Origin: Desulfopila aestuarii DSM 18488
Lineage (GTDB): Bacteria > Desulfobacterota > Desulfobulbia > Desulfobulbales > Desulfocapsaceae
Assembly (NCBI GenBank): GCA_945863875.1
Contig: CAMBBS010000002.1
Location: forward strand, 62,001 to 126,000
Direction: 5' to 3'
DNA length: 64,000 nucleotides
In this document: piece after piece, positions 1 to 64,000 of the stretch
Layout: each line of letters begins with the position of its first letter
How positions within the stretch are numbered: the stretch's first letter is position 1
The notes under the pieces: generated by a model
What the model saw: only the letters and a program-made list of their open reading frames with translations
Told to the model about the DNA's origin: nothing
The model's database searches: none
Made by a program: the position numbers and the translations under genes

Positions 1-2127
1 AGCGGGAATGTTTTCAACCGGCCGCTTCGGTCGATAATTGACCGCCAGCGCCAGAACCTTCTGTTTGGCATCGCCGATGAGTTTGTCGATATCCATGGTG
101 ATCGAGTCGCCGTGGCGCATATAGTCCATGCCGAAGAGTTCTGCGGCGCCCATGGACACCTTGGCCATGGCCAGCTGCTCGAAATTTTTGATGATAAACG
201 GCTGGACATCGGCTTTATTCTGCTGCGCCAGCTGGATGGCCCGCAGACTCATCTCCTTGGTGCCGCCGCCGCCTGGCAAAAGCCCCACGCCGATCTCGAC
301 CAGGCCCATATAGGTCTCGGCATAGGCGTTGATGGCATCGGAGTGCAGACAGAACTCCGCCCCGCCGCCAAGTGCCATGTTAAACGGTGCGGCAACCACC
401 GGCACCTTGGCATATTTTACCGCCATGGTCGCCTTCTGGAAGGCCCGAACGGCCATATTGATATCGTCGTAGGCGCCTTCGGCCAGTGCCACAGCCACCA
501 TCATCAGGTTGGCGCCGACCGAGAAATTGGCACCATGATTACCGATCACCAGGCCGACACCCTCTTCTTCCGCACGCTTGATGGCCTTATGGGTCATGGC
601 CAGGATGTCGCCGCTGATGGAATTCATCTTCGAGTGGAACTCAAAACCGAAGACGCCGTCGCCCAGATCGACAACCGAGCAGTTGGCGTTCTTCTCGACA
701 ACCCTGCCACCTTTTTTGAGGATCTGCAGCTGGATCTGTCCCTCTTTCACCGCGACGGGCAGGTATGCTCTGGTGGCGAGATCATAGTATTCTCTCAGCC
801 CCTTGTCATTGTACCGGTAGAATTGTTCCACACCGACGAGACTTGCCGGCACCTTGACGCCATCCTTTTCCGCCCGTTTGACAAAGGCGGGCACGCCGAT
901 CGCATCAAGCATTTCAAAGGGACCGATTTCCCAGTTAAAGCCCCAGCGCATGGCATTATCGACATTGACCACGTCGTCGGCGATCTCCGGGATGCGGTTA
1001 ACGGTGTAAATCAAGGTGTCGCGGATACTCTTCCAGGCAAACTCGGCGCCTTTATCTTTTGCGCCGACAACCATTTTTAGCTTCTGGGCCGGATCGTCAA
1101 CCTGCTTGACCATCATTACCGAGGCGAACTTCGGCTTGGCCAGAGGTTTATAGTCACCGGTTAGGTAATCGTAGTAGCAGATTTCCTTCTTGCCGGCGAC
1201 CACATCTTTTTTATAAAAACCCTGCCTGGTTTTATTGCCGAGCTGCCCGGCCTCGATCATTTTTTTCATAAAGGCGGGCAATTTGAACACCTCGCGCTCT
1301 TCATCATCGGGCAGCAGATCGTGGGAATTGTTGCCGACATGGGCCAGCGTGTCCAGACCGACCAGATCGGCGGTGCGAAAGGCCGCACTCTTTGGCCGGG
1401 CGGTGGCCGGACCGGCAACGGCATCCACCTCTTCCACGGTCATGCCCATCTCGACCATATGCTGGATACCCTTATAAATGGCATAGGTGCCGATTCTGTT
1501 AGCGATGAAATTCGTTGTATCCTTGGCGTAGACGATACCTTTGCCCAGCCTTTTGCTGATAAAATCGGCCAGCCCTTTCATGACCACCGGATCGGTTTCC
1601 CGGCAGGGAACGATCTCCATCAACCGCATATAGCGCGGCGGATTGAAAAAGTGCGTGGCGAGGAAATTTTTACGCACCTCGCCGGGCAGAACCGCCGCCA
1701 TCTCGTTCACCGAAAGGCCGCTGGTATTGGTGGTGAGAATGGCGCCTGGGGCAAGGTGCGGCACGAGTTTTTTCAGCAGATCGAGTTTGATCGGCATATA
1801 CTCGACGACGACCTCGATAATCCAGTCACAGCCGGTTAATTTTTCCAGGTCATCCTCTAAATTGCCCACCTTAATCTGTCCGGCATACTCAGTGAGATAA
1901 AAAGGAGCCGGTTTCATCTTCAGCAATCCCTGCAGGCCATTCTGGGCGATGCGGTTGCGCACGACTGGACTGGCCAGCGTTAACCCCTTTGCTGCTTCCT
2001 GCTTGTCCAATTCCTTCGGAACGATATCAAGCAAAAGAATTTCCAATCCCGCATTGGCCAGATGGGCGGCAATGGTCGCTCCCATTACTCCGGCACCAAG
2101 CACGGCTACTCGATTAATTTGCCTCAT
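1..2127 (-). CDS. 3-hydroxyacyl-CoA dehydrogenase / enoyl-CoA hydratase fusion (partial, FadN-like order)
   Basis: Fatty-acid beta-oxidation enzyme expected to hydrate enoyl-CoA and oxidise the 3-hydroxyacyl-CoA with NAD+. The first 709 codons are visible and the C-terminus lies beyond the left edge. The protein opens MRQINRVAVLGAGVMGATIA, a Rossmann GxGxxG loop at about residues 11-16. It continues with the dehydrogenase signature THFFNPPRYM and NTSGLSV, then a second dehydrogenase C-terminal-like region. A crotonase domain occupies roughly residues 500-709, with the oxyanion-hole segments FHSKMNSIS and NFSVGANLMM and the conserved MALGGGAEFCLH. The dehydrogenase-then-hydratase order is that of FadN rather than E. 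coli FadB. The gene starts 12 bp after the acyl-CoA ligase stop and is probably co-transcribed with it. I read it directly from the minus strand. Confidence 0.93.
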   Translation of the reverse strand, partial: MRQINRVAVLGAGVMGATIAAHLANAGLEILLLDIVPKELDKQEAAKGLTLASPVVRNRIAQNGLQGLLKMKPAPFYLTEYAGQIKVGNLEDDLEKLTGCDWIIEVVVEYMPIKLDLLKKLVPHLAPGAILTTNTSGLSVNEMAAVLPGEVRKNFLATHFFNPPRYMRLMEIVPCRETDPVVMKGLADFISKRLGKGIVYAKDTTNFIANRIGTYAIYKGIQHMVEMGMTVEEVDAVAGPATARPKSAAFRTADLVGLDTLAHVGNNSHDLLPDDEEREVFKLPAFMKKMIEAGQLGNKTRQGFYKKDVVAGKKEICYYDYLTGDYKPLAKPKFASVMMVKQVDDPAQKLKMVVGAKDKGAEFAWKSIRDTLIYTVNRIPEIADDVVNVDNAMRWGFNWEIGPFEMLDAIGVPAFVKRAEKDGVKVPASLVGVEQFYRYNDKGLREYYDLATRAYLPVAVKEGQIQLQILKKGGRVVEKNANCSVVDLGDGVFGFEFHSKMNSISGDILAMTHKAIKRAEEEGVGLVIGNHGANFSVGANLMMVAVALAEGAYDDINMAVRAFQKATMAVKYAKVPVVAAPFNMALGGGAEFCLHSDAINAYAETYMGLVEIGVGLLPGGGGTKEMSLRAIQLAQQNKADVQPFIIKNFEQLAMAKVSMGAAELFGMDYMRHGDSITMDIDKLIGDAKQKVLALAVNYRPKRPVENIPA

Positions 2128-2139
2128 GTTGTCTCTCCA

Positions 2140-3981
2140 TTAATTTTTTTCTTGGTGGGTAATAACCCCATTGCCTTTCGATACATAGAGATCCTCGATA
2201 ATATCCTGGTATTTTTCGAGGATAAACTTGCGTTTCAGTTTCAGGGTGGGAGTAAGTTCTCCGCCTTCGATGGAGAAATCACTCGGCACGACGGCGAAAT
2301 ATTTTATCGTCTTGTAAGGCGGATAGTTCTTGTTCAGCTCTTTGATGCGGCTGGCGTACAGCCCCTTCACCCTGGCGTTGAGAACCAGCTCGTTGATATC
2401 GATGTAGCTGATTTTTTCTTCCTGGGCAAAATCAATTAGACTGTCGATATTGGGCGTGATAACCGCCACCAGATAGGGTTTACGATCGCCAAAAACGATG
2501 GCCTGGGAGATGTACTTGTCGAGCTTGAGTTCATTTTCAATCGGCTGGGGGGCGATGTTTTTCCCGCCGGCGGTGACAATCAGCTCTTTTTTACGATCGA
2601 CGATATAGACAAAACCCTGCTCATCTATTTCGGCAATATCGCCGGTTTTGAACCAGCCGTCCTCAAAGGTCTCCATGGTTGCTTCGTCGTTATTATAATA
2701 GCCGAGCATCACCTGTGGTCCCTTGACCAGCAGCTCACCGTCCGGTGCCAGTTTGAGCTCGGTTTCCCGCAGGGCCTTGCCAACGGAATCAAAGCGGATC
2801 ATGCCGACGCCGCTGATGGCCACCCCGGGGCTGGTCTCGGTCAGACCGTAGCCATTAAAGACCGGCAGGCCGATGATCCACATGAATTCATTGATGGTTT
2901 TGTCCAGCGGCGCGCCGCCGCAGAGGAAATAGGTCAGCCTGCCGCCGAATCTGGCGCGGATTTTATTGAAGACCAGCTTGTCGTACAGTTTGTATTTCAA
3001 GCTCAGCAGCCCGAGCGGCTCGTTGGTGACATACTTTTTATTGACATACTCCCGACCGACCTCAATTGCCTGATGAAATATTTTTTGGCGCAAGGGAGGC
3101 ATCTTATTGACACTTTCATGTACCTTGGAATAGATTTTTTCAAACAACCTCGGCACACTGACCATCGTCGTCGGGCGAACTTCCAGCATGTTCTCCATGA
3201 CCGCCGCGGCATTTTCGGCAAAAGCGATATGGTTGCCATTCATCAGGGTGACGTAATACCCGGCGGTCCTCTCCAGCACATGGCTGAGCGGCAGAAAACT
3301 GAGGGTGGTCTCATCTCTCTGAGGCATCCCAAGCTGCTCCAGGCCATACTCGGCATTGATCATAATATTGCGCTGGCTGAGCAGCACCCCCTTCGGCACC
3401 CCTGTCGTTCCCGAGGTGTAGATGACGGTGATAATGTCATCGTGCGTTATCTTATCGATCTGCTCCTCGATCTGGCGTGTCTCCTCCTCGGTCAAAGGGG
3501 TATCGACTTCGGACAGCTGATCCTGGCTCGATACGGGGAAGGAGCGGTGCCCCATGAAACGTTCATAGGAAAAAACCTGTTCCAGATGCGGCAGCTGATC
3601 CTTTATGGCATAGAGCTTTTCATACTGGCCTTTGGTGGAGCAAAAAACTATTTTTGCCTCACAGTGATTGAGGATATACGCCGCCTGCTTCCCGGTGTTG
3701 GTGGCATAGATCGGCACGGTGATGCCGCCGGCGCTCTGAATGCCGAAATCGGATATTGCCCATCCCAGTCGATTCTCTGAAAAAATCGCCACCTTGTCGC
3801 CAGGCACCATCCCGACTTTTCTCAATCCCCGGGCCAGCATAAGAACCCTCTCGTAGAACTCCTCGTAGGTCAGGGACAGGTAAACCCCCTTTTTTTTGTA
3901 ACTGATCGCGGTCTTTTTGCTGTACTTGCGGGCATTATCTTTGAGTACTGCCGGGATCGACTGATATGACATGATGTTCAT
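2140..3981 (-). CDS. Long-chain acyl-CoA synthetase (AMP-forming)
   Basis: Activates fatty acids to acyl-CoA through an acyl-adenylate, feeding the beta-oxidation gene just downstream. About 613 aa, typical of the FAA1-like long-chain ligases. ANL-superfamily motifs are intact: the phosphate loop YTSGTTGVPKG, the adenine motif YGLTETSPG, the hinge region GWFKTGDIAEID, and the late motif DRKKELIVTAGGKNIAP with the catalytic lysine region. I chose the ATG at 3981 (MNIMSYQSIP) because a GGGGAG Shine-Dalgarno lies about 10 bp upstream. The frame remains open 13 codons further up without a comparable site. Two inverted repeats in the promoter suggest control by a dimeric repressor. Confidence 0.93.
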   Translation of the reverse strand: MNIMSYQSIPAVLKDNARKYSKKTAISYKKKGVYLSLTYEEFYERVLMLARGLRKVGMVPGDKVAIFSENRLGWAISDFGIQSAGGITVPIYATNTGKQAAYILNHCEAKIVFCSTKGQYEKLYAIKDQLPHLEQVFSYERFMGHRSFPVSSQDQLSEVDTPLTEEETRQIEEQIDKITHDDIITVIYTSGTTGVPKGVLLSQRNIMINAEYGLEQLGMPQRDETTLSFLPLSHVLERTAGYYVTLMNGNHIAFAENAAAVMENMLEVRPTTMVSVPRLFEKIYSKVHESVNKMPPLRQKIFHQAIEVGREYVNKKYVTNEPLGLLSLKYKLYDKLVFNKIRARFGGRLTYFLCGGAPLDKTINEFMWIIGLPVFNGYGLTETSPGVAISGVGMIRFDSVGKALRETELKLAPDGELLVKGPQVMLGYYNNDEATMETFEDGWFKTGDIAEIDEQGFVYIVDRKKELIVTAGGKNIAPQPIENELKLDKYISQAIVFGDRKPYLVAVITPNIDSLIDFAQEEKISYIDINELVLNARVKGLYASRIKELNKNYPPYKTIKYFAVVPSDFSIEGGELTPTLKLKRKFILEKYQDIIEDLYVSKGNGVITHQEKN

Positions 3982-4026
3982 ACTTTTCTTTCTCCCCAAG
4001 AACTGTTCACGCTGACACATCGCCTA

Positions 4027-4079
4027 TAACGTTTACGTTAAATAACCCTACACTGCCATGTATAACGTACCTTAACGTT
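4027..4079. promoter_or_regulatory. Tandem inverted repeats upstream of the acyl-CoA ligase (candidate operators)
   Basis: TAACGTTTACGTTA at 4027-4040 is a perfect 6-2-6 inverted repeat. A second imperfectly related palindrome, AACGTACCTTAACGTT, lies at 4064-4079 with 5-bp arms. Both contain the AACGT/ACGTT half-site and lie 46-98 bp upstream of the ligase start, where TetR-family fatty-acid regulators often bind. No regulator gene is in the window, so the binding protein is unknown. Confidence 0.45.
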
Positions 4080-4315
4080 TAAGTCAACATCAAATCAAGC
4101 CATTCTTTCTATCAATCATCCTGTTAAGGAAAGGGGCCGAATGAAAAACATAATCACAACGCACGTGATCCTTTGCATATTATAACAACGTGTTACGAAA
4201 AAAACAGCTTCACGGATTTTTTTGCTGCGCTCCGCTGTACATTCGCCTGACCGGTTTTAATACGCATTGAGGAACAATCGATCTTTTACGTAAAGATGTT
4301 TGCTGTACTGGATGG

Positions 4316-4418
4316 GATCAGAGGGAGCCGAAGGTTTGCGCCTGGGCAATGGTGCCACTGAGACGCGGGGAATCGCTTGCCCGATGCGGTAATTCCTGGA
4401 TCCCATGCGCCGCATCGG
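4316..4418. repeat. Left copy of an imperfect direct repeat with a REP-like stem
   Basis: The segment beginning CAGAGGGAGCCGAAGG and ending CGCCTGGGCAA recurs on the other side of the DUF423 gene at 4963-5008. It is followed by a 10-bp inverted repeat, CCCGATGCGG at 4380 and CCGCATCGGG at 4409. The rest of the 3982-4502 gap holds the operators described above and no gene that I can see. Confidence 0.5.
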
Positions 4419-4502
4419 GTACTCTTACCGGATGCAGTGCATGGGTATCGCCCTGGGCTGACGCGGGTAGCAGAAGATCAGAAGAAAAGACAAAGGAAGA
4501 CA

Positions 4503-4889
4503 ATGACACATCTTTTTATCGCCATAGGTTCGACACTGGCGCTAGTCGGGGTCCTGGCCAGATCGCTCAGTGCCCACGCCCTGCTGCAGCTACTGGAACA
4601 GCGGGGCAAGCTGGACAATTTCAACCTCGCCGCCGATTATCTGCTGTTCCACGGTCTGGCGCTGGTCGGGGTCGCCATCCTCTGCCGGCTTTTTCCAGAG
4701 GCGGCCTACCACCGGGCCGGCTGGGCTTTTGTGCTCGGCTCCCTCCTTTTTCAGGGGACGGTTCTGATAAAAAGCTTTGTCTCCATCCAGCCGTTGGGCT
4801 TTCTCACCCCGCTCGGCGGATTTGTTTTGATGTTGGGCTGGGGATTACTGCTGGGTGCCGCGCTGCAGGGATATCGTACGGAGGGGTAG
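4503..4889 (+). CDS. DUF423 small integral membrane protein
   Basis: About 128 aa with four predicted transmembrane helices, and the DUF423 (YgdD-like) layout. An N-terminal helix (THLFIAIGSTLALVGVLARS) is followed by an ALLQLLEQRGKLDNF linker, a second helix in YLLFHGLALVGVAILC, and two more helices containing GSLLFQGTVLI and TPLGGFVLMLGWGLLLGAAL. The start at MTHLFIAIG follows AAGGAAG. A longer open frame upstream runs through repeat DNA and is not credible as protein. The function of the family is unknown. The gene stands alone on the plus strand between two copies of an imperfect repeat, with minus-strand genes on both sides. Confidence 0.85.
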   Translation: MTHLFIAIGSTLALVGVLARSLSAHALLQLLEQRGKLDNFNLAADYLLFHGLALVGVAILCRLFPEAAYHRAGWAFVLGSLLFQGTVLIKSFVSIQPLGFLTPLGGFVLMLGWGLLLGAALQGYRTEG

Positions 4890-4962
4890 TCGGTTCCGGA
4901 TCGGGCCCGAAATGACGGTATTCGAATCAGAACGACACAAGGGACTGGTAGCCGCTCTCCTT

Positions 4963-5060
4963 GATCGGGTCAGAGGGGAGCCGGAAGATTCCCGCCTGGG
5001 CAACTGGGTCCCATGCACCGGCCCAGCCTTTCTGGTACCCATGCGGCGCATGGGTACCAG
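4963..5060. repeat. Right copy of the direct repeat with a near-perfect palindrome
   Basis: CAGAGGGGAGCCGGAAG...CGCCTGGGCAA repeats the element at 4316. It is followed by a 14-1-14 perfect inverted repeat at 5032-5060 (arm CTGGTACCCATGCG). The stem resembles REP palindromes, and the location between convergent genes is typical of them. Confidence 0.55.
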
Positions 5061-5078
5061 GGTGATCCAGACACAGAT

Positions 5079-7706
5079 CTACTGAACCACCGTATCCTCA
5101 GCCCCAACCGTCTCGGGATCTGCGATAATAGTCTCGATAAGCTTGGCCGGCAGCGGCGCAAAGGCGCTGATAATTGACACTATGACCGCAGCCAGATAGG
5201 GAATCGACTGGACGAGAAGAACAATGACCCACACCAGGACATCCGGGGTGTCGGAACCTTCTTGCATCATAATTCCGTGCACCGCCAGGAGAAGGGCCAG
5301 CCCGATCAACCCCTCTTCCCTGGCTGACTGCAACGCATGCCAGAATTTTCTTCCCTTGACTATTTTCGGTGTCCTGAAAAAGGGCAGGCTATTCGTCACA
5401 AGACCGTACATTATCGCCTTGGCAATGGTATGGGACAGGGCCAGACCCGCCAGGGCGGAGGCCACCGTCTGGGTCACCGTTGCCTTCACCCGGCTCCGGT
5501 AGAGGTAGAACATCTTGGCCATCTTGAAGACAAAAAACGACAGAGGCACGGAAGACAATATGATCAACGGCGGATCGAACCTGGCCGGATAATGGATCAT
5601 AGCCATCGACCAGACCAGGGCCGCCAGGGTAAAAGTAAAATTGATACTGTCGGCCAGCCACGGCAGCCAGCCGGCAACAAAATGATAGCGCTGGCCAACG
5701 GTCAGCCGGCTGCGGCCGCCTCGCCGCAGCGTCTGACCATGTTGGCGCATGATCTGCATTGCCCCGTAGGCCCAGCGATAGCGCTGTTTCTTGAAATCGT
5801 TGAAGGTGTCGGGCATCACTCCCCGGCCGTAGCTTTTGGCCACATACAGGGCCTCGTATCCCTTCTCGAAGATTTTCAGCCCCAGTTCCGCGTCTTCGGT
5901 AATGCACCATTCCGCCCAGCCGCCCACTTCTTCGAGAACGGATTTTCGCACCATTGTCATGGTGCCGTGCTGAATAATGGCATTGCGCTCATTGCGGGTG
6001 ACCATGCCGATATAGAAAAAGCCGCGATATTCCGCATAGCACATGGCCTTGAACAGGTTTTCATTGTCATCCCGGTAGTCCTGCGGCGCCTGGACAATAG
6101 CCACGGACGGCCTGGTAAACTGCGGCACGAGATCGCGCAGCCAGTTTGAGGTTACAGCATAATCGCTGTCGATGACCGCGATCACCTCGGCCTCCGGCGA
6201 TGTTTTTGCCAGGCTGTAGTTGAGGGCCCCGGCCTTGAATCCTGCCAGCTGATCTTCGTGAAAAAAATGAAAGCACGAGCCAAGGGCCTCGCAGTGTGCC
6301 TGCACCGGCCGCCAAACCTCGGGATCCTTGGTATTATTATCCATGACAATGACTTCAAAGCGAGGATAATCAAGGGCGGCCAGGGCGTTCAATGTTTCGA
6401 TCATCATGTCCGGCGGCTCGTTATAGGCAGGGACATGCACCGACACCATGGGCAACTGGTCGTCCGGTACCTCGATAGGCGCATAGGCGCGTCTGCCCCC
6501 TTTCGACCAGATCGCCTCGGCCCATTCATGGGCTTCGGTCAGCAGCACTATGGCCACCCCGATCAGGCCGAACAGCATAAGAAAACCGACAGCCAACGCC
6601 GGCACCGTCAGATACTGCCGGGAATAACTATAAATTATCCACACCGCCCCGGTAGCCGCGACAAAGGCGATGGAGGCCAGAAAACCGCGGCCGCTTTTTT
6701 TCAGGGTCCTGCTGTCAATGAGCAGCAGTGCAAAGGTGATGAGCGCAATGATGATGGAACTACCGGCCAGAATACGCCATTCCGGCACTTCGACGATGGG
6801 AGACGTAAACGGAAATTTTGCTTTGCGTTCAACGTCATACACGCCCCAGTAGGCGCCAACCGCACCCTCGTTCGTCCTTTTCCAGGGTTGATCAAAGGCC
6901 TCCATGACATAATAGATATATCCGAGCTTTTCTGCCTCGGTGATAAAGCGCCGCAGAAAGGTCGCCTCATTGGCGAGGGAGGCGACGGCCTGACGCCGTA
7001 CCCTGCCGTTACTCGGCCAGCCGACCTCGGCAATGACCACCGGGGTAGTTGGAAACGCACTCTCCAGCATAGCCATATGTTCTATGATAAAATCGACCGC
7101 CTTATCCACATCGATACCCTCCCAGTAGGGCAGCATATGGGTGCCGATGAAATCGACATGCTCGACAAGTTCCGGGTTTTTGATCCAGATGTGCCAAGGC
7201 TCCGCCGTACTGACAGGTACATCCACCGCTTTTCTTACCTTATCAAGGTAAACGGCAAGCTGTTTCACCGTGATATCATTACGCAGTATGACCTCGTTGC
7301 CGACAATGACCCTGATGACATTGCGATAATTTTCCCGGGCCAGGCGGATGACCGTTTCTATCTGCTCGTCATTCTGCTGCAGATCCTTACTGAGCCAGGC
7401 GCCCAAAGTTACATTTAAGCCGTGCTTTCGAGCGAGAGCCGGTATTTTGGCCTGGACACCTTCAACCGTATAGGTTCGTATGGCGTTGGTGGTGTTCGCG
7501 AGAAGCTGCAGATCCGCTTCGATCTCTTCCTCGGTGGGCTGCTTTTTTTTCTTTGTCGGGTCATTCCAGGCCTGCATCGGAGAAAAGGAAAAGCCCTGGA
7601 TGCGGCTCGGCCAGGGCGGCTCGGTCTCGGGCCGGTTTAACAGGGCCCAGAAGCTGATGGAGACGACGGCAATGGCTATGCCGATAAGGATATTTGCTCT
7701 GGTCAT
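5079..7706 (-). CDS. GH17 glucanase-like domain fused to a GT2 processive glycosyltransferase (NdvB-like)
   Basis: Large inner-membrane enzyme, about 875 aa, probably making or remodelling a beta-glucan. An N-terminal membrane anchor is followed by a periplasmic GH17 domain (about residues 30-310). That domain keeps both catalytic glutamates, in IVGNEV (acid/base) and VIAEVGWPSNG (nucleophile signature). Two membrane helices follow, then a cytoplasmic GT2 domain with VIDSDY (DxD), CITEDAELGL (TED) and KKQRYRW (QxxRW), and several C-terminal helices. This is the architecture of Pseudomonas/rhizobial NdvB-type beta-1,3-glucan synthases. The start is uncertain: ATG at 7706 opens directly into the anchor, while a GTG at 7763 adds 19 residues. 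Neither has a clear Shine-Dalgarno site. It borders the exopolysaccharide locus. Confidence 0.88.
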   Translation of the reverse strand: MTRANILIGIAIAVVSISFWALLNRPETEPPWPSRIQGFSFSPMQAWNDPTKKKKQPTEEEIEADLQLLANTTNAIRTYTVEGVQAKIPALARKHGLNVTLGAWLSKDLQQNDEQIETVIRLARENYRNVIRVIVGNEVILRNDITVKQLAVYLDKVRKAVDVPVSTAEPWHIWIKNPELVEHVDFIGTHMLPYWEGIDVDKAVDFIIEHMAMLESAFPTTPVVIAEVGWPSNGRVRRQAVASLANEATFLRRFITEAEKLGYIYYVMEAFDQPWKRTNEGAVGAYWGVYDVERKAKFPFTSPIVEVPEWRILAGSSIIIALITFALLLIDSRTLKKSGRGFLASIAFVAATGAVWIIYSYSRQYLTVPALAVGFLMLFGLIGVAIVLLTEAHEWAEAIWSKGGRRAYAPIEVPDDQLPMVSVHVPAYNEPPDMMIETLNALAALDYPRFEVIVMDNNTKDPEVWRPVQAHCEALGSCFHFFHEDQLAGFKAGALNYSLAKTSPEAEVIAVIDSDYAVTSNWLRDLVPQFTRPSVAIVQAPQDYRDDNENLFKAMCYAEYRGFFYIGMVTRNERNAIIQHGTMTMVRKSVLEEVGGWAEWCITEDAELGLKIFEKGYEALYVAKSYGRGVMPDTFNDFKKQRYRWAYGAMQIMRQHGQTLRRGGRSRLTVGQRYHFVAGWLPWLADSINFTFTLAALVWSMAMIHYPARFDPPLIILSSVPLSFFVFKMAKMFYLYRSRVKATVTQTVASALAGLALSHTIAKAIMYGLVTNSLPFFRTPKIVKGRKFWHALQSAREEGLIGLALLLAVHGIMMQEGSDTPDVLVWVIVLLVQSIPYLAAVIVSIISAFAPLPAKLIETIIADPETVGAEDTVVQ

Positions 7707-7954
7707 AAGTTTTTGATTGTAGTCATGTTGGGAGAGGGCAAAATGCGGATTTGAAAAGAGCACATGATAATCAATATAAGAAAAATCTGCTGCAACAGAA
7801 TATCCTCACTTGCAATTTCTTCATTTTTCACGATATCCTTAACAAGTGCGTGTCCATGGCTGATGATGTTCGAAGTCTGCGCTTACCTGTTATAAGAAAA
7901 AATCTACCAGTCTGTCTGAGCCATCAATCTTAACAACCTGAAAACTGATCTGCC

Positions 7955-8689
7955 ATGAAGTATCTTGCTACAATACTTATCATTATCTGCACCGCGACCC
8001 TGCTCACGCTCTATTTCGTCTGGCCGGATAAACCGATGGATGCGACTAATATTGCCGTCACCGTCAACGGGCACAGGCTGGCAAAGACGACAATCGCCGC
8101 CGAAGGGGCACGAGTCGGCTATCACAGCGAAGACCATGCGGCGCTTCTCGACTCGGCCATAACCCGCGAATTACTCATCCAGGAAGCCCAGCGTCTCAAG
8201 CTGGACAAGGAAGAAAGTTTTCGCGTATCACTGAAGACATTTTATGAAGAGTCACTGATCAAAACACTCATGGACCGCCAGTATACCTTGCCGAAAATTG
8301 CCATCAGTGACACGGAGATCGACGCCTATCTCGCCCTGTTCGGCAAGATGGTTACCTTCACCCGGCTGCCGGTAACCGCCACACCTTCGCCGGTTCCTGC
8401 CTCGGATCAAGGCCCGCAGAACGAGGTACTTTTTGACGATCTGGCCGAACCGCTGAAATTTCTCCTTTCCAGCCTCAAACCCGGCGAGTATGCAATGAAG
8501 TTTGACACCGGCAGTGAACAGTATGCCATCAGGCTGGATGCGGTCACCCCGTCCCCTGCCCTGAGGCCCAGCGTACCGGAACGTGAACACGTCCGGCAGC
8601 TGCTGGCCGACTATAAGCGTCAGCAGCAGATCGCCAACTGGCTCAATGAGCTGCGCAACAATGCTTCAATCACCATTCACAACGGATAG
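7955..8689 (+). CDS. SurA/PpiC-like periplasmic chaperone (EpsD-like), membrane anchored
   Basis: About 244 aa. An N-terminal hydrophobic segment (LATILIIICTATLLTLYFVW) is a signal anchor. A SurA_N-like region follows: AVTVNGHRLAKTTI, DSAITRELLIQEAQRLKL and later KTFYEESLIKTLMDRQ. The C-terminal half (from about residue 115) resembles a divergent PpiC parvulin fold and ends in a helix. Such proteins act as folding helpers in polysaccharide export loci; that role here is inferred from position next to the wzy/wzc/wza run. It starts an operon of three plus-strand genes with an 8-bp gap to the next gene. Confidence 0.65.
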   Translation: MKYLATILIIICTATLLTLYFVWPDKPMDATNIAVTVNGHRLAKTTIAAEGARVGYHSEDHAALLDSAITRELLIQEAQRLKLDKEESFRVSLKTFYEESLIKTLMDRQYTLPKIAISDTEIDAYLALFGKMVTFTRLPVTATPSPVPASDQGPQNEVLFDDLAEPLKFLLSSLKPGEYAMKFDTGSEQYAIRLDAVTPSPALRPSVPEREHVRQLLADYKRQQQIANWLNELRNNASITIHNG

Positions 8690-8697
8690 AAAATCTT

Positions 8698-9300
8698 ATG
8701 GAAAAGAGGGTTAAACGCAGAAAATTTTTTATCAAAAAGGACTTTCAGGGCAAACTGATCCTTGGCTGTTTCCTCTTTGTAACCGGTGGCGGGCTGCTGT
8801 TTAATGTGGTGCTTGGACTGCTCTCGGCGGATACCCTGACGATTTCCTACGTCAACCAGGAACTCCAGCTGGGCCAGACGCCATTCATGCTGCTCAAACA
8901 GGTGCTGACGGCCAACTGGTTACTGATCATCGTCGGCGGCGGCCTTGTCATGCTGGCCTCTCTTCTTCTCTCGCACCGGATCGCCGGGCCGTTGTACCGC
9001 TTTGAAACGACCCTGGACAAAATGAAGGAGGGGTGCCTGACCACGAGCATCCAGTTGCGCGATAAAGACCAAGGAAAAGACCTGGCACAAAAGATCAATG
9101 AATTCAACGACCAGCTTTCACAGTCATTTTGTGCTATCAGCCACAACTCCAAAGCTCTCGAAGCCCTGATTGAACAGGCATCGACACTTGCTCTACCCGA
9201 AAAGGAAAAAGAACAGCTGGGCAGCCTGTGCTGGGCCATGCGGGAACACAACCGTAAGATAGGTGGCAACTGTCGTTATTTCTGTTCCAGGGATGAATAG
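8698..9300 (+). CDS. Two-helix membrane protein with HAMP domain and no output domain
   Basis: About 200 aa. TM1 is at about residues 20-42 and TM2 at about 76-96. A HAMP-like segment follows (SHRIAGPLYRFETTLDKMKEG), then a coiled-coil tail (FNDQLSQSFCAISHNSKALEALIEQ). The short extracytoplasmic loop of about 30 residues offers little sensor domain. No kinase, cyclase or methyl-accepting module follows, so it may be a stand-alone signalling or scaffold protein. It lies between a chaperone-like gene and a secreted HEXXH protein gene; its stop overlaps the next start by 8 bp, so the two are probably translationally coupled. Confidence 0.7.
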   Translation: MEKRVKRRKFFIKKDFQGKLILGCFLFVTGGGLLFNVVLGLLSADTLTISYVNQELQLGQTPFMLLKQVLTANWLLIIVGGGLVMLASLLLSHRIAGPLYRFETTLDKMKEGCLTTSIQLRDKDQGKDLAQKINEFNDQLSQSFCAISHNSKALEALIEQASTLALPEKEKEQLGSLCWAMREHNRKIGGNCRYFCSRDE

Positions 9301-9823
9301 ACTGCTCTTTGGCATATTCATTCTTCTGCTTCTGTGCCCGCTCCCATCGGCAGCCGAGACTGAAGGAAAAAGCAGGTACGTCACCTTAAGGTACAGTGAC
9401 AAGGAACTTCTGCATGATTTCAACGACGAGCTCATCCTTGGCCGCAAACTGAGTTACTACCTCGCCAATAAAACGATCGTCACCGTTGAGGACGAGGTCT
9501 TGGCCAAGCTCGATACCATCATTGAAAAGGCGGAGACGGTGCTCGATATGTTTCCGGACAAGCTGCATATTACCGTGGTTCTTTTGCCTACGAAGAACGA
9601 GGTCGGGGCGATGTACTTTGCGAAATATGGCAAGAAAGTCAATCATATTGCCTATTATTCCCTGCAGGAAGATACCATCTACATCTCGGTTGACGATGCA
9701 AAGCTAAAGGTTGTTGCCCATGAGATTGGCCATGCTATTGTTGATCATTATTTTCAGGTCCGGCCGCCGTATACTATTCATGAGCTGCTGGCGCAGTTTA
9801 CTGAGAAGCATGTTACTGAGTGA
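9293..9823 (+). CDS. Secreted HEXXH putative metallopeptidase
   Basis: About 176 aa. A signal peptide (MNRLLFGIFILLLLCPLPSAA) is followed by a soluble domain containing VVAHEIGHAIVDHYF near residues 141-155. HEIGH fits the zinc-peptidase HEXXH motif, with a possible third ligand further on (near IHELLAQFTEKH). I do not recognise the family. I chose the ATG at 9293 because it opens the signal peptide and overlaps the HAMP gene's stop; an in-frame ATG at 9263 would put 10 polar residues ahead of the signal. Location in the exopolysaccharide locus suggests action in the periplasm. Confidence 0.72.
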   Translation: MNRLLFGIFILLLLCPLPSAAETEGKSRYVTLRYSDKELLHDFNDELILGRKLSYYLANKTIVTVEDEVLAKLDTIIEKAETVLDMFPDKLHITVVLLPTKNEVGAMYFAKYGKKVNHIAYYSLQEDTIYISVDDAKLKVVAHEIGHAIVDHYFQVRPPYTIHELLAQFTEKHVTE

Positions 9824-9865
9824 GAACTCTGAAGGGCGGGGTTGGTTGGGTTCTGGCTCCCCCCC

Positions 9866-12202
9866 TCAATACGAATCACTCAGCCCCATCTGCCGCAACT
9901 TCTTCCGCACCACTTTACTACCGGGGTCAAGCATCAAGGCCCGCTGATACTCCTCACGGGCACGAAAGGTAATACCCTCAGTGCGGTAATAATCGCCCAG
10001 CTGCACATGAAATGGTGCATAATCCGGCAACGCCTCAACAGCCTGCCGCAAGAGCAAGAGTGCCCGGTCCGGCTGGCCGTTCTGCTGATAAAATCGTATA
10101 AGCTTGTCAAACCATTGCGGTTTGAGGTCCTTTGCCCCTGCCAGCAAAGACAGTGCGGTATCGAAATAATACCCGGCCTCCTCGTCATTCCCCATCGACT
10201 GCAGATACTCACCATACTCCAGCCAGTCATTGACCGAACCGGACAGCAACCGGGCGATCTCCACCCGGCTGAAGGAAAAGTCCGTAAACAGCGACGCCCA
10301 TTTACTCACCAGTGCCGGCGTTCGCTGGAGTCTTTCGCCGATAACCTCCACCGCCTTTGCCCGCTCGCCCTTTTGCATAAGATATTCCGCCATGGTCAAG
10401 GCCAAGTCATCCTCGTCAAGGCCGCGCCGGGCTCCCTCTTCCAGCAGCACCGCCGCCCGCCCCTGATCATCGACCAGCATGCCGATACTTTGCAGGGTGA
10501 CGCCATGCATCGGCTTTAGTCGCGCGGCCTGGACAAAATACGCCAGACTGCGCCCATGATTCTGCACAGTCCACTCGATGATCGCCAGTTGAAAAGGATA
10601 GCGGTGTTCGAGGGGATCAAACCCTTGCGCCCTGGACACCCCGTCCATCAGTTCCTGCAGACGGGCGGCACTGAGATTCCGGTTCACATAGATCCCCTGT
10701 ACCTTGCCGTATTCCCAGCGAGCGCGCAGTGTACCGCATTGCACGAGCAGCATCGACACCGTCAGCAGCAGGGCACCGGCGAGCAGGCCGACGTTCTGCT
10801 TGCTGCCCTGCCTGGGCAGCAACGTGGTCGATGCGCAATAGTCAAAGCGAGTATTCACCACGGCGACGAGCAGGCCGCAGAAAAAGAAAAAATACAGCCC
10901 ATCGGCGCCGTTATGCATATTAAAATCGGTGACGCTGTGCATGAGCATGGCAACAATTCCGGTACAGGCACCGATGGCAAGCAGAACGGCATATTGATCC
11001 CTCCTCACCCGGATCATTGTCCAGCCATGGCGCAGAACGGCAAGGACGAACCAGGCGGCCAGGGTGAAGCCGATGATGCCGCCGTCGGTCAGCAGCTCCA
11101 GGTAGTCGTTGTGCGCATGGTCGAAAATACTATAGCCGGGAAAGCTGCGGTACGATGGAAAGATGTCGATAAAGGTACCAAAACCGCTGCCGAAGAGTAA
11201 AAAAGAAGCAATGATGCGCCGCGAATCCGCCCAGAGATCAAATCGTCCATCGGACAGCTCGCCGGAACGGGTAATACCATGGTTAAATTCGGCCATGACC
11301 GTGTCCCAGCCAAACCAGGACACAGACATCACCACACAGCCGATAATGACCAGAATCGCCCCCCGGCCATGCTTCGGCCTTGTCATGTTGTAGAACAGCA
11401 TGAACACAAACGCGGACAAGGTAATGGTCAGAATACCGCCCCGGCACAGGCTGACAAAGACGGACAGAGCCATGAGCGTTGCGGCGCAGCCGAGAAACAG
11501 ATAGAGATTACTGCCCGGCATGGTAAAAAAGCTGACTATCTTCTCGCGCAGGCTCTCCCGCCCGTACACCCTCGGCCGGTAAAAGAGAAACAGGCCAAGG
11601 GCCAGCGGACTCATCATCTCCATAAAACCGGCGAACTGGTTCGGGTTAATCCAGGGACCAAAGGGCGAGGCATTCTCCGGCACGGCGCGCAGCCAGAAGA
11701 TCTTTTCCGGCGAACCAACCTGCTGCACAATCGCCAGCAAGGCGATTGCCGCCGCCAGGCCGACAACGGTGAACACGGTCTTTTTCAACCGTCCGCTTAT
11801 GCTCAGCAGCTGGATGGTCAGCATATAAAAAAGACCGTAGCAGGAGATGCGCATAAACTCCTGCAGCGTCGCTTTCTGATTGATGGTCAGCGGAATCCAC
11901 TCCCCACCGCTGAGCAACAGAACCGGTTCGTAGGCGGCGTAGGTGGCCGGCGAGAGAAAGCGCACAACGGCAACAGGCAGGGGAAGAAGCTGCAGCAGCA
12001 TAAAGCAAAGCAGCAGCAGCAAGGGCAGCGCGCCGGGGACGGCATAGAGGGTTTTTCGATAAAAACAGACCGGCACCACAAGGAGCAGGGCAGCAATGCC
12101 GGTCAGCACCTCAACCGTGGCCAGCGACCACAACTCCACCGTGCCAAAGGCCAGAGGGGCAAAGATGAGGATAAAAAGAAAGAGCCGGTAGGAATATTTC
12201 AT
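9866..12202 (-). CDS. O-antigen ligase/Wzy-like polymerase with C-terminal TPR region
   Basis: About 778 aa. The first 450 or so residues form 10-12 transmembrane helices, with the Wzy_C hallmark in the large loop: a histidine-rich DHAHNDYLELLTDGGIIG near residue 360. The remaining 300 residues are periplasmic TPR-like repeats (DGQPDRALLLLRQAVEALP and the final REEYQRALMLDPGSKVVRK). This arrangement is common in exopolysaccharide polymerases of deltaproteobacteria. It is expected to join undecaprenyl-linked repeat units in the periplasm. It is the last gene of the minus-strand run wza, wzc, wzy, with a 35-bp gap to the kinase gene. Confidence 0.9.
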   Translation of the reverse strand: MKYSYRLFLFILIFAPLAFGTVELWSLATVEVLTGIAALLLVVPVCFYRKTLYAVPGALPLLLLLCFMLLQLLPLPVAVVRFLSPATYAAYEPVLLLSGGEWIPLTINQKATLQEFMRISCYGLFYMLTIQLLSISGRLKKTVFTVVGLAAAIALLAIVQQVGSPEKIFWLRAVPENASPFGPWINPNQFAGFMEMMSPLALGLFLFYRPRVYGRESLREKIVSFFTMPGSNLYLFLGCAATLMALSVFVSLCRGGILTITLSAFVFMLFYNMTRPKHGRGAILVIIGCVVMSVSWFGWDTVMAEFNHGITRSGELSDGRFDLWADSRRIIASFLLFGSGFGTFIDIFPSYRSFPGYSIFDHAHNDYLELLTDGGIIGFTLAAWFVLAVLRHGWTMIRVRRDQYAVLLAIGACTGIVAMLMHSVTDFNMHNGADGLYFFFFCGLLVAVVNTRFDYCASTTLLPRQGSKQNVGLLAGALLLTVSMLLVQCGTLRARWEYGKVQGIYVNRNLSAARLQELMDGVSRAQGFDPLEHRYPFQLAIIEWTVQNHGRSLAYFVQAARLKPMHGVTLQSIGMLVDDQGRAAVLLEEGARRGLDEDDLALTMAEYLMQKGERAKAVEVIGERLQRTPALVSKWASLFTDFSFSRVEIARLLSGSVNDWLEYGEYLQSMGNDEEAGYYFDTALSLLAGAKDLKPQWFDKLIRFYQQNGQPDRALLLLRQAVEALPDYAPFHVQLGDYYRTEGITFRAREEYQRALMLDPGSKVVRKKLRQMGLSDSY

Positions 12203-12237
12203 GAAAAGAGTCCCGGCTTATTTGCCGTTTACCGGGG

Positions 12238-14454
12238 TTACGCCTTATCCTTGGAGTAATAGGTACTGTAGCCATAATAGTACCTGCCCATATCCTGACT
12301 TTTCAATCCGTTGAGGACAAAGCCGAGAAAACGGGTCTGCACGTCATGCAGCTTCTTCATGCCGCTGTCCATCTCTTCATTGGTTGTTTTCCCGGCCCGC
12401 ACGACAACAATGGTACCGTCGGCATACTGACTGAGCACCAGGCTATCGGTGACACTCTGCACCGGCGGGGAATCGAGGAGGATGAAATCGAATTTCTCCT
12501 CCAGTGTTTTGACAAAATCCTTCATTTTTGCCGAACCAAGCAGTTCGGCAGGGGCCGGGGGAATCGGTCCGGACGGAATAAAAAAGATATCTTCATCAGC
12601 CGCTTTCCTCACCACATTTTCCGCAGTGGAGCCAGAGAGAAAAGAGCTCAGACCGACGTCGTTCTTGCAACCAAAGAGCCCATGCATGCGTGGCCGGCGT
12701 AAATCGCAATCAATAACCAGCACACTGCTGCCGCCCTGGGCGAGGATCCGGGCGATATTTGCCGTCGTCGAGGTTTTGCCTTCCTGGGCGTTCATGCTGG
12801 TCACCAGCATGGTCTTCGGTGGACGCCCGGCGGAAGAGAGCAACAGGCCGGAGCGGATCAGACGATAACTCTCGGCCACCGGCGACAGCGGATTTTTGCT
12901 GATAAAGGAATCGATAGACTTGTCCTTGCCGCGCAGCTCTTCAATAGAACCAAGCACCGGCAGGCCGAACTTGTCTTCAAGTTCCTGCGCGCCCTTGACG
13001 GTATTGTCGAGATATTCGATGAAGAAGGCCAGACCAACTCCGCCGAAGAGGCCGAGAATCAAACCCAGCAGCAGGTTGCGTTTCTTGTTCGGTTTTGAGG
13101 GAAAAGCAGGCAGCTCCGCCTTTTTCATCACCCAGATATTCACGCTCTGCGACTGTTCGGTAACCCCTTGTTTCTTGATCCCGGCCTGCAGGGTTTCATA
13201 CATGACCCGGTTGCTGTCGACTTCCCGTTTCATGATCTGGTATTGCATGAATTTTTCGTTCGAGCCGAGCATCTCCCCTTTCGTCTGGGCGAGGAGTTCT
13301 TGCATGCTCTGTTCTTTCGAAGCAGCCAGCTCATAGGAGTTGGTCGTTGAGGAGAGAACACGCTCGATTTCATACCGTTTCTCATCATTTAAAATGCGCA
13401 GCTCGGTGGTGACCTTGATCATCTGCGGATGTTTCGGGCCATATTTTTTGGATATTTCCTGTTTGGTCTGATTCGCCTTGTAGATACGCTCCCTGATGGA
13501 CTTCAATACCTCGTTTGTCGCCAGCGAGGGAAGTTTTTCCAGCTGGTCAAGGCTTTTGCCGGCAGCTTGAATCTGGGTTATCTGATCCTGCAGCTCCTTT
13601 TTCTGCGCCTCGGCCATGGAAATCTGGCGACCAAACTCATTAAGTTTTTGCGGCAGCACCGTCAATTTGTCCTCAACGGTGACCAGATCATTTTCCCGCA
13701 TGAAACGCTGCAGTTCCCGCTCCGAGTATTCGAGCTTTTCCCGTTCTTCCTGCGCCTTATCGGTCATCCATTTGACCGAATAACTGGAGGTACTCAGTTT
13801 AATCTCGAGCATCTCGTCCATATAGGCTTTGACGATGGCGTCGGCGACCAGTTTGGCCATGGCCGGGTCCATGTCACTGTAGGCAATACTGACGATCTTG
13901 GTGTTCTTCACCGGTATGACGGCCAGGCCTTCGCTGATTATTTCTGCGATGATCTGTTCATCACTTTTTGGTTCAACATCGGGAATGGCCAACGCCGGGG
14001 AATCACTCTTTTCTTCGGCGCTATTTTTAAAAAAAGCCAGCACCGGCTGGACCACCGCCTGGAGCAGGTTATTGATAACTGCCGCAACAGAGCCCGTTTT
14101 TTCGTCTTTAAAAAAATAGTGCCGATACCTGTCGGCCAGCTGCAGGTTGGCGACAACCTTTCCGGCAACATTCGCGCTCTTGATGATTTCCGCCTGGGTA
14201 TCAAGAAAATCCGGGTCGAACCGATATTGATCGTCAAGCCCCTGGCTGCCGTAGTTTTTCTCGATAAGCGCCTGCGATGCGGCGGTATATATCGGCGTCA
14301 TGGTAAAGGTCACGACCGCCGTGGCGAGAAAGACAATGGCGAAAACCGTCAGAATGATGTACTTCCGCTTACTGATTATGCGGAAATAGTCACGCAGATG
14401 AATCTCCTGCTCCTCAAACTCCTCGGTGCCGTGGTCTTTATACATTGATTGCAT
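12238..14454 (-). CDS. Wzc-type polysaccharide co-polymerase with BY-kinase domain
   Basis: About 738 aa inner-membrane tyrosine autokinase controlling chain length and export. An N-terminal Wzz domain has TM1 in YIILTVFAIVFLATAVVTF, a long periplasmic coiled coil follows, and TM2 is near residue 465 (NLLLGLILGLFGGVGLAFF). The cytoplasmic bacterial tyrosine kinase has Walker A MNAQEGKTSTTAN, Walker A' VLVIDCDLRRPRMH and Walker B FILLDSPP. The C-terminus ends in a tyrosine cluster (GRYYYGYSTYYSK), the usual autophosphorylation tail. The matching phosphatase (Wzb) is not seen in the window. It lies 29 bp from the Wza-type gene. Confidence 0.95.
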   Translation of the reverse strand: MQSMYKDHGTEEFEEQEIHLRDYFRIISKRKYIILTVFAIVFLATAVVTFTMTPIYTAASQALIEKNYGSQGLDDQYRFDPDFLDTQAEIIKSANVAGKVVANLQLADRYRHYFFKDEKTGSVAAVINNLLQAVVQPVLAFFKNSAEEKSDSPALAIPDVEPKSDEQIIAEIISEGLAVIPVKNTKIVSIAYSDMDPAMAKLVADAIVKAYMDEMLEIKLSTSSYSVKWMTDKAQEEREKLEYSERELQRFMRENDLVTVEDKLTVLPQKLNEFGRQISMAEAQKKELQDQITQIQAAGKSLDQLEKLPSLATNEVLKSIRERIYKANQTKQEISKKYGPKHPQMIKVTTELRILNDEKRYEIERVLSSTTNSYELAASKEQSMQELLAQTKGEMLGSNEKFMQYQIMKREVDSNRVMYETLQAGIKKQGVTEQSQSVNIWVMKKAELPAFPSKPNKKRNLLLGLILGLFGGVGLAFFIEYLDNTVKGAQELEDKFGLPVLGSIEELRGKDKSIDSFISKNPLSPVAESYRLIRSGLLLSSAGRPPKTMLVTSMNAQEGKTSTTANIARILAQGGSSVLVIDCDLRRPRMHGLFGCKNDVGLSSFLSGSTAENVVRKAADEDIFFIPSGPIPPAPAELLGSAKMKDFVKTLEEKFDFILLDSPPVQSVTDSLVLSQYADGTIVVVRAGKTTNEEMDSGMKKLHDVQTRFLGFVLNGLKSQDMGRYYYGYSTYYSKDKA

Positions 14455-14483
14455 TGATTTTATTATTATTTTTTACGACGCCA

Positions 14484-15272
14484 TCAGAAGAAACTTTCGG
14501 GAACGACTACCACATCATTATCCTGCAGGGCCATGTACAAATCAACATTCTTCGACACCTGCTTTTCATTATCGACAATGCGCACGACATTGACGCTCGA
14601 TTTCGCGGCCTTACCGGTAAAGCCGCCGGCCAGCGCGACAAGGCGCAGAACGGTGGTGCCGTCACCGCAGGCATAGGTGCCGGGCTTCTCCACCTCGCCG
14701 GTGATAAAGCACATGCCAGCCTTGGAAATAAAGACGGTATCCCCATCGACGATCTGCATATTCTGCGAAAGATCGCCTTTCTCAATCAGCGCGAGCAGAT
14801 CAATGACGATAACCGTCGATGCCTCGCCGTCTTTTTTCCGCTGGATCGTGGCCGTGTCACCGGCATCTTTTTCCAGCCCCCCGGCTTTGGATATCAGCTC
14901 GAGAAAATTGGTCGGCCCGCTCAGCTCAATGAGACCGGGGGTCCGGACATTGCCGAGAACAACCACCTTTTTACTCCGATATTCTTCGACAAAGATATTT
15001 ACCTGCGGATTGACCAGGTATCCATCTGCCAGCAGACGGGTTATCTTATCGGTAATAGCATTGACCGTGCCGCCCTGCACCTCAACCTGCCCAAGCAGCG
15101 GCATGACAATGGTGCCGGAAGACGACACCCTGACCTTCGTGGTTAGATCCTCGTTATCGTAAACGCTGATGCCCAGTACATCGCCGGGCCCGACCAAGTA
15201 GTCTGCGGCCCATAGAGTTGTGCTGCAGAGAAAAAGAAACAAAACGATGCTGCTGAGGAACAGAAATTTCAC
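14484..15272 (-). CDS. Wza-type outer-membrane polysaccharide export protein
   Basis: About 262 aa. A signal peptide ending near TTLWA is followed by the Poly_export domain (DYLVGPGDVLGISVYDNEDL, VMPLLGQVEVQGGT) and two SLBB domains (VVLGNVRTPGLIELSG and CFITGEVEKPGTYACGDG). No lipobox cysteine is evident: the cysteine in FLFLCSTT lies upstream of the likely cleavage site and lacks the LxGC context. It therefore appears shorter than E. coli Wza and may rely on the neighbouring outer-membrane barrel for the outer pore. Confidence 0.93.
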   Translation of the reverse strand: MKFLFLSSIVLFLFLCSTTLWAADYLVGPGDVLGISVYDNEDLTTKVRVSSSGTIVMPLLGQVEVQGGTVNAITDKITRLLADGYLVNPQVNIFVEEYRSKKVVVLGNVRTPGLIELSGPTNFLELISKAGGLEKDAGDTATIQRKKDGEASTVIVIDLLALIEKGDLSQNMQIVDGDTVFISKAGMCFITGEVEKPGTYACGDGTTVLRLVALAGGFTGKAAKSSVNVVRIVDNEKQVSKNVDLYMALQDNDVVVVPESFF

Positions 15273-15339
15273 TGGTGGCTTACTCCAAAAATAAAAACTT
15301 AAAAAATTTCAGACAACTCTTCTGTGCATTCAATCCGGA

Positions 15340-16665
15340 TTAAAGGGCAAAGTTCAAACTGAAGAAAATCGTATTGGTATCATAATCAAACAGACTCTCG
15401 GAAGAATCACGCAGTTCATACTCGTAGGCCAGCTCACCCATCAGCCAGTCTTTGAAAAGATACTCGGCAGACGGTCTGAATCGGTAGGTGTCATCGTCCC
15501 TGTCCGAATCAACCAGCTCTTCATAATCGGCTTTTTCATAACTGAGATCGGCTTTACCGGTTATCTTCTCGGTAAATTCCTGCCGGTAACCAAACCGTGC
15601 ACCAAAGACAATCTTCTCGGCAGCAAGTGTCGTGTCCGATTCCTCATTCAATCTATACAGGTTCAACTTCATTTCTGTTTTTTCGGTAGCACGATACAAG
15701 GCCTGGAGATCGACAATAAAATTGTCTGAATCGTCAAAGTCGGGGGTCTCGGTGTCATACTCCTTCTGCTGCATACCTGCCTTGAACAGCAGGGCCAGCT
15801 TTTCCGTTGTATCCCATCGCACACCGGCATAATAGGAGTTCTGCGTGTTGTCTTTCTCGGTGGCGCTATCATAGTTGACCGCCGTGTAGCGGTATTGCAG
15901 AAAGAGGGACGTCTTGACACTGTATTTATAAAAGCCGTATGCATCGACCACATCATCCTGCCGCTCGAGATACTCGTTGATACTGTCGTCATACATCAGG
16001 ATGAAATTGGAATAGTCAATCTTTACCCGAACCTTCTCAGTAATATCCCAGTCGGTGGTGGCCATCAGCAGATTGCTTTCATATTCGCGCTGATCTTCCT
16101 CCGTCGCCCCACTGAAACCAAAGTCGTCGTGGCCAAGGTTATATCTGTCGAGCAGCTGCAGTGAGAGACCGCCGGGCGTATTGTAACGCCCCAGGCCTTC
16201 GAGGGTGACATCTTCGGTGTTTAAAGCAGAATCTTCCGAATAGAAAAACAGGTCGGCGCCGGCCAGGGCATAGAGCTGATAGCGGTCGGTGCCTTCATAG
16301 TCGTCAATTTCCTGCTGCAGGCCACCGGGGGAGGTGTTATGCGGCGTGATGGTAACCGGGATGATTTTCTTGCGCGGCAGGGTAAACCACATCCCCGGAG
16401 AGACTCTGGTCAGATAATTGCTGGTTTTACCTGAATCAACGTTATACAGGTTATCGGTAAAGCTGCCTTCCAGGCTGAGATAAGGATGGAGATAGCCGCC
16501 TTCCAGACCAAAAAGTTCATCGACCGCGGAGCCGGTCTCCTCGGGCAGCATGGACACAGTTCCTTCGGCACCCTGGCCCATCGGCATATCCTGCACTTCA
16601 GCACAGAGTCCGGCAACCGGGAAAGCCACCAGACAGACTACAATGAACAGCGATAGACGGTTCAT
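15340..16665 (-). CDS. Outer-membrane beta-barrel protein of the exopolysaccharide locus
   Basis: About 441 aa with a signal peptide (MNRLSLFIVVCLVAFPVAGLCA). The body is rich in alternating, aromatic-bordered strands (VKTSLFLQYRYTAVNYDS, FGARFGYRQEFTEKITGKAD), and the chain ends in a beta-signal with terminal aromatic spacing (NTIFFSLNFAL). It resembles the BBP2-like/EpsL-type barrels found beside wza/wzc in deltaproteobacteria. I chose the ATG at 16665 because GGGGAGTGGGG precedes it and the signal peptide starts there. A role as the outer exit pore for the polymer is inferred from context. Confidence 0.85.
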   Translation of the reverse strand: MNRLSLFIVVCLVAFPVAGLCAEVQDMPMGQGAEGTVSMLPEETGSAVDELFGLEGGYLHPYLSLEGSFTDNLYNVDSGKTSNYLTRVSPGMWFTLPRKKIIPVTITPHNTSPGGLQQEIDDYEGTDRYQLYALAGADLFFYSEDSALNTEDVTLEGLGRYNTPGGLSLQLLDRYNLGHDDFGFSGATEEDQREYESNLLMATTDWDITEKVRVKIDYSNFILMYDDSINEYLERQDDVVDAYGFYKYSVKTSLFLQYRYTAVNYDSATEKDNTQNSYYAGVRWDTTEKLALLFKAGMQQKEYDTETPDFDDSDNFIVDLQALYRATEKTEMKLNLYRLNEESDTTLAAEKIVFGARFGYRQEFTEKITGKADLSYEKADYEELVDSDRDDDTYRFRPSAEYLFKDWLMGELAYEYELRDSSESLFDYDTNTIFFSLNFAL

Positions 16666-16705
16666 CCCCACTCCCCTTTTACAGATTTTTAATTTGAACC
16701 ACACC

Positions 16706-16743
16706 ACAAAAAAGGCCGACACTGAACAGAACAGGTCGGCCTT
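16706..16743 (-). terminator. Rho-independent terminator after the 16.8-kb gene
   Basis: Read on the minus strand, the stem AAGGCCGAC/GTCGGCCTT (14-base loop) is followed directly by a run of six T. It lies between the gene at 16791-17243 and the barrel gene, separating the initiating-transferase unit from the barrel-wza-wzc-wzy unit. Confidence 0.75.
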
Positions 16744-16790
16744 CATATTTGACACAGAACCCCGGCAGACAGGAAATTTTTACTTGGACG

Positions 16791-17243
16791 CTACTGAGCA
16801 ATACCAGGAGGGAAGGTACTCGCACTGGCAAACGGTCTCCCCGGTGGCGTACGAGGAGGACCAAAGCCACGCCCCGGCCCCCTGTTACCGGGGGTATACG
16901 GCTGGGTATCGACTACGCGATCGCCGCATTCTTCGACGCTTTTCTTAAAACCCGCCGTAACAATCATCTCTGAAATATTAGATTTTGCAGCGGCTTCGTA
17001 CACATCCTGCCCACCAATACCGGCGCAGTACAGCGCCTTGACGATATTTTGCGGATTGATGTCTGGGAAGGCCATGCTTTTTTCAACAATGACATCCGGG
17101 GTAATGCCTTCTTTCAGCGCATCCTCAACGGCGGCATCGATATTCTTTTTTTTGTAGGTGTCATTGAAATTGGTCAACCAGTCAGCCCATGCAATCGATG
17201 ATGCCAATCCGACAATAAGGAGTGCTCCTAAAATTCTTTTCAT
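16791..17243 (-). CDS. Small secreted protein with Pro/Gly-rich C-terminal tail, unknown function
   Basis: About 150 aa. A signal peptide (MKRILGALLIVGLASSIAWA) is followed by a compact helical domain (about residues 25-105) with two cysteines (LYCAGIGG, SVEECGDR). The tail is disordered and rich in P, G and R (PGNRGPGRGFGPPRTPPGRP). I do not recognise a family. It lies between the WecA-PilZ gene and the barrel gene on the same strand and has its own terminator, so it may be a periplasmic accessory of polysaccharide assembly; that is inference from position. Confidence 0.75.
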   Translation of the reverse strand: MKRILGALLIVGLASSIAWADWLTNFNDTYKKKNIDAAVEDALKEGITPDVIVEKSMAFPDINPQNIVKALYCAGIGGQDVYEAAAKSNISEMIVTAGFKKSVEECGDRVVDTQPYTPGNRGPGRGFGPPRTPPGRPFASASTFPPGIAQ

Positions 17244-17382
17244 GCTCTTACCCCTGGGTCATTTCTTTCAAACGTAATCAGTACGCTGCAAACGGTGCAG
17301 TGTCGAACCGGAAAACACTACCACACCGAGCAACTCCCAACAATACAAATTATTGTACCAGCCCGTTGAATGCGGCCCCTTA

Positions 17383-18867
17383 CTAGGCGGTCGCATGCTT
17401 GACATCAACGGACCGTTGCCGTGTGGTCAATTGCTCTAAATAGCCGGCAAGCAGCACCGTTTTCTCCGCTGACAGTTCCTTGAATTTAAAGCCGTGATAA
17501 CAGCTCCCTTCATGCGTTGAGGTCCAGAGATGTTCAGCCTGCACCTCAAATTTTGCCGAATCGATGTCGTCGGGAAGAACGATAGACAATGTCATGCAGT
17601 CATTTTCCGTTTCGAGTTCGTTTATTTTCGCCATACAGCCGGTCTGCGAAATATTCAACACCTGCCCACGATAAACCAAGCCGGAACCGGTCGAACAACT
17701 CATCATCAAATCGACATAATGTCTCTTGGCCTTTCGAAAAAGTTTTAAAATATCAAAACCACCAAAGACAAATCGTAAAAAGAGATCCGCCCCGGCCAGA
17801 TGCCGGCGTTTTTTCCTAAGCTTCAGACTGTAGCGGAAAAATCCGAGGATATAGAAAGATGCGACCAGATAGACCGTAAAATAAACGGCAAAGAGGACAA
17901 ACAGCCACGATTCGGCAAGACTATAGACCGGACCGAGCAGGCTGCAGCTTCCGAGCAGGATGCTTATGGCCAGAATTACCCGAACCGCATCGGCCCTGTT
18001 CATGCCGTAGCGCAGAAAGATATGATGCAGATGATACCTGTCCGGCTTGAAAGGGCTGTGCCCCTGGGCAATCCGCTTGAACATGACAATGACCGTATCG
18101 GTGATCGGCACGGCAAGTATGAGCAGCGCGGTCACCGGAGTGGTCGCGGCATTTGCGCCCTGGGTCATGGCCAGGGCCATAAAGGCAAGGGAGAAGCCGA
18201 GGCAGAGGCTGCCGGCATCACCCATAAAGAGAATTGCGGGATGCCAGTTAAATCTGAGGAAACCAAGAACCGCCCCGGCAAGGGCCAGGTTGAGAAGCAT
18301 CAGGATTTGATTGCCGACAAAAGAGGCATGGATGGCAAAAAAGATAAAGGAGATAAAAGACAAGCCACCCGCCAGCCCGTCCAGCCCGTCAATGAGGTTG
18401 ACCGCATTGATCACACCAACGACGCAGAAGATCGTCACCAGCCAGGCAACGACAGCCCCGCCCGGCACATCGAGTGCGCCGATGCCGAGTAAATCGCCAA
18501 AGGTAGCCAGAGAGACCTTGCTGAAATAGATCAAGGCGCCGGTGGCCATAATCTGGGCCATAAATTTCTGCTGATGACCGATTTCCTTAAAATCATCGAG
18601 AAACCCGACAAGCAGCAAAATGGCCAGGCCAATAAAATAGCCGCGCAAACCGTTAATCGGGATAAACACGAGACTGGTAAAGCTGACGGCTATAACCATA
18701 CCAATGCCACCGACCAGCGGTAGCGGACTTTTATGCACCTTACGCTTGCTGGGTTGATCCAACAAGCCGATACGCCTGGCGATATTGGCAATTTTCGGCA
18801 AAACAAATATGACCGAAAAAAAGGCTACAAGGAAAACGAGAATAATGCGCAGCTCAAAAGAAATCAT
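17383..18867 (-). CDS. WecA/TagO-type initiating sugar-phosphate transferase fused to a PilZ domain
   Basis: About 494 aa. Residues 1-340 are a polytopic GT4-type polyprenyl-phosphate sugar-1-phosphate transferase with FLDDFKEIG, AVNLIDGLDGLAGG, LFMGDAGSLCLGF and the HLHHIF motif. It should load the first sugar phosphate onto undecaprenyl phosphate. Roughly residues 390-490 form a PilZ-like domain: RKAKR fits the RxxxR c-di-GMP motif and NISQTG fits [DN]xSxxG. Ordinary WecA proteins lack this tail. I chose the ATG at 18867 (MISFELRII), which has GCAGGA upstream. It suggests that initiation of this polymer responds directly to cyclic di-GMP. Confidence 0.88.
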   Translation of the reverse strand: MISFELRIILVFLVAFFSVIFVLPKIANIARRIGLLDQPSKRKVHKSPLPLVGGIGMVIAVSFTSLVFIPINGLRGYFIGLAILLLVGFLDDFKEIGHQQKFMAQIMATGALIYFSKVSLATFGDLLGIGALDVPGGAVVAWLVTIFCVVGVINAVNLIDGLDGLAGGLSFISFIFFAIHASFVGNQILMLLNLALAGAVLGFLRFNWHPAILFMGDAGSLCLGFSLAFMALAMTQGANAATTPVTALLILAVPITDTVIVMFKRIAQGHSPFKPDRYHLHHIFLRYGMNRADAVRVILAISILLGSCSLLGPVYSLAESWLFVLFAVYFTVYLVASFYILGFFRYSLKLRKKRRHLAGADLFLRFVFGGFDILKLFRKAKRHYVDLMMSCSTGSGLVYRGQVLNISQTGCMAKINELETENDCMTLSIVLPDDIDSAKFEVQAEHLWTSTHEGSCYHGFKFKELSAEKTVLLAGYLEQLTTRQRSVDVKHATA

Positions 18868-19166
18868 TATAAATCCTGCCCAAGGCAATATTGCCAAGCT
18901 AAAAGCGATTCAGAAGTGGCATAAGATATCTGTCTGAGAAATAAAATGGATATAAATAGCCATTTTTGACCATACATCCTTAATAAAAATAGTATCTAAC
19001 TGTCATGCAGCCAAAAACCCTAGGAGCCGATTCTTTAAATCCTTTTTCAGCAAAGCGCCCCAACGTGGTCCCTAGATGAAATATCTCATTTAAAGGTAAG
19101 AAAAGTCAACGAATAACTTTGCTTCTCGTTTCTCCCGCGCCCACGCTTCCTCCTCATTAATCTATC
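18868..19166. other. Gene-free stretch upstream of the WecA-PilZ gene
   Basis: No convincing gene or structured RNA is seen. It is AT-rich near 18940-19110 and may hold the promoter of the WecA-PilZ transcript. It marks the left edge of the accessory strip. Confidence 0.4.
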
Positions 19167-19211
19167 ATTCTGCGGACATAATAAACATTAACGTATCATG
19201 TCCCCAGATTA
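19167..19211. repeat. Short copy of the AATCTGGGGACA palindromic element
   Basis: ATTCTGCGGACATAATA and TATCATGTCCCCAGATT form imperfect arms around a 10-base centre. This is the same short form as the perfect copy at 40954-40997. Confidence 0.75.
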
Positions 19212-19309
19212 GGGCAAAGATATGTTTTCGGTCGTCCCGGCCCAGAACAGCACAAATCTTGTTGGCGCCGATATTGTCGATGTTATCGAGCATGATATTA
19301 CTGCCGCTG

Positions 19310-19555
19310 CGAACCGCCAAAGGCTTTGAGGTCAATTTTTACGCACGCCCTATCGGCGACCGGGAAAAATTAATCCTGGTCTGTGCCAGCATCGATCAGC
19401 CTGCAACTCTTGCCAGGGAAATCAAAGTGCTGCAAGATGCCAAAGCAGATTTTCCACAGGCCGAGATGCTCTTAATTACGCTGGTTCAACCCACGTTATT
19501 CGATATTCCTGAAGACGTAACCGTTTTTGCTGCCCGCGATTGGTTGCTTCATTAA
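19310..19555 (+). pseudogene. C-terminal remnant of a DUF4143-type AAA ATPase
   Basis: The frame reads RTAKGFEVNFYARP, then KLILVCASIDQPATLAREIK and AEMLLITLVQPT. This is the usual C-terminal pattern of the ATPase (AAA_14)/DUF4143 family, in which a restriction-endonuclease-like tail carries EVDF and QVC segments. The ATPase part is missing, with a repeat copy immediately upstream at 19167-19211. It is a decayed fragment and unlikely to be functional. Confidence 0.6.
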
Positions 19556-19575
19556 TCTGAGGGAACCAGGACACC

Positions 19576-19641
19576 AATCTGGGGACATAATAAACAACCG
19601 ATGTTTAATCTGCTAATCTGTGCTAATCTGGGGCCAGATAA
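19576..19641. repeat. Two direct partial copies of the AATCTGGGGACA element
   Basis: AATCTGGGGACATAATA at 19576-19592, then AATCTG repeated three times ending in TAATCTGGGGCCAGATAA at 19624-19641. It follows the ATPase remnant closely. Confidence 0.7.
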
Positions 19642-19680
19642 AAGATTAAGGCTCATCCGGATTAAGCGTATTTTACAACA

Positions 19681-19744
19681 CCGGCTCCCATGCTCCAGCG
19701 TGGGAGCCGGGGGAGCCTTTATGTCCCCTGAGTACTGCAGATTA
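19681..19744. repeat. REP-like hairpin followed by a variant element end
   Basis: CCGGCTCCCA and TGGGAGCCGG are perfect 10-bp arms at 19681-19710, and wobble pairs extend the stem to 14 bp. Beside it lies ATGTCCCCTGAGTACTGCAG (19721 onward) and then ATTA. This is a variant of the element end that also occurs at 42795-42819. Confidence 0.65.
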
Positions 19745-19774
19745 ACACTGTAGGAATAATGGAAAATCGCAAAA

Positions 19775-21355
19775 ATGACGATTTATAATCATATTTCACG
19801 AAATGTAACTCGTTTTCATGATTTTCCAACATTAGAGGAGGGAACCCTGCCGGCCGGATATTCCGCCCTGATCGGAGCACACAATCTGCAAGCACCTCTT
19901 CCAGACTTTCTCTGTGCAATAGGCACGAAGCATAAAAAACACGATCATGCACGCTGGCATATTTTTACACCGCGCCATAAACCGGCAGACACTCTTTATG
20001 GACATTTGACCTTTGCACTGAAGTATGAAGGCATTGATCTTGCTATTTTCAATGCATTGTTTGAAAAGATTGACGGCAAAGCAATCCAGCAAATCATCCT
20101 TTCGGAACCGACAGGAAGGTACAGCCGCAGGCTATGGTTTTTATGGGAATGGTTGCGCCAGGAACAGCTTGATATTGAGGATGCAACAACAGGAAATTTT
20201 GTTCCTCTTATCAAGAGTAAATTACAATAGGAAGGGAAATCGTCCCTCTCTCGACGACATCGGGTTCGCGACAATCGACCAGGGACGCGTAATTTTTGCC
20301 CCTTGATCCGAAAAACCGAAAGGCTTGAGCAATATCGAGGCAAGAAGCTCTCGGAAACAGCCGCAAAACATTTGGGCCAGATCCATTCCGATCTTCTTGG
20401 CCGAGCCGCGGCCTTTCTTTTGCTGAAAGACTCAAAAGCGTCTTACACTATCGAAGGGAAATCCCCACCACACAACCGAATCGAACGATGGGGAAGGATC
20501 ATAGGTGAAGCCGGACAGCGTCAGCTCAGCATTCAGGAGCTGGAATATTTGCAACGAATTGTTATTGCTGACAATCGCTTCATCAATCCGGGGCTCCGCC
20601 TGGAAGGCGGCTTTGTGGGACAGCACGATCGGACTACCGGCATGCCCATGCCCGATCACATTTCCGCCTGCCGTCAAGATCTAACTCCCCTGCTGTCCGG
20701 CCTTATAGAAACCTAGGCACTGCTTTGCAAGGATGATCTTGATGCTGTTTTATTGGCAACAATTCTTGCCTTTGGCTTCGTTTTTATCCACCCATTTGAA
20801 GATGGAAATGGCCGGATCCACCGTTATCTATTTCATCATGTTCTGGCGGAAAAAGGTTTCGTTCCAAAAGGGATAATATTTCCGGTATCCGCTGTCATTC
20901 TCGAGCGCATAGACGAATACCGCAAAACTCTGGAGCATTTCTCAAAGCCACGACTTGAATTAATAGCATGGCGTCCAACAGAGAAAAACAATATCGAGGT
21001 ATTAAACGATCCCATAGACCTGTACCGCTATTTTGACGCAACGAAACAAGCTGAATTTTTCTTTGCATGTGTTGAAGAAACAGTAACCAAAACCCTTCCG
21101 CATGAGGTTGAATTTTAACGGAAACACGATCTTCTCAACAAATTCATCAAAAATTACAATGACATGCATGAAAATCTCGCCGATCTGCTCATTCGTTTTC
21201 TGATGCAGAACAACGGCAAGCTTTCAAAACGGGCACAAGAAAAAGAGTTTGCAAAACTGACAGCAGCAGAAATTTCGGCGATTGAACAAAAATACGCCTT
21301 AACATGGGGACATAATAATACGCAGATTAATACAACCCATCCCTTAGCGGTTTAA
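19775..21355 (+). pseudogene. Fic-domain protein gene with three in-frame stop codons
   Basis: A single reading frame encodes a Fic family AMP-transferase of about 520 residues. It is broken by TAG at 20228-20230, TAG at 20714-20716 and TAA at 21116-21118, with no frameshift. The N-terminal domain resembles that of large Fic proteins. An inhibitory motif SYTIEG ([ST]xxxE[GN]) lies at about 20443, and the catalytic loop HPFEDGNGRIHR at about 20791 is perfect. The pieces between stops join smoothly (for example RRHRVRDNRPGTRNFCPLIRK bridges the first gap). The last codons, TWGHNNTQIN, come from a repeat copy. Absence of frameshifts suggests recent loss. Confidence 0.8.
21304..21330. repeat. Partial AATCTGGGGACA element at the end of the Fic gene
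   Basis: CATGGGGACATAATAATACG followed by CAGATTA. It encodes the terminal residues of the Fic reading frame. Confidence 0.55.
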
Positions 21356-21560
21356 CTTGCCCCCGGGATCAAACTTCATTAAAATATCATGCGTGAGATG
21401 CACGCTTTTTCAAAGCAGGTCAATGCGGCAATTATCATCCCGAGGTTTATCGCCATCGTGCTTAAAAAGCTCCAGACACTCGGCCACTATTCTGATTCAC
21501 TTTACGATGTCAGGCTGAGATAAGGTCAATGAGTCTTCATTCATTACCCAAGACAAGGAA

Positions 21561-21851
21561 ATGTCACTCAAAACCGTTCAGAAAAAGCGTCGCAGCGAGA
21601 TATTAAAAATTGCCGGCCAATACGGCGTCCATAACATCCGCATTTTCGGTTCGGTTGGCCAAGAAACAGAAAGGTCGGACAGCGATGGCGACTTCCTGGT
21701 CGATCTTGAGAAAGGGAGGAGCCTGCTTGATCTTGGCGGAATAGCCTTCGACCTCCAACGGCTGCTGGGGAGAAAGGTTGATATTGTTACGGAAAAAGGT
21801 CTTCACTGGTACATAAAGAAAACAATATTGGATGAGGCCGAAGTGCTTTGA
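21561..21851 (+). CDS. MNT-type minimal nucleotidyltransferase (antitoxin-like)
   Basis: About 96 aa, with the MntA signature GSVGQETERSDSDGDFLVDL (GSx9-10 followed by DxD) and the family's C-terminal KVDIVTEKGLHW. In intact HEPN-MNT systems this protein adds AMP groups to, and so silences, the HEPN ribonuclease encoded just downstream. Here its stop overlaps the start of a HEPN gene that is cut off after 23 codons, leaving the antitoxin an orphan. An extra residue before the second acidic position makes the active site slightly irregular compared with the 23.9-kb copy. Confidence 0.82.
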   Translation: MSLKTVQKKRRSEILKIAGQYGVHNIRIFGSVGQETERSDSDGDFLVDLEKGRSLLDLGGIAFDLQRLLGRKVDIVTEKGLHWYIKKTILDEAEVL

Positions 21852-21919
21852 AAAGCGATATCCTCTTTACAATACATATTCGTGAATGCATTGAACGAAT
21901 ACTTATGTCCCCAGATTAA
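21848..21919 (+). pseudogene. HEPN toxin gene truncated by the palindromic element
   Basis: TTG-initiated frame KSDILFTIHIRECIERI matches the first helix of HEPN (DUF86/HepT) proteins. It then runs into the repeat, whose bases encode LMSPD and the stop. The RxxxxH ribonuclease motif and most of the domain are missing. Its start overlaps the MNT stop, as in intact pairs. Confidence 0.65.
21903..21918. repeat. Half copy of the AATCTGGGGACA element shared by two gene ends
   Basis: TTATGTCCCCAGATTA. On the minus strand it encodes the last residues NLGT and the TAA of HipA. On the plus strand it ends the truncated HEPN frame. Confidence 0.75.
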
Positions 21920-23108
21920 TGCCCAGAATATGTTTATCAATGCATGCAAGCAAATCAGCAGGCAATGCAAAATGTCGGCAATTTTCCTTCCACAATGTAA
22001 TGGTTGCATCCACTGTTTCACGTACGACCTGCAACACCATATGCTGTGGTAATTGTGATTTTTGAGTCAATTTCCTGAAATGTTCCAGAGTAATGCTCTG
22101 CATATTTCTGGTGTTGTAGAGCTTCAACGCCAGCTTATCATTGGGAAGGTAAGGGATAGTCGAGAGCAGATCATACCCCAGCGACAAGGCCGCTGTTTTT
22201 CCGTCGCGGTAAATGAAAGACCAGTTCTTCAGGTGCATGTCACCATTTCCGATCAGGATGGTAAACGCCAATCGTCGAATGAAATCCTTTAACCCGCTCT
22301 CACCCGTCAGAGTCCAGATCATATACGCGATATTGCCGTAACTGACACCCTCATATTTTTTCTCAGGATAGACGTTGTAAACCTGGGCAAAATCTTCAAT
22401 ATGGATTCGCCTACCTTCCACCCTGTCAAAACGTCTCACAGCCAGCGCCGATTTACCGGCCAACACACCCATTTCCGGTAGACCATCAATCTCTCCCAGG
22501 GAAACCAGTCGATTTTCAGGTGTGGGAATGCCGATCATCGCGGCCAGCTGCATCATGGCACATTCATTTTCCGGCACATACATGTAGTTCTGCGCGGGCA
22601 GTTTGATAATCCAATCTCCACCCACCCCTTTTGCCGGGATCGTCATACCGCCACAACGTTCCGCGATAGCAGAGAATTTTAACTGAACCCCGGCAAGCGA
22701 GAAACGATAAGCGGGTTTGCTATCGCCTTGTTTAGCCTCCGATGGCTCCTGTGACAATCCACTGGTGCCTCCCATTGGCACAACGGTCACGGCACCCGGC
22801 AAATCTTCTCCCAAGAGTTCGATCAGCTTGAATTCCGCCGTCGGCTTGACATTTCCCAACTGCGCCAGGTAATTCCTCATATGACCTTCCGGCAGTAAGT
22901 TGGAAAAAAAAGCGGGTAGTTTCACTGAAGATGCCTTGGTTTCAGGGATCAATTCACCCGATGCACGGAAAAAAGATTGGCTGAGCACCTGCCTGTCGGG
23001 ATCGTGCAGATATTTTTCATTGAACGAAAAAAATGTTTTCCCACTCGGCAACATGGTTAATGTGCCAATGGCGGCATCCTGCAGAAAAACCTGCAACAAG
23101 TCGGTCAT
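21903..23108 (-). CDS. hipA: HipA-type serine/threonine kinase toxin
   Basis: About 401 aa HipA-family kinase, the toxin of a HipBA module; in E. coli HipA phosphorylates glutamyl-tRNA synthetase and induces persistence. It has the N-terminal HipA_N region (NLLPEGHMRNYLA), the nucleotide-loop-like SLAGVQLKFS, the catalytic loop IGNGDMHLKNWSF and the metal-binding GYDLL. All core kinase residues appear present. The gene overlaps hipB by 4 bp (ATGA). Its last four codons and stop (NLGT*) are supplied by an element copy, so the native C-terminus was replaced or extended, probably without loss of the kinase core. Confidence 0.9.
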   Translation of the reverse strand: MTDLLQVFLQDAAIGTLTMLPSGKTFFSFNEKYLHDPDRQVLSQSFFRASGELIPETKASSVKLPAFFSNLLPEGHMRNYLAQLGNVKPTAEFKLIELLGEDLPGAVTVVPMGGTSGLSQEPSEAKQGDSKPAYRFSLAGVQLKFSAIAERCGGMTIPAKGVGGDWIIKLPAQNYMYVPENECAMMQLAAMIGIPTPENRLVSLGEIDGLPEMGVLAGKSALAVRRFDRVEGRRIHIEDFAQVYNVYPEKKYEGVSYGNIAYMIWTLTGESGLKDFIRRLAFTILIGNGDMHLKNWSFIYRDGKTAALSLGYDLLSTIPYLPNDKLALKLYNTRNMQSITLEHFRKLTQKSQLPQHMVLQVVRETVDATITLWKENCRHFALPADLLACIDKHILGINLGT

Positions 23109-23383
23109 ACCCCATCCTCCTCGTCAAGCTGCCAGCGCCGCTCATGCCCTTTTTCCCCCTGCAGCATCGCCCTGACCTGTGACAACAGTTGTCTGGGGAC
23201 AAGAACCAGCTCCCGATCCAACACCCTGGCCATATCAGACACCGTGGAAAGCCGAGGATCCGTCCCCCCTTGTTCGATCTTCGAAACATGACTCTGCGGC
23301 AGACCGAGTTTTTCCCCCACCTCTGATTGCTTTAGCCCCATCGCCTGCCGCGCTGCTTTTAATTGCTCAATAATGATGTTCAT
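23105..23383 (-). CDS. hipB: HipB-type HTH antitoxin
   Basis: About 92 aa Xre-family regulator. The helix-turn-helix is KQSEVGEKLGLPQSHVSKIE at about residues 19-38, followed by a dimerisation stretch (LSTVSDMARVLDRELVLVPR) and a charged C-terminal tail ending EEDGV that could contact HipA. It should repress the hipBA promoter and neutralise HipA. It is the first gene of the pair, and translation of hipA is coupled through an ATGA overlap. An element copy lies about 50 bp upstream of its start, next to the promoter. Confidence 0.9.
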   Translation of the reverse strand: MNIIIEQLKAARQAMGLKQSEVGEKLGLPQSHVSKIEQGGTDPRLSTVSDMARVLDRELVLVPRQLLSQVRAMLQGEKGHERRWQLDEEDGV

Positions 23384-23435
23384 AAATATATGCTAAACTA
23401 TATCCATGCTCACGTAAATATGTTTTAACGTATAA

Positions 23436-23511
23436 TTAATCTGGGGACATAATAAAAATTAACGCATTATGCCCCCAATCCAATAACCGACGTGCATTGT
23501 CGATTTTATTA
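23436..23511. repeat. Main part of a full palindromic element interrupted by a group II intron remnant
   Basis: Read on the minus strand, this segment gives TAATAAAATCGACAATGCAC ... TTATTATGTCCCCAGATTAA. It joins across the intron to TTAATCTGGGGACA at 23765-23778. The joined sequence aligns along its length with the uninterrupted copy at 43283-43372. Confidence 0.8.
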
Positions 23512-23764
23512 GTCGAGTCGCCCGGGGGAATCTCATCCCCAGGCTCTCCCAGTTCCGGACGTGAGTCTCTCGACTCATCCGGTTCCCCATGCCCCATACC
23601 TGACCAAGTCTTGCCGGGCCTTTTCCTTAACGCTCACCACTATGGCTCTTTACCACAGCAGCTCACAAGGTGGTTTGGTGCCTGCTCCTGCAAGCCCACT
23701 CCGAGGGACCTACCCTCATCTTTCGTGTAATTACGAGCAAAATTTTTTTGCTCTCGTGGCACAC
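23512..23764 (-). mobile_element. Group II intron remnant without reverse transcriptase (copy 1)
   Basis: On the minus strand it begins GTGTGCCACGAGAG, which fits the GUGYG 5' splice consensus, and ends GGGCGACTCGAC. Near the 3' end (23551-23586) a domain V-like hairpin is visible, with GAGA tetraloop, stem TGAGTC/GACTCA and a two-base CG bulge; a domain VI-like stem follows. At 253 nt it is far too short to be a complete ribozyme. About 170 bases present in copy 2 are missing here, and there is no maturase. The outer domain V stem has mismatches next to the AGC triad position, so it is probably inactive. Confidence 0.65.
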
Positions 23765-23865
23765 TGTCCCCAGATTACGCTCCCCTTTACCCAGCCGGCT
23801 TTGCCGCAGAGGATCCCCTCGTTCATGAGATAATGAACAAAGGACGTTTGATTTATTGATCTGTG

Positions 23866-23883
23866 TTAATCTGGGGACATTAA
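23866..23883. repeat. Partial element directly upstream of the MNT/HEPN pair
   Basis: TTAATCTGGGGACATTAA lies 22 bp before the MNT start and is preceded by GATCTGTG, the same flank as the copy at 40293. Confidence 0.6.
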
Positions 23884-23905
23884 CGATCGCGACAGAGGAA
23901 AATCC

Positions 23906-24190
23906 ATGGACAAACTGATTGAAGACCACCGTGAAGAGATAAGGCGGCTTGCCCTCTTACGCGACGCCCGCAGAGTACGGGTGTTCGGTTCGCGTGCTCG
24001 CGGTGACGCCGGTCCTGACAGTGACGTTGATATCCTGATTGATCTTGAAAAAGGCAGATCAGCCCTTGCGTTGGGAAGACTCTTGATGGACCTTCAAGAT
24101 CTCCTCGGTAAAAAAGTTGATGTGGTGACACCGGCTGCCTTGCATCCGAAATTACGCAACAGGATTCTTCGCCAGGCTGTTGATCTATGA
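23906..24190 (+). CDS. mntA: MntA-type nucleotidyltransferase antitoxin
   Basis: About 94 aa. The catalytic signature GSRARGDAGPDSDVDILIDL is canonical (GS followed by DxD). The C-terminal part contains KKVDVVTPAALHPKLRNRIL, as in MntA antitoxins that AMPylate their HEPN partner near the ribonuclease site. An ATGA overlap with the downstream HEPN gene gives a coupled two-gene cassette on the plus strand, sitting between two group II intron remnants. Compared with the orphan MNT at 21.6 kb, the active site here is regular. Confidence 0.9.
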   Translation: MDKLIEDHREEIRRLALLRDARRVRVFGSRARGDAGPDSDVDILIDLEKGRSALALGRLLMDLQDLLGKKVDVVTPAALHPKLRNRILRQAVDL

Positions 24191-24528
24191 CCCTCTCCGA
24201 AGGTGGCCAGATTTATGTGGAGCACACGCTCGAGTGCATCGAACGCGTTGAGCGATTCGCATATCAGGACCGCAATACGTTCATGCTATCGGACCTCGTT
24301 CAGGATGCGGTGGTGCGTAATCTGCAGACTTTGTCCGAATCCAGCCGGCGGTTATCCGATGAGGTTAAGAATACCCGGTCCCATATCGATTGGCGGGCGA
24401 TCGCCGGTTTCCGTAACGTTTTGGTCCATGACTGCATGGGGCTTGATCTCGAAACAATATGGCTGGTAATCGAAAACGACCTTCCGGCCTTAAAAGACGC
24501 ACTCAATGCAATGCAAGCCGACCGTTAA
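24187..24528 (+). CDS. hepT: HepT-type HEPN ribonuclease toxin
   Basis: About 113 aa, all helical, DUF86/HepT family. The RX4H ribonuclease motif is present as RNVLVHDCMG at about residues 79-88, and the family's IAGFRNVLVH context is complete. HepT toxins cleave RNA and are kept inactive by oligo-AMPylation by the MntA partner, whose gene precedes it with a 4-bp overlap. The cassette looks intact and probably functional. The gene ends at the point where the truncated group II intron remnant starts. Confidence 0.9.
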   Translation: MTLSEGGQIYVEHTLECIERVERFAYQDRNTFMLSDLVQDAVVRNLQTLSESSRRLSDEVKNTRSHIDWRAIAGFRNVLVHDCMGLDLETIWLVIENDLPALKDALNAMQADR

Positions 24529-25106
24529 TGTCGAGTAGACCGGTTTCTTCCATGAAAACAGCAATTACAAACAAGTCTTTTAATGCGGTGCAGTTTCGTT
24601 GCCACCGGTTCCCCGCTGCTGTAAACGGCCGATGTTTCCTCACTCCGCGCTCCCATGTGTAGCCTCCTTTCCTCCCAGCGGAATTACCCTCCTTCTTTGG
24701 TACTACGAAGCTATCCGACTCCCTGTACCTCATATGCCTTCCTCCCTCTTCAGTTGTCCGGCATACTCTCTGTTCTTCGAGAGAAACGCAGGGCCTCCCG
24801 GGTTGCCGTGCAATCACAATGCCAGACATGCCATGGTCTCTGACCCCGAGGAAGCAACCATCACCTTGCCTTTAACGGTGTTTCCTGTGTTGACTTCCAC
24901 TATAAAAAAGGTGTCATCCTTCCCAACTCGACATGTACGAGGCTCAAACGCTTTTATCCTTATGGCTTACGGCCTATCTGCTCGCAGTCCTACGCTTAAA
25001 CCTGGGTGTTACCACACAGCCGCCAAGGACTCGCTACCCGGTTGCTGGCCTGCCTTCCGGGACGGGATTCCCGCCCGCTGGGCTACACGACCTTACCCAA
25101 CCGCAC
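24529..25106 (-). mobile_element. 5' part of a second type of group II intron (truncated)
   Basis: On the minus strand the sequence starts GTGCGGTTGGGTAAGG, an exact GUGYG 5' end, and continues through about 370 bases of structured, GC-rich domain I-like RNA. The segment GTAGCCCAGCGGGCGGGAAT is typical of these introns in my recollection. It then enters the start of an intron-encoded protein. The intron is truncated soon afterwards, so no domain V or VI is present. The 5' exon is the palindromic element, with the junction after AATCTGGGGGACATAATAAAA. Confidence 0.65.
24560..24733 (-). pseudogene. N-terminal fragment of a group II intron reverse transcriptase/maturase
   Basis: From the ATG at 24733 the frame reads MRYRESDSFVVPKKEGNSAG, the characteristic leader of group II intron-encoded proteins. 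GGAGGAAGG lies upstream. Similarity fades after about 55 residues and no reverse-transcriptase motif (YADD) follows. The left boundary is approximate. Confidence 0.5.
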
Positions 25107-25139
25107 TTTTATTATGTCCCCCAGATTAACACAGATTAA
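25107..25139. repeat. Element end serving as 5' exon of the truncated intron
   Basis: Minus strand: TTAATCTGTGTTAATCTGGG followed by GGACATAATAAAA at the intron junction. It lies 4 bp from the stop of the glycosyltransferase gene at 25144. Confidence 0.7.
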
Positions 25140-25143
25140 CTAA

Positions 25144-25896
25144 TTACCGCAAAACCCACTGCCCCAATTTCCGAAAAGGCTTGCACAACAACGTCCAGGG
25201 AAAAGGCCGTAGCCCGTTCACCGCCCAGGCCTTTCGGTCCATTCTGTTTGCTTCCATCCGGCGCGCAAGGGTACTATTACTCGCCCCGCAATTACGCATG
25301 TGCACCAACACGCGGGGAATATAGCTGGACGTGGCTTTATGCTTTACCAGAAAGCGAAGCATCAATTCATAATCGGCAGCCGTACCAAGCTGCTGATTAA
25401 AACATCCATATTGCTCATACAGTTTTCGCCTGACAAAAAAAGTCGGATGCGGCGGCATCCAGCCCCACCTGAATTTCCCGGCATCAAAACCGCCGGATTT
25501 CCACAGGCGAACAGTTTTCGACGTATCGGCAAAATCGACATATTTCAGATCGCCATAGCAGGTGTCCACTTCCGCCTCGGTAAACGCATCGCAGACATCC
25601 TGCAGCACGTTCTCATCGGCATACATATCATCGGCATTCAAGATGCCGACAATATCACCGCCGGCAAGCAGCAGACCTTTATTCATCCCATCGTAGATAC
25701 CCTTATCCGGCTCCGACAAAACCCGCCGATGGCCAGCCGGAATGGTCGCCAATACGGCCAAAGTATCATCGGTTGAATCCGCGTCAATGACGATATGCTC
25801 AACGTTCTTGCATGTCTGCCTGTCAATACTTTGCAGACATCCACCTATGGTGGCCGCGCCATTGAAAACCGTGGTGATGATGGAAATTGTCGTCAT
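25144..25896 (-). CDS. GT2-family glycosyltransferase
   Basis: About 250 aa, a single GT-A domain without membrane segments, likely acting on the cytoplasmic face of the membrane. It has the N-terminal nucleotide-binding TTVFNGAATIGGCLQSI, the segment HIVIDADSTDDTLAVL, the DxD-like ILNADDMYADE and an acceptor-site region GTAADYELMLRFL. It is the last gene of the overlapping polysaccharide operon and is separated from the previous one by 44 bp. The sugar and linkage cannot be told from sequence. The 3' end abuts a repeat element. Confidence 0.9.
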   Translation of the reverse strand: MTTISIITTVFNGAATIGGCLQSIDRQTCKNVEHIVIDADSTDDTLAVLATIPAGHRRVLSEPDKGIYDGMNKGLLLAGGDIVGILNADDMYADENVLQDVCDAFTEAEVDTCYGDLKYVDFADTSKTVRLWKSGGFDAGKFRWGWMPPHPTFFVRRKLYEQYGCFNQQLGTAADYELMLRFLVKHKATSSYIPRVLVHMRNCGASNSTLARRMEANRMDRKAWAVNGLRPFPWTLLCKPFRKLGQWVLR

Positions 25897-25940
25897 AGTA
25901 TGCTGTTATCAAAAAATCTTGAGGGAGGAAAACGTATCGA

Positions 25941-26861
25941 TCAACGCTGTCCGGCTGGGTCCGGCTGCAGTCTGATATCCAGCACCCTTTCTATGGCCAC
26001 GACAGGCGCACATCGATGTTCGAGCAGATAGCGCTCCACCTCGGCAATCTTCGCATCGACCAGATAGCGATACCAGAACCCCTGCAAGACATGGAAGGCC
26101 GTGCCGGAAGAGCCGTCCAGAAAACCAAACCGAAGGACATAACGGTAGAAAAAATAGACAAAAGCCCGCAACCCGCCGGGCAGCCGTGCGTAAAGTTTCT
26201 CCTTGACCCATCGTTTGACTCCGGCCTCGGAGGCGGAACGCAAACTCGCCACACTGTCATGGGGCATGAACCGATATTTCAGATTCAACAGATCGACTGC
26301 CTCACGGCTGGCATAACCATTATGTTTGCTGACCCACCAGGACAAAGAATTCAAATTATCATCGAGAATTTCCCCCGCAAAATTCTCCGTCGGCCCCGTC
26401 ACCTTGATATGCTCGTCCATCCAGCGGTTCTCGCATTCGCCGCAGCCATTGCGAAACAGCCGCAGTACGCGAATCGGAAAAACCCCACCGTAGCGAATCA
26501 GCTTTCCCTGAAAGGTCATCCGCCTGCCGCAGTACACTCCGCAGATTTCCTGGCCCATCCCCGGCAGCCGGTCGCGTATCTCGACAGCCAGGGGAAGGGT
26601 GATAATTTCATCCGCATCGAGACGCAGCACCCACTCAACGCCTGCATCGAGTTGCGACAAGGCCCAGTTAAACTGTGATCCATGATTAAAAAAAGGATGC
26701 TGTACCACCTTTACGCCATAGGATTCGGCAATTCGAACGGTGTCATCTGATGAAAAACAATCGACGACCAACGCGGATGCCCCGACACTCTTGACACTTT
26801 CCAGGCATCTTGGCAGGTGTTTTGCTTCATTTAAAGTCAGGATAATGGCGGTGAGATTCAT
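25941..26861 (-). CDS. GT2-family glycosyltransferase (WaaE/KdtX-like)
   Basis: About 306 aa. The N-terminal GT-A domain opens LTAIILTLNEAKHLPRCLES, with the metal-binding VLRLDADEIIT near residue 80. The WMDEHIKV and GYASREAVDLL segments are typical of the WaaE/lipopolysaccharide core beta-glucosyltransferase subgroup. C-terminal hydrophobic or aromatic stretches (LRAFVYFFYRYVLRFGFLDG) suggest peripheral membrane attachment. The start overlaps the stop of the acetyltransferase gene by 4 bp (ATGA), so it is co-translated in the second polysaccharide operon. Its acceptor is unknown. Confidence 0.9.
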   Translation of the reverse strand: MNLTAIILTLNEAKHLPRCLESVKSVGASALVVDCFSSDDTVRIAESYGVKVVQHPFFNHGSQFNWALSQLDAGVEWVLRLDADEIITLPLAVEIRDRLPGMGQEICGVYCGRRMTFQGKLIRYGGVFPIRVLRLFRNGCGECENRWMDEHIKVTGPTENFAGEILDDNLNSLSWWVSKHNGYASREAVDLLNLKYRFMPHDSVASLRSASEAGVKRWVKEKLYARLPGGLRAFVYFFYRYVLRFGFLDGSSGTAFHVLQGFWYRYLVDAKIAEVERYLLEHRCAPVVAIERVLDIRLQPDPAGQR

Positions 26862-27430
26862 GGTTTTTCCTCATTGCCGGCCATTACCCTTTGTTTAACC
26901 AATCGTGCAGGATTTCCGGCCATCACCGCCCAAGGAGGGACATCTTTCATTACAACCGCCCTGGCTCCAACAACCGCTCCTTCGCCAACCACCACCCCCG
27001 GCCCGACAAAGGCGTCGGCGCATATCCAGGCTTGGTCAGAAATAATAATCGGCGGTTTCTGCAGAGGCAAATTCGGGCGGGTATAATCATGGGTTCCGGC
27101 ACAGATATGGGCACGATGCGAGATTGTTGTTTTATTGCCGATGGTAATTTTGCCGAGATTATAGACAAATGCATGTTCCCCTATGCTGGACCAATCGCCT
27201 ATTTGTAAATTCCAGGGCATAAAAATTACTGCGGTACTGTAAATATGAACATGGTTCCCGACACGCGCCCCGAATAACCTGAGAAGAAAACGACGCCAGC
27301 CGAAACAGATGCGGGGACTAAAACGAAACAGCGGGGTGGCTACTGACCAGATAACGCGGCGGAGCAAATCAAAGCTGTTGTATTTGGTGGCCTTTCGGTT
27401 GGCGGCGATGTCGATATCTTCACTGGCCAT
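26858..27430 (-). CDS. WcaF-like O-acetyltransferase (hexapeptide repeat)
   Basis: About 190 aa. A left-handed beta-helix is built of hexapeptide repeats (VGNHVHIYSTAVIFMPWNLQ, ISHRAHICAGTHDYTRP, IGEHAF, VVVGEGAVVGARAVV). The catalytic histidine is probably in GTHDY. This is the colanic acid WcaF-type arrangement, with a hydrophobic N-terminal region preceding the helix, and it predicts acetyl transfer to a repeat-unit sugar. I chose the ATG at 27430 (MASEDIDIA) because it overlaps the upstream stop by 11 bp and gives the usual family length. A longer open frame to 27499 lies inside the neighbouring gene. Confidence 0.87.
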   Translation of the reverse strand: MASEDIDIAANRKATKYNSFDLLRRVIWSVATPLFRFSPRICFGWRRFLLRLFGARVGNHVHIYSTAVIFMPWNLQIGDWSSIGEHAFVYNLGKITIGNKTTISHRAHICAGTHDYTRPNLPLQKPPIIISDQAWICADAFVGPGVVVGEGAVVGARAVVMKDVPPWAVMAGNPARLVKQRVMAGNEEKP

Positions 27431-28601
27431 CAGATAACCTGATGCTTTCCGGGGGTACACCACCGCCCAAAATCCACTGATAAACCGTATACATTTCACC
27501 AGCTATCTTTTCCCAAGTGAATTTCTGCTGCACCAGCGACAACCCACGGCCACCCATCTCTTTGCGATCTGCCTCTGTTAAAGAAAAGAGATGCGTCAGT
27601 CCCATAGCAATTTTTTCGTGGGTCGGTTCCACTTCAATAGCTGCATTGTTTGCAAACCCATCAGGGATATTGCATTGCGGGGTCATCATCACCGGCAAAC
27701 CATAAGCCCAGGCTTCCAGAACCGTCATTGGCAAACCTTCGCTGTACGAAGGCAGAACGAAAGCATCGGCGTTTTCATAGCATGCTTGTTTAGCTATGCC
27801 GAATTGCGGGCCTAGAAAGAGAACACTCTGCTCCAGACCCAACTCAGCTGCCAGCTTTTGCAATTCAGCTTCATGCCCACCCTGGTCCCAGCCGGCCAGG
27901 GCCAGAACCCAGTCAGGATTGCGGTTGTTGTCAACCAAGGCTTGACGCCAGGCGCGCAACAGGTTTACCAGTCCTTTTTTGGGATGCAGCCGGCCAAGAT
28001 AAAGCAGGACCTTTTTCCCGGCTTCTACTTTCTCCACCCAAGGCGCGTCGTACCCTTGCCGCTGTGGCAAATCGATACCATTGGGGATAACACAGACGGG
28101 ATTCTTCAGCCCAAACTCCCGGAAGGCTGCACGTTCTGATACACACAGAGCATGCAGGCAAGTTGCCTGGACCAGATGTTTTTTCTCAAATAACCAACCG
28201 ACAAGACGCTTTTTCCATGCAGAGTTCCTGACCGCCCAGGGATCGAGCATGCCGTGCGGTGAAATAACATAGGGTCTCTGCCTTTGCCGGTAATACCGAT
28301 AATTAACCAATGAGCAATACATCCACAGGCCATGCACATGCTGCAGGTCCGGCTGACACCGTTCGAGCGCTGCACCCATTCCCCTGGCCAGCCCAAAGTT
28401 ACGCGGCCCTGTCACTTTGAACGTTTCAGGGGAAAGTGGGTGCCAACTCGAATTATCTGCTGCAGTATCAGTGTCTAACGTACCAAGGATCTGGACAGAA
28501 ACACCGTATCGGTCTGCCATGATTGAAACAGGGCGACGAATCGCATCAAATGTGCCACCTGCCTGTCGACTCACCGAGCCTGTCAGAACCGAAACTTTCA
28601 T
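27420..28601 (-). CDS. GT4-family glycosyltransferase
   Basis: About 393 aa, GT-B fold. The N-terminal domain includes QHVHGLWMY and ISPHGMLDPWA. The C-terminal donor-binding domain has LLYLGRLHPKKGL and the GT4 EX7E motif in PSYSEGLPMTVLEAWAYGLPV. The start at 28601 (MKVSVLTGSV) forms an ATGA overlap with the preceding gene; a frame nine residues longer exists but lies inside that gene. It is part of the overlapping operon from 34.8 to 25.1 kb. The donor sugar is not predictable. Confidence 0.91.
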   Translation of the reverse strand: MKVSVLTGSVSRQAGGTFDAIRRPVSIMADRYGVSVQILGTLDTDTAADNSSWHPLSPETFKVTGPRNFGLARGMGAALERCQPDLQHVHGLWMYCSLVNYRYYRQRQRPYVISPHGMLDPWAVRNSAWKKRLVGWLFEKKHLVQATCLHALCVSERAAFREFGLKNPVCVIPNGIDLPQRQGYDAPWVEKVEAGKKVLLYLGRLHPKKGLVNLLRAWRQALVDNNRNPDWVLALAGWDQGGHEAELQKLAAELGLEQSVLFLGPQFGIAKQACYENADAFVLPSYSEGLPMTVLEAWAYGLPVMMTPQCNIPDGFANNAAIEVEPTHEKIAMGLTHLFSLTEADRKEMGGRGLSLVQQKFTWEKIAGEMYTVYQWILGGGVPPESIRLSDGQ

Positions 28602-29788
28602 CGATATCCCAGCGCCTGCAAAACGCATTTATCAAACAAATTAAATGGCTTTTGCGGTGTAGAGAGGGCAGCTTTGGCCGCAAGAAACAGATTTTCAGCA
28701 AATGTTTCGGGGGACCAGGCAGAGATGATTTTTTGGCTCTCTCCTCCCATGGCCTTTCGATCGACATCCTTAGAGCTAATTTTAACTAATTGATCGGTAA
28801 GCTGGTTTATGTCATAGGGGTTAAAAGTAAATCCGTTTTCGCCTTTCCGAACCAAATCAGGTGCGCACCCACATCGGTTTGAGACAAGAACCGGTAAGCC
28901 AGCTGCCATCGCTTCGTTTACGACAAGTCCCCATTGCTCGGTAGTACTGGCCTGTACATAGGCACTGGCCAGTCCATAATAGACAGGAAGGTCCGGGTAT
29001 TGTTTAAAGCCTGCAAGCAGCACATCTCCGCCAAGGTCTAATTTGGAAATAAGACCTTCGATCTGCGGTCGCAATTCTCCATCACCGAGGAGAACTAGCT
29101 TCCATCCATGCAGACCTACCCGCGCCCGGTAAGCACCATACGCCCGAATGAGGCCGTCAATATTTTTCTTTGTTACAAAACGGTTTGAAGCCAAAAAATA
29201 ATTTTCAGGCAAAGTATGCTGGGCTCTCAATTGTTCCGCATTCTTTCTGGCGTCTGATGCTCCTACCAAGAAGTAGTTATTATCGACGACGTCATAGCCA
29301 GTGAAAATTCTATCGGATGGCACACCGAGCTTATGCGTATACTCCGCATGTGGTCTTCCACCGACGAGACCTGCCGTAAAATTTTTTGCAACACATCGTT
29401 TAAGCCACTCTTTCCACCAATATCTTGGATGGTCATGTTCCGTGGAATCAGACATCGCTATAGCGGGTATACCTATTTCTCGACAAAGAGCCAATGCCAA
29501 AAAGGCAGGCCGACCAGACCAGCCAGGGATGGCAACGACTTCAGGTTTTATGACCGCAAAAGCATTTTTCAATGCCTGCATGATCGCAAAAGTCGATTTT
29601 TTCTCGACATCGTCGTCAGTGAATAGAGTAGTCCTGCCAAAATGTAGTTTCTCTTCAACAACATCCCAAGCATAGGTGTCATCGACAGTGGAAAATTCAA
29701 TTGCATGTAATTCGCAAAGAGCACTCGCCGCCTTCAACCGAGCGAGATGATATGGGCCCAAGCGATGGAAAAGCACTGCAACTTTCAT
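28598..29788 (-). CDS. GT4-family glycosyltransferase
   Basis: About 396 aa, GT-B fold. It begins MKVAVLFHRLGPYHLARLKA, and the donor domain contains NRFVTKKNIDGLIRAYGAYR, LVLLGDGELRP and QASTTEQWGLVVNEAMAAGL. The second glutamate of EX7E is present, and TTEQWG replaces the usual SxxEG. The N-terminal domain has GWSGRPAFLAL and SDSTEHDHPRYWWKEW, a pattern seen in rhamnosyl/mannosyl transferase-like members. The gene overlaps both neighbours by 4 bp, so it belongs to the same tightly coupled operon. Confidence 0.9.
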   Translation of the reverse strand: MKVAVLFHRLGPYHLARLKAASALCELHAIEFSTVDDTYAWDVVEEKLHFGRTTLFTDDDVEKKSTFAIMQALKNAFAVIKPEVVAIPGWSGRPAFLALALCREIGIPAIAMSDSTEHDHPRYWWKEWLKRCVAKNFTAGLVGGRPHAEYTHKLGVPSDRIFTGYDVVDNNYFLVGASDARKNAEQLRAQHTLPENYFLASNRFVTKKNIDGLIRAYGAYRARVGLHGWKLVLLGDGELRPQIEGLISKLDLGGDVLLAGFKQYPDLPVYYGLASAYVQASTTEQWGLVVNEAMAAGLPVLVSNRCGCAPDLVRKGENGFTFNPYDINQLTDQLVKISSKDVDRKAMGGESQKIISAWSPETFAENLFLAAKAALSTPQKPFNLFDKCVLQALGYR

Positions 29789-31092
29789 TTCCCATTCCCA
29801 GCTAGCGAAGTTTCATGAAATATAACTTTACGTACAATTTTCCGTTGACGTTGAGCCCACCAAAGCCCCGGAAAAAGAAAAACAGCAATATGCACCCAAG
29901 GGGCAACAAACCAATGTGTACTGTGCGTTACAGCATGCATGGCTTTGACGATCAGCAGCATATAGAGCAATTGCGCTGCCAGATCACCAACTTTTGCAGC
30001 ATTCCAGATTTTTCTCAACACCAAACCTATAATGAAAAATTTGATACAGCCAAAATACCAGAACGACCCGAAGCTATCTACCAGGCCGGTCACAGTACTA
30101 CCATATACCGCCCGATAACCAAAGACCCGCGCTGCCACATCCGGCAGGGGTACCATAAAGAATTCTTTTACATCCCTGCCCACCAACTGGGCAGGGATGT
30201 AGTTATTAATCAATTCGTTCCAATGACTAAGACCAAAATCAAAATGTAAGGTTCGATCATATGCTTCGATCATAAAAACCGCATTCCTCACTTCATGTCC
30301 GCCGTGCTGTATGACAGAAACCAAGTTGTCGATAAAAGCGATTTTTGTCGTGGCCTGTAAGGGTGCCTCCCACGCCTGCGTTTTTGCGAGCGTTCGGTAA
30401 TCGCCAGTGCTGTGCATCAACAAAACCATCACCACCATGACAGCCACCATAACCCATCTCAGAAGAGCACGCGGTAGAAGACGACTCCGGCCAAAAAATA
30501 AGGCAAGCACGATGATAAAAAAAAATTCTGCAGCCGCGGCACGCCGTCCTGCAAGGACAATCCGGTCCAGATAAAAAAGTGCACCAAATCCCCCAATCCA
30601 AAGGGCACGACGATCACCAACACGGCTATAAATGAGGCAAGCAAGAGCAAATCCATAGGGCAAAGTCTGGGCAAAAAACAAGTAGGCAACAGCTAGCCCG
30701 GTCCATCTAGCCATCGACGTCATCTCTTCAGGCAGTCTGCTGATCAAGAAAAAAAATACAGCACCAAACAGGGTCAAACCTAAACTGACTGCCAGCAAGC
30801 GGGGAAGTGCAAAACGGTTACTTAGTAAAGCAAGAGGTCGTGTTTTGCGAGAGTACCCCCACCAGAAGGCCGACACACAAAGAACCGCCATAATGATAGT
30901 TTTATCCAGAGCTCCTGGAGGCAAGTCCCATGGTCTATTTGCAAAGCCAAGCAACTGTAGACCTATAAATCCAATAAAAACCGTAGCCATAGGCAGCTGA
31001 GGTTCATAGAGTCTCTTACCATGTTCTGTGAGACAACTGGCCGCCATCCAAATGGAGACGATAAAAAACAGGGCCAACATAAAAAACGTCAT
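29785..31092 (-). CDS. Wzy-like oligosaccharide repeat-unit polymerase
   Basis: About 435 aa with roughly 10-12 transmembrane helices and few conserved residues, as usual for Wzy proteins. A large periplasmic loop near residues 255-330 contains GHEVRNAVFMIEAYDRTLHF and YIPAQLVGRDVKEFF, followed by RAVYGSTVTGLVDSFGSFWY. Proteins of this layout (O-antigen polymerase, EpsG/Wzy type) polymerise lipid-linked repeats flipped by Wzx. It pairs logically with the Wzx gene at 32.8 kb. It is a different family member from the TPR-bearing polymerase at 9.9 kb, so the two loci build different polymers. Confidence 0.83.
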   Translation of the reverse strand: MTFFMLALFFIVSIWMAASCLTEHGKRLYEPQLPMATVFIGFIGLQLLGFANRPWDLPPGALDKTIIMAVLCVSAFWWGYSRKTRPLALLSNRFALPRLLAVSLGLTLFGAVFFFLISRLPEEMTSMARWTGLAVAYLFFAQTLPYGFALACLIYSRVGDRRALWIGGFGALFYLDRIVLAGRRAAAAEFFFIIVLALFFGRSRLLPRALLRWVMVAVMVVMVLLMHSTGDYRTLAKTQAWEAPLQATTKIAFIDNLVSVIQHGGHEVRNAVFMIEAYDRTLHFDFGLSHWNELINNYIPAQLVGRDVKEFFMVPLPDVAARVFGYRAVYGSTVTGLVDSFGSFWYFGCIKFFIIGLVLRKIWNAAKVGDLAAQLLYMLLIVKAMHAVTHSTHWFVAPWVHIAVFLFPGLWWAQRQRKIVRKVIFHETSLAGNGK

Positions 31093-32315
31093 CGGGGGAG
31101 CTTCTCCAGAGTTGCCAACAATCGCTGACGATAAGTCGAAATGCCAACGGACTCAGCACAGGCTCGGGCGGCAGTTGACAACTCGACCAGCCTTTTCAGT
31201 TGTCGAACAAGGGTCAATATACACTCTGCAACCTGTATTGGGTCGAGAGTAGGGACAATAAAGCCGGAGATGCCATCTTCAACAATCGAGCCGGAATTTT
31301 TAGTACAAATTACCGGCAACCCAGACATCAGGGCTTCGTAAATAACCGTGGCGGATCCTTCACACAAAGAAGGAAGAAGAAAGACATCCGCCCATCGATA
31401 TTGTTCTAGAATATCACTTCGGGGAACAACACCGACAAGTTCGACATTTGCGGGCTTATTTTTGAGCATTTCAAATGGAACCACCTGGCCACCCACCATA
31501 CGAAACCTGGCCTGTTCACCTACCATTTTAGCAGCTTCCCAGACTACAGGGCTTCCTTTGCGTAGGCCCACCTCCCCAACTGTCAACACCCGTAACGGCC
31601 CAGGTCGACGAGGGCCGCGATCGAGCTGGAACAAATTGTCGACCCCATAGGGGACTACCCGACATTTGTCCACCGGACCTCCCCTGCTGACAACGGCGCT
31701 GTACACAAACTCTGAACCGCAGAGGATAAGATCGGCATGCTGCCATTCTTCTTCTTCGCGAGCAATAAAAGCGTTGATATAGGGACCAGAGGGCGTAGCT
31801 TTAGCCCATCCAGGATAGCGCTGCACTGCTTCCGCCAGGATTTCCAGCTCCACTGCTCTTGGGGCAATGGTCTGTTCCATTACCGTTGACAGACCAATTT
31901 GTTTTGCTGCCCGCATGAGTTCAAGGCCGGCACTGTTGAAAGTATAGGTTGCCGTTGCCTTACCTAGACCTTTTTGCAAAATGGTTTCGCAAAACTTTTT
32001 ACCAAAAGCGATATGCACCTCTGCTGCCTGCTCAGACGCCCTCCCTCGCGTCCTTGCCCTGCTGTATGCCCATCCGAGGGAAGTCAATGCCGATATTTTA
32101 CCGTTTGGCACTCCATGCGGCACCCGTCCCAACAGCCGGCGCAAACCACTTGGCCGCAAAGAAACTGGCAGCATACGCAATAATCGTGGCCATCCCTGCA
32201 CTGCGCAGATGTCTGTATAAAATCGCTCGAGCCTCCCCCCTTCATACAACATGCGTGGGATGGCGTAATGCATTCTGGCACCAAGCTGAGCGACTAAGAA
32301 CCTGTGTTTAAGCAT
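31089..32315 (-). CDS. GT4-family glycosyltransferase
   Basis: About 408 aa. The acceptor domain starts MLKHRFLVAQLGARMHYAIP, and the donor domain contains VLTVGEVGLRKGSPVVWEAA and LPSLCEGSATVIYEALMSGL, with both EX7E glutamates. TKNSGSIVEDGISGFIV is the typical C-terminal GT4 segment. The start overlaps the end of the acyltransferase gene by 8 bp and its own end overlaps wzy by 4 bp. The linkage made cannot be assigned. Confidence 0.91.
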   Translation of the reverse strand: MLKHRFLVAQLGARMHYAIPRMLYEGGRLERFYTDICAVQGWPRLLRMLPVSLRPSGLRRLLGRVPHGVPNGKISALTSLGWAYSRARTRGRASEQAAEVHIAFGKKFCETILQKGLGKATATYTFNSAGLELMRAAKQIGLSTVMEQTIAPRAVELEILAEAVQRYPGWAKATPSGPYINAFIAREEEEWQHADLILCGSEFVYSAVVSRGGPVDKCRVVPYGVDNLFQLDRGPRRPGPLRVLTVGEVGLRKGSPVVWEAAKMVGEQARFRMVGGQVVPFEMLKNKPANVELVGVVPRSDILEQYRWADVFLLPSLCEGSATVIYEALMSGLPVICTKNSGSIVEDGISGFIVPTLDPIQVAECILTLVRQLKRLVELSTAARACAESVGISTYRQRLLATLEKLPR

Positions 32316-32838
32316 TCTTTCTTCTCATCCCAATAACCTTCGCCGGCACACCACCTATGACACTGAATGGAGCAACATCGCAATTAACTACAGCCCCAGC
32401 CGCAACAACACTCCCGCAACCGATATGAACTCCATCGAGAACAACACTATGTGTTCCCAACCAGACATCGTCTTCAATCACGACTCCCCCTTTGCTCACC
32501 ATTCCTTGTTGTTGCATCGGGATATCAGTACGGTCGATGCTATGACTAGCTGCAAAAATAGAGCAAAAAGCCGCTATCATTACATTATTTCCAATACTTA
32601 CGCCACCCATACCATTAATAACCACATATTGGTTCAAACTTGATTTCGAACCAATGTCAATATTCCCCCCGGAGGGCAGGAGCATGGTCCCTGCTCGTAC
32701 GATAGAACCTTCGCCAATACTTACAGGCCCACCACGTGCAATAAAAGCACGCGGATCAATTCGAGCACCTCGAGACACCAGTAACTGGGGATTGAAGAGC
32801 TTGAAAAAAATAGCCGTAAGTGAATAGAATATGTTCAT
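32308..32838 (-). CDS. Hexapeptide-repeat acyltransferase (WbbJ-like)
   Basis: About 176 aa, LbetaH fold. Hexapeptide turns include GPVSIGEGSIVRAGTMLLP, IDIGSKSSLNQYVVING, VSIGNNVMIAAFCSIFAASH and VVIEDDVWLGTHSVVLDGV. The loop histidine in ASHSIDR and the WLGT segment fit acetyltransferases of the WbbJ/maltose O-acetyltransferase group. No cofactor-specific residue can be read beyond that. It overlaps the Wzx start region by 4 bp. With the WcaF-like gene this makes two acyltransferases in one operon, so the repeat unit may be acetylated at two positions. Confidence 0.88.
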   Translation of the reverse strand: MNIFYSLTAIFFKLFNPQLLVSRGARIDPRAFIARGGPVSIGEGSIVRAGTMLLPSGGNIDIGSKSSLNQYVVINGMGGVSIGNNVMIAAFCSIFAASHSIDRTDIPMQQQGMVSKGGVVIEDDVWLGTHSVVLDGVHIGCGSVVAAGAVVNCDVAPFSVIGGVPAKVIGMRRKNA

Positions 32839-34163
32839 GTTTTGGTCATCCGCTTGCGTTTAAAAATCTGAGTTCTGAAAAACATTATATCTGCGATAGA
32901 TGGACGCAATTCCGACCAAGCTGCATCGCGATAGTAGCGCACAGCAACCAGCAAAAGTCCACTAAACGCAACCAACTCGCCGACAAGGTATCCACAGGCA
33001 ATCCCTCTGCCACCCCAATATTTTGCAAGGACAACACCGACAACACCCATAGCCACAAGGCCAAACACCTTGGAAATCACCCCAGCAACCGGCTGTCCTT
33101 GTCCGCGAAGCGCCTGATTGATAATCTCTCCAAGCCCAGCCAGAATCAATCCAGGTAAAAGCAGATAGGCTATAGCAGTAGCCGGTAGAAAAGCCTTTCC
33201 ATAAACCAACGGGAGCAACCAAGGGAGCAATACTACCAGCACCACACCGCCACTTAAAGAAAGAAGGCATCCTCGCCGCAGTACCATAGCAAGAGCAGCG
33301 AAGCCACAGCCAAGTTCCGCCTGAGCAGCAGCAGAAAATTGGACAATTCCAAGTGCGCTATTCAGTACGTTGACACTTCCTGCGGCGGCAAAGGCGGCCA
33401 CATACCAGCCAATTTCCTCAGGCGCCAGTAGCCAGACGAGTAAAGCTTTGTCCATTTGCATGTAAAGGATGCTTATCAAATTGGCAACCACAAAGGGGCG
33501 GCTTTCTTTCAGGAGTGGTCCCGCCCCCACTCCCTGTCCAGGACGACAGTAGCTTTTCCGTTTCGCCATCAATCTTAGCAATACAACGCTACTATTTGCA
33601 ACCAGTAGGGCAGCCACAACCCAGTACACTTTGTCTGTTGCAAACCACCAACAAATAGCAACTCCCCCAAAAAAGATCGGATAAATAAGCCCACGCGTAA
33701 CATTCAACCAGCGGAAATTCCCCATACCGTGATCAATTCCTTGCAAATTCAACCCTAGGTGATTGATCGGTATAAACAACAAAAATAGATATGCCGCAGG
33801 TAACAAGTTGTGATTCGTAACTGGAAGCAAAGCCGGCAAAAGCATTCCACATGTCATCACCGACAATGCCCCGGTGACTAATGCCGCTTTTGTAGCAGTT
33901 TTTACCAAACCATCAACTGAAAGCCCCTGTCCAGCAAAACGCGCAACTGCCATGTGCACACCAAATATACCAATTGCGGCAAAAATATTCGGCCACAAGA
34001 TGATCATTGCTAATTCACCCCGACCTATCGGCCCCAATAGCCGTGCCAACAAAATACCTTGCAGTACAGTGCATCCTTGGATAAACAGACTAGTCGCAAA
34101 TGTTCCGATATAGGCATATTTGAGAGGGTAATTTGACTGCTTACACTGTGGTCTTTCGATCAA
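32835..34163 (-). CDS. Wzx-type polysaccharide flippase
   Basis: About 442 aa with 12 or so transmembrane helices of the MATE/MVF/polysaccharide-transport superfamily. The first helix carries LFIQGCTVLQGILLARLLGP followed by IGRGEL, the standard Wzx opening. The middle has YMQMDKALLVWLLAPEEIGWY with the conserved D and AAFAAA. It should flip undecaprenyl-linked repeat units across the inner membrane. It lies 9 bp after the methyltransferase gene and overlaps the downstream acyltransferase gene by 4 bp. Confidence 0.9.
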   Translation of the reverse strand: MIERPQCKQSNYPLKYAYIGTFATSLFIQGCTVLQGILLARLLGPIGRGELAMIILWPNIFAAIGIFGVHMAVARFAGQGLSVDGLVKTATKAALVTGALSVMTCGMLLPALLPVTNHNLLPAAYLFLLFIPINHLGLNLQGIDHGMGNFRWLNVTRGLIYPIFFGGVAICWWFATDKVYWVVAALLVANSSVVLLRLMAKRKSYCRPGQGVGAGPLLKESRPFVVANLISILYMQMDKALLVWLLAPEEIGWYVAAFAAAGSVNVLNSALGIVQFSAAAQAELGCGFAALAMVLRRGCLLSLSGGVVLVVLLPWLLPLVYGKAFLPATAIAYLLLPGLILAGLGEIINQALRGQGQPVAGVISKVFGLVAMGVVGVVLAKYWGGRGIACGYLVGELVAFSGLLLVAVRYYRDAAWSELRPSIADIMFFRTQIFKRKRMTKT

Positions 34164-34172
34164 GATTCACGC

Positions 34173-34844
34173 TCAATCTGGTAGTTTCACAAGCATCCCT
34201 TGCTGCACAAAAAACTCACAGGGACAAAAATCTGTAAAATACTGTATATCAGCGCCTTTTTCCTTGGCAAAATCAAGCAAAACTTTTTCGGCAAGCCTTG
34301 TGTCGCCACCAGCATTAGATGAGTGTTTATCGGAGTTATCAAGATAAATAATACCACCGTCCTTAACCAGTCCCAGGGCACTTGCAGCACATGCTGCACG
34401 ATCACTCCCATCAATCATAATTAAATCAAAGCGCTTTCCAGAATCTTTCATGAACGCGCAATAATCAACACCGGTTCGGAATTCATATAAAATATTTTCC
34501 TGTCGCGTTGCTTTCAGCAACTGCAATGCTTTTCGATACCAAGGTTCGGAATCTTCAACTGAGAAAACCTGGCCGACGTGGTTAGCGTACCAAATCGTAG
34601 ACATGCCTGACCCATATTCTAGTACAGTTTTATCATGGTTCAAAAAAGACTCCAAAAAACGAATAGCGTCATAACTGATCCACGGGAGGTAAGGCCTATA
34701 ATCGAAAATTTTTCGCCCAAGACCAGAGAAAACAGCCCTAGGACTATTGCGCAACACCCGTCGCAAAGGAACTAAATTCCCTTTTTCGTCGTGCAATCGT
34801 GATCTTCGGTCATCATTCCCAGCAACGATTTTTTTAATTAACAT
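34173..34844 (-). CDS. Class I SAM-dependent methyltransferase (Methyltransf_24-like)
   Basis: About 223 aa, soluble. The AdoMet loop is KTVLEYGSGMSTIWYANHV; the acidic residue after strand 2 lies in VFSVEDSEPWYRKAL; the strand-4 motif is FDLIMIDGSDRAACAASAL. A capping methyltransferase or a modifier of a repeat-unit sugar would fit its position. It is the first gene of the second polysaccharide operon, and the promoter must lie in the 34845-34890 gap or in the decayed transposase beyond. The C-terminus is complete. Confidence 0.85.
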   Translation of the reverse strand: MLIKKIVAGNDDRRSRLHDEKGNLVPLRRVLRNSPRAVFSGLGRKIFDYRPYLPWISYDAIRFLESFLNHDKTVLEYGSGMSTIWYANHVGQVFSVEDSEPWYRKALQLLKATRQENILYEFRTGVDYCAFMKDSGKRFDLIMIDGSDRAACAASALGLVKDGGIIYLDNSDKHSSNAGGDTRLAEKVLLDFAKEKGADIQYFTDFCPCEFFVQQGMLVKLPD

Positions 34845-34890
34845 TAATTTTCATCACCCCTTAGCTATGACCGCAAATGACGGTTGGCAT

Positions 34891-36930
34891 TCATTTTGAA
34901 TGCGGGGAAAACAACGAGGATATTTTCATTGTCAAGTCAGAATCTCTTATCAGTTTTCTGATCGCAGGCAATATCTTTTCGCTGTCGTTTTTCGTGTTCT
35001 CCATTTCTTTTTGTACCAGATAAGTATCGATTTGTGCAAACCTTCCCGCCAGGTTGGTGCATCCATTAAGAATGATATCCATGTACTCAGAGTTTTTCAG
35101 ATTTTGAACCAGTGGAGTATCGGCGAGAGTCGCTTTTAATACCTTGCTCAAAGAGGCCATTCCGTTCTTTTTGCGGCCACGTCGTTTTTCTCCCCGAAAA
35201 AATCGCTCCAGGATATTGTTCGTTCTTTGCGGCTGAATATACAGAACCCCTTCAGGTGTAACAACAGGCAAAGGATCCGCGAACAATTGTACCCAGTATT
35301 TATCGAGTTGCTTGTCTTCTACAGTACTTTTGAATGTCCTGTAGATCTGAAAAAAGGTTTATTGTCTTTAACTTGGCCACGGAGATGAACATCCATGATT
35401 TCCTCCAGTAAGCGATGGACCTTTTGCAGCCGCCGATAAAAATCAAGATGTAGCCTGTCAAAGGGGAATCCATAACCATTGGATTGGCGAGGCTAATCAA
35501 ACACCCAGTGGATTAACGCATATGTCGTGATCAGGGGGATATGCTCAAGGGAGGTAGCCTGCCATTTCCCGGATTCAAGGCTTGCCTTGATCTCGTCAAG
35601 TGCCTGGGAGGTGGGGTTGATTTTCTGCTCAAGGTATTTTGCTTTCTGTCTCAATAATGACCGGACGTTGAGCTTGCGCAACCGTTTTTGCAGAGCAGTG
35701 TACTCATCCAACAACAAATCCTTGCCTAAGTCGCGAAGAAAATGAAAGTGGCAAATGAAATCGGCCACCCCTGGAAATACTTCTGCAACCGCCGTGACAA
35801 TCCCCCGGCCCATATCATGGACAAGCGCCTGTGGTTCACCGTACTGCTCTTTGATACGCTGAAAAAAGGGGATAAGCAGTTCCTTCTTCTCTGAAGGAAT
35901 TTAGCTAGCATCAAGCACCAGCTCGGAAATCCCATCAAGGCCACAAAACAAATTGGGACTGTCGCCTTCACAGGTCCCATCCACATGGAGCATGTAGCCA
36001 CCTCTTCGTGCCATGAGGTCCCTGAGGCGCGACTGGCTCTGCCGGTGTGCAAGGGCAAGATAAACGATGAACTTTCGCCCCAGATAACTTATTCCCCGTA
36101 CGGATACGAATACATTCTTTGCCGCCAACTCCTTCATAGCTTCCTGATTATTGCGGCAACGAACAAAGAGCGCCATACCCACCTCCACGATGACATCAAA
36201 ACCAAAGGTGCCCCGTTCAGGGACGAGGCTGCGTGACTGTTCCGAAGCGAAAATTGTTTGATCATGTCGGCAGAACAGCACCGTTTCCTTGGCACAAAAG
36301 GCACCGATGTCCATGGTGACCACAGTCTTCGTGCAAGTTTTCTGGACGTGCGGCATGGAACCGCATTTCGGACACTCCTGGGTTTCCGGATAAAAATGTA
36401 CGGTCGGAATTTTCGGGAATAAAGCACCGGCACCGGCAATCAACCTGTCCACGAACTCCTTGAGCAGTATCAGGGCCCTGAATCCGGAGTTTTTTTTCCC
36501 AGTCCATGGTATTCGAAAAATCCTTGGATAGCCGGCAATTCAATTTTGCTCTTTTTAATTTCAGGCAGCACCAGGATCTCTTCCGCGGATATATCATGAT
36601 GTTTGATGACAGCATCCAGGATCATGACTGCCCCTGGATCGGAAAGGGGAATAACGGCCGGTCGGCAGGAGCGTTCCTTTGCCGCACCTGCTTTTCGTAT
36701 ACCGCAGTGTCATCGGAAAAGTAGACATAGACACCGTCACGTTTTTCTCGACAGACACCGGGACAATTGCGGAAATGATGCAGAAAGGATTGTGGCGAAA
36801 GGCCAAGGAGTTCTCCAAGTTGCCTGCCGCTAAGCCCGGCAGGTGCAGAGCTGACCAAATGGACAAAGGTGTTTTTTAAGTTGCCTTGCCTGGAGAAGGA
36901 AACATTTCCATGCTGCTTTGATCGTATCTT
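34891..36930 (-). pseudogene. Decayed transposase-like gene (large, several frameshifts and stops)
   Basis: Fragments in different frames line up as one protein of about 650 residues. An HTH-like start is near 36930-36622 (LSGRQLGELLGLSPQSFLHH, then REKRDGVYVYFSDD). A CxxC segment (YPETQECPKCGS) precedes MLHVDGTCEGDSPNL and LVLDAS at 36452-35901. Next come IVTAVAEVFPGVADFICHFH and IHWVFD at 35813-35493, and NNILERFFRGEKRRGRKKNG at 35286-34891. The acidic residues (VDGTCEGD, a lost D near LVLDAS) fit a DDE transposase. I cannot name the IS family, and no terminal repeats are obvious. It separates the main operon from the fucosyltransferase-like gene. Confidence 0.65.
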
Positions 36931-36948
36931 GATCCAACCGTTTCTTAT

Positions 36949-37851
36949 CTATGCATCCAACCACGATTTACAACAACCACTGGTATCTCCAGCCACATTA
37001 GTAAAAGTGAGCTTTGGATTCAGGCACAGCGAATAAGATGTAACCCTGGAATTAGTCCGAAGAAGATGTGATACGGATGCAAGCAGATATGCATCTCGTA
37101 CCACTTCCAGTCCTTTGCGATAGGGGCTGCCAGGCAACCCGGAATCGTAGTGTCCATGGATTGATGTAGTGCCATCCGATCGAATGCATTCTAGTGCAAC
37201 AATTTTATCCCCATATCGCTGCTGGAATTGCTCTAATGCCGGCAGGTAATCTGTTGCAATAAATATTCGATCTACTCGATTTGCAGCACTGTACTCGTCG
37301 ATCTTTTTGAAATATTCAGTTAGGGACGGCGCACTCCTTTTTTCAAACCCTAGCGCCGTATCGGTAAAACGTGCATGCACACCAATAACATGGAAGTCTC
37401 CGAAAAGTTCTGCTTTGGCGAGTTCGATTTCCTGGCGAATAGACGCTCTTAACCGCACATATTTTTGCATACACAGGTGGTATGTTTCTCTTATACTTTC
37501 CCCATTATACTGAGGCCCTATCTGTGCGGCATCCGGCTTAAAAGCGATCCTGGCGGGAATCTCAGCGAAGCCATTTAATCCAGGCATAACAACCTGTTCA
37601 AAGTAGTACTCCCAGACATTGCTGCCTCTTGATTCTTCAAAAAAAAGCGACTCCTGATCCCAGAACGGCTGGGGGAGCACCCCTGCTGCTTCACAGGTTC
37701 GGATTCCGTTCAAGGTCATAAACATGTTACCAAAGAAACCACATCGCCCGGCGAGGAGCCTTACTGTGTGGTGTTTACAATAGCGAAACCTCAGTTGAAA
37801 GGCACGGCGTCTGGCATGGCAAAGGAAGTCAATAAATCTTTTTTTGGACAT
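36949..37851 (-). CDS. Fucosyltransferase-like (NodZ/GT23-like) glycosyltransferase
   Basis: About 300 aa. The donor-binding motif VIGVHARFTDTALGFE resembles the HxR loop of NodZ/FUT8-type alpha-1,6-fucosyltransferases. IFIATDYLPALEQFQQRYGD and the C-terminal VVRDAYLLASVSHLLRTNSR match their second and third motifs. It lacks transmembrane segments. It is stranded between the decayed transposase and an IS4 remnant but is on the same strand as the operon, and its frame is intact. It may once have been the first gene of the polysaccharide operon. GT family assignment is by motif only. Confidence 0.7.
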   Translation of the reverse strand: MSKKRFIDFLCHARRRAFQLRFRYCKHHTVRLLAGRCGFFGNMFMTLNGIRTCEAAGVLPQPFWDQESLFFEESRGSNVWEYYFEQVVMPGLNGFAEIPARIAFKPDAAQIGPQYNGESIRETYHLCMQKYVRLRASIRQEIELAKAELFGDFHVIGVHARFTDTALGFEKRSAPSLTEYFKKIDEYSAANRVDRIFIATDYLPALEQFQQRYGDKIVALECIRSDGTTSIHGHYDSGLPGSPYRKGLEVVRDAYLLASVSHLLRTNSRVTSYSLCLNPKLTFTNVAGDTSGCCKSWLDA

Positions 37852-37984
37852 TATTGAAAAATAATCTAGGGCAAGCGATGTTATTTAATTTTATAAAATC
37901 GAAATGTTAACTATTTTTTGATGCTGTATACTAAAAACTGAAGCGTCTTTTAAAAAATATCCTGGAAAAAGCCCCACAGCTAGA

Positions 37985-39002
37985 ATCCAGGTGCAACAGG
38001 CCTCTACAAATGGATTTTAACGATCGGCTCAATGGTCTCATCTTCTTTCATCTGGAAAAGCATACCTCCGGTAGGCATCTCATCCAGAATCTGAAGGAGG
38101 ATGACTTTTCAAGAATTCATTCTTTGAGGCTAAGAATGACAGAGGTCTTGAACAATTTGTCTATGTCTTCAATGCGCTGCAAGAACAGGCGCGTACAGTC
38201 TTGCCGCAAAAATTCCCCGAACTCGGCCAATTGATGGCTCCTTGATTGACTCTGTCCTCTCCATGACCTGGGCCGATTATCGAGGTGGTGCCAAAAAAGC
38301 AAAAACCCACATCGGGTTTGACATCAATCGCGGCATCCTGCGGAAAATAGTCCTTACCGCCGGTATAATGATGGTGAGCGGCCATTTGTCAGCAGAATAC
38401 TGCTGCCGGGCGAAACCGGAGTCCTTGATCGCGGATATCAGCAGCACAAAAATTTTGACCTTCTCCAGTCAGAAGGAAAGCACTCCGTCTGTCGTATCAA
38501 AGCAAATACCACAAAAACATGCTTGGAAAAGGTCCCTCTATGAAAAGATTCTATTGTCATCTATGACGCAAAGGTTCTTCGCGGCCAGCAAGGCATCAGT
38601 CAGACTGAAAAACCATGGCGACTCGTCAAGTATGATATTGACGGCATACGATACTGGGTTGCCTCAGATCGTTTCGATCTGACCGCTGAGCAAATTGCCT
38701 TCATAGACAAGCTTCGTTGGGATATTGAGACATTCTTTGCCTGGTGGAAACGACATCTCAAAGTGTATCATCGTATTTCAACAAGCCCGCATGGATTGAT
38801 GATCCAGATGCTTGCCGGGCTGACCACCTCTCTTTTGCTCGCCATCTATTGCTATGAGGAGCATGGAGAATCAGTCAGTATCAAAAGGGTTCGGCAGCTG
38901 CGAAACAAAAGCCACAAGAAATCCCGGACCGCTGAATCCCAAGGGTCTGATATGAGACTCCAAGGCAACAATTCACCCGCGAAACCCTATGCAAGTCCTT
39001 AA
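37985..39002 (+). pseudogene. Decayed IS4-family transposase
   Basis: Pieces in several frames reconstruct an IS4-type DDE transposase. HTSGRHLIQNLKEDDFSR comes from the N-terminus, FVYVFNALQEQARTVLPQKF follows, then IDSVLSMTWADYRGGAKKAK containing the first catalytic D. Near the end, VASDRFDLTAEQIAFIDKL and RWDIETFFAWWKRHLKVYH carry the YREK-like region with the catalytic E. At least two frameshifts and internal stops are present. The right end reaches an element copy that holds an intron remnant. Confidence 0.75.
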
Positions 39003-39010
39003 CCGGACAT

Positions 39011-39053
39011 TACTGGGACATACTACGAATTAACGCTTTATCAATTAGTATTA
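39011..39053. repeat. 3' portion of a short palindromic element interrupted by intron copy 2
   Basis: On the minus strand, TAATACTAATTGATAAAGCG ... GTAGTATGTCCCAG. It joins to TAATCTGGGGACA at 39480-39492 across the intron. Together they make the short form of the element, related to 40954-40997. Confidence 0.65.
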
Positions 39054-39479
39054 GTCGAGTCGCCCTGGGGAATCTCACCCCCAGGCTCTCACAGTTCCGG
39101 ACGTGAGTCTCTCGACTCATCCGGCTCCCCATGTCCCCTTCTCAGTAAGGTTTGCATTACTCTGAGGTTCCTCCCATCTCTGGTTGACCAATAAGTAATT
39201 TCAGACATGTTACCCCTTCGCTCTACCTCCACTCCGCATCGGTACTCTCATCCTTGTGGGGTCTCCACTCGGATTTCTTCCTTAGCATCGGAACGACAGG
39301 TTTCCACGTTCCATACCTGACCCAGTCTTGCCGGGCCTTTTCCCTAACGCTCACCACCATGGTTCTTTACCACAGCAGCTCAAGGTGGTTTGGTGCCTGC
39401 TCCTGCAAGCCGACTCCGAGGGACCTACCCTCATCTTTCGTGTAGTTACGAACAAAACTTTCTTGCTCTCGTGGCACAC
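39054..39479 (-). mobile_element. Group II intron remnant without reverse transcriptase (copy 2)
   Basis: 426 nt. On the minus strand it begins GTGTGCCACGAGAGC and ends GGGCGACTCGAC, identical at both ends to copy 1. It keeps an extra internal part (GGAAACCTGTCGTTCCGATG, GATGCGGAGTGGAGG) that I recognise as domain I-type sequence of bacterial group II introns. The domain V-like hairpin is at 39093-39128. No reverse transcriptase is present. A few ORFs across it are accidental. It sits at the same internal position of an element as copy 1. Confidence 0.68.
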
Positions 39480-39506
39480 TGTCCCCAGATTATCCCCCTC
39501 GATAAC

Positions 39507-39713
39507 CTAAAGCTTGAACTCACCCTGCATGGGTATGGGCTCTCTTGAAGGATGGTTGGCCATTTTGTGAAAGAACTGAATAAAGTCGGTAAATTGGTTT
39601 GTTGCCTCGATTGTTCCAGGATTCTCCGCGAAAATCTTTTTCTCCAATGATTTGAATTCATCAGTTCGGGAGAAAGCAAGCAATTCTTTTTTGGCCTGAT
39701 CAGAAAGTTTCAT
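39507..39713 (-). CDS. Small protein, partner of a nucleotidyltransferase
   Basis: 68 aa, charged and helical (SDQAKKELLAFSRTDEFKSL, IEATNQFTDFIQFFHKMANH). No family is recognised. Its start overlaps the end of the nucleotidyltransferase gene by 4 bp (ATGA), which indicates a two-gene cassette. The size and pairing fit a toxin-antitoxin or similar module. Related two-gene arrangements with DUF6036-like or AbiEii-like nucleotidyltransferases are known, but which partner is toxic is not clear here. Confidence 0.7.
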   Translation of the reverse strand: MKLSDQAKKELLAFSRTDEFKSLEKKIFAENPGTIEATNQFTDFIQFFHKMANHPSREPIPMQGEFKL

Positions 39714-40258
39714 GAAAAGTCCTTTTTCAGGGAGGCCAGCAAGGTTTGTTTATCAAAGAGTAAAAAATACTCGTCGAGAAGTTTCCAGTCAATAAGCCTT
39801 TTCCTTTGCAACTGATACTCAAGCAACAGCCGCATATCATATATGTCGGCAGCCTCCCTTTGCGTATCATTGGCAATGGCTTGAACCTTGAGGCCGATTA
39901 TATCCTCTGGAGAAAGCACGGGGATCATATATTTATTGAACACCCTGAACCTTTCCACTCTCGACAGCATTTCTTTTGAGATCGTCTTCGAAGCATGAAG
40001 AATGTCAATACTTCCAAATAGCTTTAATCCTGATATATATTGCGATAAATGCGGGGACCGGTGAACACATGAATACATGCAGCCAGTGAGAATTTTATCT
40101 GCTTTGTCGAGGTCTTCGACAAGGAGCAGGATGTCAAGATCCATGGTGGCTCGAAGAATGCCCATAATCCCCAGCGCAAATCCCCCAATCAATCCATAAT
40201 GCAGCTCCTCTTTCTCGAAAGAAGACATGACTTTTTCAAAAACAAGTTGAAAATCCAT
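39710..40258 (-). CDS. AbiEii/MNT-like nucleotidyltransferase domain protein
   Basis: 182 aa. The nucleotidyltransferase fold is shown by LIGGFALGIMGILRATMDLD followed by ILLL: a GG-x-RxTxDLD pattern typical of AbiEii/DUF1814-like and related proteins. A later PVLSPEDIIGLKVQAIANDT with QREAADIYDM matches the helix that carries a K and D in the same group. It is encoded with a 68-residue partner. A cellular role in cleavage-free RNA or protein nucleotidylation is known for related antitoxins and toxins; the role here is inferred. An element copy lies just upstream at 40299. Confidence 0.78.
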   Translation of the reverse strand: MDFQLVFEKVMSSFEKEELHYGLIGGFALGIMGILRATMDLDILLLVEDLDKADKILTGCMYSCVHRSPHLSQYISGLKLFGSIDILHASKTISKEMLSRVERFRVFNKYMIPVLSPEDIIGLKVQAIANDTQREAADIYDMRLLLEYQLQRKRLIDWKLLDEYFLLFDKQTLLASLKKDFS

Positions 40259-40298
40259 GAGTGGACACCTTTATGGACCTGGATTGTTTACTGATCTG

Positions 40299-40326
40299 TG
40301 GGTTAATCTGGGGACAGATTAACCCA
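40299..40326. repeat. Element-derived perfect hairpin at the 3' end of the YdcF-like gene
   Basis: TGGGTTAATCTG and CAGATTAACCCA are perfect 12-bp arms around GGGA. The TAA stop of the gene at 40319 lies inside the right arm. It could act as a transcription or mRNA-end structure. Confidence 0.7.
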
Positions 40327-40942
40327 GCAAAAAAGCCTCCTTAAAAACCCTCTGGACCTTTTTCAAAATTGGCGCATCGAGCAGTAATTGGCCGGAGACG
40401 TACTGTCCGGTCATCTCGATGATACTGCCCCAGAGCTTAATCGCCTCATTGGGGTATTGCACCAGGTTTTTGCTAAATCCCTGTTCCTCTTTTACGGAAA
40501 AGCCCTGGATGCTGACGTCCTGGCCGGCAAGCCAGAGCGAGGCGCGCATAAGAAACATCGCCCGTGGGAGATGGTAGCTTGACGTGACCACGATGGCCGA
40601 CCGCAGCTGGTTGTCCTGGATGGTCTGGATCGTTTGGTAAACATCCTCGAAGGTCGACCTGCTCTCGCCGCCGGGCAGTGTACTGATGTTTTCCGGTGCA
40701 CCGTTCTTTATCAGGAGTTCTTGAAGGTGTGGGGCAGTCGTACTGATCACCATAAAGCGCGGCGCCAGATCATCCTTTATGAGGTCAATGCCTGTGATTA
40801 TACGCCGGCTGCCACCGGGAAAGACGACAACAAGGTCTGCCGGTTCGAGCGTCACAGTACTTTTGGCAAAATAGACGGCGGTGCTTGTCTGTATCACTGC
40901 CACAAGACAGAGGAGACAGACGATGAGTATGATGGCTTTCAT
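40319..40942 (-). CDS. YdcF/SanA-like DUF218 membrane-anchored protein
   Basis: About 207 aa. The N-terminal signal anchor IILIVCLLCLVAVIQTSTA is followed by a DUF218 domain: ADLVVVFPGGSRRIITGIDL, then GAPENISTLPGGESRSTFED and AIVVTSSYHLPRAMFLMRA. These match the ElyC/SanA/YdcF fold, associated with envelope integrity or lipid-carrier metabolism. Its stop codon lies in an element-derived hairpin and another perfect element hairpin lies 12 bp upstream of its start. It shares the strand with the Sat/CysC-like gene. Confidence 0.85.
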   Translation of the reverse strand: MKAIILIVCLLCLVAVIQTSTAVYFAKSTVTLEPADLVVVFPGGSRRIITGIDLIKDDLAPRFMVISTTAPHLQELLIKNGAPENISTLPGGESRSTFEDVYQTIQTIQDNQLRSAIVVTSSYHLPRAMFLMRASLWLAGQDVSIQGFSVKEEQGFSKNLVQYPNEAIKLWGSIIEMTGQYVSGQLLLDAPILKKVQRVFKEAFLLG

Positions 40943-40953
40943 TTGTTATTTTT

Positions 40954-40997
40954 AATCTGGGGACATAATACGTTCATTTTTATTATGTCCCCAGATT
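40954..40997. repeat. Short perfect palindromic element between two genes
   Basis: AATCTGGGGACATAATA and TATTATGTCCCCAGATT are perfect 17-bp arms with a 10-base loop. It fills the 60-bp gap between the Sat/CysC-like stop and the YdcF-like start. Confidence 0.85.
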
Positions 40998-41002
40998 ACA
41001 GA

Positions 41003-42700
41003 TTAGACCACATACCCCTGCTCTTCCAGATACAGCAATATTTCCTGCACCGCTTCCATGGGCGTCATGGTGGTTGTATCGATCGTCAGCTCGGGGTTGG
41101 AGGGGGGAATATAGGGATCGGTGATGCCGGTGACGCCTTTTACCTTGCCGGCCCGCGCCTTGGCATACAAGCCCTTGCGGTCGCGCTGTTCACAGACCTC
41201 GAGGGGAGTGGCCACGTGCACCTCGATATAGCCGCCGTAGCGGGAGATCAGTTCCCGGTTGGCCTGCCTCGATTCCTCGTAGGGGGCGATTGGCGCACAG
41301 AGGGCGATGCCGCCGTTTTTGGTGATCTCGCTGGCGACAAAACCGATGCGGGTAATATTCAGATTGCGGTGTTCCTGGGAAAAGGTCAGCTCGGAGGAGA
41401 GGTTTCTGCGGACGATATCGCCGTCGAGCAGGGTCACCGGACGATCGCACATCTCCATGAATTTGACCAGCAGGACCTTGGCAATGGTCGATTTCCCCGA
41501 GCCAGAGAACCCGGTCATAAAGATCGTGAAGCCCTGTTTGGACCGGGGCGGGAAAGAACACTGCAGCTGATCGACCACCTCGGGGTAGGAGAACCAGGTC
41601 GGCACATCCTCACCGGACACCAGCCTGCGGCGCAATTCTCGCGATGAAATGGTCGCCACCTCCGCTTCCTCGACCTGTTCGAGCACCACGTACTTTTTCA
41701 ATTCCGTGTGATAGCCCATTTCCCGCTGGGGCACCATGGCGATACCGGTTTCTTTTACATAGGCCGCGACCATCTCCTGGGCGGCGCCGCGTCGGTAAAA
41801 ACGCCCTTCGCCGTCGCTGGCGGCCTGGGGATCGGCATGGTCAGCGGCGACCATAAAATGGCTGCAGCCAAAATTTTTGCGGATAATCGCCTGCCACAGG
41901 GCCTCTTTCGGTCCGGCCTTCCGGCTGGCAAAGGGGGTCAGGCCAAGCTTGATCATGTTGGGCGGAAATTTTTGCGTGAAGGCCTGATAGCAGCGAATCT
42001 GGGTATAATAATCGAGATTGCCCGGATGGCTCAGGTCGGCCACCGGCTGCAGAAAAATGGCTGCTCCCGCTTCGCGTGCCGCGGCAATAACCATCTCCCG
42101 ATGGGCACAGTGCAGATACTCGTCGGTATGAAAGCCGAGCACCTTGCGCCAGCCGTTCATGGTGAAGGAGCGCACCGTCTCGGACGGACTGAGGCGCAGA
42201 TGCTGAAAGTCATAGTGGATCGGCAGGCTGACACCTTCCAGCCGGCCGGAGATATACCAGTCACCAACCCGGTCGTAGAGCTGCCGCACCCCCGGATGGA
42301 GCGCCGGATCGTCGGTACCATAGACCGACAGGGCCTCCTTTTTCTTGTCCGGCTGCCAGATTTCTTCGACGGTCAGAAGGGCCAGGAGAAATCCTTCCTC
42401 ATCATTGAGGGCAACTCGATTGCCGACCGTCAGTCCGGCAGCAATCTTTTCAGGCACATCGAGACAGATGGGCATCGGCCAGACGGTACCATCGGCCAGC
42501 CGCATATTCTCGACCACCGAATCGTAATCCTCCCGGCAGAGATAGCCGTTCAACGGATACAGCCCACGGTTCAGCAAGAGTTCGAGATCACACAACTGCC
42601 GCGATGACAAATCTATCAACTTACAGTCCAGTGCCTCGGCGCGCAGCGCTTCAACCCGCCGGAAATGGACAAGCAGGCTCTCTGAATAATTTTGATCCAC
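41003..42700 (-). CDS. Sulfate adenylyltransferase-like / APS kinase fusion with altered sulfurylase motifs
   Basis: 565 aa. Residues 1 to about 385 are an ATP-sulfurylase-type domain, about 390-565 an APS kinase with intact P-loop GFSGSGKSTIAKVLL, followed by LLDGDIVRRNLSSEL and GVTGITDPYIPPSNPEL. This would make PAPS for sulfation. In the sulfurylase domain the usual QTRNPxHRAHE is GFHTDEYLHCAHRE: only the HxxH pair survives and the sulfate-binding Q and R are gone. The GRDHAG motif is VAADHADP. The domain may therefore be inactive or use another substrate, while the kinase part appears functional. Element copies flank the gene on both sides. The substrate of the product is not indicated by the neighbours. 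Confidence 0.88.
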   Translation of the reverse strand: MDQNYSESLLVHFRRVEALRAEALDCKLIDLSSRQLCDLELLLNRGLYPLNGYLCREDYDSVVENMRLADGTVWPMPICLDVPEKIAAGLTVGNRVALNDEEGFLLALLTVEEIWQPDKKKEALSVYGTDDPALHPGVRQLYDRVGDWYISGRLEGVSLPIHYDFQHLRLSPSETVRSFTMNGWRKVLGFHTDEYLHCAHREMVIAAAREAGAAIFLQPVADLSHPGNLDYYTQIRCYQAFTQKFPPNMIKLGLTPFASRKAGPKEALWQAIIRKNFGCSHFMVAADHADPQAASDGEGRFYRRGAAQEMVAAYVKETGIAMVPQREMGYHTELKKYVVLEQVEEAEVATISSRELRRRLVSGEDVPTWFSYPEVVDQLQCSFPPRSKQGFTIFMTGFSGSGKSTIAKVLLVKFMEMCDRPVTLLDGDIVRRNLSSELTFSQEHRNLNITRIGFVASEITKNGGIALCAPIAPYEESRQANRELISRYGGYIEVHVATPLEVCEQRDRKGLYAKARAGKVKGVTGITDPYIPPSNPELTIDTTTMTPMEAVQEILLYLEEQGYVV

Positions 42701-42711
42701 TTTTTTACCTT

Positions 42712-42819
42712 TTTAATCTGTAATCTGGGGACAGAATAAAATTATCGACGCACACCAGTTATTATTCTGAAGACAGAATACGATAAATTTTATCATGTCC
42801 CCTGAATAATGCAGATTAA
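42712..42819. repeat. Full palindromic element between flavodoxin and Sat/CysC-like genes
   Basis: About 105 bp. Left end TAATCTGGGGACAGAATAAA, centre CGACGCACACCAGTT, right end TATCATGTCCCCTGAATAA then TGCAGATTAA. The right end is a variant also seen at 19721. It occupies almost the whole intergenic gap. Confidence 0.8.
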
Positions 42820-43251
42820 CTACAAATCAGCAGCCACTTCCTTGCCATAATCATGGGCCATTTTGATACCGCCACCCATTGACGCGGCTTTCAGCATCAG
42901 GGGGCCGCCGACCATATCCATGCCGAAGACGTTTTTCATGGTCTGGAAGATTCGATCAGCTGCTTCACCACTCCAGCCGTAGGACCCGAAAGCGCCACCT
43001 TTTTTGCCCTGCAGCCCGGCCTTTTCCGCAAGGAACAAAAAGGATTTCATCCTGTTGACCATCTCGCCATGATAGGTGGATGAGCCGAAGATGTAGCCGT
43101 CGTAACCGGCAATATCGGCTTCCGTCTTCATATCATTCACATCCTTTAGGACTACATCGGCCATCGCAAAACGCAGGCCTTCGGCAATCAGCTCGGCTAT
43201 TTTCTGGGTTTCTCCGGTCCTGCTGGCATAGACTATCAGGATTTTTGGCAT
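42820..43251 (-). CDS. Flavodoxin
   Basis: 143 aa, the length of short-chain flavodoxins. The FMN phosphate loop is VYASRTGETQKIAELIAEGL, the second loop is IFGSSTYHGEMV, and the third is GGAFGSYGWSGEAADRIFQ. It should carry electrons as a low-potential shuttle in the cytoplasm. It sits beside a glutaredoxin gene on the same strand. The stop codon lies directly at the edge of an element copy. Confidence 0.92.
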   Translation of the reverse strand: MPKILIVYASRTGETQKIAELIAEGLRFAMADVVLKDVNDMKTEADIAGYDGYIFGSSTYHGEMVNRMKSFLFLAEKAGLQGKKGGAFGSYGWSGEAADRIFQTMKNVFGMDMVGGPLMLKAASMGGGIKMAHDYGKEVAADL

Positions 43252-43282
43252 ATTTTTCTCCTTTTTCTGATTTACAATAATC

Positions 43283-43372
43283 TTAATCTGGGGACATAAT
43301 AAAATTGACGATGCACACCGGTTGTTAATCTGAGGCCAGATTACGCTATTTTTTGTTATGCCCCCAGATTAA
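43283..43372. repeat. Full 90-bp palindromic element between glutaredoxin and flavodoxin genes
   Basis: The reference copy. Left end TTAATCTGGGGACATAATAA, centre GACGATGCACACCGGTT, right end GTTATGCCCCCAGATTAA. Its right end encodes the last residues and the stop of the glutaredoxin gene. Confidence 0.85.
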
Positions 43373-43610
43373 ATGCCACATTATTCAGGTAAGCAATAAT
43401 ATCATCACTTTCATACATGGACACATCGCCGTCTATCAGGAAGGGAACCATTGCCTTGCCGCCGACCTGCAGCACTACTTCCCGTCCCGGTGTTCCTGGT
43501 GACGCATCGATTACGGTAAAGCCTTTGCCCTCCTTCAGGCCGGTTTTTTCCGCTGCGGTGAGTACTTTTTTACAAAACGGGCAGCTGTCTCTCATGTAGA
43601 GTTTTATCAC
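43356..43610 (-). CDS. Glutaredoxin
   Basis: 84 aa with the redox motif CPFC at residues 10-13 in RDSCPFCKKVLTAAEKTGL, the cis-proline region GGKAMVPFLIDG and the C-terminal YESDDIIAYLNNV. It reduces disulfides or glutathionylated proteins, fitting the glutathione synthetase gene 1.8 kb away on the same strand. The last residues, FNLGA and the stop, are encoded by an element copy (TTTAATCTGGGGGCATAA), so the native C-terminus was altered after the last helix. Confidence 0.93.
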   Translation of the reverse strand: MIKLYMRDSCPFCKKVLTAAEKTGLKEGKGFTVIDASPGTPGREVVLQVGGKAMVPFLIDGDVSMYESDDIIAYLNNVAFNLGA

Positions 43611-43631
43611 TTTATTACCTTTTTGGTTTGT

Positions 43632-43720
43632 TTAATCTGGGGACAGAGTAAAATTAACGATGCACGCCGGTTATTAATCTGACGACAGAATACGTTTATT
43701 ATTATCATGTCCCCAGATTG
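43632..43720. repeat. Full palindromic element between ABC permease and glutaredoxin genes
   Basis: Left end TTAATCTGGGGACAGAGTAA, centre AACGATGCACGCCGGTT, right end ATTATCATGTCCCCAGATTG. It fills the 115-bp gap. Confidence 0.85.
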
Positions 43721-43725
43721 ACCCA

Positions 43726-44496
43726 TCAACACCGCACACCGGTTCCTTTTTTCAGAAGATAGAGGGTTATCAAAAAAAGTACCACGGAAAAGAGCAGCAG
43801 CATTCCCAGGCCGGCCCAGACATTGATGTCGGTGATGCCCAGAAAGCCGTAACGGAAGCCGCCTATCATATAGACGACGGGGTTGGCTTTGGACAGCGTC
43901 CGCCAGAAATCGGGGAGCAGGGAGATTGAGTAAAATACCCCGCCGAGGTAGGTCAGCGGGGTGATGACAAATGTTGGTATGACCGAGATGTCATCAAATT
44001 TCTTGGCAAAAATGCCATTGATCAGGCCGGCGAGCGAGAAAACAAAAGACGTCAGCAGGGCAAAAAGGATCGTAAAGGGCACATTAAACAGCGGCAGCCT
44101 GATAAACAGCAGGCTGACCAGCGACACCAGCATGCCGACACAGAGTCCGCGGGTCATGCCGCCTGAGATATAGCCGAGAACCATCACCCAGTTCGGCGTC
44201 GGGCTGACGAGCAATTCTTCAATGTTCCGCTGGAATTTGGTGCTGAAAAAGCTCGAAACGGTATTGGCGTAGGAATTGGTGATGATCGACATCATGATCA
44301 ATCCCGGGGCGATGAAGGCCATATAATCATAGCCGTCGATATCGCCCAGTTGCGAGCCGATGAAACTGCCGAATATGATGAAATACAGGCTGATGGTGAT
44401 CACCGGCGGCACCAGCGTCTGCAGCCAGATGCGGAAGATCCGTATCATCTCCTTGCGGGCGATGCTGGTAAAAGAGATCCAGTTGCTGCGCATCAT
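43726..44496 (-). CDS. ABC-2 type transporter permease (YadH-like)
   Basis: 256 aa with six transmembrane helices and the ABC-2 layout: EMIRIFRIWLQTLVPPVITI at the N-terminus, FFSTKFQRNIEELLVSPTPN in the first cytoplasmic loop and FVITPLTYLGGVFYSISLLP near the fourth to fifth helix. It resembles E. coli YadH. Its start overlaps the stop of the ATPase gene by 4 bp. Substrate unknown. The 3' end is followed closely by an element copy. Confidence 0.92.
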   Translation of the reverse strand: MMRSNWISFTSIARKEMIRIFRIWLQTLVPPVITISLYFIIFGSFIGSQLGDIDGYDYMAFIAPGLIMMSIITNSYANTVSSFFSTKFQRNIEELLVSPTPNWVMVLGYISGGMTRGLCVGMLVSLVSLLFIRLPLFNVPFTILFALLTSFVFSLAGLINGIFAKKFDDISVIPTFVITPLTYLGGVFYSISLLPDFWRTLSKANPVVYMIGGFRYGFLGITDINVWAGLGMLLLFSVVLFLITLYLLKKGTGVRC

Positions 44497-45398
44497 TCGA
44501 CCATTTCCATGAAAAGTTCTTCGAGGCGGTTGGCCTTGTTGCGCATGCTGTCGACGACAATACCCTGCTGGTCGAGATGCGCGAGAATTCGGTTCATTGA
44601 TTGCGATTTATTTTTCGTCACCACCAGGGTTCCATCGTCCATGAAGGAGAATTCGGTATTTTCCAAGGGCATGACTGCCGACACCGGATTTTTCGTATCG
44701 AAAAAGAAGGTTTCCTTATTCAATTTACGCAGCAGTTCGCGCTTACTGGTGTTCTCGACGATTTCCCCCCTGGTGATAATGGCAATCTGATTACACAGCT
44801 GCTCGGCCTCTTCGAGATAGTGGGTGGTCAAAATGATCGTCCGGCCCTGGCGGTTCAGCTCGACAAGAAAATCCCACATGCCCCGGCGCATTTCCACATC
44901 GACGCCGGCGGTGGGTTCATCAAGAATGAGCAGTTTCGGTTCATGGACCAGGCCGCGGGCAATCATCAGGCGTCGTTTCATGCCGCCGGAGAGTTGCTGG
45001 GCGGGGACGTGCCGTTTCTCCCACAGGCCGAGTTTTTTCAGGTACTTTTCGGAACGGACCAGCGCCTCCCGGCGGGGAATGCCATAATAACCGGCCTGCT
45101 GGGTGACGATGTCCTGTACTTTTTCAAATATCGAAAAATTCGCTTCCTGCGGGACAACGCCGATCAACCGTTTTGCCGCCGGAAAATCGTCATCGATGTC
45201 GATGCCGAAAACGCGCACCTTGCCACCGGTCTTGGTGACAAGCGAGGTAATAATGCCGATTGTCGTGGTCTTTCCGGCACCGTTGGGACCGAGCAGGCCG
45301 AAGAAGTCCCCTTCCTGGACATCGAAGGTCACCCCGCTGAGTGCCTGGAAGCCACCCTGGTATTTTTTCTGCAGATTTTGAATTGATAGGGCTAACAT
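44493..45398 (-). CDS. ABC transporter ATP-binding protein (YadG-like)
   Basis: 301 aa. Walker A is LLGPNGAGKTTTIG, the signature LSGGMKRRLMIARG, Walker B KLLILDEPTAGVDVEMR and the H-loop ILTTHYLEEAEQL. The C-terminal 70 residues hold the extra domain of ABC-2 exporters. It powers the permease encoded downstream. It is preceded by the gshB gene with only an element fragment in the 11-bp gap, so the gene order gshB, ATPase, permease may be one transcript. Confidence 0.94.
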   Translation of the reverse strand: MLALSIQNLQKKYQGGFQALSGVTFDVQEGDFFGLLGPNGAGKTTTIGIITSLVTKTGGKVRVFGIDIDDDFPAAKRLIGVVPQEANFSIFEKVQDIVTQQAGYYGIPRREALVRSEKYLKKLGLWEKRHVPAQQLSGGMKRRLMIARGLVHEPKLLILDEPTAGVDVEMRRGMWDFLVELNRQGRTIILTTHYLEEAEQLCNQIAIITRGEIVENTSKRELLRKLNKETFFFDTKNPVSAVMPLENTEFSFMDDGTLVVTKNKSQSMNRILAHLDQQGIVVDSMRNKANRLEELFMEMVE

Positions 45399-45409
45399 TT
45401 TCTTTTCAT

Positions 45410-45438
45410 TTAATCATGGGACATAATAAAATAGTCGA
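45410..45438. repeat. Partial element overlapping the 3' end of gshB
   Basis: TAATCATGGGACATAATAAA then ATAGTCGAC, related to the left end of the 43283 copy with ATGG for TGGG. Read on the minus strand it encodes the final residues DYFIMSHD and the stop of gshB. Confidence 0.7.
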
Positions 45439-46288
45439 CGATCTCTTCAGCCAGATTTCTTCCTTCCAGTGCCGATATCTGCATGATACCCGTCGGACAG
45501 GTGATGTTAATTTCCGTGAGCTGTTCATCGATGAGATCGAGTCCGGTAAGATGGATGCCATGTTCGAGCAGCCAGGGGCCGACGTCGGCGACGATTTCTT
45601 GCTCTTTGGCCGTCAGTTCGGTCCGCAGCGCATCGCTGCTGGCGAAATTAGCGTGGTAGCCCTGCCTCGGTCGGCGCATGGCGGCACCAAGAAACCTGTC
45701 GCCAACCATTATCACCCGCTTATCCCCTTTATAAACATTCTCCAAGAATTTCTGCACCATAACCGGCTGCTTGCCTCCCCCGGTATACGCGGCGACCGTT
45801 GCCCGGTCGGACGGTTCTATCTTTTGCACCGCTTTGCCCTGAAAGCTGTCCAGGGATTTGATGACACTTGTCCCCTGGGCACCGAGAAAATCCGCGATCA
45901 CCTCAGGGTCTGAACTGACCAGGGTCGGCGGCATATGGTGGATAAAAGGCAGGGCTATCAACTTTTCGTTGAAATCGCGCAGCGCCGACGGACTGTTGAC
46001 GACCCGCGTCTTAGCCAGGGACAGCAGCTGGGTGGCATAATGAAAGGCCATGTCGTAGGGCGGCTCTTTGCGCATGAAAATGAGTGCGTAATCATCAAGG
46101 GCGCGTACCCGTTTTCGGCCGAAAGAATCGGTGGCTATTACCGCGGCGTGGGTCTGAAAAAACAGCCGCTCGATCGTCGCCGTATCAACACTGATGCCGG
46201 ACTTTCGGGCCTGGTCGATAATCGCCAGGGATGTATCCGTCTTTGCAACCAGGCCCTCGATGGGGTCGAGCACTACTAACCATTCCAC
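45410..46288 (-). CDS. gshB: Glutathione synthetase
   Basis: 292 aa ATP-grasp enzyme joining gamma-glutamylcysteine and glycine. The GshB N-terminal domain has LDDYALIFMRKEPPYDMAFH, which contains the conserved RKxPPxDxxF motif; NSPSALRDFNEKLIAL precedes the ATP-grasp domain with VIKSLDSFQGKAVQKI, then RRPRQGYHAN and the metal-binding EINITCPTGIMQI near the end. It is slightly shorter than E. coli GshB (316 aa). The final residues come from an element copy and probably replace a few native ones. Confidence 0.93.
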   Translation of the reverse strand: MEWLVVLDPIEGLVAKTDTSLAIIDQARKSGISVDTATIERLFFQTHAAVIATDSFGRKRVRALDDYALIFMRKEPPYDMAFHYATQLLSLAKTRVVNSPSALRDFNEKLIALPFIHHMPPTLVSSDPEVIADFLGAQGTSVIKSLDSFQGKAVQKIEPSDRATVAAYTGGGKQPVMVQKFLENVYKGDKRVIMVGDRFLGAAMRRPRQGYHANFASSDALRTELTAKEQEIVADVGPWLLEHGIHLTGLDLIDEQLTEINITCPTGIMQISALEGRNLAEEIVDYFIMSHD

Positions 46289-46370
46289 TCTGCTTCCTCC
46301 TTATATTTCGGACAATTGGTGAGTTGGTATACTAATCACCATAGGCCTTTGCTGCAAATTTCATTTATTA

Positions 46371-46388
46371 ATTTAATCTGTCCCCAGA
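46371..46388. repeat. Partial element, rightmost copy
   Basis: TTTAATCTGTCCCCAGAA; two half-ends fused head to head. No further copy is seen to the right in the window. Confidence 0.55.
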
Positions 46389-46393
46389 ACAAA

Positions 46394-46427
46394 TTGCCAC
46401 ACAAGTGTTGCAACACTTGTGTGGCAA
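46394..46427. promoter_or_regulatory. Perfect 34-bp palindrome upstream of the transposase-like/ftsH operon
   Basis: TTGCCACACAAGTGTTG and CAACACTTGTGTGGCAA are perfect 17-bp arms without a loop. It lies about 200 bp before the operon and just after the rightmost element copy. It could be a dimeric operator or a cruciform. The rest of the 46289-46630 gap shows no other clear feature. Confidence 0.5.
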
Positions 46428-46630
46428 AGAAAATGATTGTGTCGCATAGCCATGGCGCTTGGTCTTGCCGCAGGCCTGCTGCCGGCAGCCGCTTTGCTCT
46501 GCTGTAGCCGGTTTTATTAATGATACGTCACATTGGCACTGCATATGCTAGTGAGCTATTGACCAAGATAGGTAGAACCCAAAAGGTCATTCCTGCAGAT
46601 AAATGCAGAGGGATTGGGAGGATTCAAAAA

Positions 46631-47521
46631 ATGACATTTTTTCAACGACCTGCATCAAGCACACCGTTTTCCACGGAACATGCCTGTGTCACCTATCTGT
46701 TTCAGAAACGCTGGCCGTGGGGCTTCAAATGCCCTTTCTGCCAAAGAGTGCAAAAGGATATGGCCCCGGCCTATACGGTTGTCTGCCGCTATTGCCGCAA
46801 GCAGACGTCCATCACCGCCCACACCCTGATGCATGGCAGCAAGAAGAATCTGGTCGCCTGGATGCGCGTGGCCTCGCAGTTCTGTTTCCACGAACAGGGC
46901 ATCAGTGCGCGGGAGCTGCAGCGGTTGATGGAGCTGTCCTGTTATCAAACCGCCTGGAGCTGGCTGCAGAAGATACGCCATGGCGCGGCCCTGGCCGAAT
47001 CGGCGACCTGCCGCGATACCGTTCTCTTTGACGTTATCCCTCTGCAGATTTCCGCCGCCGGCGACAAGAAAACCCGGCAGATCGCCATGGCGCTGGAGAT
47101 GGAACACGCCAAGGCGGAATCGATACGGGTGCGGCTGTCGGTCCTTGCCAACACTTCGCCGGAGCAGGTTACAACTGCCATCGAAAGTCTGGTGCGGCAG
47201 GACACCATCCTGCTTCTCCCCGATCATTACCGCATGGAGATCAACAGTCTTGACGAGAGGTATCATGTTGCCGCACCGACCGCCGAACAGCTCACCCGGG
47301 GACAGCTTCTCCTGCAGGAAACCTCCAGCTGGCTGGACAGACTCTACTGCGGGGCAATCGATTCCTGCTACCTGCAGAGCTATCTTGATGAATTTTGTTT
47401 TCGGCACAACACCGTGTCCTGGCCAGACCGGCTGGCAGTTCTTGATCATCTGCTGTCCGGATTGATCACCCCGGCCGACGATATGACAAAATCCAGCCAC
47501 TCACCCTCCGGGGGGCAATAA
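46631..47521 (+). CDS. IS1595-like transposase-derived protein with zinc ribbon, probably domesticated
   Basis: About 296 aa. The N-terminal zinc ribbon has C34, C37, C52 and C55 (KCPFCQRVQ, VVCRYCRKQ) and the family's TSITAHTLMHGSKKNLVAWM. The rest follows an ISXO2/IS1595 transposase: SARELQRLMELSCYQTAWSW, then at the end YLQSYLDEFCFRHN. The catalytic positions are not conserved: the usual DETYxGG is LFDVIPLQISA and the TDGW position is LLPDHYRME. The start at 46631 follows GGGAGG. The gene abuts ftsH by one base after its stop, without terminal inverted repeats that I can see. It may be a DNA-binding protein co-opted for the operon. Confidence 0.8.
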   Translation: MTFFQRPASSTPFSTEHACVTYLFQKRWPWGFKCPFCQRVQKDMAPAYTVVCRYCRKQTSITAHTLMHGSKKNLVAWMRVASQFCFHEQGISARELQRLMELSCYQTAWSWLQKIRHGAALAESATCRDTVLFDVIPLQISAAGDKKTRQIAMALEMEHAKAESIRVRLSVLANTSPEQVTTAIESLVRQDTILLLPDHYRMEINSLDERYHVAAPTAEQLTRGQLLLQETSSWLDRLYCGAIDSCYLQSYLDEFCFRHNTVSWPDRLAVLDHLLSGLITPADDMTKSSHSPSGGQ

Positions 47522-47522
47522 C

Positions 47523-49358
47523 ATGCACAACAGAATACAAACCGGCTTACTTTTGATTGTTCTCAGCGTCCTCGGCATTCTCGGCTACAACGCCTGGTTA
47601 TGGGAAACAACACCGCCCGGGCGGAGCTACACCGACTTTCTCGCCGAGCTGCACAGTGGCGACATTATCTCGGTCCACCTCCAGGGCGGAGAAATCCGCG
47701 GCGAAGACAAGATCGGCAGACCATTTCGGACGTTTGCCCCCGATCCCGCCCTGCTCATGCCGCAGCTGCTTGACGCGGGGGTGACCATCACCGCCGAGGA
47801 ACCGCCCGACCTGTTCGACAGGCTGCTGCCGCTGGTTTTGCTGATCGCTATCCTGTCGGTTCTGCGCATGTTTTTCACCAAGGGCTCGATGACCGGCAGC
47901 AAGGTCTGGACCGACAAACGTTTTCAGCTCAGAGCGGAGCCGGCGGACATGAAGACCTTTGCCGATGTCGCCGGTATTGACGAGGTCCAGGAAGAGCTGA
48001 AGGAGATCGTCGATTTTTTGAAAAACCATGAAAAGTACAACCTGCTTGGCGGCCGCATCCCCAAAGGCGTACTGCTGCAGGGCCCCCCCGGCACCGGCAA
48101 GACCCTGCTCGCCCGGGCCATCGCCGGGGAAGCCCTGGTGCCGTTCTATTTAATCGGCGGCTCGGATTTTGTCGAAATGTTCGCCGGAGTCGGCGCCTCA
48201 AGGGTCAGGGAGTTATTTGCCGTGGCGAAAAAGAATGCCCCCTGCATTGTCTTTATCGATGAAATCGACGCCATCGGCAGCAGGCGAGGCGGCGGCAACG
48301 GCTCGCACGAGGAGCGGGAACAGACCCTCAACGCCCTGCTCGTCGAGATGGACGGTTTTTCCAGCAACGAAACGGTGATCGTCATCGGCGCGACCAACCG
48401 GCCGGATATCCTCGACCCGGCCCTGCTGCGTCCGGGCCGATTTGACCGGCAATTGACCGTTTCTCTGCCCAATCTGCACGGCCGGGTGAAGATCCTCCAG
48501 GTGCACACGCGCCAGGTGACCATTTCTCCGGCCCTGAACCTGACGGTTATCGCCCAGGGCATCCCCGGCTTCAGCGGCGCGGACATCGCCAACCTGGTCA
48601 ACGAGGCCGCCCTGACCGCCGCCAGACATAAAAAACTGTCGGTGGAAATGGATGACTTCGAGGCGGCCAAAGACAAAATCATGATGGGCCTCGAACGTAA
48701 GAACGCCGCCATCAATGAGAAGGAACGGCGCATCATTGCCTACCACGAGGCCGGTCATGCCATTGTCGCCCGGCTGCTGCCGGATACCGACGAGCTGCAT
48801 AAAATAACCATTATCCCACGGGGCATGGCCCTCGGCCTGACCCAGCAGGTGCCCATTGAAGAACGCTACACCTACTCGCTGATGTATTTACTGAACCGGA
48901 TCAAGGTACTGCTCGGCGGGCGTATCGCCGAAAAAATTGTCTTCAACCACCTGTCCACCGGCGCAGCAAACGACATCGCCGGGGCGACGGATATCGCCAT
49001 GCGCCTGGTCTGTGAGTGGGGCATGAGCAGCGCCATCGGCTCGACCGTCTATCGCCGCAAACAACAGCAATTTCTTGGCACTGTCGAAACCAGCGGCAAT
49101 TTCAGCGATGTCACCGCCCGGGAAATCGACCTCGAGGTGCGCAGGATCATCAACGACTGTTATGCGGAAACCGAGAAACTACTGCGCAGTCACAACCGGC
49201 TCATCCACGAGCTGGCGGAGGTGCTGCTCATCAACGAGACCATTGATGCGGAAGAAATGGAGATAGTCATGCATTGTTATATCAATACGGAAAAAAGTGC
49301 GAAAACAACCCCAGACAAACAGAACACGATCGACAAAACAGAGGAGATCCCGGCATGA
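47523..49358 (+). CDS. ftsH: FtsH-type ATP-dependent zinc metalloprotease
   Basis: 611 aa inner-membrane hexameric protease that extracts and degrades membrane and regulatory proteins. TM1 is in [14 protein letters not shown], a short periplasmic domain follows, TM2 is in [21 protein letters not shown] motifs are complete: Walker [11 protein letters not shown], Walker [12 protein letters not shown], and the arginine-finger region RPGRFDRQ. The zinc site is HEAGH in [15 protein letters not shown]. It ends with a coiled C-terminus. It overlaps the cytochrome gene by 4 bp. The unusual context, between a transposase-like gene and a cytochrome, suggests a specialised second FtsH, perhaps for the adjacent respiratory complex. 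Confidence 0.94.
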
Positions 49359-49843
49359 AAAGACCTAAACCTGGTGCAAGAATATTTTATCTGCTGCTCG
49401 GCGGCATATTGTGCAGTTTCCCGGCACTGGCCATGGATATCGACGATGCACCGGAAAGTGTGACGATTGACTATCTGCAGGAATTGTATGAGCCGGTGAC
49501 CTTTGATCACCGGATGCATGCGGAAAATTACGCCTGCAATTCCTGTCATCACCACACCACCGGCGACGGCCCGCACAACGCGGTCTGCGGCAAGTGTCAT
49601 ACCACTTCCCCAGCCGTCGACGACGTCTCCTGTTCCGGCTGTCATGAAGAGAAAAAAACGGCCCCGGCACCGGCGACAGACGGCACCGCCGGCACGTTGT
49701 ACCACATCGACAAACCAGGCATAAAAGGTGCGCTCCACCTGCAGTGCCTCGGCTGCCACGCGGCAGAGGGCGGACCGACCGAATGCCAGGAGTGTCACGC
49801 CTTGACCCCGGCGGGGCGAAAACGCTTCCTGGTAAAAGAGTGA
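49355..49843 (+). CDS. Periplasmic pentahaem c-type cytochrome
   Basis: About 162 aa. A signal peptide (FYLLLGGILCSFPALA) is followed by five CXXCH sites: CNSCH, CGKCH, CSGCH, CLGCH and CQECH. Several extra histidines (HRMHAENYACNSCHHH) could be distal ligands, as in cytochrome c3-like proteins. It should carry electrons in the periplasm, presumably to or from the HybA-like ferredoxin subunit encoded next. The start at 49355 overlaps the ftsH stop (ATGA), so the two are coupled in translation. Confidence 0.92.
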   Translation: MKRPKPGARIFYLLLGGILCSFPALAMDIDDAPESVTIDYLQELYEPVTFDHRMHAENYACNSCHHHTTGDGPHNAVCGKCHTTSPAVDDVSCSGCHEEKKTAPAPATDGTAGTLYHIDKPGIKGALHLQCLGCHAAEGGPTECQECHALTPAGRKRFLVKE

Positions 49844-49897
49844 GGATCGACTGATAAAAGATTGCAGGTATCACCAACGGAGACAAAGGAGACCACA

Positions 49898-50833
49898 ATG
49901 TTAGAGAAAATAAGCCGAAGATCCATCCTGAAAAATGGCCTGGCCGGGACCATCGGCGCCCTGCTGCTGCGGCCGAAGGCCGGCGAGTCCCATGATATCA
50001 AAAAATATCCAAACAGCATGGGCGTGCTGGTCGATCTGACCCGCTGCGTCGGCTGCCGGAGCTGTGAAGCGGCCTGCAATGCCGAGCAGAAGCTCCCCGA
50101 GCCGATGCAACCTTTCACCGACATGGAGGTTTTTGAGGAAACCGAGCACGGCCGGCAGCGGCGCACCGACGAAACCCGCTACACCGTCGTCAACCGCTAC
50201 GAGGTGCCCGGACAGGACCATCCGCTGTTCCGGAAAGTACAGTGCAACCATTGCCAGGAACCGGCCTGCCTCTCCTCCTGCTTTGTCAATGCCTATACCA
50301 AGACCCCCGAGGGTGCGGTCATTTATAATGCCGATGTCTGCGTCGGCTGCCGGACCTGCATGGTTGCCTGTCCATTTTATATTCCAACCTTCAAGTATTC
50401 CAGTGCTTTTTCCCCGCAGATCATGAAGTGCGTCTTCTGCTACGATACCAGGCTGAAATTCGGCAAACAACCCGCCTGTGTCGAGGCCTGCCCGCAGGAG
50501 GCGCTGCTCTTTGGTCAACGTGACGACCTCATCAAGATCGGCAGGCGACGCATAGAGGAAAACAAGGACGGCTATCAGGACCATATCTACGGCGAATATG
50601 AAGCAGGCGGCACCTCATGGATGTATCTGTCGAGCGTTCCCTTTGAGGAGGTCGGCTTCGATACCAATATTCCCCATGAACCTATTCTCGATTCGGTGAA
50701 GAATTTTCTCGGCATCGTCCCGATGGTGCTGACCATCTGGCCGGCGCTCTTTGCCGGTTTCCATCTCTTGGCAACCCGTAAGGAACAGCCCCGGATAAGC
50801 GATGATAAAAACGGACAGGAGGATGCACAATGA
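49898..50833 (+). CDS. HybA-like periplasmic ferredoxin subunit with Tat signal
   Basis: About 311 aa. The start at 49898 follows AAAGGA and opens a twin-arginine signal (SRRSILKNGLAG). Four [4Fe-4S] clusters are predicted from sixteen cysteines: CVGCRSCEAAC, CNHCQEPACLSSC, CVGCRTCMVAC, and CVFC with CVEAC. A C-terminal helix (GIVPMVLTIWPALFAGFHLL) anchors it to the membrane. It is the HybA type of subunit, which takes electrons from hydrogenase or a cytochrome to a quinone-reactive membrane partner. No hydrogenase genes are nearby, so the cytochrome is the likely partner. The end overlaps the next start by 4 bp. Confidence 0.9.
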   Translation: MLEKISRRSILKNGLAGTIGALLLRPKAGESHDIKKYPNSMGVLVDLTRCVGCRSCEAACNAEQKLPEPMQPFTDMEVFEETEHGRQRRTDETRYTVVNRYEVPGQDHPLFRKVQCNHCQEPACLSSCFVNAYTKTPEGAVIYNADVCVGCRTCMVACPFYIPTFKYSSAFSPQIMKCVFCYDTRLKFGKQPACVEACPQEALLFGQRDDLIKIGRRRIEENKDGYQDHIYGEYEAGGTSWMYLSSVPFEEVGFDTNIPHEPILDSVKNFLGIVPMVLTIWPALFAGFHLLATRKEQPRISDDKNGQEDAQ

Positions 50834-52086
50834 AGGCGCTTATCGCTGAAGATACCCACTTACCGATCACCGGAACGAGCCAGAACACTGGTTCCGCATG
50901 GTCCCTGCGCGAAAAGATTTTCCTTGGCCTGACGACGAGCAAATATCTCGAGCAGCTGCGACGGAATCCGGTAAACTGGCTGCTCCTGATTATTTTTGCC
51001 GTCGGCGTGCCGCTTCTTCTGCAGCGGTATATCTACGGCCTCGGCTCGGTAACCCATGCCTCGAATGATTACCCGTGGGGGCTTTTCCTCGGCTTCGGTC
51101 TGTTCGCCATGGTGCCGCTGTCGGCATCGGGCTTTCTCCTCGGTACAACGGTCATGCTCTTTGGCCGGGAAGATTTCCACCCCATTGAACGACTCGCCCT
51201 GCTCAATGGCCTGCTTGGCTATTTTTTTGCAGTGGTCTACCTCGAGGTGGATCTGGGCATGCCCTGGCGGCTGGCCTATCCGATGTTCGTCTCCCTCGGC
51301 CCGGCGGCGGTCCTCTTTCTCGTCGCCTGGCATGTGGCCACCTATCTTTCCGTGCAGATCGCCGAACTCCTTCCCGCCTTTTTCGAGTGGCTTGGGCGAC
51401 CGGCCTGGAAATATTACATAAAACGAATCAGCCTGGGGCTGACCATCGCCGGAATAATTCTCTCCACCCTGCACCAGGGCGCACTCGGCGCACTGTTCAC
51501 CTATGCCCCGACCAAGCTGCATCCACTCTGGCTGTCGGTTGAGTTTATGTGGATCCATTTTCTCTGCTCGGCGGTCTTCGGCGGGCTGGGCATGGTTATC
51601 GTCAGTTCCACCCTGATCAATCGCTTCATGTCCTGGCGCTGCGGCAAGGCCTTCAGGGAAAACCTGGACTACATGACCCTGGGCCTGGCCAAGGGTGCCA
51701 GCTTCGCGATGTTCACCTATCTGGTCATCAAGCTTGTCGCCGTTGCCCATGACAATGAGTGGGAACATCTTCTCACCGGCTGGGGGTTTTATTATCTTAT
51801 GGAGATAGGCATCGGTGTGGTGCTGCCGATGATGCTTTTTGCCAAGGCCGTGCGTGACGGCGCGGTTGCCTTGGCCCGCTGGGCGGCATTTATCGCCGTG
51901 TTCGGGGTGGTCTGGAACCGGCTGAATACCGCACTGTTCGCTTTCAACTACCAGCTCTATCAAGACGTGCCCTACTGGAAAGAGATCTGGCTGACGGTCA
52001 CTCTCTACGCCCTCTATTTTATCGTCTACCGGTTTATTGTTTATCGGTTGCCGATTGTTTTTGACTGGGAAGAGTATAGGGCCTGA
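50830..52086 (+). CDS. HybB/NrfD-like quinol-interacting membrane subunit
   Basis: 418 aa with about 10 transmembrane helices. The HybB subgroup is shown by YPWGLFLGFGLFAMVPLSA near the first helices and ILSTLHQGALGALFTYAPTK with LHPLWLSVEF in the middle. NrfD/HybB proteins exchange electrons with menaquinone. Together with the pentahaem cytochrome and HybA-like subunit it forms a likely membrane complex between periplasmic electron carriers and the quinone pool. It is the last gene of the ftsH operon. The downstream REP-like hairpin may end the message. Confidence 0.9.
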   Translation: MKALIAEDTHLPITGTSQNTGSAWSLREKIFLGLTTSKYLEQLRRNPVNWLLLIIFAVGVPLLLQRYIYGLGSVTHASNDYPWGLFLGFGLFAMVPLSASGFLLGTTVMLFGREDFHPIERLALLNGLLGYFFAVVYLEVDLGMPWRLAYPMFVSLGPAAVLFLVAWHVATYLSVQIAELLPAFFEWLGRPAWKYYIKRISLGLTIAGIILSTLHQGALGALFTYAPTKLHPLWLSVEFMWIHFLCSAVFGGLGMVIVSSTLINRFMSWRCGKAFRENLDYMTLGLAKGASFAMFTYLVIKLVAVAHDNEWEHLLTGWGFYYLMEIGIGVVLPMMLFAKAVRDGAVALARWAAFIAVFGVVWNRLNTALFAFNYQLYQDVPYWKEIWLTVTLYALYFIVYRFIVYRLPIVFDWEEYRA

Positions 52087-52105
52087 CCCGGAAGCCATTT
52101 CTTTA

Positions 52106-52133
52106 TCGTTCCCACGCCGCGCCGTGGGAACGA
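52106..52133. repeat. REP-like palindrome after the HybB-like gene
   Basis: TCGTTCCCACG and CGTGGGAACGA are 11-bp arms with a six-base loop. This GTTCCCAC stem is the same class as REP palindromes found across deltaproteobacteria. The rest of the 52087-52346 gap is AT-rich and holds no gene. Confidence 0.6.
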
Positions 52134-52346
52134 GCTCCCCGACAACCTATCCGAAAGAGTGTACAACACATATGTAGATCTGTGGCGACACTCCCCCACC
52201 CCCTGCGACAGTTTTTAGTTAAATACTTACCACCAGTGGCATCCGCCAATCTCCCCCTCGCGGCAACACATCATAATAATATTACATTACAGATACTTAT
52301 ATAAATTTAAGAAAAATACGAAATTTCTTTTTAACAAAACAGCTTC

Positions 52347-52362
52347 CGGCACGACCCGTGCA
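52347..52362 (+). promoter_or_regulatory. Candidate sigma-54 promoter (-24/-12)
   Basis: CGGCACGACCCGTGCA matches the TGGCACG-N4-TTGC consensus with the GG and GC exactly 12 bp apart. Only the first T and one T of the -12 box differ. It lies 74 bp upstream of the first small membrane protein. No enhancer-binding regulator is in the window. Confidence 0.5.
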
Positions 52363-52435
52363 ACATAAAGAGTAAATCGAGGGTAGCACAACACATCCAG
52401 CCACTCTTACTCACCCCACATCAACGGAGGACACC

Positions 52436-52633
52436 ATGAACGCACCTATCATCACCAAAGACAAAATTCAGATTGATATCGCCGACGAGGTTATGAGTTT
52501 TACGCTGAAAGCAGGGGCAGTTGTCTGTGCGGCAATCGGCATCTGGGGCCTGACCTGTCTGGTCGCCGCACTGGCAAATGTCGGCACCGTCAAAGTGATT
52601 CAGGGCTATATCACGGCCATCACCGGCTTCTAA
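52436..52633 (+). CDS. Small single-span membrane protein, unknown function
   Basis: 65 aa with one transmembrane helix (AGAVVCAAIGIWGLTCLVAA, about residues 25-46). A short acidic N-terminal part precedes it (IDIADEVMSFTL). GGAGGAC gives a strong ribosome-binding site. No family is recognised by me. It is paired with the next small membrane protein, which begins 64 bp downstream. The two probably form a single transcript from the sigma-54-like promoter. They may be minor subunits of the adjacent HybAB-like complex, but this is only positional inference. Confidence 0.78.
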   Translation: MNAPIITKDKIQIDIADEVMSFTLKAGAVVCAAIGIWGLTCLVAALANVGTVKVIQGYITAITGF

Positions 52634-52697
52634 GCCACCAGGCGAACAGGCGGAACTCATTACACACCAACAGATACTTTCCAGAAGGAGAAAAGAT

Positions 52698-52991
52698 ATG
52701 GCTATGAAAGATATAAAACCCGTCGGAGCATTAATGATCGGTACCGGAGGCCTCTTCGGCCTCTGGGCGCTCGCGGCAATGATTGGTGGTCTGCACCGGG
52801 TCGACTGGCAGCCCACGGAACTGGTCCGACAATACCTGGTCGCCAGCGGCATGATCCAGCCGATACATACGATGGTGGATTTTTATACGCACATAAAAGG
52901 TATCGAATATATTATCTGCGTGATGTTTTTTGTCGCCTTCCCGGTCTTCTTCCGGTACGTCGAGAAACGTAAAACCACCATCAGGAGTTAA
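52698..52991 (+). CDS. Small two-span membrane protein, unknown function
   Basis: 97 aa. The first transmembrane segment is near residues 9-29 (GALMIGTGGLFGLWALAAMI) and the second near 71-88 (YIICVMFFVAFPVFFRYV). A loop in between (HRVDWQPTELVRQYLVASG) lies on one side. The start follows AGGAG. No family is recognised. Like its neighbour it is of a size seen among accessory subunits of membrane redox complexes. It is followed by convergent flavin reductase gene with only 8 bp between the stops. Confidence 0.78.
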   Translation: MAMKDIKPVGALMIGTGGLFGLWALAAMIGGLHRVDWQPTELVRQYLVASGMIQPIHTMVDFYTHIKGIEYIICVMFFVAFPVFFRYVEKRKTTIRS

Positions 52992-52999
52992 TTTGACAA

Positions 53000-53614
53000 T
53001 TAATGGTTACCCTTGTGGAATTTTTCCCGGTGCCTCGCCTGCCGCACGGCTTTACCGGCGACGGAATAGCCGAAGGCACCGATAGGGTGACGGGAAAGGG
53101 AGAAATATTCTCCGTGACAATAGGCCAGCAGTCCGGCCTGGCCCAGCTGAATCGTGCCGTTTTGGTCGATAAGTGATTTCTCCACCTTATTTCTGACAAT
53201 CTCGGCCACGAACAGATCATGGGTACCCAGCTCGGTGACGGAACGTACCTTACATTCCAGAATTACCGGGCTTTTTCTCAGGGACGGGACGGCGACATCG
53301 GTACCGGGTTCCAGTTCCATGCCGAAATGTTTGATCTTGTCGACCTTTCGTCCGGAACGGCAGCCGCAGAAATCCGTCATTTTCACCATCTCCCTGGTGG
53401 TCAGATTGATAACGAATTCACCGGTTGCCGAGATATTTTCATGGGACAATCGCTCCTTGCGCACGGCTATGGTCACCAGCGGCGGACGGGTGCAGGCGAC
53501 TCCGGTCCAGCCGACCGTAAACACATTGACCTTGCCTGTCTTATCGATGGTCGTTACCAGCACCGCCGGCACCGGCCCGAACAGGACGGAACCTTTAAAG
53601 AGTTCTTTCGTCAT
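53000..53614 (-). CDS. Flavin reductase family protein (flavoredoxin-like)
   Basis: 204 aa FMN-binding split-barrel protein. GPVPAVLVTTIDKTGKVNVF is followed by TVGWTGVACTRPPLVTIAVR, the typical flavin-reductase-like opening. FVINLTTREMVKMTDFCGC has a CGC pair near residues 86-88. Members in sulfate reducers include flavoredoxin, which takes part in electron transfer to thiosulfate or sulfite reduction. The start overlaps the end of the RNase HI gene by 20 bp. A role as flavoredoxin is inferred from family, not shown. Confidence 0.88.
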   Translation of the reverse strand: MTKELFKGSVLFGPVPAVLVTTIDKTGKVNVFTVGWTGVACTRPPLVTIAVRKERLSHENISATGEFVINLTTREMVKMTDFCGCRSGRKVDKIKHFGMELEPGTDVAVPSLRKSPVILECKVRSVTELGTHDLFVAEIVRNKVEKSLIDQNGTIQLGQAGLLAYCHGEYFSLSRHPIGAFGYSVAGKAVRQARHREKFHKGNH

Positions 53615-54320
53615 GGTTGTCTACTCCGTTTTCATAGCAAATATCAATAGGCATACCCACTTGCCGGGCGGCGGCGACCGCCAGGCGGTCACAGCGTTCG
53701 TTTAACGCATTGCCGGCGTGGCCCCTCACCCAGTTGAACGAGACGTCAACACCATCGAGCAGTTCGAGCAGCTCCTGCCAGAGATCAACATTCAGCACCG
53801 GCTGTCCGTCACTCTTGCGCCATCCTCTGCTCCGCCATTTCCTGGCCCACCCCTTGGTGATGCCGTTGACCAGATAGCTGGAATCCGAAAAGAGCAGGAT
53901 CTTTTTCCCGCAGTGCTGCAGCTCGTCCAGGGCCACGATTGCCGCCATCATTTCCATGCGGTTGTTGGTCGTATGCCGGAAACCGCCACTGAGCTCCTGA
54001 CGCGTGGAGGCTCTTTCAATGACCACCCCATAGCCGCCGGGGCCGGGGTTGTTAATGCAGCCCCCGTCGGTATAGACGACGATTACCGCCGGGTCATGCT
54101 GCCGGGGCGGTGCGGCGCCGTTGTCCCGACTGCTGTTTTTCGCGCCCTCTTTTTTCGCGTAGAGCGGGTTTTCCAGCCAGGCCTCGGCCTCGGCCCTGGT
54201 GGGAAAACTCTTGAACTTTGCCGCGGCAAAGCCCTTGACCTGCTTCTCGGCCGTCGCCCAGTCCCGATATATGCCGGGGCTGCGACCTACGGCAACCGCG
54301 TAGTATTTCTCTTTCGCCAT
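53595..54320 (-). CDS. rnhA: Ribonuclease HI with N-terminal hybrid-binding (viroplasmin-like) domain
   Basis: 241 aa. Residues 1-55 form the viroplasmin/RNase H1 N-terminal domain (KYYAVAVGRSPGIYRDWATA, FKSFPTRAEAEAWL), which binds RNA:DNA hybrids. The catalytic domain from about residue 78 has the DEDD set: YTDGGC, NRMEMMAAIVAL, LFSDSSYLVNGI and GNALNERCDRLA with the histidine in VRGHAG. It removes RNA from hybrids. It overlaps the flavin reductase gene on the same strand. Its upstream boundary is the terminator at 54365. Confidence 0.94.
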   Translation of the reverse strand: MAKEKYYAVAVGRSPGIYRDWATAEKQVKGFAAAKFKSFPTRAEAEAWLENPLYAKKEGAKNSSRDNGAAPPRQHDPAVIVVYTDGGCINNPGPGGYGVVIERASTRQELSGGFRHTTNNRMEMMAAIVALDELQHCGKKILLFSDSSYLVNGITKGWARKWRSRGWRKSDGQPVLNVDLWQELLELLDGVDVSFNWVRGHAGNALNERCDRLAVAAARQVGMPIDICYENGVDNHDERTL

Positions 54321-54364
54321 GTTCTTTTCTTACACCCCCCGGGGGCTCCTGCATCTTTCAAAAG

Positions 54365-54402
54365 AAAAAGCCGGATTACCCTGCAGGGTAATCCGGCTTT
54401 TT
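54365..54402. terminator. Strong palindromic terminator between yajC and rnhA
   Basis: AAAAAGCCGGATTACCCTG and its exact reverse complement abut each other, giving a 19-bp stem with A/T tails on either side. It can work in both directions. It follows the yajC stop and ends the tgt-yajC transcript. Confidence 0.85.
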
Positions 54403-54445
54403 CACCTGTCTCCACAACCTGAGGATATCAGCAGCCTTTGATGCC

Positions 54446-54805
54446 TCAGCCGCCACTGCTGGGGGCGTCTTTTTTCATCGGAGCCGCGGCCCCATCCTTG
54501 TTCAAGGGCGCGCCGATGGCATCACGGGAAATTTTTACGGCAACATCCTTGGCAATTTCCAGGGTGACAACCGTGTCGGTCAAGGCGGTAATGACCCCGT
54601 GCAGGCCACCTTTGGTGACCACTTTATGGCCTTTTTTCAAATCGTTCAGGAAGGCCTGATGGGCTTTAGCCTGCTTCTGCTGCGGCCTGATCAACAAGAA
54701 GTAAAAAACAACAAAGATAAGAATGAGCGGGATAAATGAGGCAATTCCGCCGGCGCCGAAAGCTCCACCGGCACCATTTCCTGCCGCATTAGCAATGCCT
54801 ACCAT
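54446..54805 (-). CDS. yajC: YajC preprotein translocase subunit
   Basis: 119 aa. One transmembrane helix (ASFIPLILIFVVFYFLLIRP), then the signature RPQQKQAKAHQAFLNDLKKG and HKVVTKGGLHGVITALTDT. It belongs to the accessory SecDF-YajC complex in the inner membrane. GGAGG lies upstream of the start. The tgt gene precedes it on the same strand, the common bacterial order tgt-yajC-secDF; here the series is broken because secD and secF are absent and a terminator follows. The C-terminal tail is rich in A, P and G. Confidence 0.94.
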   Translation of the reverse strand: MVGIANAAGNGAGGAFGAGGIASFIPLILIFVVFYFLLIRPQQKQAKAHQAFLNDLKKGHKVVTKGGLHGVITALTDTVVTLEIAKDVAVKISRDAIGAPLNKDGAAAPMKKDAPSSGG

Positions 54806-54898
54806 AACAAAACCTCCAAAAAATTAACGGGAATATGTAAAAAACTGCTTCTTGCAACATCTCTTACATACAGGGTCATAAAACATTGTCCATGGTAA

Positions 54899-56035
<1,137 letters not shown>

Positions 56036-56298
56036 TTATTTTTTGGTATACTATGGATGAGTGTTATTTTATCGCCGGCGGGGAGAACGACGGAGAAGCA
56101 CGGGTAAACGCAGTGCAACAGAGCATTCCCGCGCCTCTCTGTCAATGGCTATTGTGCAATTAACCAGCGCTCCTTCGTGTTATCCCTTCATTATCATTGC
56201 ATCAATATCGACACTTCTTCTTTTCTTTTGCGATATTTTTCTGCATACTAAAGAAAGCGATCAAAGTACGCGGCCTCAACCCCGGAATCCGATTAAAC

Positions 56299-57660
56299 AT
56301 GAAAACCGTTGTCATCATAGAAAATGAAGCTGTCGAACTGGGGGCCCTGGTCGGTCTTTTTACCCATTGGCAGAAAGAACTCAATATTCTCAACGCCGAG
56401 AGAGAACAGGCGGCCATCGATCTCATGTCCCGGCAGCGGGTTGACCTGGTGGTCTGCGACCTTAGCCGACCCGGCGGCAGCACCCTGGACGATTTTTCCC
56501 TGCTGACGCATACCTTTCCCTATGTACCCTGCATTGCCTTATATAAGCGGGAGAGTTTCATCCCGGAAGAGGCCCTGCGCCGGGGGGCCAGCCACTGTCT
56601 GGAAAAACCCGTCGATACCTCCCGGCTGCTCCTGCATGCCGGGGAACTGCTCGACGCCGCGACCAGCGGCAAGATCAAAGGCATCCCCATCCACAGTTTC
56701 CTGCAGATGCTCGAAACCGAGGAAAAGACCTGCACCCTCCAGATAGACCGAGAAAACGACACCGGTCTGCTCTATGTAAAAAACGGCGTGCTGATCAGCG
56801 CGGAAACAAAAAAATTCACCGGCGAGGCGGCGGCCCACCTCATCCTCTCTTGGCAGGAATCGGTCGTCAGGATACGATTTTTTAACGGCCAGCGTAAACG
56901 GCAGATCAACAAGCCGCTCATCTCGATCATCATGGAGGCCTTTTCTCTCGGCGGCAAGGGGAACCAGCTGCACCAGGGCATCCTCAACCCAAAACACCAG
57001 TTGCCGCTGAAGCACCTCTCGACCCTGGGCAAACGCATTCCCCTGGAAATCGGCTCGCAGATCAAACTCGAGTTCCCCCATCTCGACGCCCTTTTGGAGA
57101 GTGAGATGGTCGGGATGCTGCAGGAGAACTGTCTGATCGTCACCAACCCGCAACCCTTTTCCGACCTCGAGGAGCTGGTCGGCAGCGAGCAGAGGGTGAT
57201 CATCAAGTATGTCCACAAGGGGCGGGTATGGATGTTCAAGGCCCAGCTGCTGAAGACTGTCGAATCCCCCTCCCAGCTGCTTTTTTTCGAATACCCCGGC
57301 GTTATCCATTATCACGAACTGCGCAAAGCGAAAAGGACGTCCATTTTTGTTCCCAGCACCTTCCATATCAAGGAAGAGCCTGAGCTGTACGCCACCCTCA
57401 TCGATTTGAGCATGACCGGAAGTCTCTGTCAGATCAAACATAAGGGGGACAAGCCCCTGCCGCAGATCGACATCAACAGCACCATCCTGCTCCGCTGTCT
57501 GCTGCCGGGGATCAAGGAAGAACAGCAGATCGACGGCCGGGTGAGAAACATACAGATCGATCCGGCGGAAACGCGCGTTGGAATCGAATTTGAGAATCTG
57601 CAGCCGCACCTGGCGGACACGATTGGTAAGTATCTCTATTCGATTGAGAGTTTTTCGTAA
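56299..57660 (+). CDS. REC-DUF4388-PilZ response-regulator-like protein
   Basis: About 453 aa. A receiver domain at residues 1-120 has acidic pocket IENE, phosphoacceptor D in VVCDLSRPGG and lysine in CLEKPVD. DUF4388 (PatA-like) follows (IPIHSFLQMLETEEKTCTLQ, LLYVKNGVLISAETKKFTGE). A YcgR-N/PilZN-like beta domain leads to a C-terminal PilZ with RKAKR and DLSMTG, the c-di-GMP RxxxR and DxSxxG motifs. The protein would combine a phosphorylation input with c-di-GMP binding. I took the ATG at 56299 (MKTVVIIENE). A 34-residue hydrophobic extension is open upstream without a better start. No histidine kinase is adjacent. Confidence 0.85.
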   Translation: MKTVVIIENEAVELGALVGLFTHWQKELNILNAEREQAAIDLMSRQRVDLVVCDLSRPGGSTLDDFSLLTHTFPYVPCIALYKRESFIPEEALRRGASHCLEKPVDTSRLLLHAGELLDAATSGKIKGIPIHSFLQMLETEEKTCTLQIDRENDTGLLYVKNGVLISAETKKFTGEAAAHLILSWQESVVRIRFFNGQRKRQINKPLISIIMEAFSLGGKGNQLHQGILNPKHQLPLKHLSTLGKRIPLEIGSQIKLEFPHLDALLESEMVGMLQENCLIVTNPQPFSDLEELVGSEQRVIIKYVHKGRVWMFKAQLLKTVESPSQLLFFEYPGVIHYHELRKAKRTSIFVPSTFHIKEEPELYATLIDLSMTGSLCQIKHKGDKPLPQIDINSTILLRCLLPGIKEEQQIDGRVRNIQIDPAETRVGIEFENLQPHLADTIGKYLYSIESFS

Positions 57661-57664
57661 CTGC

Positions 57665-58738
57665 TTAAAAGAGCGTCATCCCCCGGATGTCTTCTTCCTT
57701 TCCGGCAATATCATTGGCCAGGCGGAACTGGCCGACCGCCCGCACAAGGTTATCACCATCCCGCCGCACCTTGAAATAGCGGTTGCCGCGCAGGTGATCG
57801 GTATAGAAGCGCAGGCCAAGCTCAAAAGAGACAAGCAGCACGCCGGCAAAGACATACTCCCGCTGGGTTTTGGTCAACACGCCGTCCTGCCCGGAAAAAT
57901 AGCCGTCCAGCAAGGCCCGGCAGAGCTGCAGATCAAAGCTGATCGGCAGAACATCCGCGCCGGTCTCGCCCATCCGGTTGCAGCTGGACCGCAGGCAGTC
58001 GCCTATATCGTGATGCACCAGGCCCATGGCCACGGTATCAAGATCAAGCAGGCCGAGAACCTCCCCCTGTTCATTAAAGATAAAATTATCGACCTTCGGA
58101 TCGCCATGGATCGGCTGCAAAACGAGGGCACCTGCCTGCCTGGCGTCCTCAAGAATCGTCGCCTGCGGCCGGTAACACGCAATCGCCGCCTGGCAGAAGG
58201 CGCCTTCCTCATCGACCGGAAGTCTCACGTCGCGCACCACCCGGTCATAGTCGTGCAGGTACCCGGGCAGCTTATGAAAGCCCGGCAGCGGGTCACGAAG
58301 GGCGTGGACATCGAGATCAGCGGCAAGCCGGTGAAACCGGGCGAGCATCTGTCCGACCCGGCGCGCCTGCGCGGGACCGGAAAGCACCCGGCAACTCGCA
58401 TGCGGCAGGTAACTCTGCCCGCGCCAGAAGGCTCCCGTGCCGTCGCGGTACCAGGAACGCTTGTCCCAGGTCGGCACCGGCGAGGCGACCTGCAGCCGTT
58501 CTTGTCCCCGGTTGCTTTTATGCTGCAGGTGGGCGGTGATTTTCTGAAAGTTTTCGATGACCCTCAGGGGGTCGGGGAAGACGTCGCTGTTGATTTTCTG
58601 CAGGACAAAGGTAGCAACCGTCCCTTGCACAAGAAAAGTGTCGTTAATATTGCCGCAGCCAAGCGGGGTGACAGTGCAGAGAGCCGGGTCGCCGCAGAAT
58701 GCGGCAAGGACATCAGGGGGAACGCTCTCACCAGCCAT
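57665..58738 (-). CDS. Phosphotransferase of the APH/choline kinase family (NahK-like)
   Basis: About 357 aa small-molecule kinase fold. PLGCGNINDTFLVQGTVATF forms the N-lobe, LQPIHGDPKVDNFIFNEQGE carries the catalytic loop HGDPKxDN, and LLDLDTVAMGLVHHDIGDCL the metal-binding D. The N-lobe and the D-rich region resemble N-acetylhexosamine kinase NahK and relatives. The start at 58738 (MAGESVPPDVL) overlaps the glucokinase stop by 11 bp. Being coupled to glucokinase, it probably phosphorylates a free sugar in salvage. The exact substrate is not defined. Confidence 0.78.
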   Translation of the reverse strand: MAGESVPPDVLAAFCGDPALCTVTPLGCGNINDTFLVQGTVATFVLQKINSDVFPDPLRVIENFQKITAHLQHKSNRGQERLQVASPVPTWDKRSWYRDGTGAFWRGQSYLPHASCRVLSGPAQARRVGQMLARFHRLAADLDVHALRDPLPGFHKLPGYLHDYDRVVRDVRLPVDEEGAFCQAAIACYRPQATILEDARQAGALVLQPIHGDPKVDNFIFNEQGEVLGLLDLDTVAMGLVHHDIGDCLRSSCNRMGETGADVLPISFDLQLCRALLDGYFSGQDGVLTKTQREYVFAGVLLVSFELGLRFYTDHLRGNRYFKVRRDGDNLVRAVGQFRLANDIAGKEEDIRGMTLF

Positions 58739-59759
58739 CGGATTGCCTTTTGTGTAACGCCAGCCGACCATAACGGGCAGCCCCGATGAGGGCCGCGTCC
58801 CGGCGCAGGATGACATTGACCGGAATGTCCCGCATAAAACCGGCCATTTGTCCCTTGGCATGGAAGCTCTGTAAAAACCCATCAAACTGCACATGGCCGA
58901 TTAATCTCGGCAGGATGCCGCCGCCAAGATAGATACCGCCCTTGGCATAGAGTTTCAACGCCAGGTTGCCCGCCTCGCTGCCGAGAATCGACAGGAAAAG
59001 ATCGATCACCCGCCGGCAGAGGGGGCAGGGCTTTTCGCCGGATGATCCAGTTGCCCCGATAACCCCGGCAACGATGGCCGGAATCCTGTCCTGTGCCGTG
59101 CGCATTGCCTCGACAATCCAGGCGGATTCCGCCATGTGGTGATATTCCTTGCAGAAGTCATACAGGTTGGCCAGTCCTGGGCCGGCGATCAACATTTCAT
59201 AGCTGACCGGCTCTCTTTTTTTGCGCATCCAGATGAGAAGAGCGAGCTGTTCTTCATCGACCGGGGCAAAATCGGTGTGGCCGCCTTCCGAACCGCGGAC
59301 AAATTCCTGTCCGCCGCATTCGACCAGCAGGCCTTCGCCGAGACCGGTCCCCGGGGCAATAACCCCACGCACTTCTCCCGCTCCGCCGGGAGCCGCCTGG
59401 ATTTCTAAAAGATCACCTGGCTCAAGCATGGCAAGTGAGCTGCCCACCGCGGTCAGGTCATTGATCAGGACGACCCGGGAAAAGCCGAAGCGTTGTTCCA
59501 GACGGCGGCGGTCTAACTCCCAGGGCAGGTTGGTCATCCGCGCCCTGTCGCCGGAGACCATGCCAGCCACGGCCAGACAGGCAAGCCGTGGCGGCTGTTC
59601 CAAGCCGGCCAGGAAATCCTCGAGAATCCGGTCAATGCCGCTGAAGGCGGCATTGACATAGCGCTTTTGCACCAGCGCGCCGCCGTCCGCGTTGTTAAGC
59701 GGAAAAATGGCCACCTCGCTTTTCGTTCCACCGATATCAGCTGCAAAAATCGTTGCCAT
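58728..59759 (-). CDS. glk: Glucokinase (Glk family)
   Basis: About 343 aa ROK/Glk-type enzyme. IFAADIGGTKSEVAIFPLNN is the phosphate-1 loop, VLINDLTAVGSSL and VIAPGTGLGEGLLVECGGQE the substrate and phosphate-2 regions, and GSEGGHTDFAPVDEEQL the Glk-type signature. IYLGGGILPRLI lies close to the C-terminus. Cytoplasmic, phosphorylates glucose. The start at 59759 (MATIFAADIGG) follows GGGGGC; an open frame 14 codons longer exists but has no ribosome-binding site. The stop overlaps the kinase gene downstream. Confidence 0.92.
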   Translation of the reverse strand: MATIFAADIGGTKSEVAIFPLNNADGGALVQKRYVNAAFSGIDRILEDFLAGLEQPPRLACLAVAGMVSGDRARMTNLPWELDRRRLEQRFGFSRVVLINDLTAVGSSLAMLEPGDLLEIQAAPGGAGEVRGVIAPGTGLGEGLLVECGGQEFVRGSEGGHTDFAPVDEEQLALLIWMRKKREPVSYEMLIAGPGLANLYDFCKEYHHMAESAWIVEAMRTAQDRIPAIVAGVIGATGSSGEKPCPLCRRVIDLFLSILGSEAGNLALKLYAKGGIYLGGGILPRLIGHVQFDGFLQSFHAKGQMAGFMRDIPVNVILRRDAALIGAARYGRLALHKRQSDGW

Positions 59760-59833
59760 TATCGCCCCCATCGTATCGCCCCACAGTATGGCCACGGCCA
59801 AAAAACTCCTCTGCCGAAAGCTTGCACAACGCT

Positions 59834-60598
59834 CTAGGTATCAAGACACTGTATATCCCACGCCTCAGTCCGCCCGCTGTTATCAGGGTTTTTGACGATG
59901 GTGAATTCAAATATTTTCGAGGAATCGAGAAACAGCGTGTCGTGGACATCATGGGCCTTGGAGCAATGGAAAAAAACCGACTGGGCCTGCAGGCCCTCCG
60001 GCGTCAGACGGTAGTAGCGCATAAAGCCGAACCCTCTGTCCGGGTTATAGTTGAGCGAAATACCGCGCTGCCTGTTTTCCCCGCCCTGGGCCGGAATCGG
60101 CAAAAGCCCCGGGATAAGAAAGCCCGACATAAAACTGTCCGCGGCCTCTTTGAGGTCATTGCTGACATGATCAAAGCCGATGACTTCCACCCGACAGCCC
60201 ATATTCTGCAGGGCCAGCACCAGCCGAATAAAATCGCCGTCGCCGGTGAGCAGAATGACCCGGTCGAGGTTTCGTGCCTGGAGCAGGGCATCAATGGCCA
60301 GATCCATATCCGCATTGGCCTTGGTGGTTAAAATACCCTCATCGTCGACAAAGTGTTTGACGAATTTTTTGATCACCTTGAAGCCGCACTGGCGGATGAC
60401 GTCATGGTAACGATAGAGTTTCTGCCGATATTCGACATCATCCTTGGTGCGCTCCCGATCTTCCGCCAGATACGAGTTGGCCCGCAGCAGTGTTGAATTA
60501 CCCGCACCGGCAAGCTCGACCAGGACATCGTAGCGCATGCCGTAGCCGCCGCACATTCTAATATTTTCCGCATCTACATAGATTCCGGTCTTGAGCAT
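59834..60598 (-). CDS. NYN-domain nuclease-like protein fused to a cold-shock-like domain
   Basis: 254 aa. The NYN (LabA/DUF88) domain covers residues 1-165: GIYVDAENIRMCGG opens it with the first acidic residue, and KANADMDLAIDALLQARNLD and ILLTGDGDFIRLVLALQNMG give the remaining acidic metal-site residues. Residues 180-240 resemble a cold-shock domain (LNYNPDRGFGFMRYY, SVFFHCSKAHDV), in which GFGF and VFFH correspond to the RNP1 and RNP2 motifs. The combination suggests an RNA-binding ribonuclease. It is separated from guaA by 30 bp on the same strand. The substrate is unknown. Confidence 0.85.
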   Translation of the reverse strand: MLKTGIYVDAENIRMCGGYGMRYDVLVELAGAGNSTLLRANSYLAEDRERTKDDVEYRQKLYRYHDVIRQCGFKVIKKFVKHFVDDEGILTTKANADMDLAIDALLQARNLDRVILLTGDGDFIRLVLALQNMGCRVEVIGFDHVSNDLKEAADSFMSGFLIPGLLPIPAQGGENRQRGISLNYNPDRGFGFMRYYRLTPEGLQAQSVFFHCSKAHDVHDTLFLDSSKIFEFTIVKNPDNSGRTEAWDIQCLDT

Positions 60599-60627
60599 AT
60601 CGCGTCACATTAGTCAGAGGATCCTGC

Positions 60628-62178
60628 TTATTCCCACTCAATCGTCGCCGGAGGCTTGGAGGAGATATCATAAACCACGCGGTTAACCCCGCGCACCTCA
60701 TTGATAATCCGGCTGGAGATTTCGCCAAGGATTTCATAGGGCAGCTTCGTCCAGTCCGCCGTCATGGCATCCCGTGAATCCACGGCACGGATGGCGATGA
60801 CATGTTCATAGGTCCGGCCGTCGCCCATGACACCAACGGTCTGGATCGGCAAGAGCACGGCAAAGGACTGCCAGACCTTGCGATACCAGCCGGCCTTGCG
60901 CATCTCATCGAGGACGATGACATCCGCCTGGCGCAGAATACCCAGCCGCTCGGCGGTCACCTCGCCCATGATCCTGATGCCGAGGCCGGGTCCGGGAAAA
61001 GGCTGCCGATAAATGGCCTCTTCCGGCAGACCAAGTTCCAGGCCGAGTTCACGGACCTCGTCCTTGAACAGCTCCCGCAGGGGTTCTATGAGATCGAGCT
61101 GCATAATCTCCGGCAGGCCGCCGACATTGTGATGGGATTTTATCGGCGCCTCGCCACGGAAGCTGACCGATTCAATGACATCGGGGTATAAGGTGCCCTG
61201 GGCGAGGTATTTTACCCGGCCGATTTTTTTCGCCTCTTCGTCAAAAATTTTTATAAACCCAAGACCAATGCGCTTGCGTTTGACCTCGGGGTCCTCGACC
61301 CCCTGCAGTTCCCCGAGGAAATAGTCGGTGGCATCGACATCTATCAGCTTCAACTTGCTCTTTTCTTTGAAAAATCGAAGAATTGAGGCGGTTTCACCGG
61401 TACGCATCAGACCGTTATTGACATAAATGCAGGTGAGCTGGTCGCCGATGGCCCGATGGATAATCGCCGCGACAACGGAGCTGTCGACCCCGCCGGAAAG
61501 AGCACAGATAACGTTATCGCTGCCGACCTTCTGCCGAATAGCCTGCACGTTCTGCTCGATAAAGGAATGCATAGTCCATTCCGGCCGACAGTTGCAGATG
61601 CCGAAGATGAAGTTGCGCAGCACATCGGTGCCGATCAGCGTATGGGCCACCTCGGGGTGAAACTGTACGGCGTAAAAGGGCTGTTCCTTATGCCTCAGCG
61701 CCGCATAGGGTGAATTTTCACTGACGGCGGTCGCTTCGAAACCCTCGGGAATGACCTCAATGCGGTCGCCGTGGCTCATCCACACCTGATGCTTGATACT
61801 CTCGATGACCAGTCCGGCAAACAGTCCGGCGGTATAATTAATGGTCAGTTCCGCCTTGCCGAATTCACGTTTTTCCGCTTTTTCCACCTTGCCGCCCAGC
61901 TGCTGGATCATCAACTGAGCCCCGTAGCAGATGCCGAGAACGGGGATGCCCAGCTCAAACAGGCCGGCATCGGAGAGGGGGGCATCGAGGTCGTAGACGG
62001 AACAGGGACCGCCCGATAAGACAATGCCGGACGGCCTGAGTTCTTTCAGCTTTTCGAGGGATATGGAGAAAGGATGAATTTCGCTGTAGACCTTCTGCTC
62101 TCTGATGCGTCTGGCAATCAGCTGGGTGGTCTGCGACCCAAAATCAAGGATGACTATTTTTTCGCTATGAATATCCAT
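60628..62178 (-). CDS. guaA: GMP synthase (glutamine-hydrolysing)
   Basis: About 516 aa. The class I glutamine amidotransferase domain is at the N-terminus, with [15 protein letters not shown] containing the nucleophilic Cys, and [13 protein letters not shown] with its His and Glu. The ATP-pyrophosphatase domain has the P-loop [14 protein letters not shown], and the dimerisation domain ends with [16 protein letters not shown]. It converts XMP to GMP. I chose the ATG at 62178 (MDIHSEKIV), in keeping with family length. A 21-residue N-terminal extension is open upstream. It follows guaB by about 100 bp, and the two form a GMP synthesis operon. Confidence 0.97.
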
Positions 62179-62274
62179 GGATTTTATCTTGTTCTCCTCA
62201 ATAGTTATTCCGGTATGACGCCCTGACTCGGTCGACGTCATCCTTTTTTCCGACGGATCGAATCCCGCAGCTTC

Positions 62275-63744
62275 CTAGGCAGTCCGATAATTAGGCGCTT
62301 CCTTGGTGATGATGACATCATGCACATGGGATTCCCTGAGCCCTGCGGCGGAGATCCGCACAAATTGCGCCTTCTGCTGCAGATCGGCGATAGTCGCGGC
62401 ACCGACGTAGCCCATGCCCGATCTCAAACCGCCGATCAGCTGATAGATGACCGTTGACAGCGGTCCGCGATAGGGCACCTTGCCTTCAATGCCTTCCGGT
62501 ACCAGCTTGGAAGAGCTGGTCACCTCCGACTGAAAATAGCGATCGGCTGAGCCCTGGCTCTGATTCATTGCCCCAAGCGAGCCCATGCCCCGATAGCCCT
62601 TGTAGGTTCTGCCCTGGTAGAGAAAGGTATCTCCCGGGGTTTCATCGGTTCCGGCAAAAAGACTGCCGAGCATGACCGTACTGGCACCGGCGCCGATAGC
62701 CTTGGCCAGGTCACCGGAATACTTGATGCCGCCGTCGGAAATTATTGGAATATCGTATTTATTGGCAACCTTGACGCAATTCTGTAAAGCGGTCATCTGC
62801 GGCACGCCGACACCGGCGACGACGCGGGTTGTACAGATCGAGCCGGGCCCGATGCCGACCTTCACGCCGTTTGCCCCGGCCTTGATCAGATCCGCCGTTC
62901 CCTCGCCGGTGGCGACATTGCCGGCAATAACCGAAAGGTGGGGAAAGGCGGCCTTGACCCTGGCGACCGCCCGCAGCACACCTTTTGAATGGCCGTGGGC
63001 GGAATCGACCACCACCACGTCCACCCCTGCCTTGATAAGCCTTTCCGCCTGGCTTTCGATATTATCGCCGACACCGAGAGCGGCGCCAACGAGCAGGCGG
63101 CCGAAAGAATCTTTGGCGGCCAGGGGATATTTTTTAATTTTTTCCAGATCCTTGATGGTGATCAGCCCCTTCAGACCACCCATATCGTCAACCACCAGCA
63201 GTTTCTCAATGCGATGCTCATGCAGCAGGGCCTTCGACTGCTCCAGGCTGATACCGACCCTGGCGGTGACCAGGTTCTTCGAGGTCATGACGTCGGCTAC
63301 CCGCAAGCCGTCATCGGAGACAAAACGAAGATCGCGGTTGGTGACGATCCCGGCCAGTTTGCCATCGTGCAGAACAGGAAGACCGGAAATTTTGTAGGTG
63401 CTCATGATCTCCTGCACTTCGGCGACCGACTGATCCTGGGTAACGGTGATCGGATCGATGATCATGCCGGATTCGGACTTTTTCACCCGTTCAACCTCTG
63501 TCGCCTGCTGCTCAATGGTCATGTTTTTGTGGATGATGCCGATGCCGCCTTCACGGGCCATGGCAATGGCCGTCCGGTGTTCGGTCACGGTGTCCATGGC
63601 CGAACTGGCCAGAGGGACCTTGAGGAGGATGGTGTCGGTGAGCCGGGTATCGAGTTTTACTTCACTGGGAAGAACTTCGGAAGCGGAAGGTACGAGCAAT
63701 AAATCGTCAAATGTAAGTGCGGTTTCTATATGATCTGGTAACAT
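62275..63744 (-). CDS. guaB: IMP dehydrogenase
   Basis: 489 aa. Catalyses NAD-dependent oxidation of IMP to XMP, the rate-limiting step to GMP. Two CBS domains sit between residues about 95 and 205 (SAVEVQE-like [20 protein letters not shown], then [19 protein letters not shown]). The catalytic loop is [19 protein letters not shown] with the active-site cysteine, and the flap is [27 protein letters not shown] lies upstream of the start. It precedes guaA on the same strand. The 63745-63926 region upstream should hold the promoter; I see no clear -35/-10 box. Confidence 0.97.
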
Positions 63745-63926
63745 GTCCCCTCCTTGTCAGGGAGTGAAGCATAAAAGGCTGTTTCTGGTCCTCTTTGCAG
63801 GCAAAGCAGGTGTTTTGCGGAAAAGGACGCCGGGGCTGCCTTTCATAATTCACATTATGCTCTATTTTTAAAAGTATCACAGTACAGGCATCTTTATTAA
63901 AGATCTCATTTTTTTATGATACCCGA

Positions 63927-64000
63927 TTATCTTACCTGAAATTTGATAATTTCGTAAAGTGTCGGATTAATACCGGTCCGCTCTTTGCCGACAAAGGAAC
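63927..64000 (-). CDS. C-terminal end of an unidentified protein (partial)
   Basis: The last 23 or so codons of a minus-strand frame that enters from the right edge read SFVGKERTGINPTLYEIIKF and end QVR with a TAA. The composition looks protein-like, but the fragment is too short to name a family. It would lie upstream of guaB with a 180-bp gap. Confidence 0.35.
   Translation of the reverse strand, partial: SFVGKERTGINPTLYEIIKFQVR

Follow-up and report, generated by a model that had tools for sequence, protein, structure and literature searches.

Remnants of two unrelated group II introns lie in the arms of one dispersed palindromic repeat in Desulfopila aestuarii

Group II introns are thought to persist by using sites where insertion does little harm. 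Among the closest described systems, RmInt2, a class D intron of Sinorhizobium meliloti, is found in the inverted repeats of ISRm17, where its site is present on both strands, and RmInt1 (IIB3, class D) homes into the multicopy element ISRm2011-2 and has an IEP without an endonuclease domain (both as given in the accessible text of PMC5894124). Insertion of class C (IIC) introns is tied to stem-loop DNA at terminators and attC sites, according to the accessible parts of two further papers (PMC4424553, PMC3898094). In P. putida KT2440, a published table places two of nine group II intron copies in REPs (PMC1525189, accessible part). Here we describe a locus of Desulfopila aestuarii that can be set beside each of them. 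It resembles KT2440 in that group II copies are tied to repetitive extragenic palindromes, RmInt1 in the combination of a multicopy mobile element as target with an IEP that, in relatives, gave no endonuclease domain match, and class C introns in that stem-loop DNA accompanies insertion. However, the link in KT2440 concerns a minority of copies in one genome and comes without EBS/IBS analysis in the accessible portion of that paper, whereas two families of introns are involved here, and for one of these the enrichment extends across many assemblies. As far as the accessible text on RmInt1 and RmInt2 goes, the former uses an insertion-sequence target of one family and the latter the ends of one insertion sequence, while here several families of short dispersed repeats are targeted, in many species. 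Finally, class C introns have, in the accessible descriptions, a hairpin in place of IBS2, but in the lineage of RF02005, to which one of our introns belongs, we see EBS2/IBS2 pairing, and many sites have no hairpin.

The window, that is, the whole stretch of DNA that we analysed, comprises 64,000 nucleotides of one D. aestuarii contig and contains many copies of a palindromic element. As a reference we use an uninterrupted long copy at 43283..43372 (+), which folds with a z of -5.6. Two other long copies are also empty, at 43632..43719 (+, z -3.7) and 42720..42807 (+, z -5.9), as is a short, near-perfect palindrome at 40952..40998 (+, z -10.7). A further short copy at 19165..19213 (+) has a degenerate left arm and folds weakly (z -2.1, equalled by 10 of 200 shuffles), and a single arm is recognisable by its match at 21903..21916 (-). 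Allowing one mismatch at most, we count 21 occurrences of the core TCTGGGGACA in the window, where 4.2 would be expected. The exact core AATCTGGGGACA is present 21 times genome-wide, 14 of them in the contig stretch of the window, while the reversed control gave 0. We detected AATCTGGGGACA in 34 of 144 genomes, the window's own included, and since the window genome is the only one with more than three copies, we regard the repeat as a local expansion.

The elements are dense at 19165-25130 and 39012-46393, flanking a cluster at ~25.1-37.8 kb that is itself without core matches and that we take to consist of polysaccharide/glycosyltransferase genes. Several toxin-antitoxin-like gene pairs, presumably one HipBA-like and two nucleotidyltransferase/HEPN-like, are found among the elements at 19200-24500. 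Two reading frames end within an element: the single arm mentioned above supplies the 3' end, with the last codons (...GINLGT) and the stop, of ORF 21903-23108 (-), which we assume to be HipA-like, and another arm encodes the last codons (...NVAFNLGA) and the stop of ORF 43356-43610 (-), presumably glutaredoxin-like.

Two element copies are interrupted by remnants of a group II intron without RT, here named intron 1. Copy A (253 nt, 23512..23764, -) is preceded by the left arm of the element as its 5' exon (GTAATCTGGGGACA, 23765..23778, -) and followed by the remaining element, including the right arm, as its 3' exon (23436..23511, -). Copy B (426 nt, 39054..39479, -) has the left arm of a shorter element as its 5' exon (39480..39493, -) and the remainder of that element as its 3' exon (39012..39053, -). 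A first-pass annotation of this DNA had already called both inserts group II intron remnants, and Rfam agrees: in a cmscan search, RF01999 (D1-D4) scores 98.6 bits at 23598-23717 in A and 118.3 bits at 39315-39432 in B, both above gathering, and RF00029, the model that the annotation had singled out, places domain V/VI at the 3' terminus of each copy, with 44.4 bits at 39054-39129 in B, above gathering, and 38.7 bits (E 1.4e-5) at 23512-23587 in A, slightly below the 40-bit cut-off. Its version of copy A's left exon, TTAATCTGGGGACA, has to be corrected, as the sequence gives GCGTAATCTGGGGACA (GCGTAATC...). The two inserts start with GTGTGCCACGAGAGC, end with GGGCGACTCGAC and share ~94% identity. 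Neither has the EBS segment, the EBS-loop motif of their relatives being absent from the window, and copy A additionally lacks most of D4.

Deletion of insert A restores the element, as had been proposed. The joined flanks form a 90-nt palindrome and match 43283-43372 at 73 of 89 positions (82%) with a score of 124, while 500 shuffles reached 55 at most. Insert B, equally as proposed, has identical ends at the same point of a shorter element copy, with exact junctions; its joined flanks score 49, whereas shuffles reached 44 at most, and the match is confined to the left part. Hairpins are formed at both joined sites, with z of -6.9 for A and -4.7 for B. Copies A and B occupy the same base of two different element copies, and their outer flanks are unrelated. 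A single insertion into one element, with element and intron then copied jointly, would account for the similarity of the two introns and for the (G/A)TAATCTGGGGACA that precedes both. We nevertheless judge such passive carriage unlikely, because the 3'-side element parts differ in length and sequence (TAATAAAATCGAC... vs TAATACTAATTG...), because the outer 5' flanks of A and B are no more alike than shuffled ones, 245 of 1000 shuffles scoring as high, and because another intron of the window, unrelated to this one, is placed at a different base of the arm.

That other intron, which was not in the first-pass annotation, is a 577-nt group II intron remnant without RT at 24530..25106 (-), with an RF02005 match of 113.5 bits, above gathering. 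This intron 2 has no relationship to intron 1. Its 5' exon is the element arm GTTAATCTGGGGGACATAATAAAA (25107..25130, -), and the junction, read within the arm, consists of TTAATCTGGGGGACATAATAAAA followed by GTGCGG, the arm having one extra G compared with other copies. On the other side, with the 3' end of the intron placed by profile, the exon begins ATTAACG, a few further bases of the element after which the copy diverges. RF00029 gave no match at E<=0.5 over 24530-25106; in the loci of six relatives it scored 40.9-42.4 bits in three (L204, L223, L238) and found nothing at gathering in the other three (L244, L183, L194).

All three introns of the window, belonging to two unrelated families, are therefore found in arms of one repeat, in registers 8 bases apart. 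If introns simply insert between genes, and the region happens to be rich in elements, such an arrangement could be fortuitous, and the share of genome-wide exact cores that falls in the window's contig stretch gives this idea some ground. However, the arms cover roughly 1-2% of the window, from which we infer a chance of the order of 1e-6 that all three 5' junctions would fall within them. Further, intron 2 sits at the base predicted by EBS pairing, its motif recurs at intron 2 junctions in other species, and both the covariation and the counts of filled and empty sites described below oppose coincidence, which we regard as extremely improbable.

Site selection by base pairing would account for the two registers. 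In the mechanism that we propose, the arm TTAATCTGGGGACATAATAAAA would carry sequences complementary to the exon-binding sites (EBS) of the intron RNA. For intron 1, IBS1 would be GGGGACA and IBS2 apparently TTAATCT, with entry directly after GGGGACA; for intron 2, IBS2 would be GGGGACA(T) and IBS1 would be AATAAAA, with entry eight bases further in. We analysed complementarity with a covariation scan in which each intron window is compared with each exon window over 40 exon positions and scored beyond column composition, using 39 introns with distinct exons for intron 2 and 22 members for intron 1. In the intron 2 scan the maximum was EBS1 with exon positions -7..-1, and the next separate peak was EBS2 with -15..-9. 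Under permutation of the exons, which leaves sequence relatedness in place, EBS1 had a z of 9.6 and EBS2 of 6.0, and 0 of 20000 permutations reached either. EBS1 of intron 1 against -7..-1 had a z of 5.1, again with 0 of 20000, for its 22 kin and with relatedness likewise remaining.

Individual loci point the same way. EBS2 reads TTGTC at GGGACA sites (L177, L204, L227) and TTGAC or GAGAC at GTCA sites (L228, L238, L239), so it switches with the A/T of the motif, a direct compensatory change. Core EBS2 pairing is seen in eight of 12 aligned introns with GGG[A/T]CA exons. The expected pairing is absent from the remaining four, three of which are probably shortened copies (L183 and L194, where RF02005 has no match, and L200, of 144 nt), and in the fourth, L163, the motif is shifted by one base. 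The GGG that precedes the EBS2-paired core is conserved, and pairing does not account for it. Since EBS1 (TTTTATA vs AATAAAA) and EBS2 (ATGTC vs GACAT) of the window intron 2 complement the arm, with Watson-Crick pairs at 6 of 7 EBS1 and 5 of 8 EBS2 positions, this intron fits the element itself. As for intron 1, the only copy in the genome that retains the EBS segment is C23, in which TGTTTTT faces GGGGACA, four of the seven pairs being G-T wobbles and the other three Watson-Crick. AGATTAA in its EBS2 loop, read by eye, is the exact complement of TTAATCT, a sequence match that is suggestive of TTAATCT as the IBS2 of intron 1. Recognition through EBS1 and EBS2, of the IIA/IIB type, is found for the intron 2 lineage, and for intron 1 through EBS1, its EBS2 having been read by eye.

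The intron 2 lineage has kin in 29 of the 144 genomes, the window's own included. Of 20 intron 2 5' ends that we read, five (L154, L155, L163, L168, L173) follow GGGG[A/T]CA arms, exact or with one mismatch, and two others follow AGGGACG. We also performed an exon-blind scan, in which the 23-nt 5' end of the intron was compared with the genome collection; it yielded 80 loci, mostly from Desulfobacterota MAGs, 79 of them with enough upstream sequence. At positions -15..-9, exact GGGGACA was present in 32 of the 79 loci (background 7.5e-5 per position) and exact GGGG[A/T]CA in 34, from 19 of 46 assemblies (background 1.5e-4 per upstream position); removal of the single genome that gives 18 loci leaves 20 of 61. 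With up to one mismatch the count rose to 43 of 79, against 0.0025. The other 45 exons are without exact GGGG[A/T]CA, and some of these introns (e.g. L176, L252) directly follow ...TTGGAAATATGTTGA. The eight bases after the motif vary by species (GATTTATT, GGCCAATT, GGCAAATA, CGATACTT, TAATACCA and others), and in the proposed mechanism EBS1 and EBS2 of this lineage would co-vary with the local repeat family.

Filled and empty sites can be compared within one MAG (G154, JAHIRD01), where GGGGACAGGCMAATW occurs 32 times, against 0 for the reversed control and 0 in six other genomes. We read 30 of these copies, of which 10 are filled at the identical base and the other 20 empty. Elsewhere the site most often used is GGGGACAGATTTATT, with 0 to 4 exact copies per genome across 20 genomes; 13 of them have it, and in five of these the lone copy is the filled site. 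Dispersal in many copies was observed only in the window genome and in G154. The earlier idea that the repeats would offer many landing sites is thus a better fit for the intron 2 lineage, given G154 and the exon-blind scan, than for that of intron 1.

Given that the element is a palindrome, its secondary structure could itself be the signal. We folded eleven joined empty sites as DNA, of ~50-90 nt each, nine of them intron 2 sites. Five beat all of their shuffles (both intron 1 sites, L238, L244 and, more weakly, L239; z -3.7 to -9.7), and six, namely L155, L204, L200, L223, L252 and the window intron 2 site, were no better than shuffles. An RNP that recognises the palindrome in its cruciform or hairpin form, like class C introns behind terminators or in attC stems, would be compatible with the five, with the four of five empty window elements that also fold better than all shuffles, and with the terminator-like character, with T-runs, of two joined sites (L244, L238). 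We find this explanation improbable. The insertion splits the 5' arm and does not follow the stem, six of the eleven sites behave as shuffles (although stretches of ~50 nt would miss a distant second arm), and the EBS2/IBS2 pairing said to be replaced by a hairpin in IIC is present in the RF02005 lineage. It is on this lineage that a class C mode, with a target hairpin replacing IBS2, was assessed and not seen; the window sites of intron 1 both form hairpins. Because those six joined sites are without a hairpin beyond shuffles, it seems that at least intron 2 needs the arm and not the hairpin, and in the mechanism based on EBS pairing the hairpin itself would apparently be dispensable. The first-pass annotation had the introns homing to the palindrome as such, a reading which gives way to EBS/IBS pairing as the explanation of the site.

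The intron 1 lineage behaves differently with respect to the element. Intron 1 is found at five places in the genome, and the only two copies found in the window element are A and B; the other three (C18, C23, C55) are outside it, with 5' exons ending in TTCTGGAATCA, ACGGGAAATA and TTGGGAACA, respectively, C18 being a weak 5' fragment. Its kin occur in 38 of the 144 genomes, the window's own included, and we aligned 35 5' ends, L089 being without flank and L112 unalignable at its 5' end. None of the nine relatives that have the 5'-end type of the window is in the element. Five of these nine (L077, L078, L080, L082, L083) read AATC(T/A)GGAA..A or near it, and other 5'-end types use sites of their own. 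Since sister copies follow similar strings elsewhere, the element arm is one instance of a ~14-nt string tracked by this lineage. The claim that the lineage used the element as a homing site at least twice consequently holds in part: there are two insertions at the same point of different copies, with empty copies elsewhere, but the element is not the lineage's general homing site. Copies in unrelated flanks, which the earlier note had named as evidence against its own reading, make up three of the five places in the genome and all nine same-type relatives.

Other members of this lineage have targets of their own kind. One 5'-end type (L104, L105, L106, L096; genomes G018, G009, G006) is inserted in apparent YADD codons of other RT genes, that is, as nested introns. 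In L077, L082 and L005 the ~50-70 nt located 5' of intron 1 look alike and have stop codons in almost every frame, a pattern suggestive of one more dispersed repeat into which the intron inserts. We also considered that the 5' exons of the relatives might be one coding gene, and rejected it for the stops in nearly all upstream frames.

GGGG[A/T]CA is also associated with Y1 (RAYT-like) transposases. We hand-picked 20 Y1_Tnp loci from 52 listed, in ten genomes, excluding the strongest IS200-like ones. The motif was present at 15 of them, up to 700 bp past the match, with 24 matches against 3 for the reversed motif, and on both strands at seven. Its density was 0.74 per kb, vs 0.36 per kb at the 80 intron 2 loci, where the junction motifs are included. 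The protein of L273 matches Y1_Tnp with 45.6 bits and the NCBI REP-associated transposase model NF047646 with 71.9 bits, below the cut-off of 80. Among 23 matches listed, exact GGGGACAGATTTATT adjoins a RAYT-like gene in L273 and a short RAYT-like frame without a Pfam match in L271, and in L335 an intron 2 5' fragment follows AAAGGGGGTCAGAGTAAAA, just upstream of a RAYT-like gene. RAYT genes beside the intron 2 insertions themselves are scarce, a profile that we made from 12 segments detecting them at 3 of 80 loci. As the motif flanks Y1 genes, the repeats targeted by intron 2 are at least partly end-repeats of RAYT-like genes.

For the window element we found no cognate Y1 transposase: the genome has 25 Y1_Tnp places, and none has AATCTGGGGACA within 1.5 kb on each side. 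Nor did a simple, insensitive motif detect a neighbouring Y1 gene at 20 loci with AATCTGGGGACA elements in relatives; three such loci (L277, L287, L296) contain clear palindromes. Two GGGGACAC motifs adjoin one of the Y1 places, a fragment at C81 (L136). Because no cognate transposase was found, the common GGGGACA arm is the one feature that places the window element in the RAYT/REP kind. As a separate observation, unrelated ORFs at L273 826-1227 and L271 109-1521, which we take to be CrcB-like and fumarase-like, start M(K/-)GMGNKSVPF or MGNKSVPF, encoded by a GGGGACAGATTTATTTCCCAT repeat, and this repeat may donate start codons.

No intact RT was found in the window genome, the sole RT match being sub-threshold and outside the window (G000 C1:14524-14673, L033). 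It lies ~0.3 kb from a Y1 transposase gene at C1:14995-15351 (L133). Being without RT, all three window introns are dead, and since the genome has no intact RT, no donor is seen. TIGR04416 matches one IEP of the relatives for each intron family, with 357 and 449 bits, and a Pfam scan of the IEP gave no endonuclease domain match.

Taking these results together, we think it probable that two unrelated group II lineages retrotransposed into a dispersed repeat through an arm matching their EBS, and that repeats of this kind are a frequent target of the intron 2 lineage in Desulfobacterota. The repeat is palindromic, so that both strands of every full copy present the target. Reverse splicing and reverse transcription would be the route, and the order of events and the preference at the level of the lineage are presumed in the same way. 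For the window copies, the junctions, by analogy with group II biology as described in the accessible parts of earlier work (PMC4424553, PMC3898094), would be consistent with retrohoming or ectopic retrotransposition. A more far-reaching proposal, to which we would give even chances, is that the RF02005 lineage has specialised on the end-repeats of REP-associated transposases. EBS2 would be fixed on the G-A/T-C-A core and EBS1 would drift with each local family, and the intron would hop between repeat families and species, having renewable and mostly intergenic homing sites. If true, bacterial group II introns would have a fourth class of target, beside gene/IS homing sites, terminators and attC.

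An association of group II introns with REPs is already known, as are inverted repeats of insertion sequences as targets. As far as the literature that we searched goes, a lineage that has used RAYT-type repeats again and again across many species, with its EBS tracking them, is new, and so is the presence of two unrelated introns at neighbouring bases of one repeat. That search, which had most subscription papers and bioRxiv preprints outside its scope and is therefore weak evidence of absence, returned no group II lineage targeting RAYT/REP repeats beyond the KT2440 table of 2006. A lineage that uses REP ends would connect two common kinds of small bacterial mobile element, and targeting of this sort would explain how a genome can hold many intron copies without gene breakage. 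The natural series of matched EBS/IBS pairs would, further, make target switching in this family directly testable.
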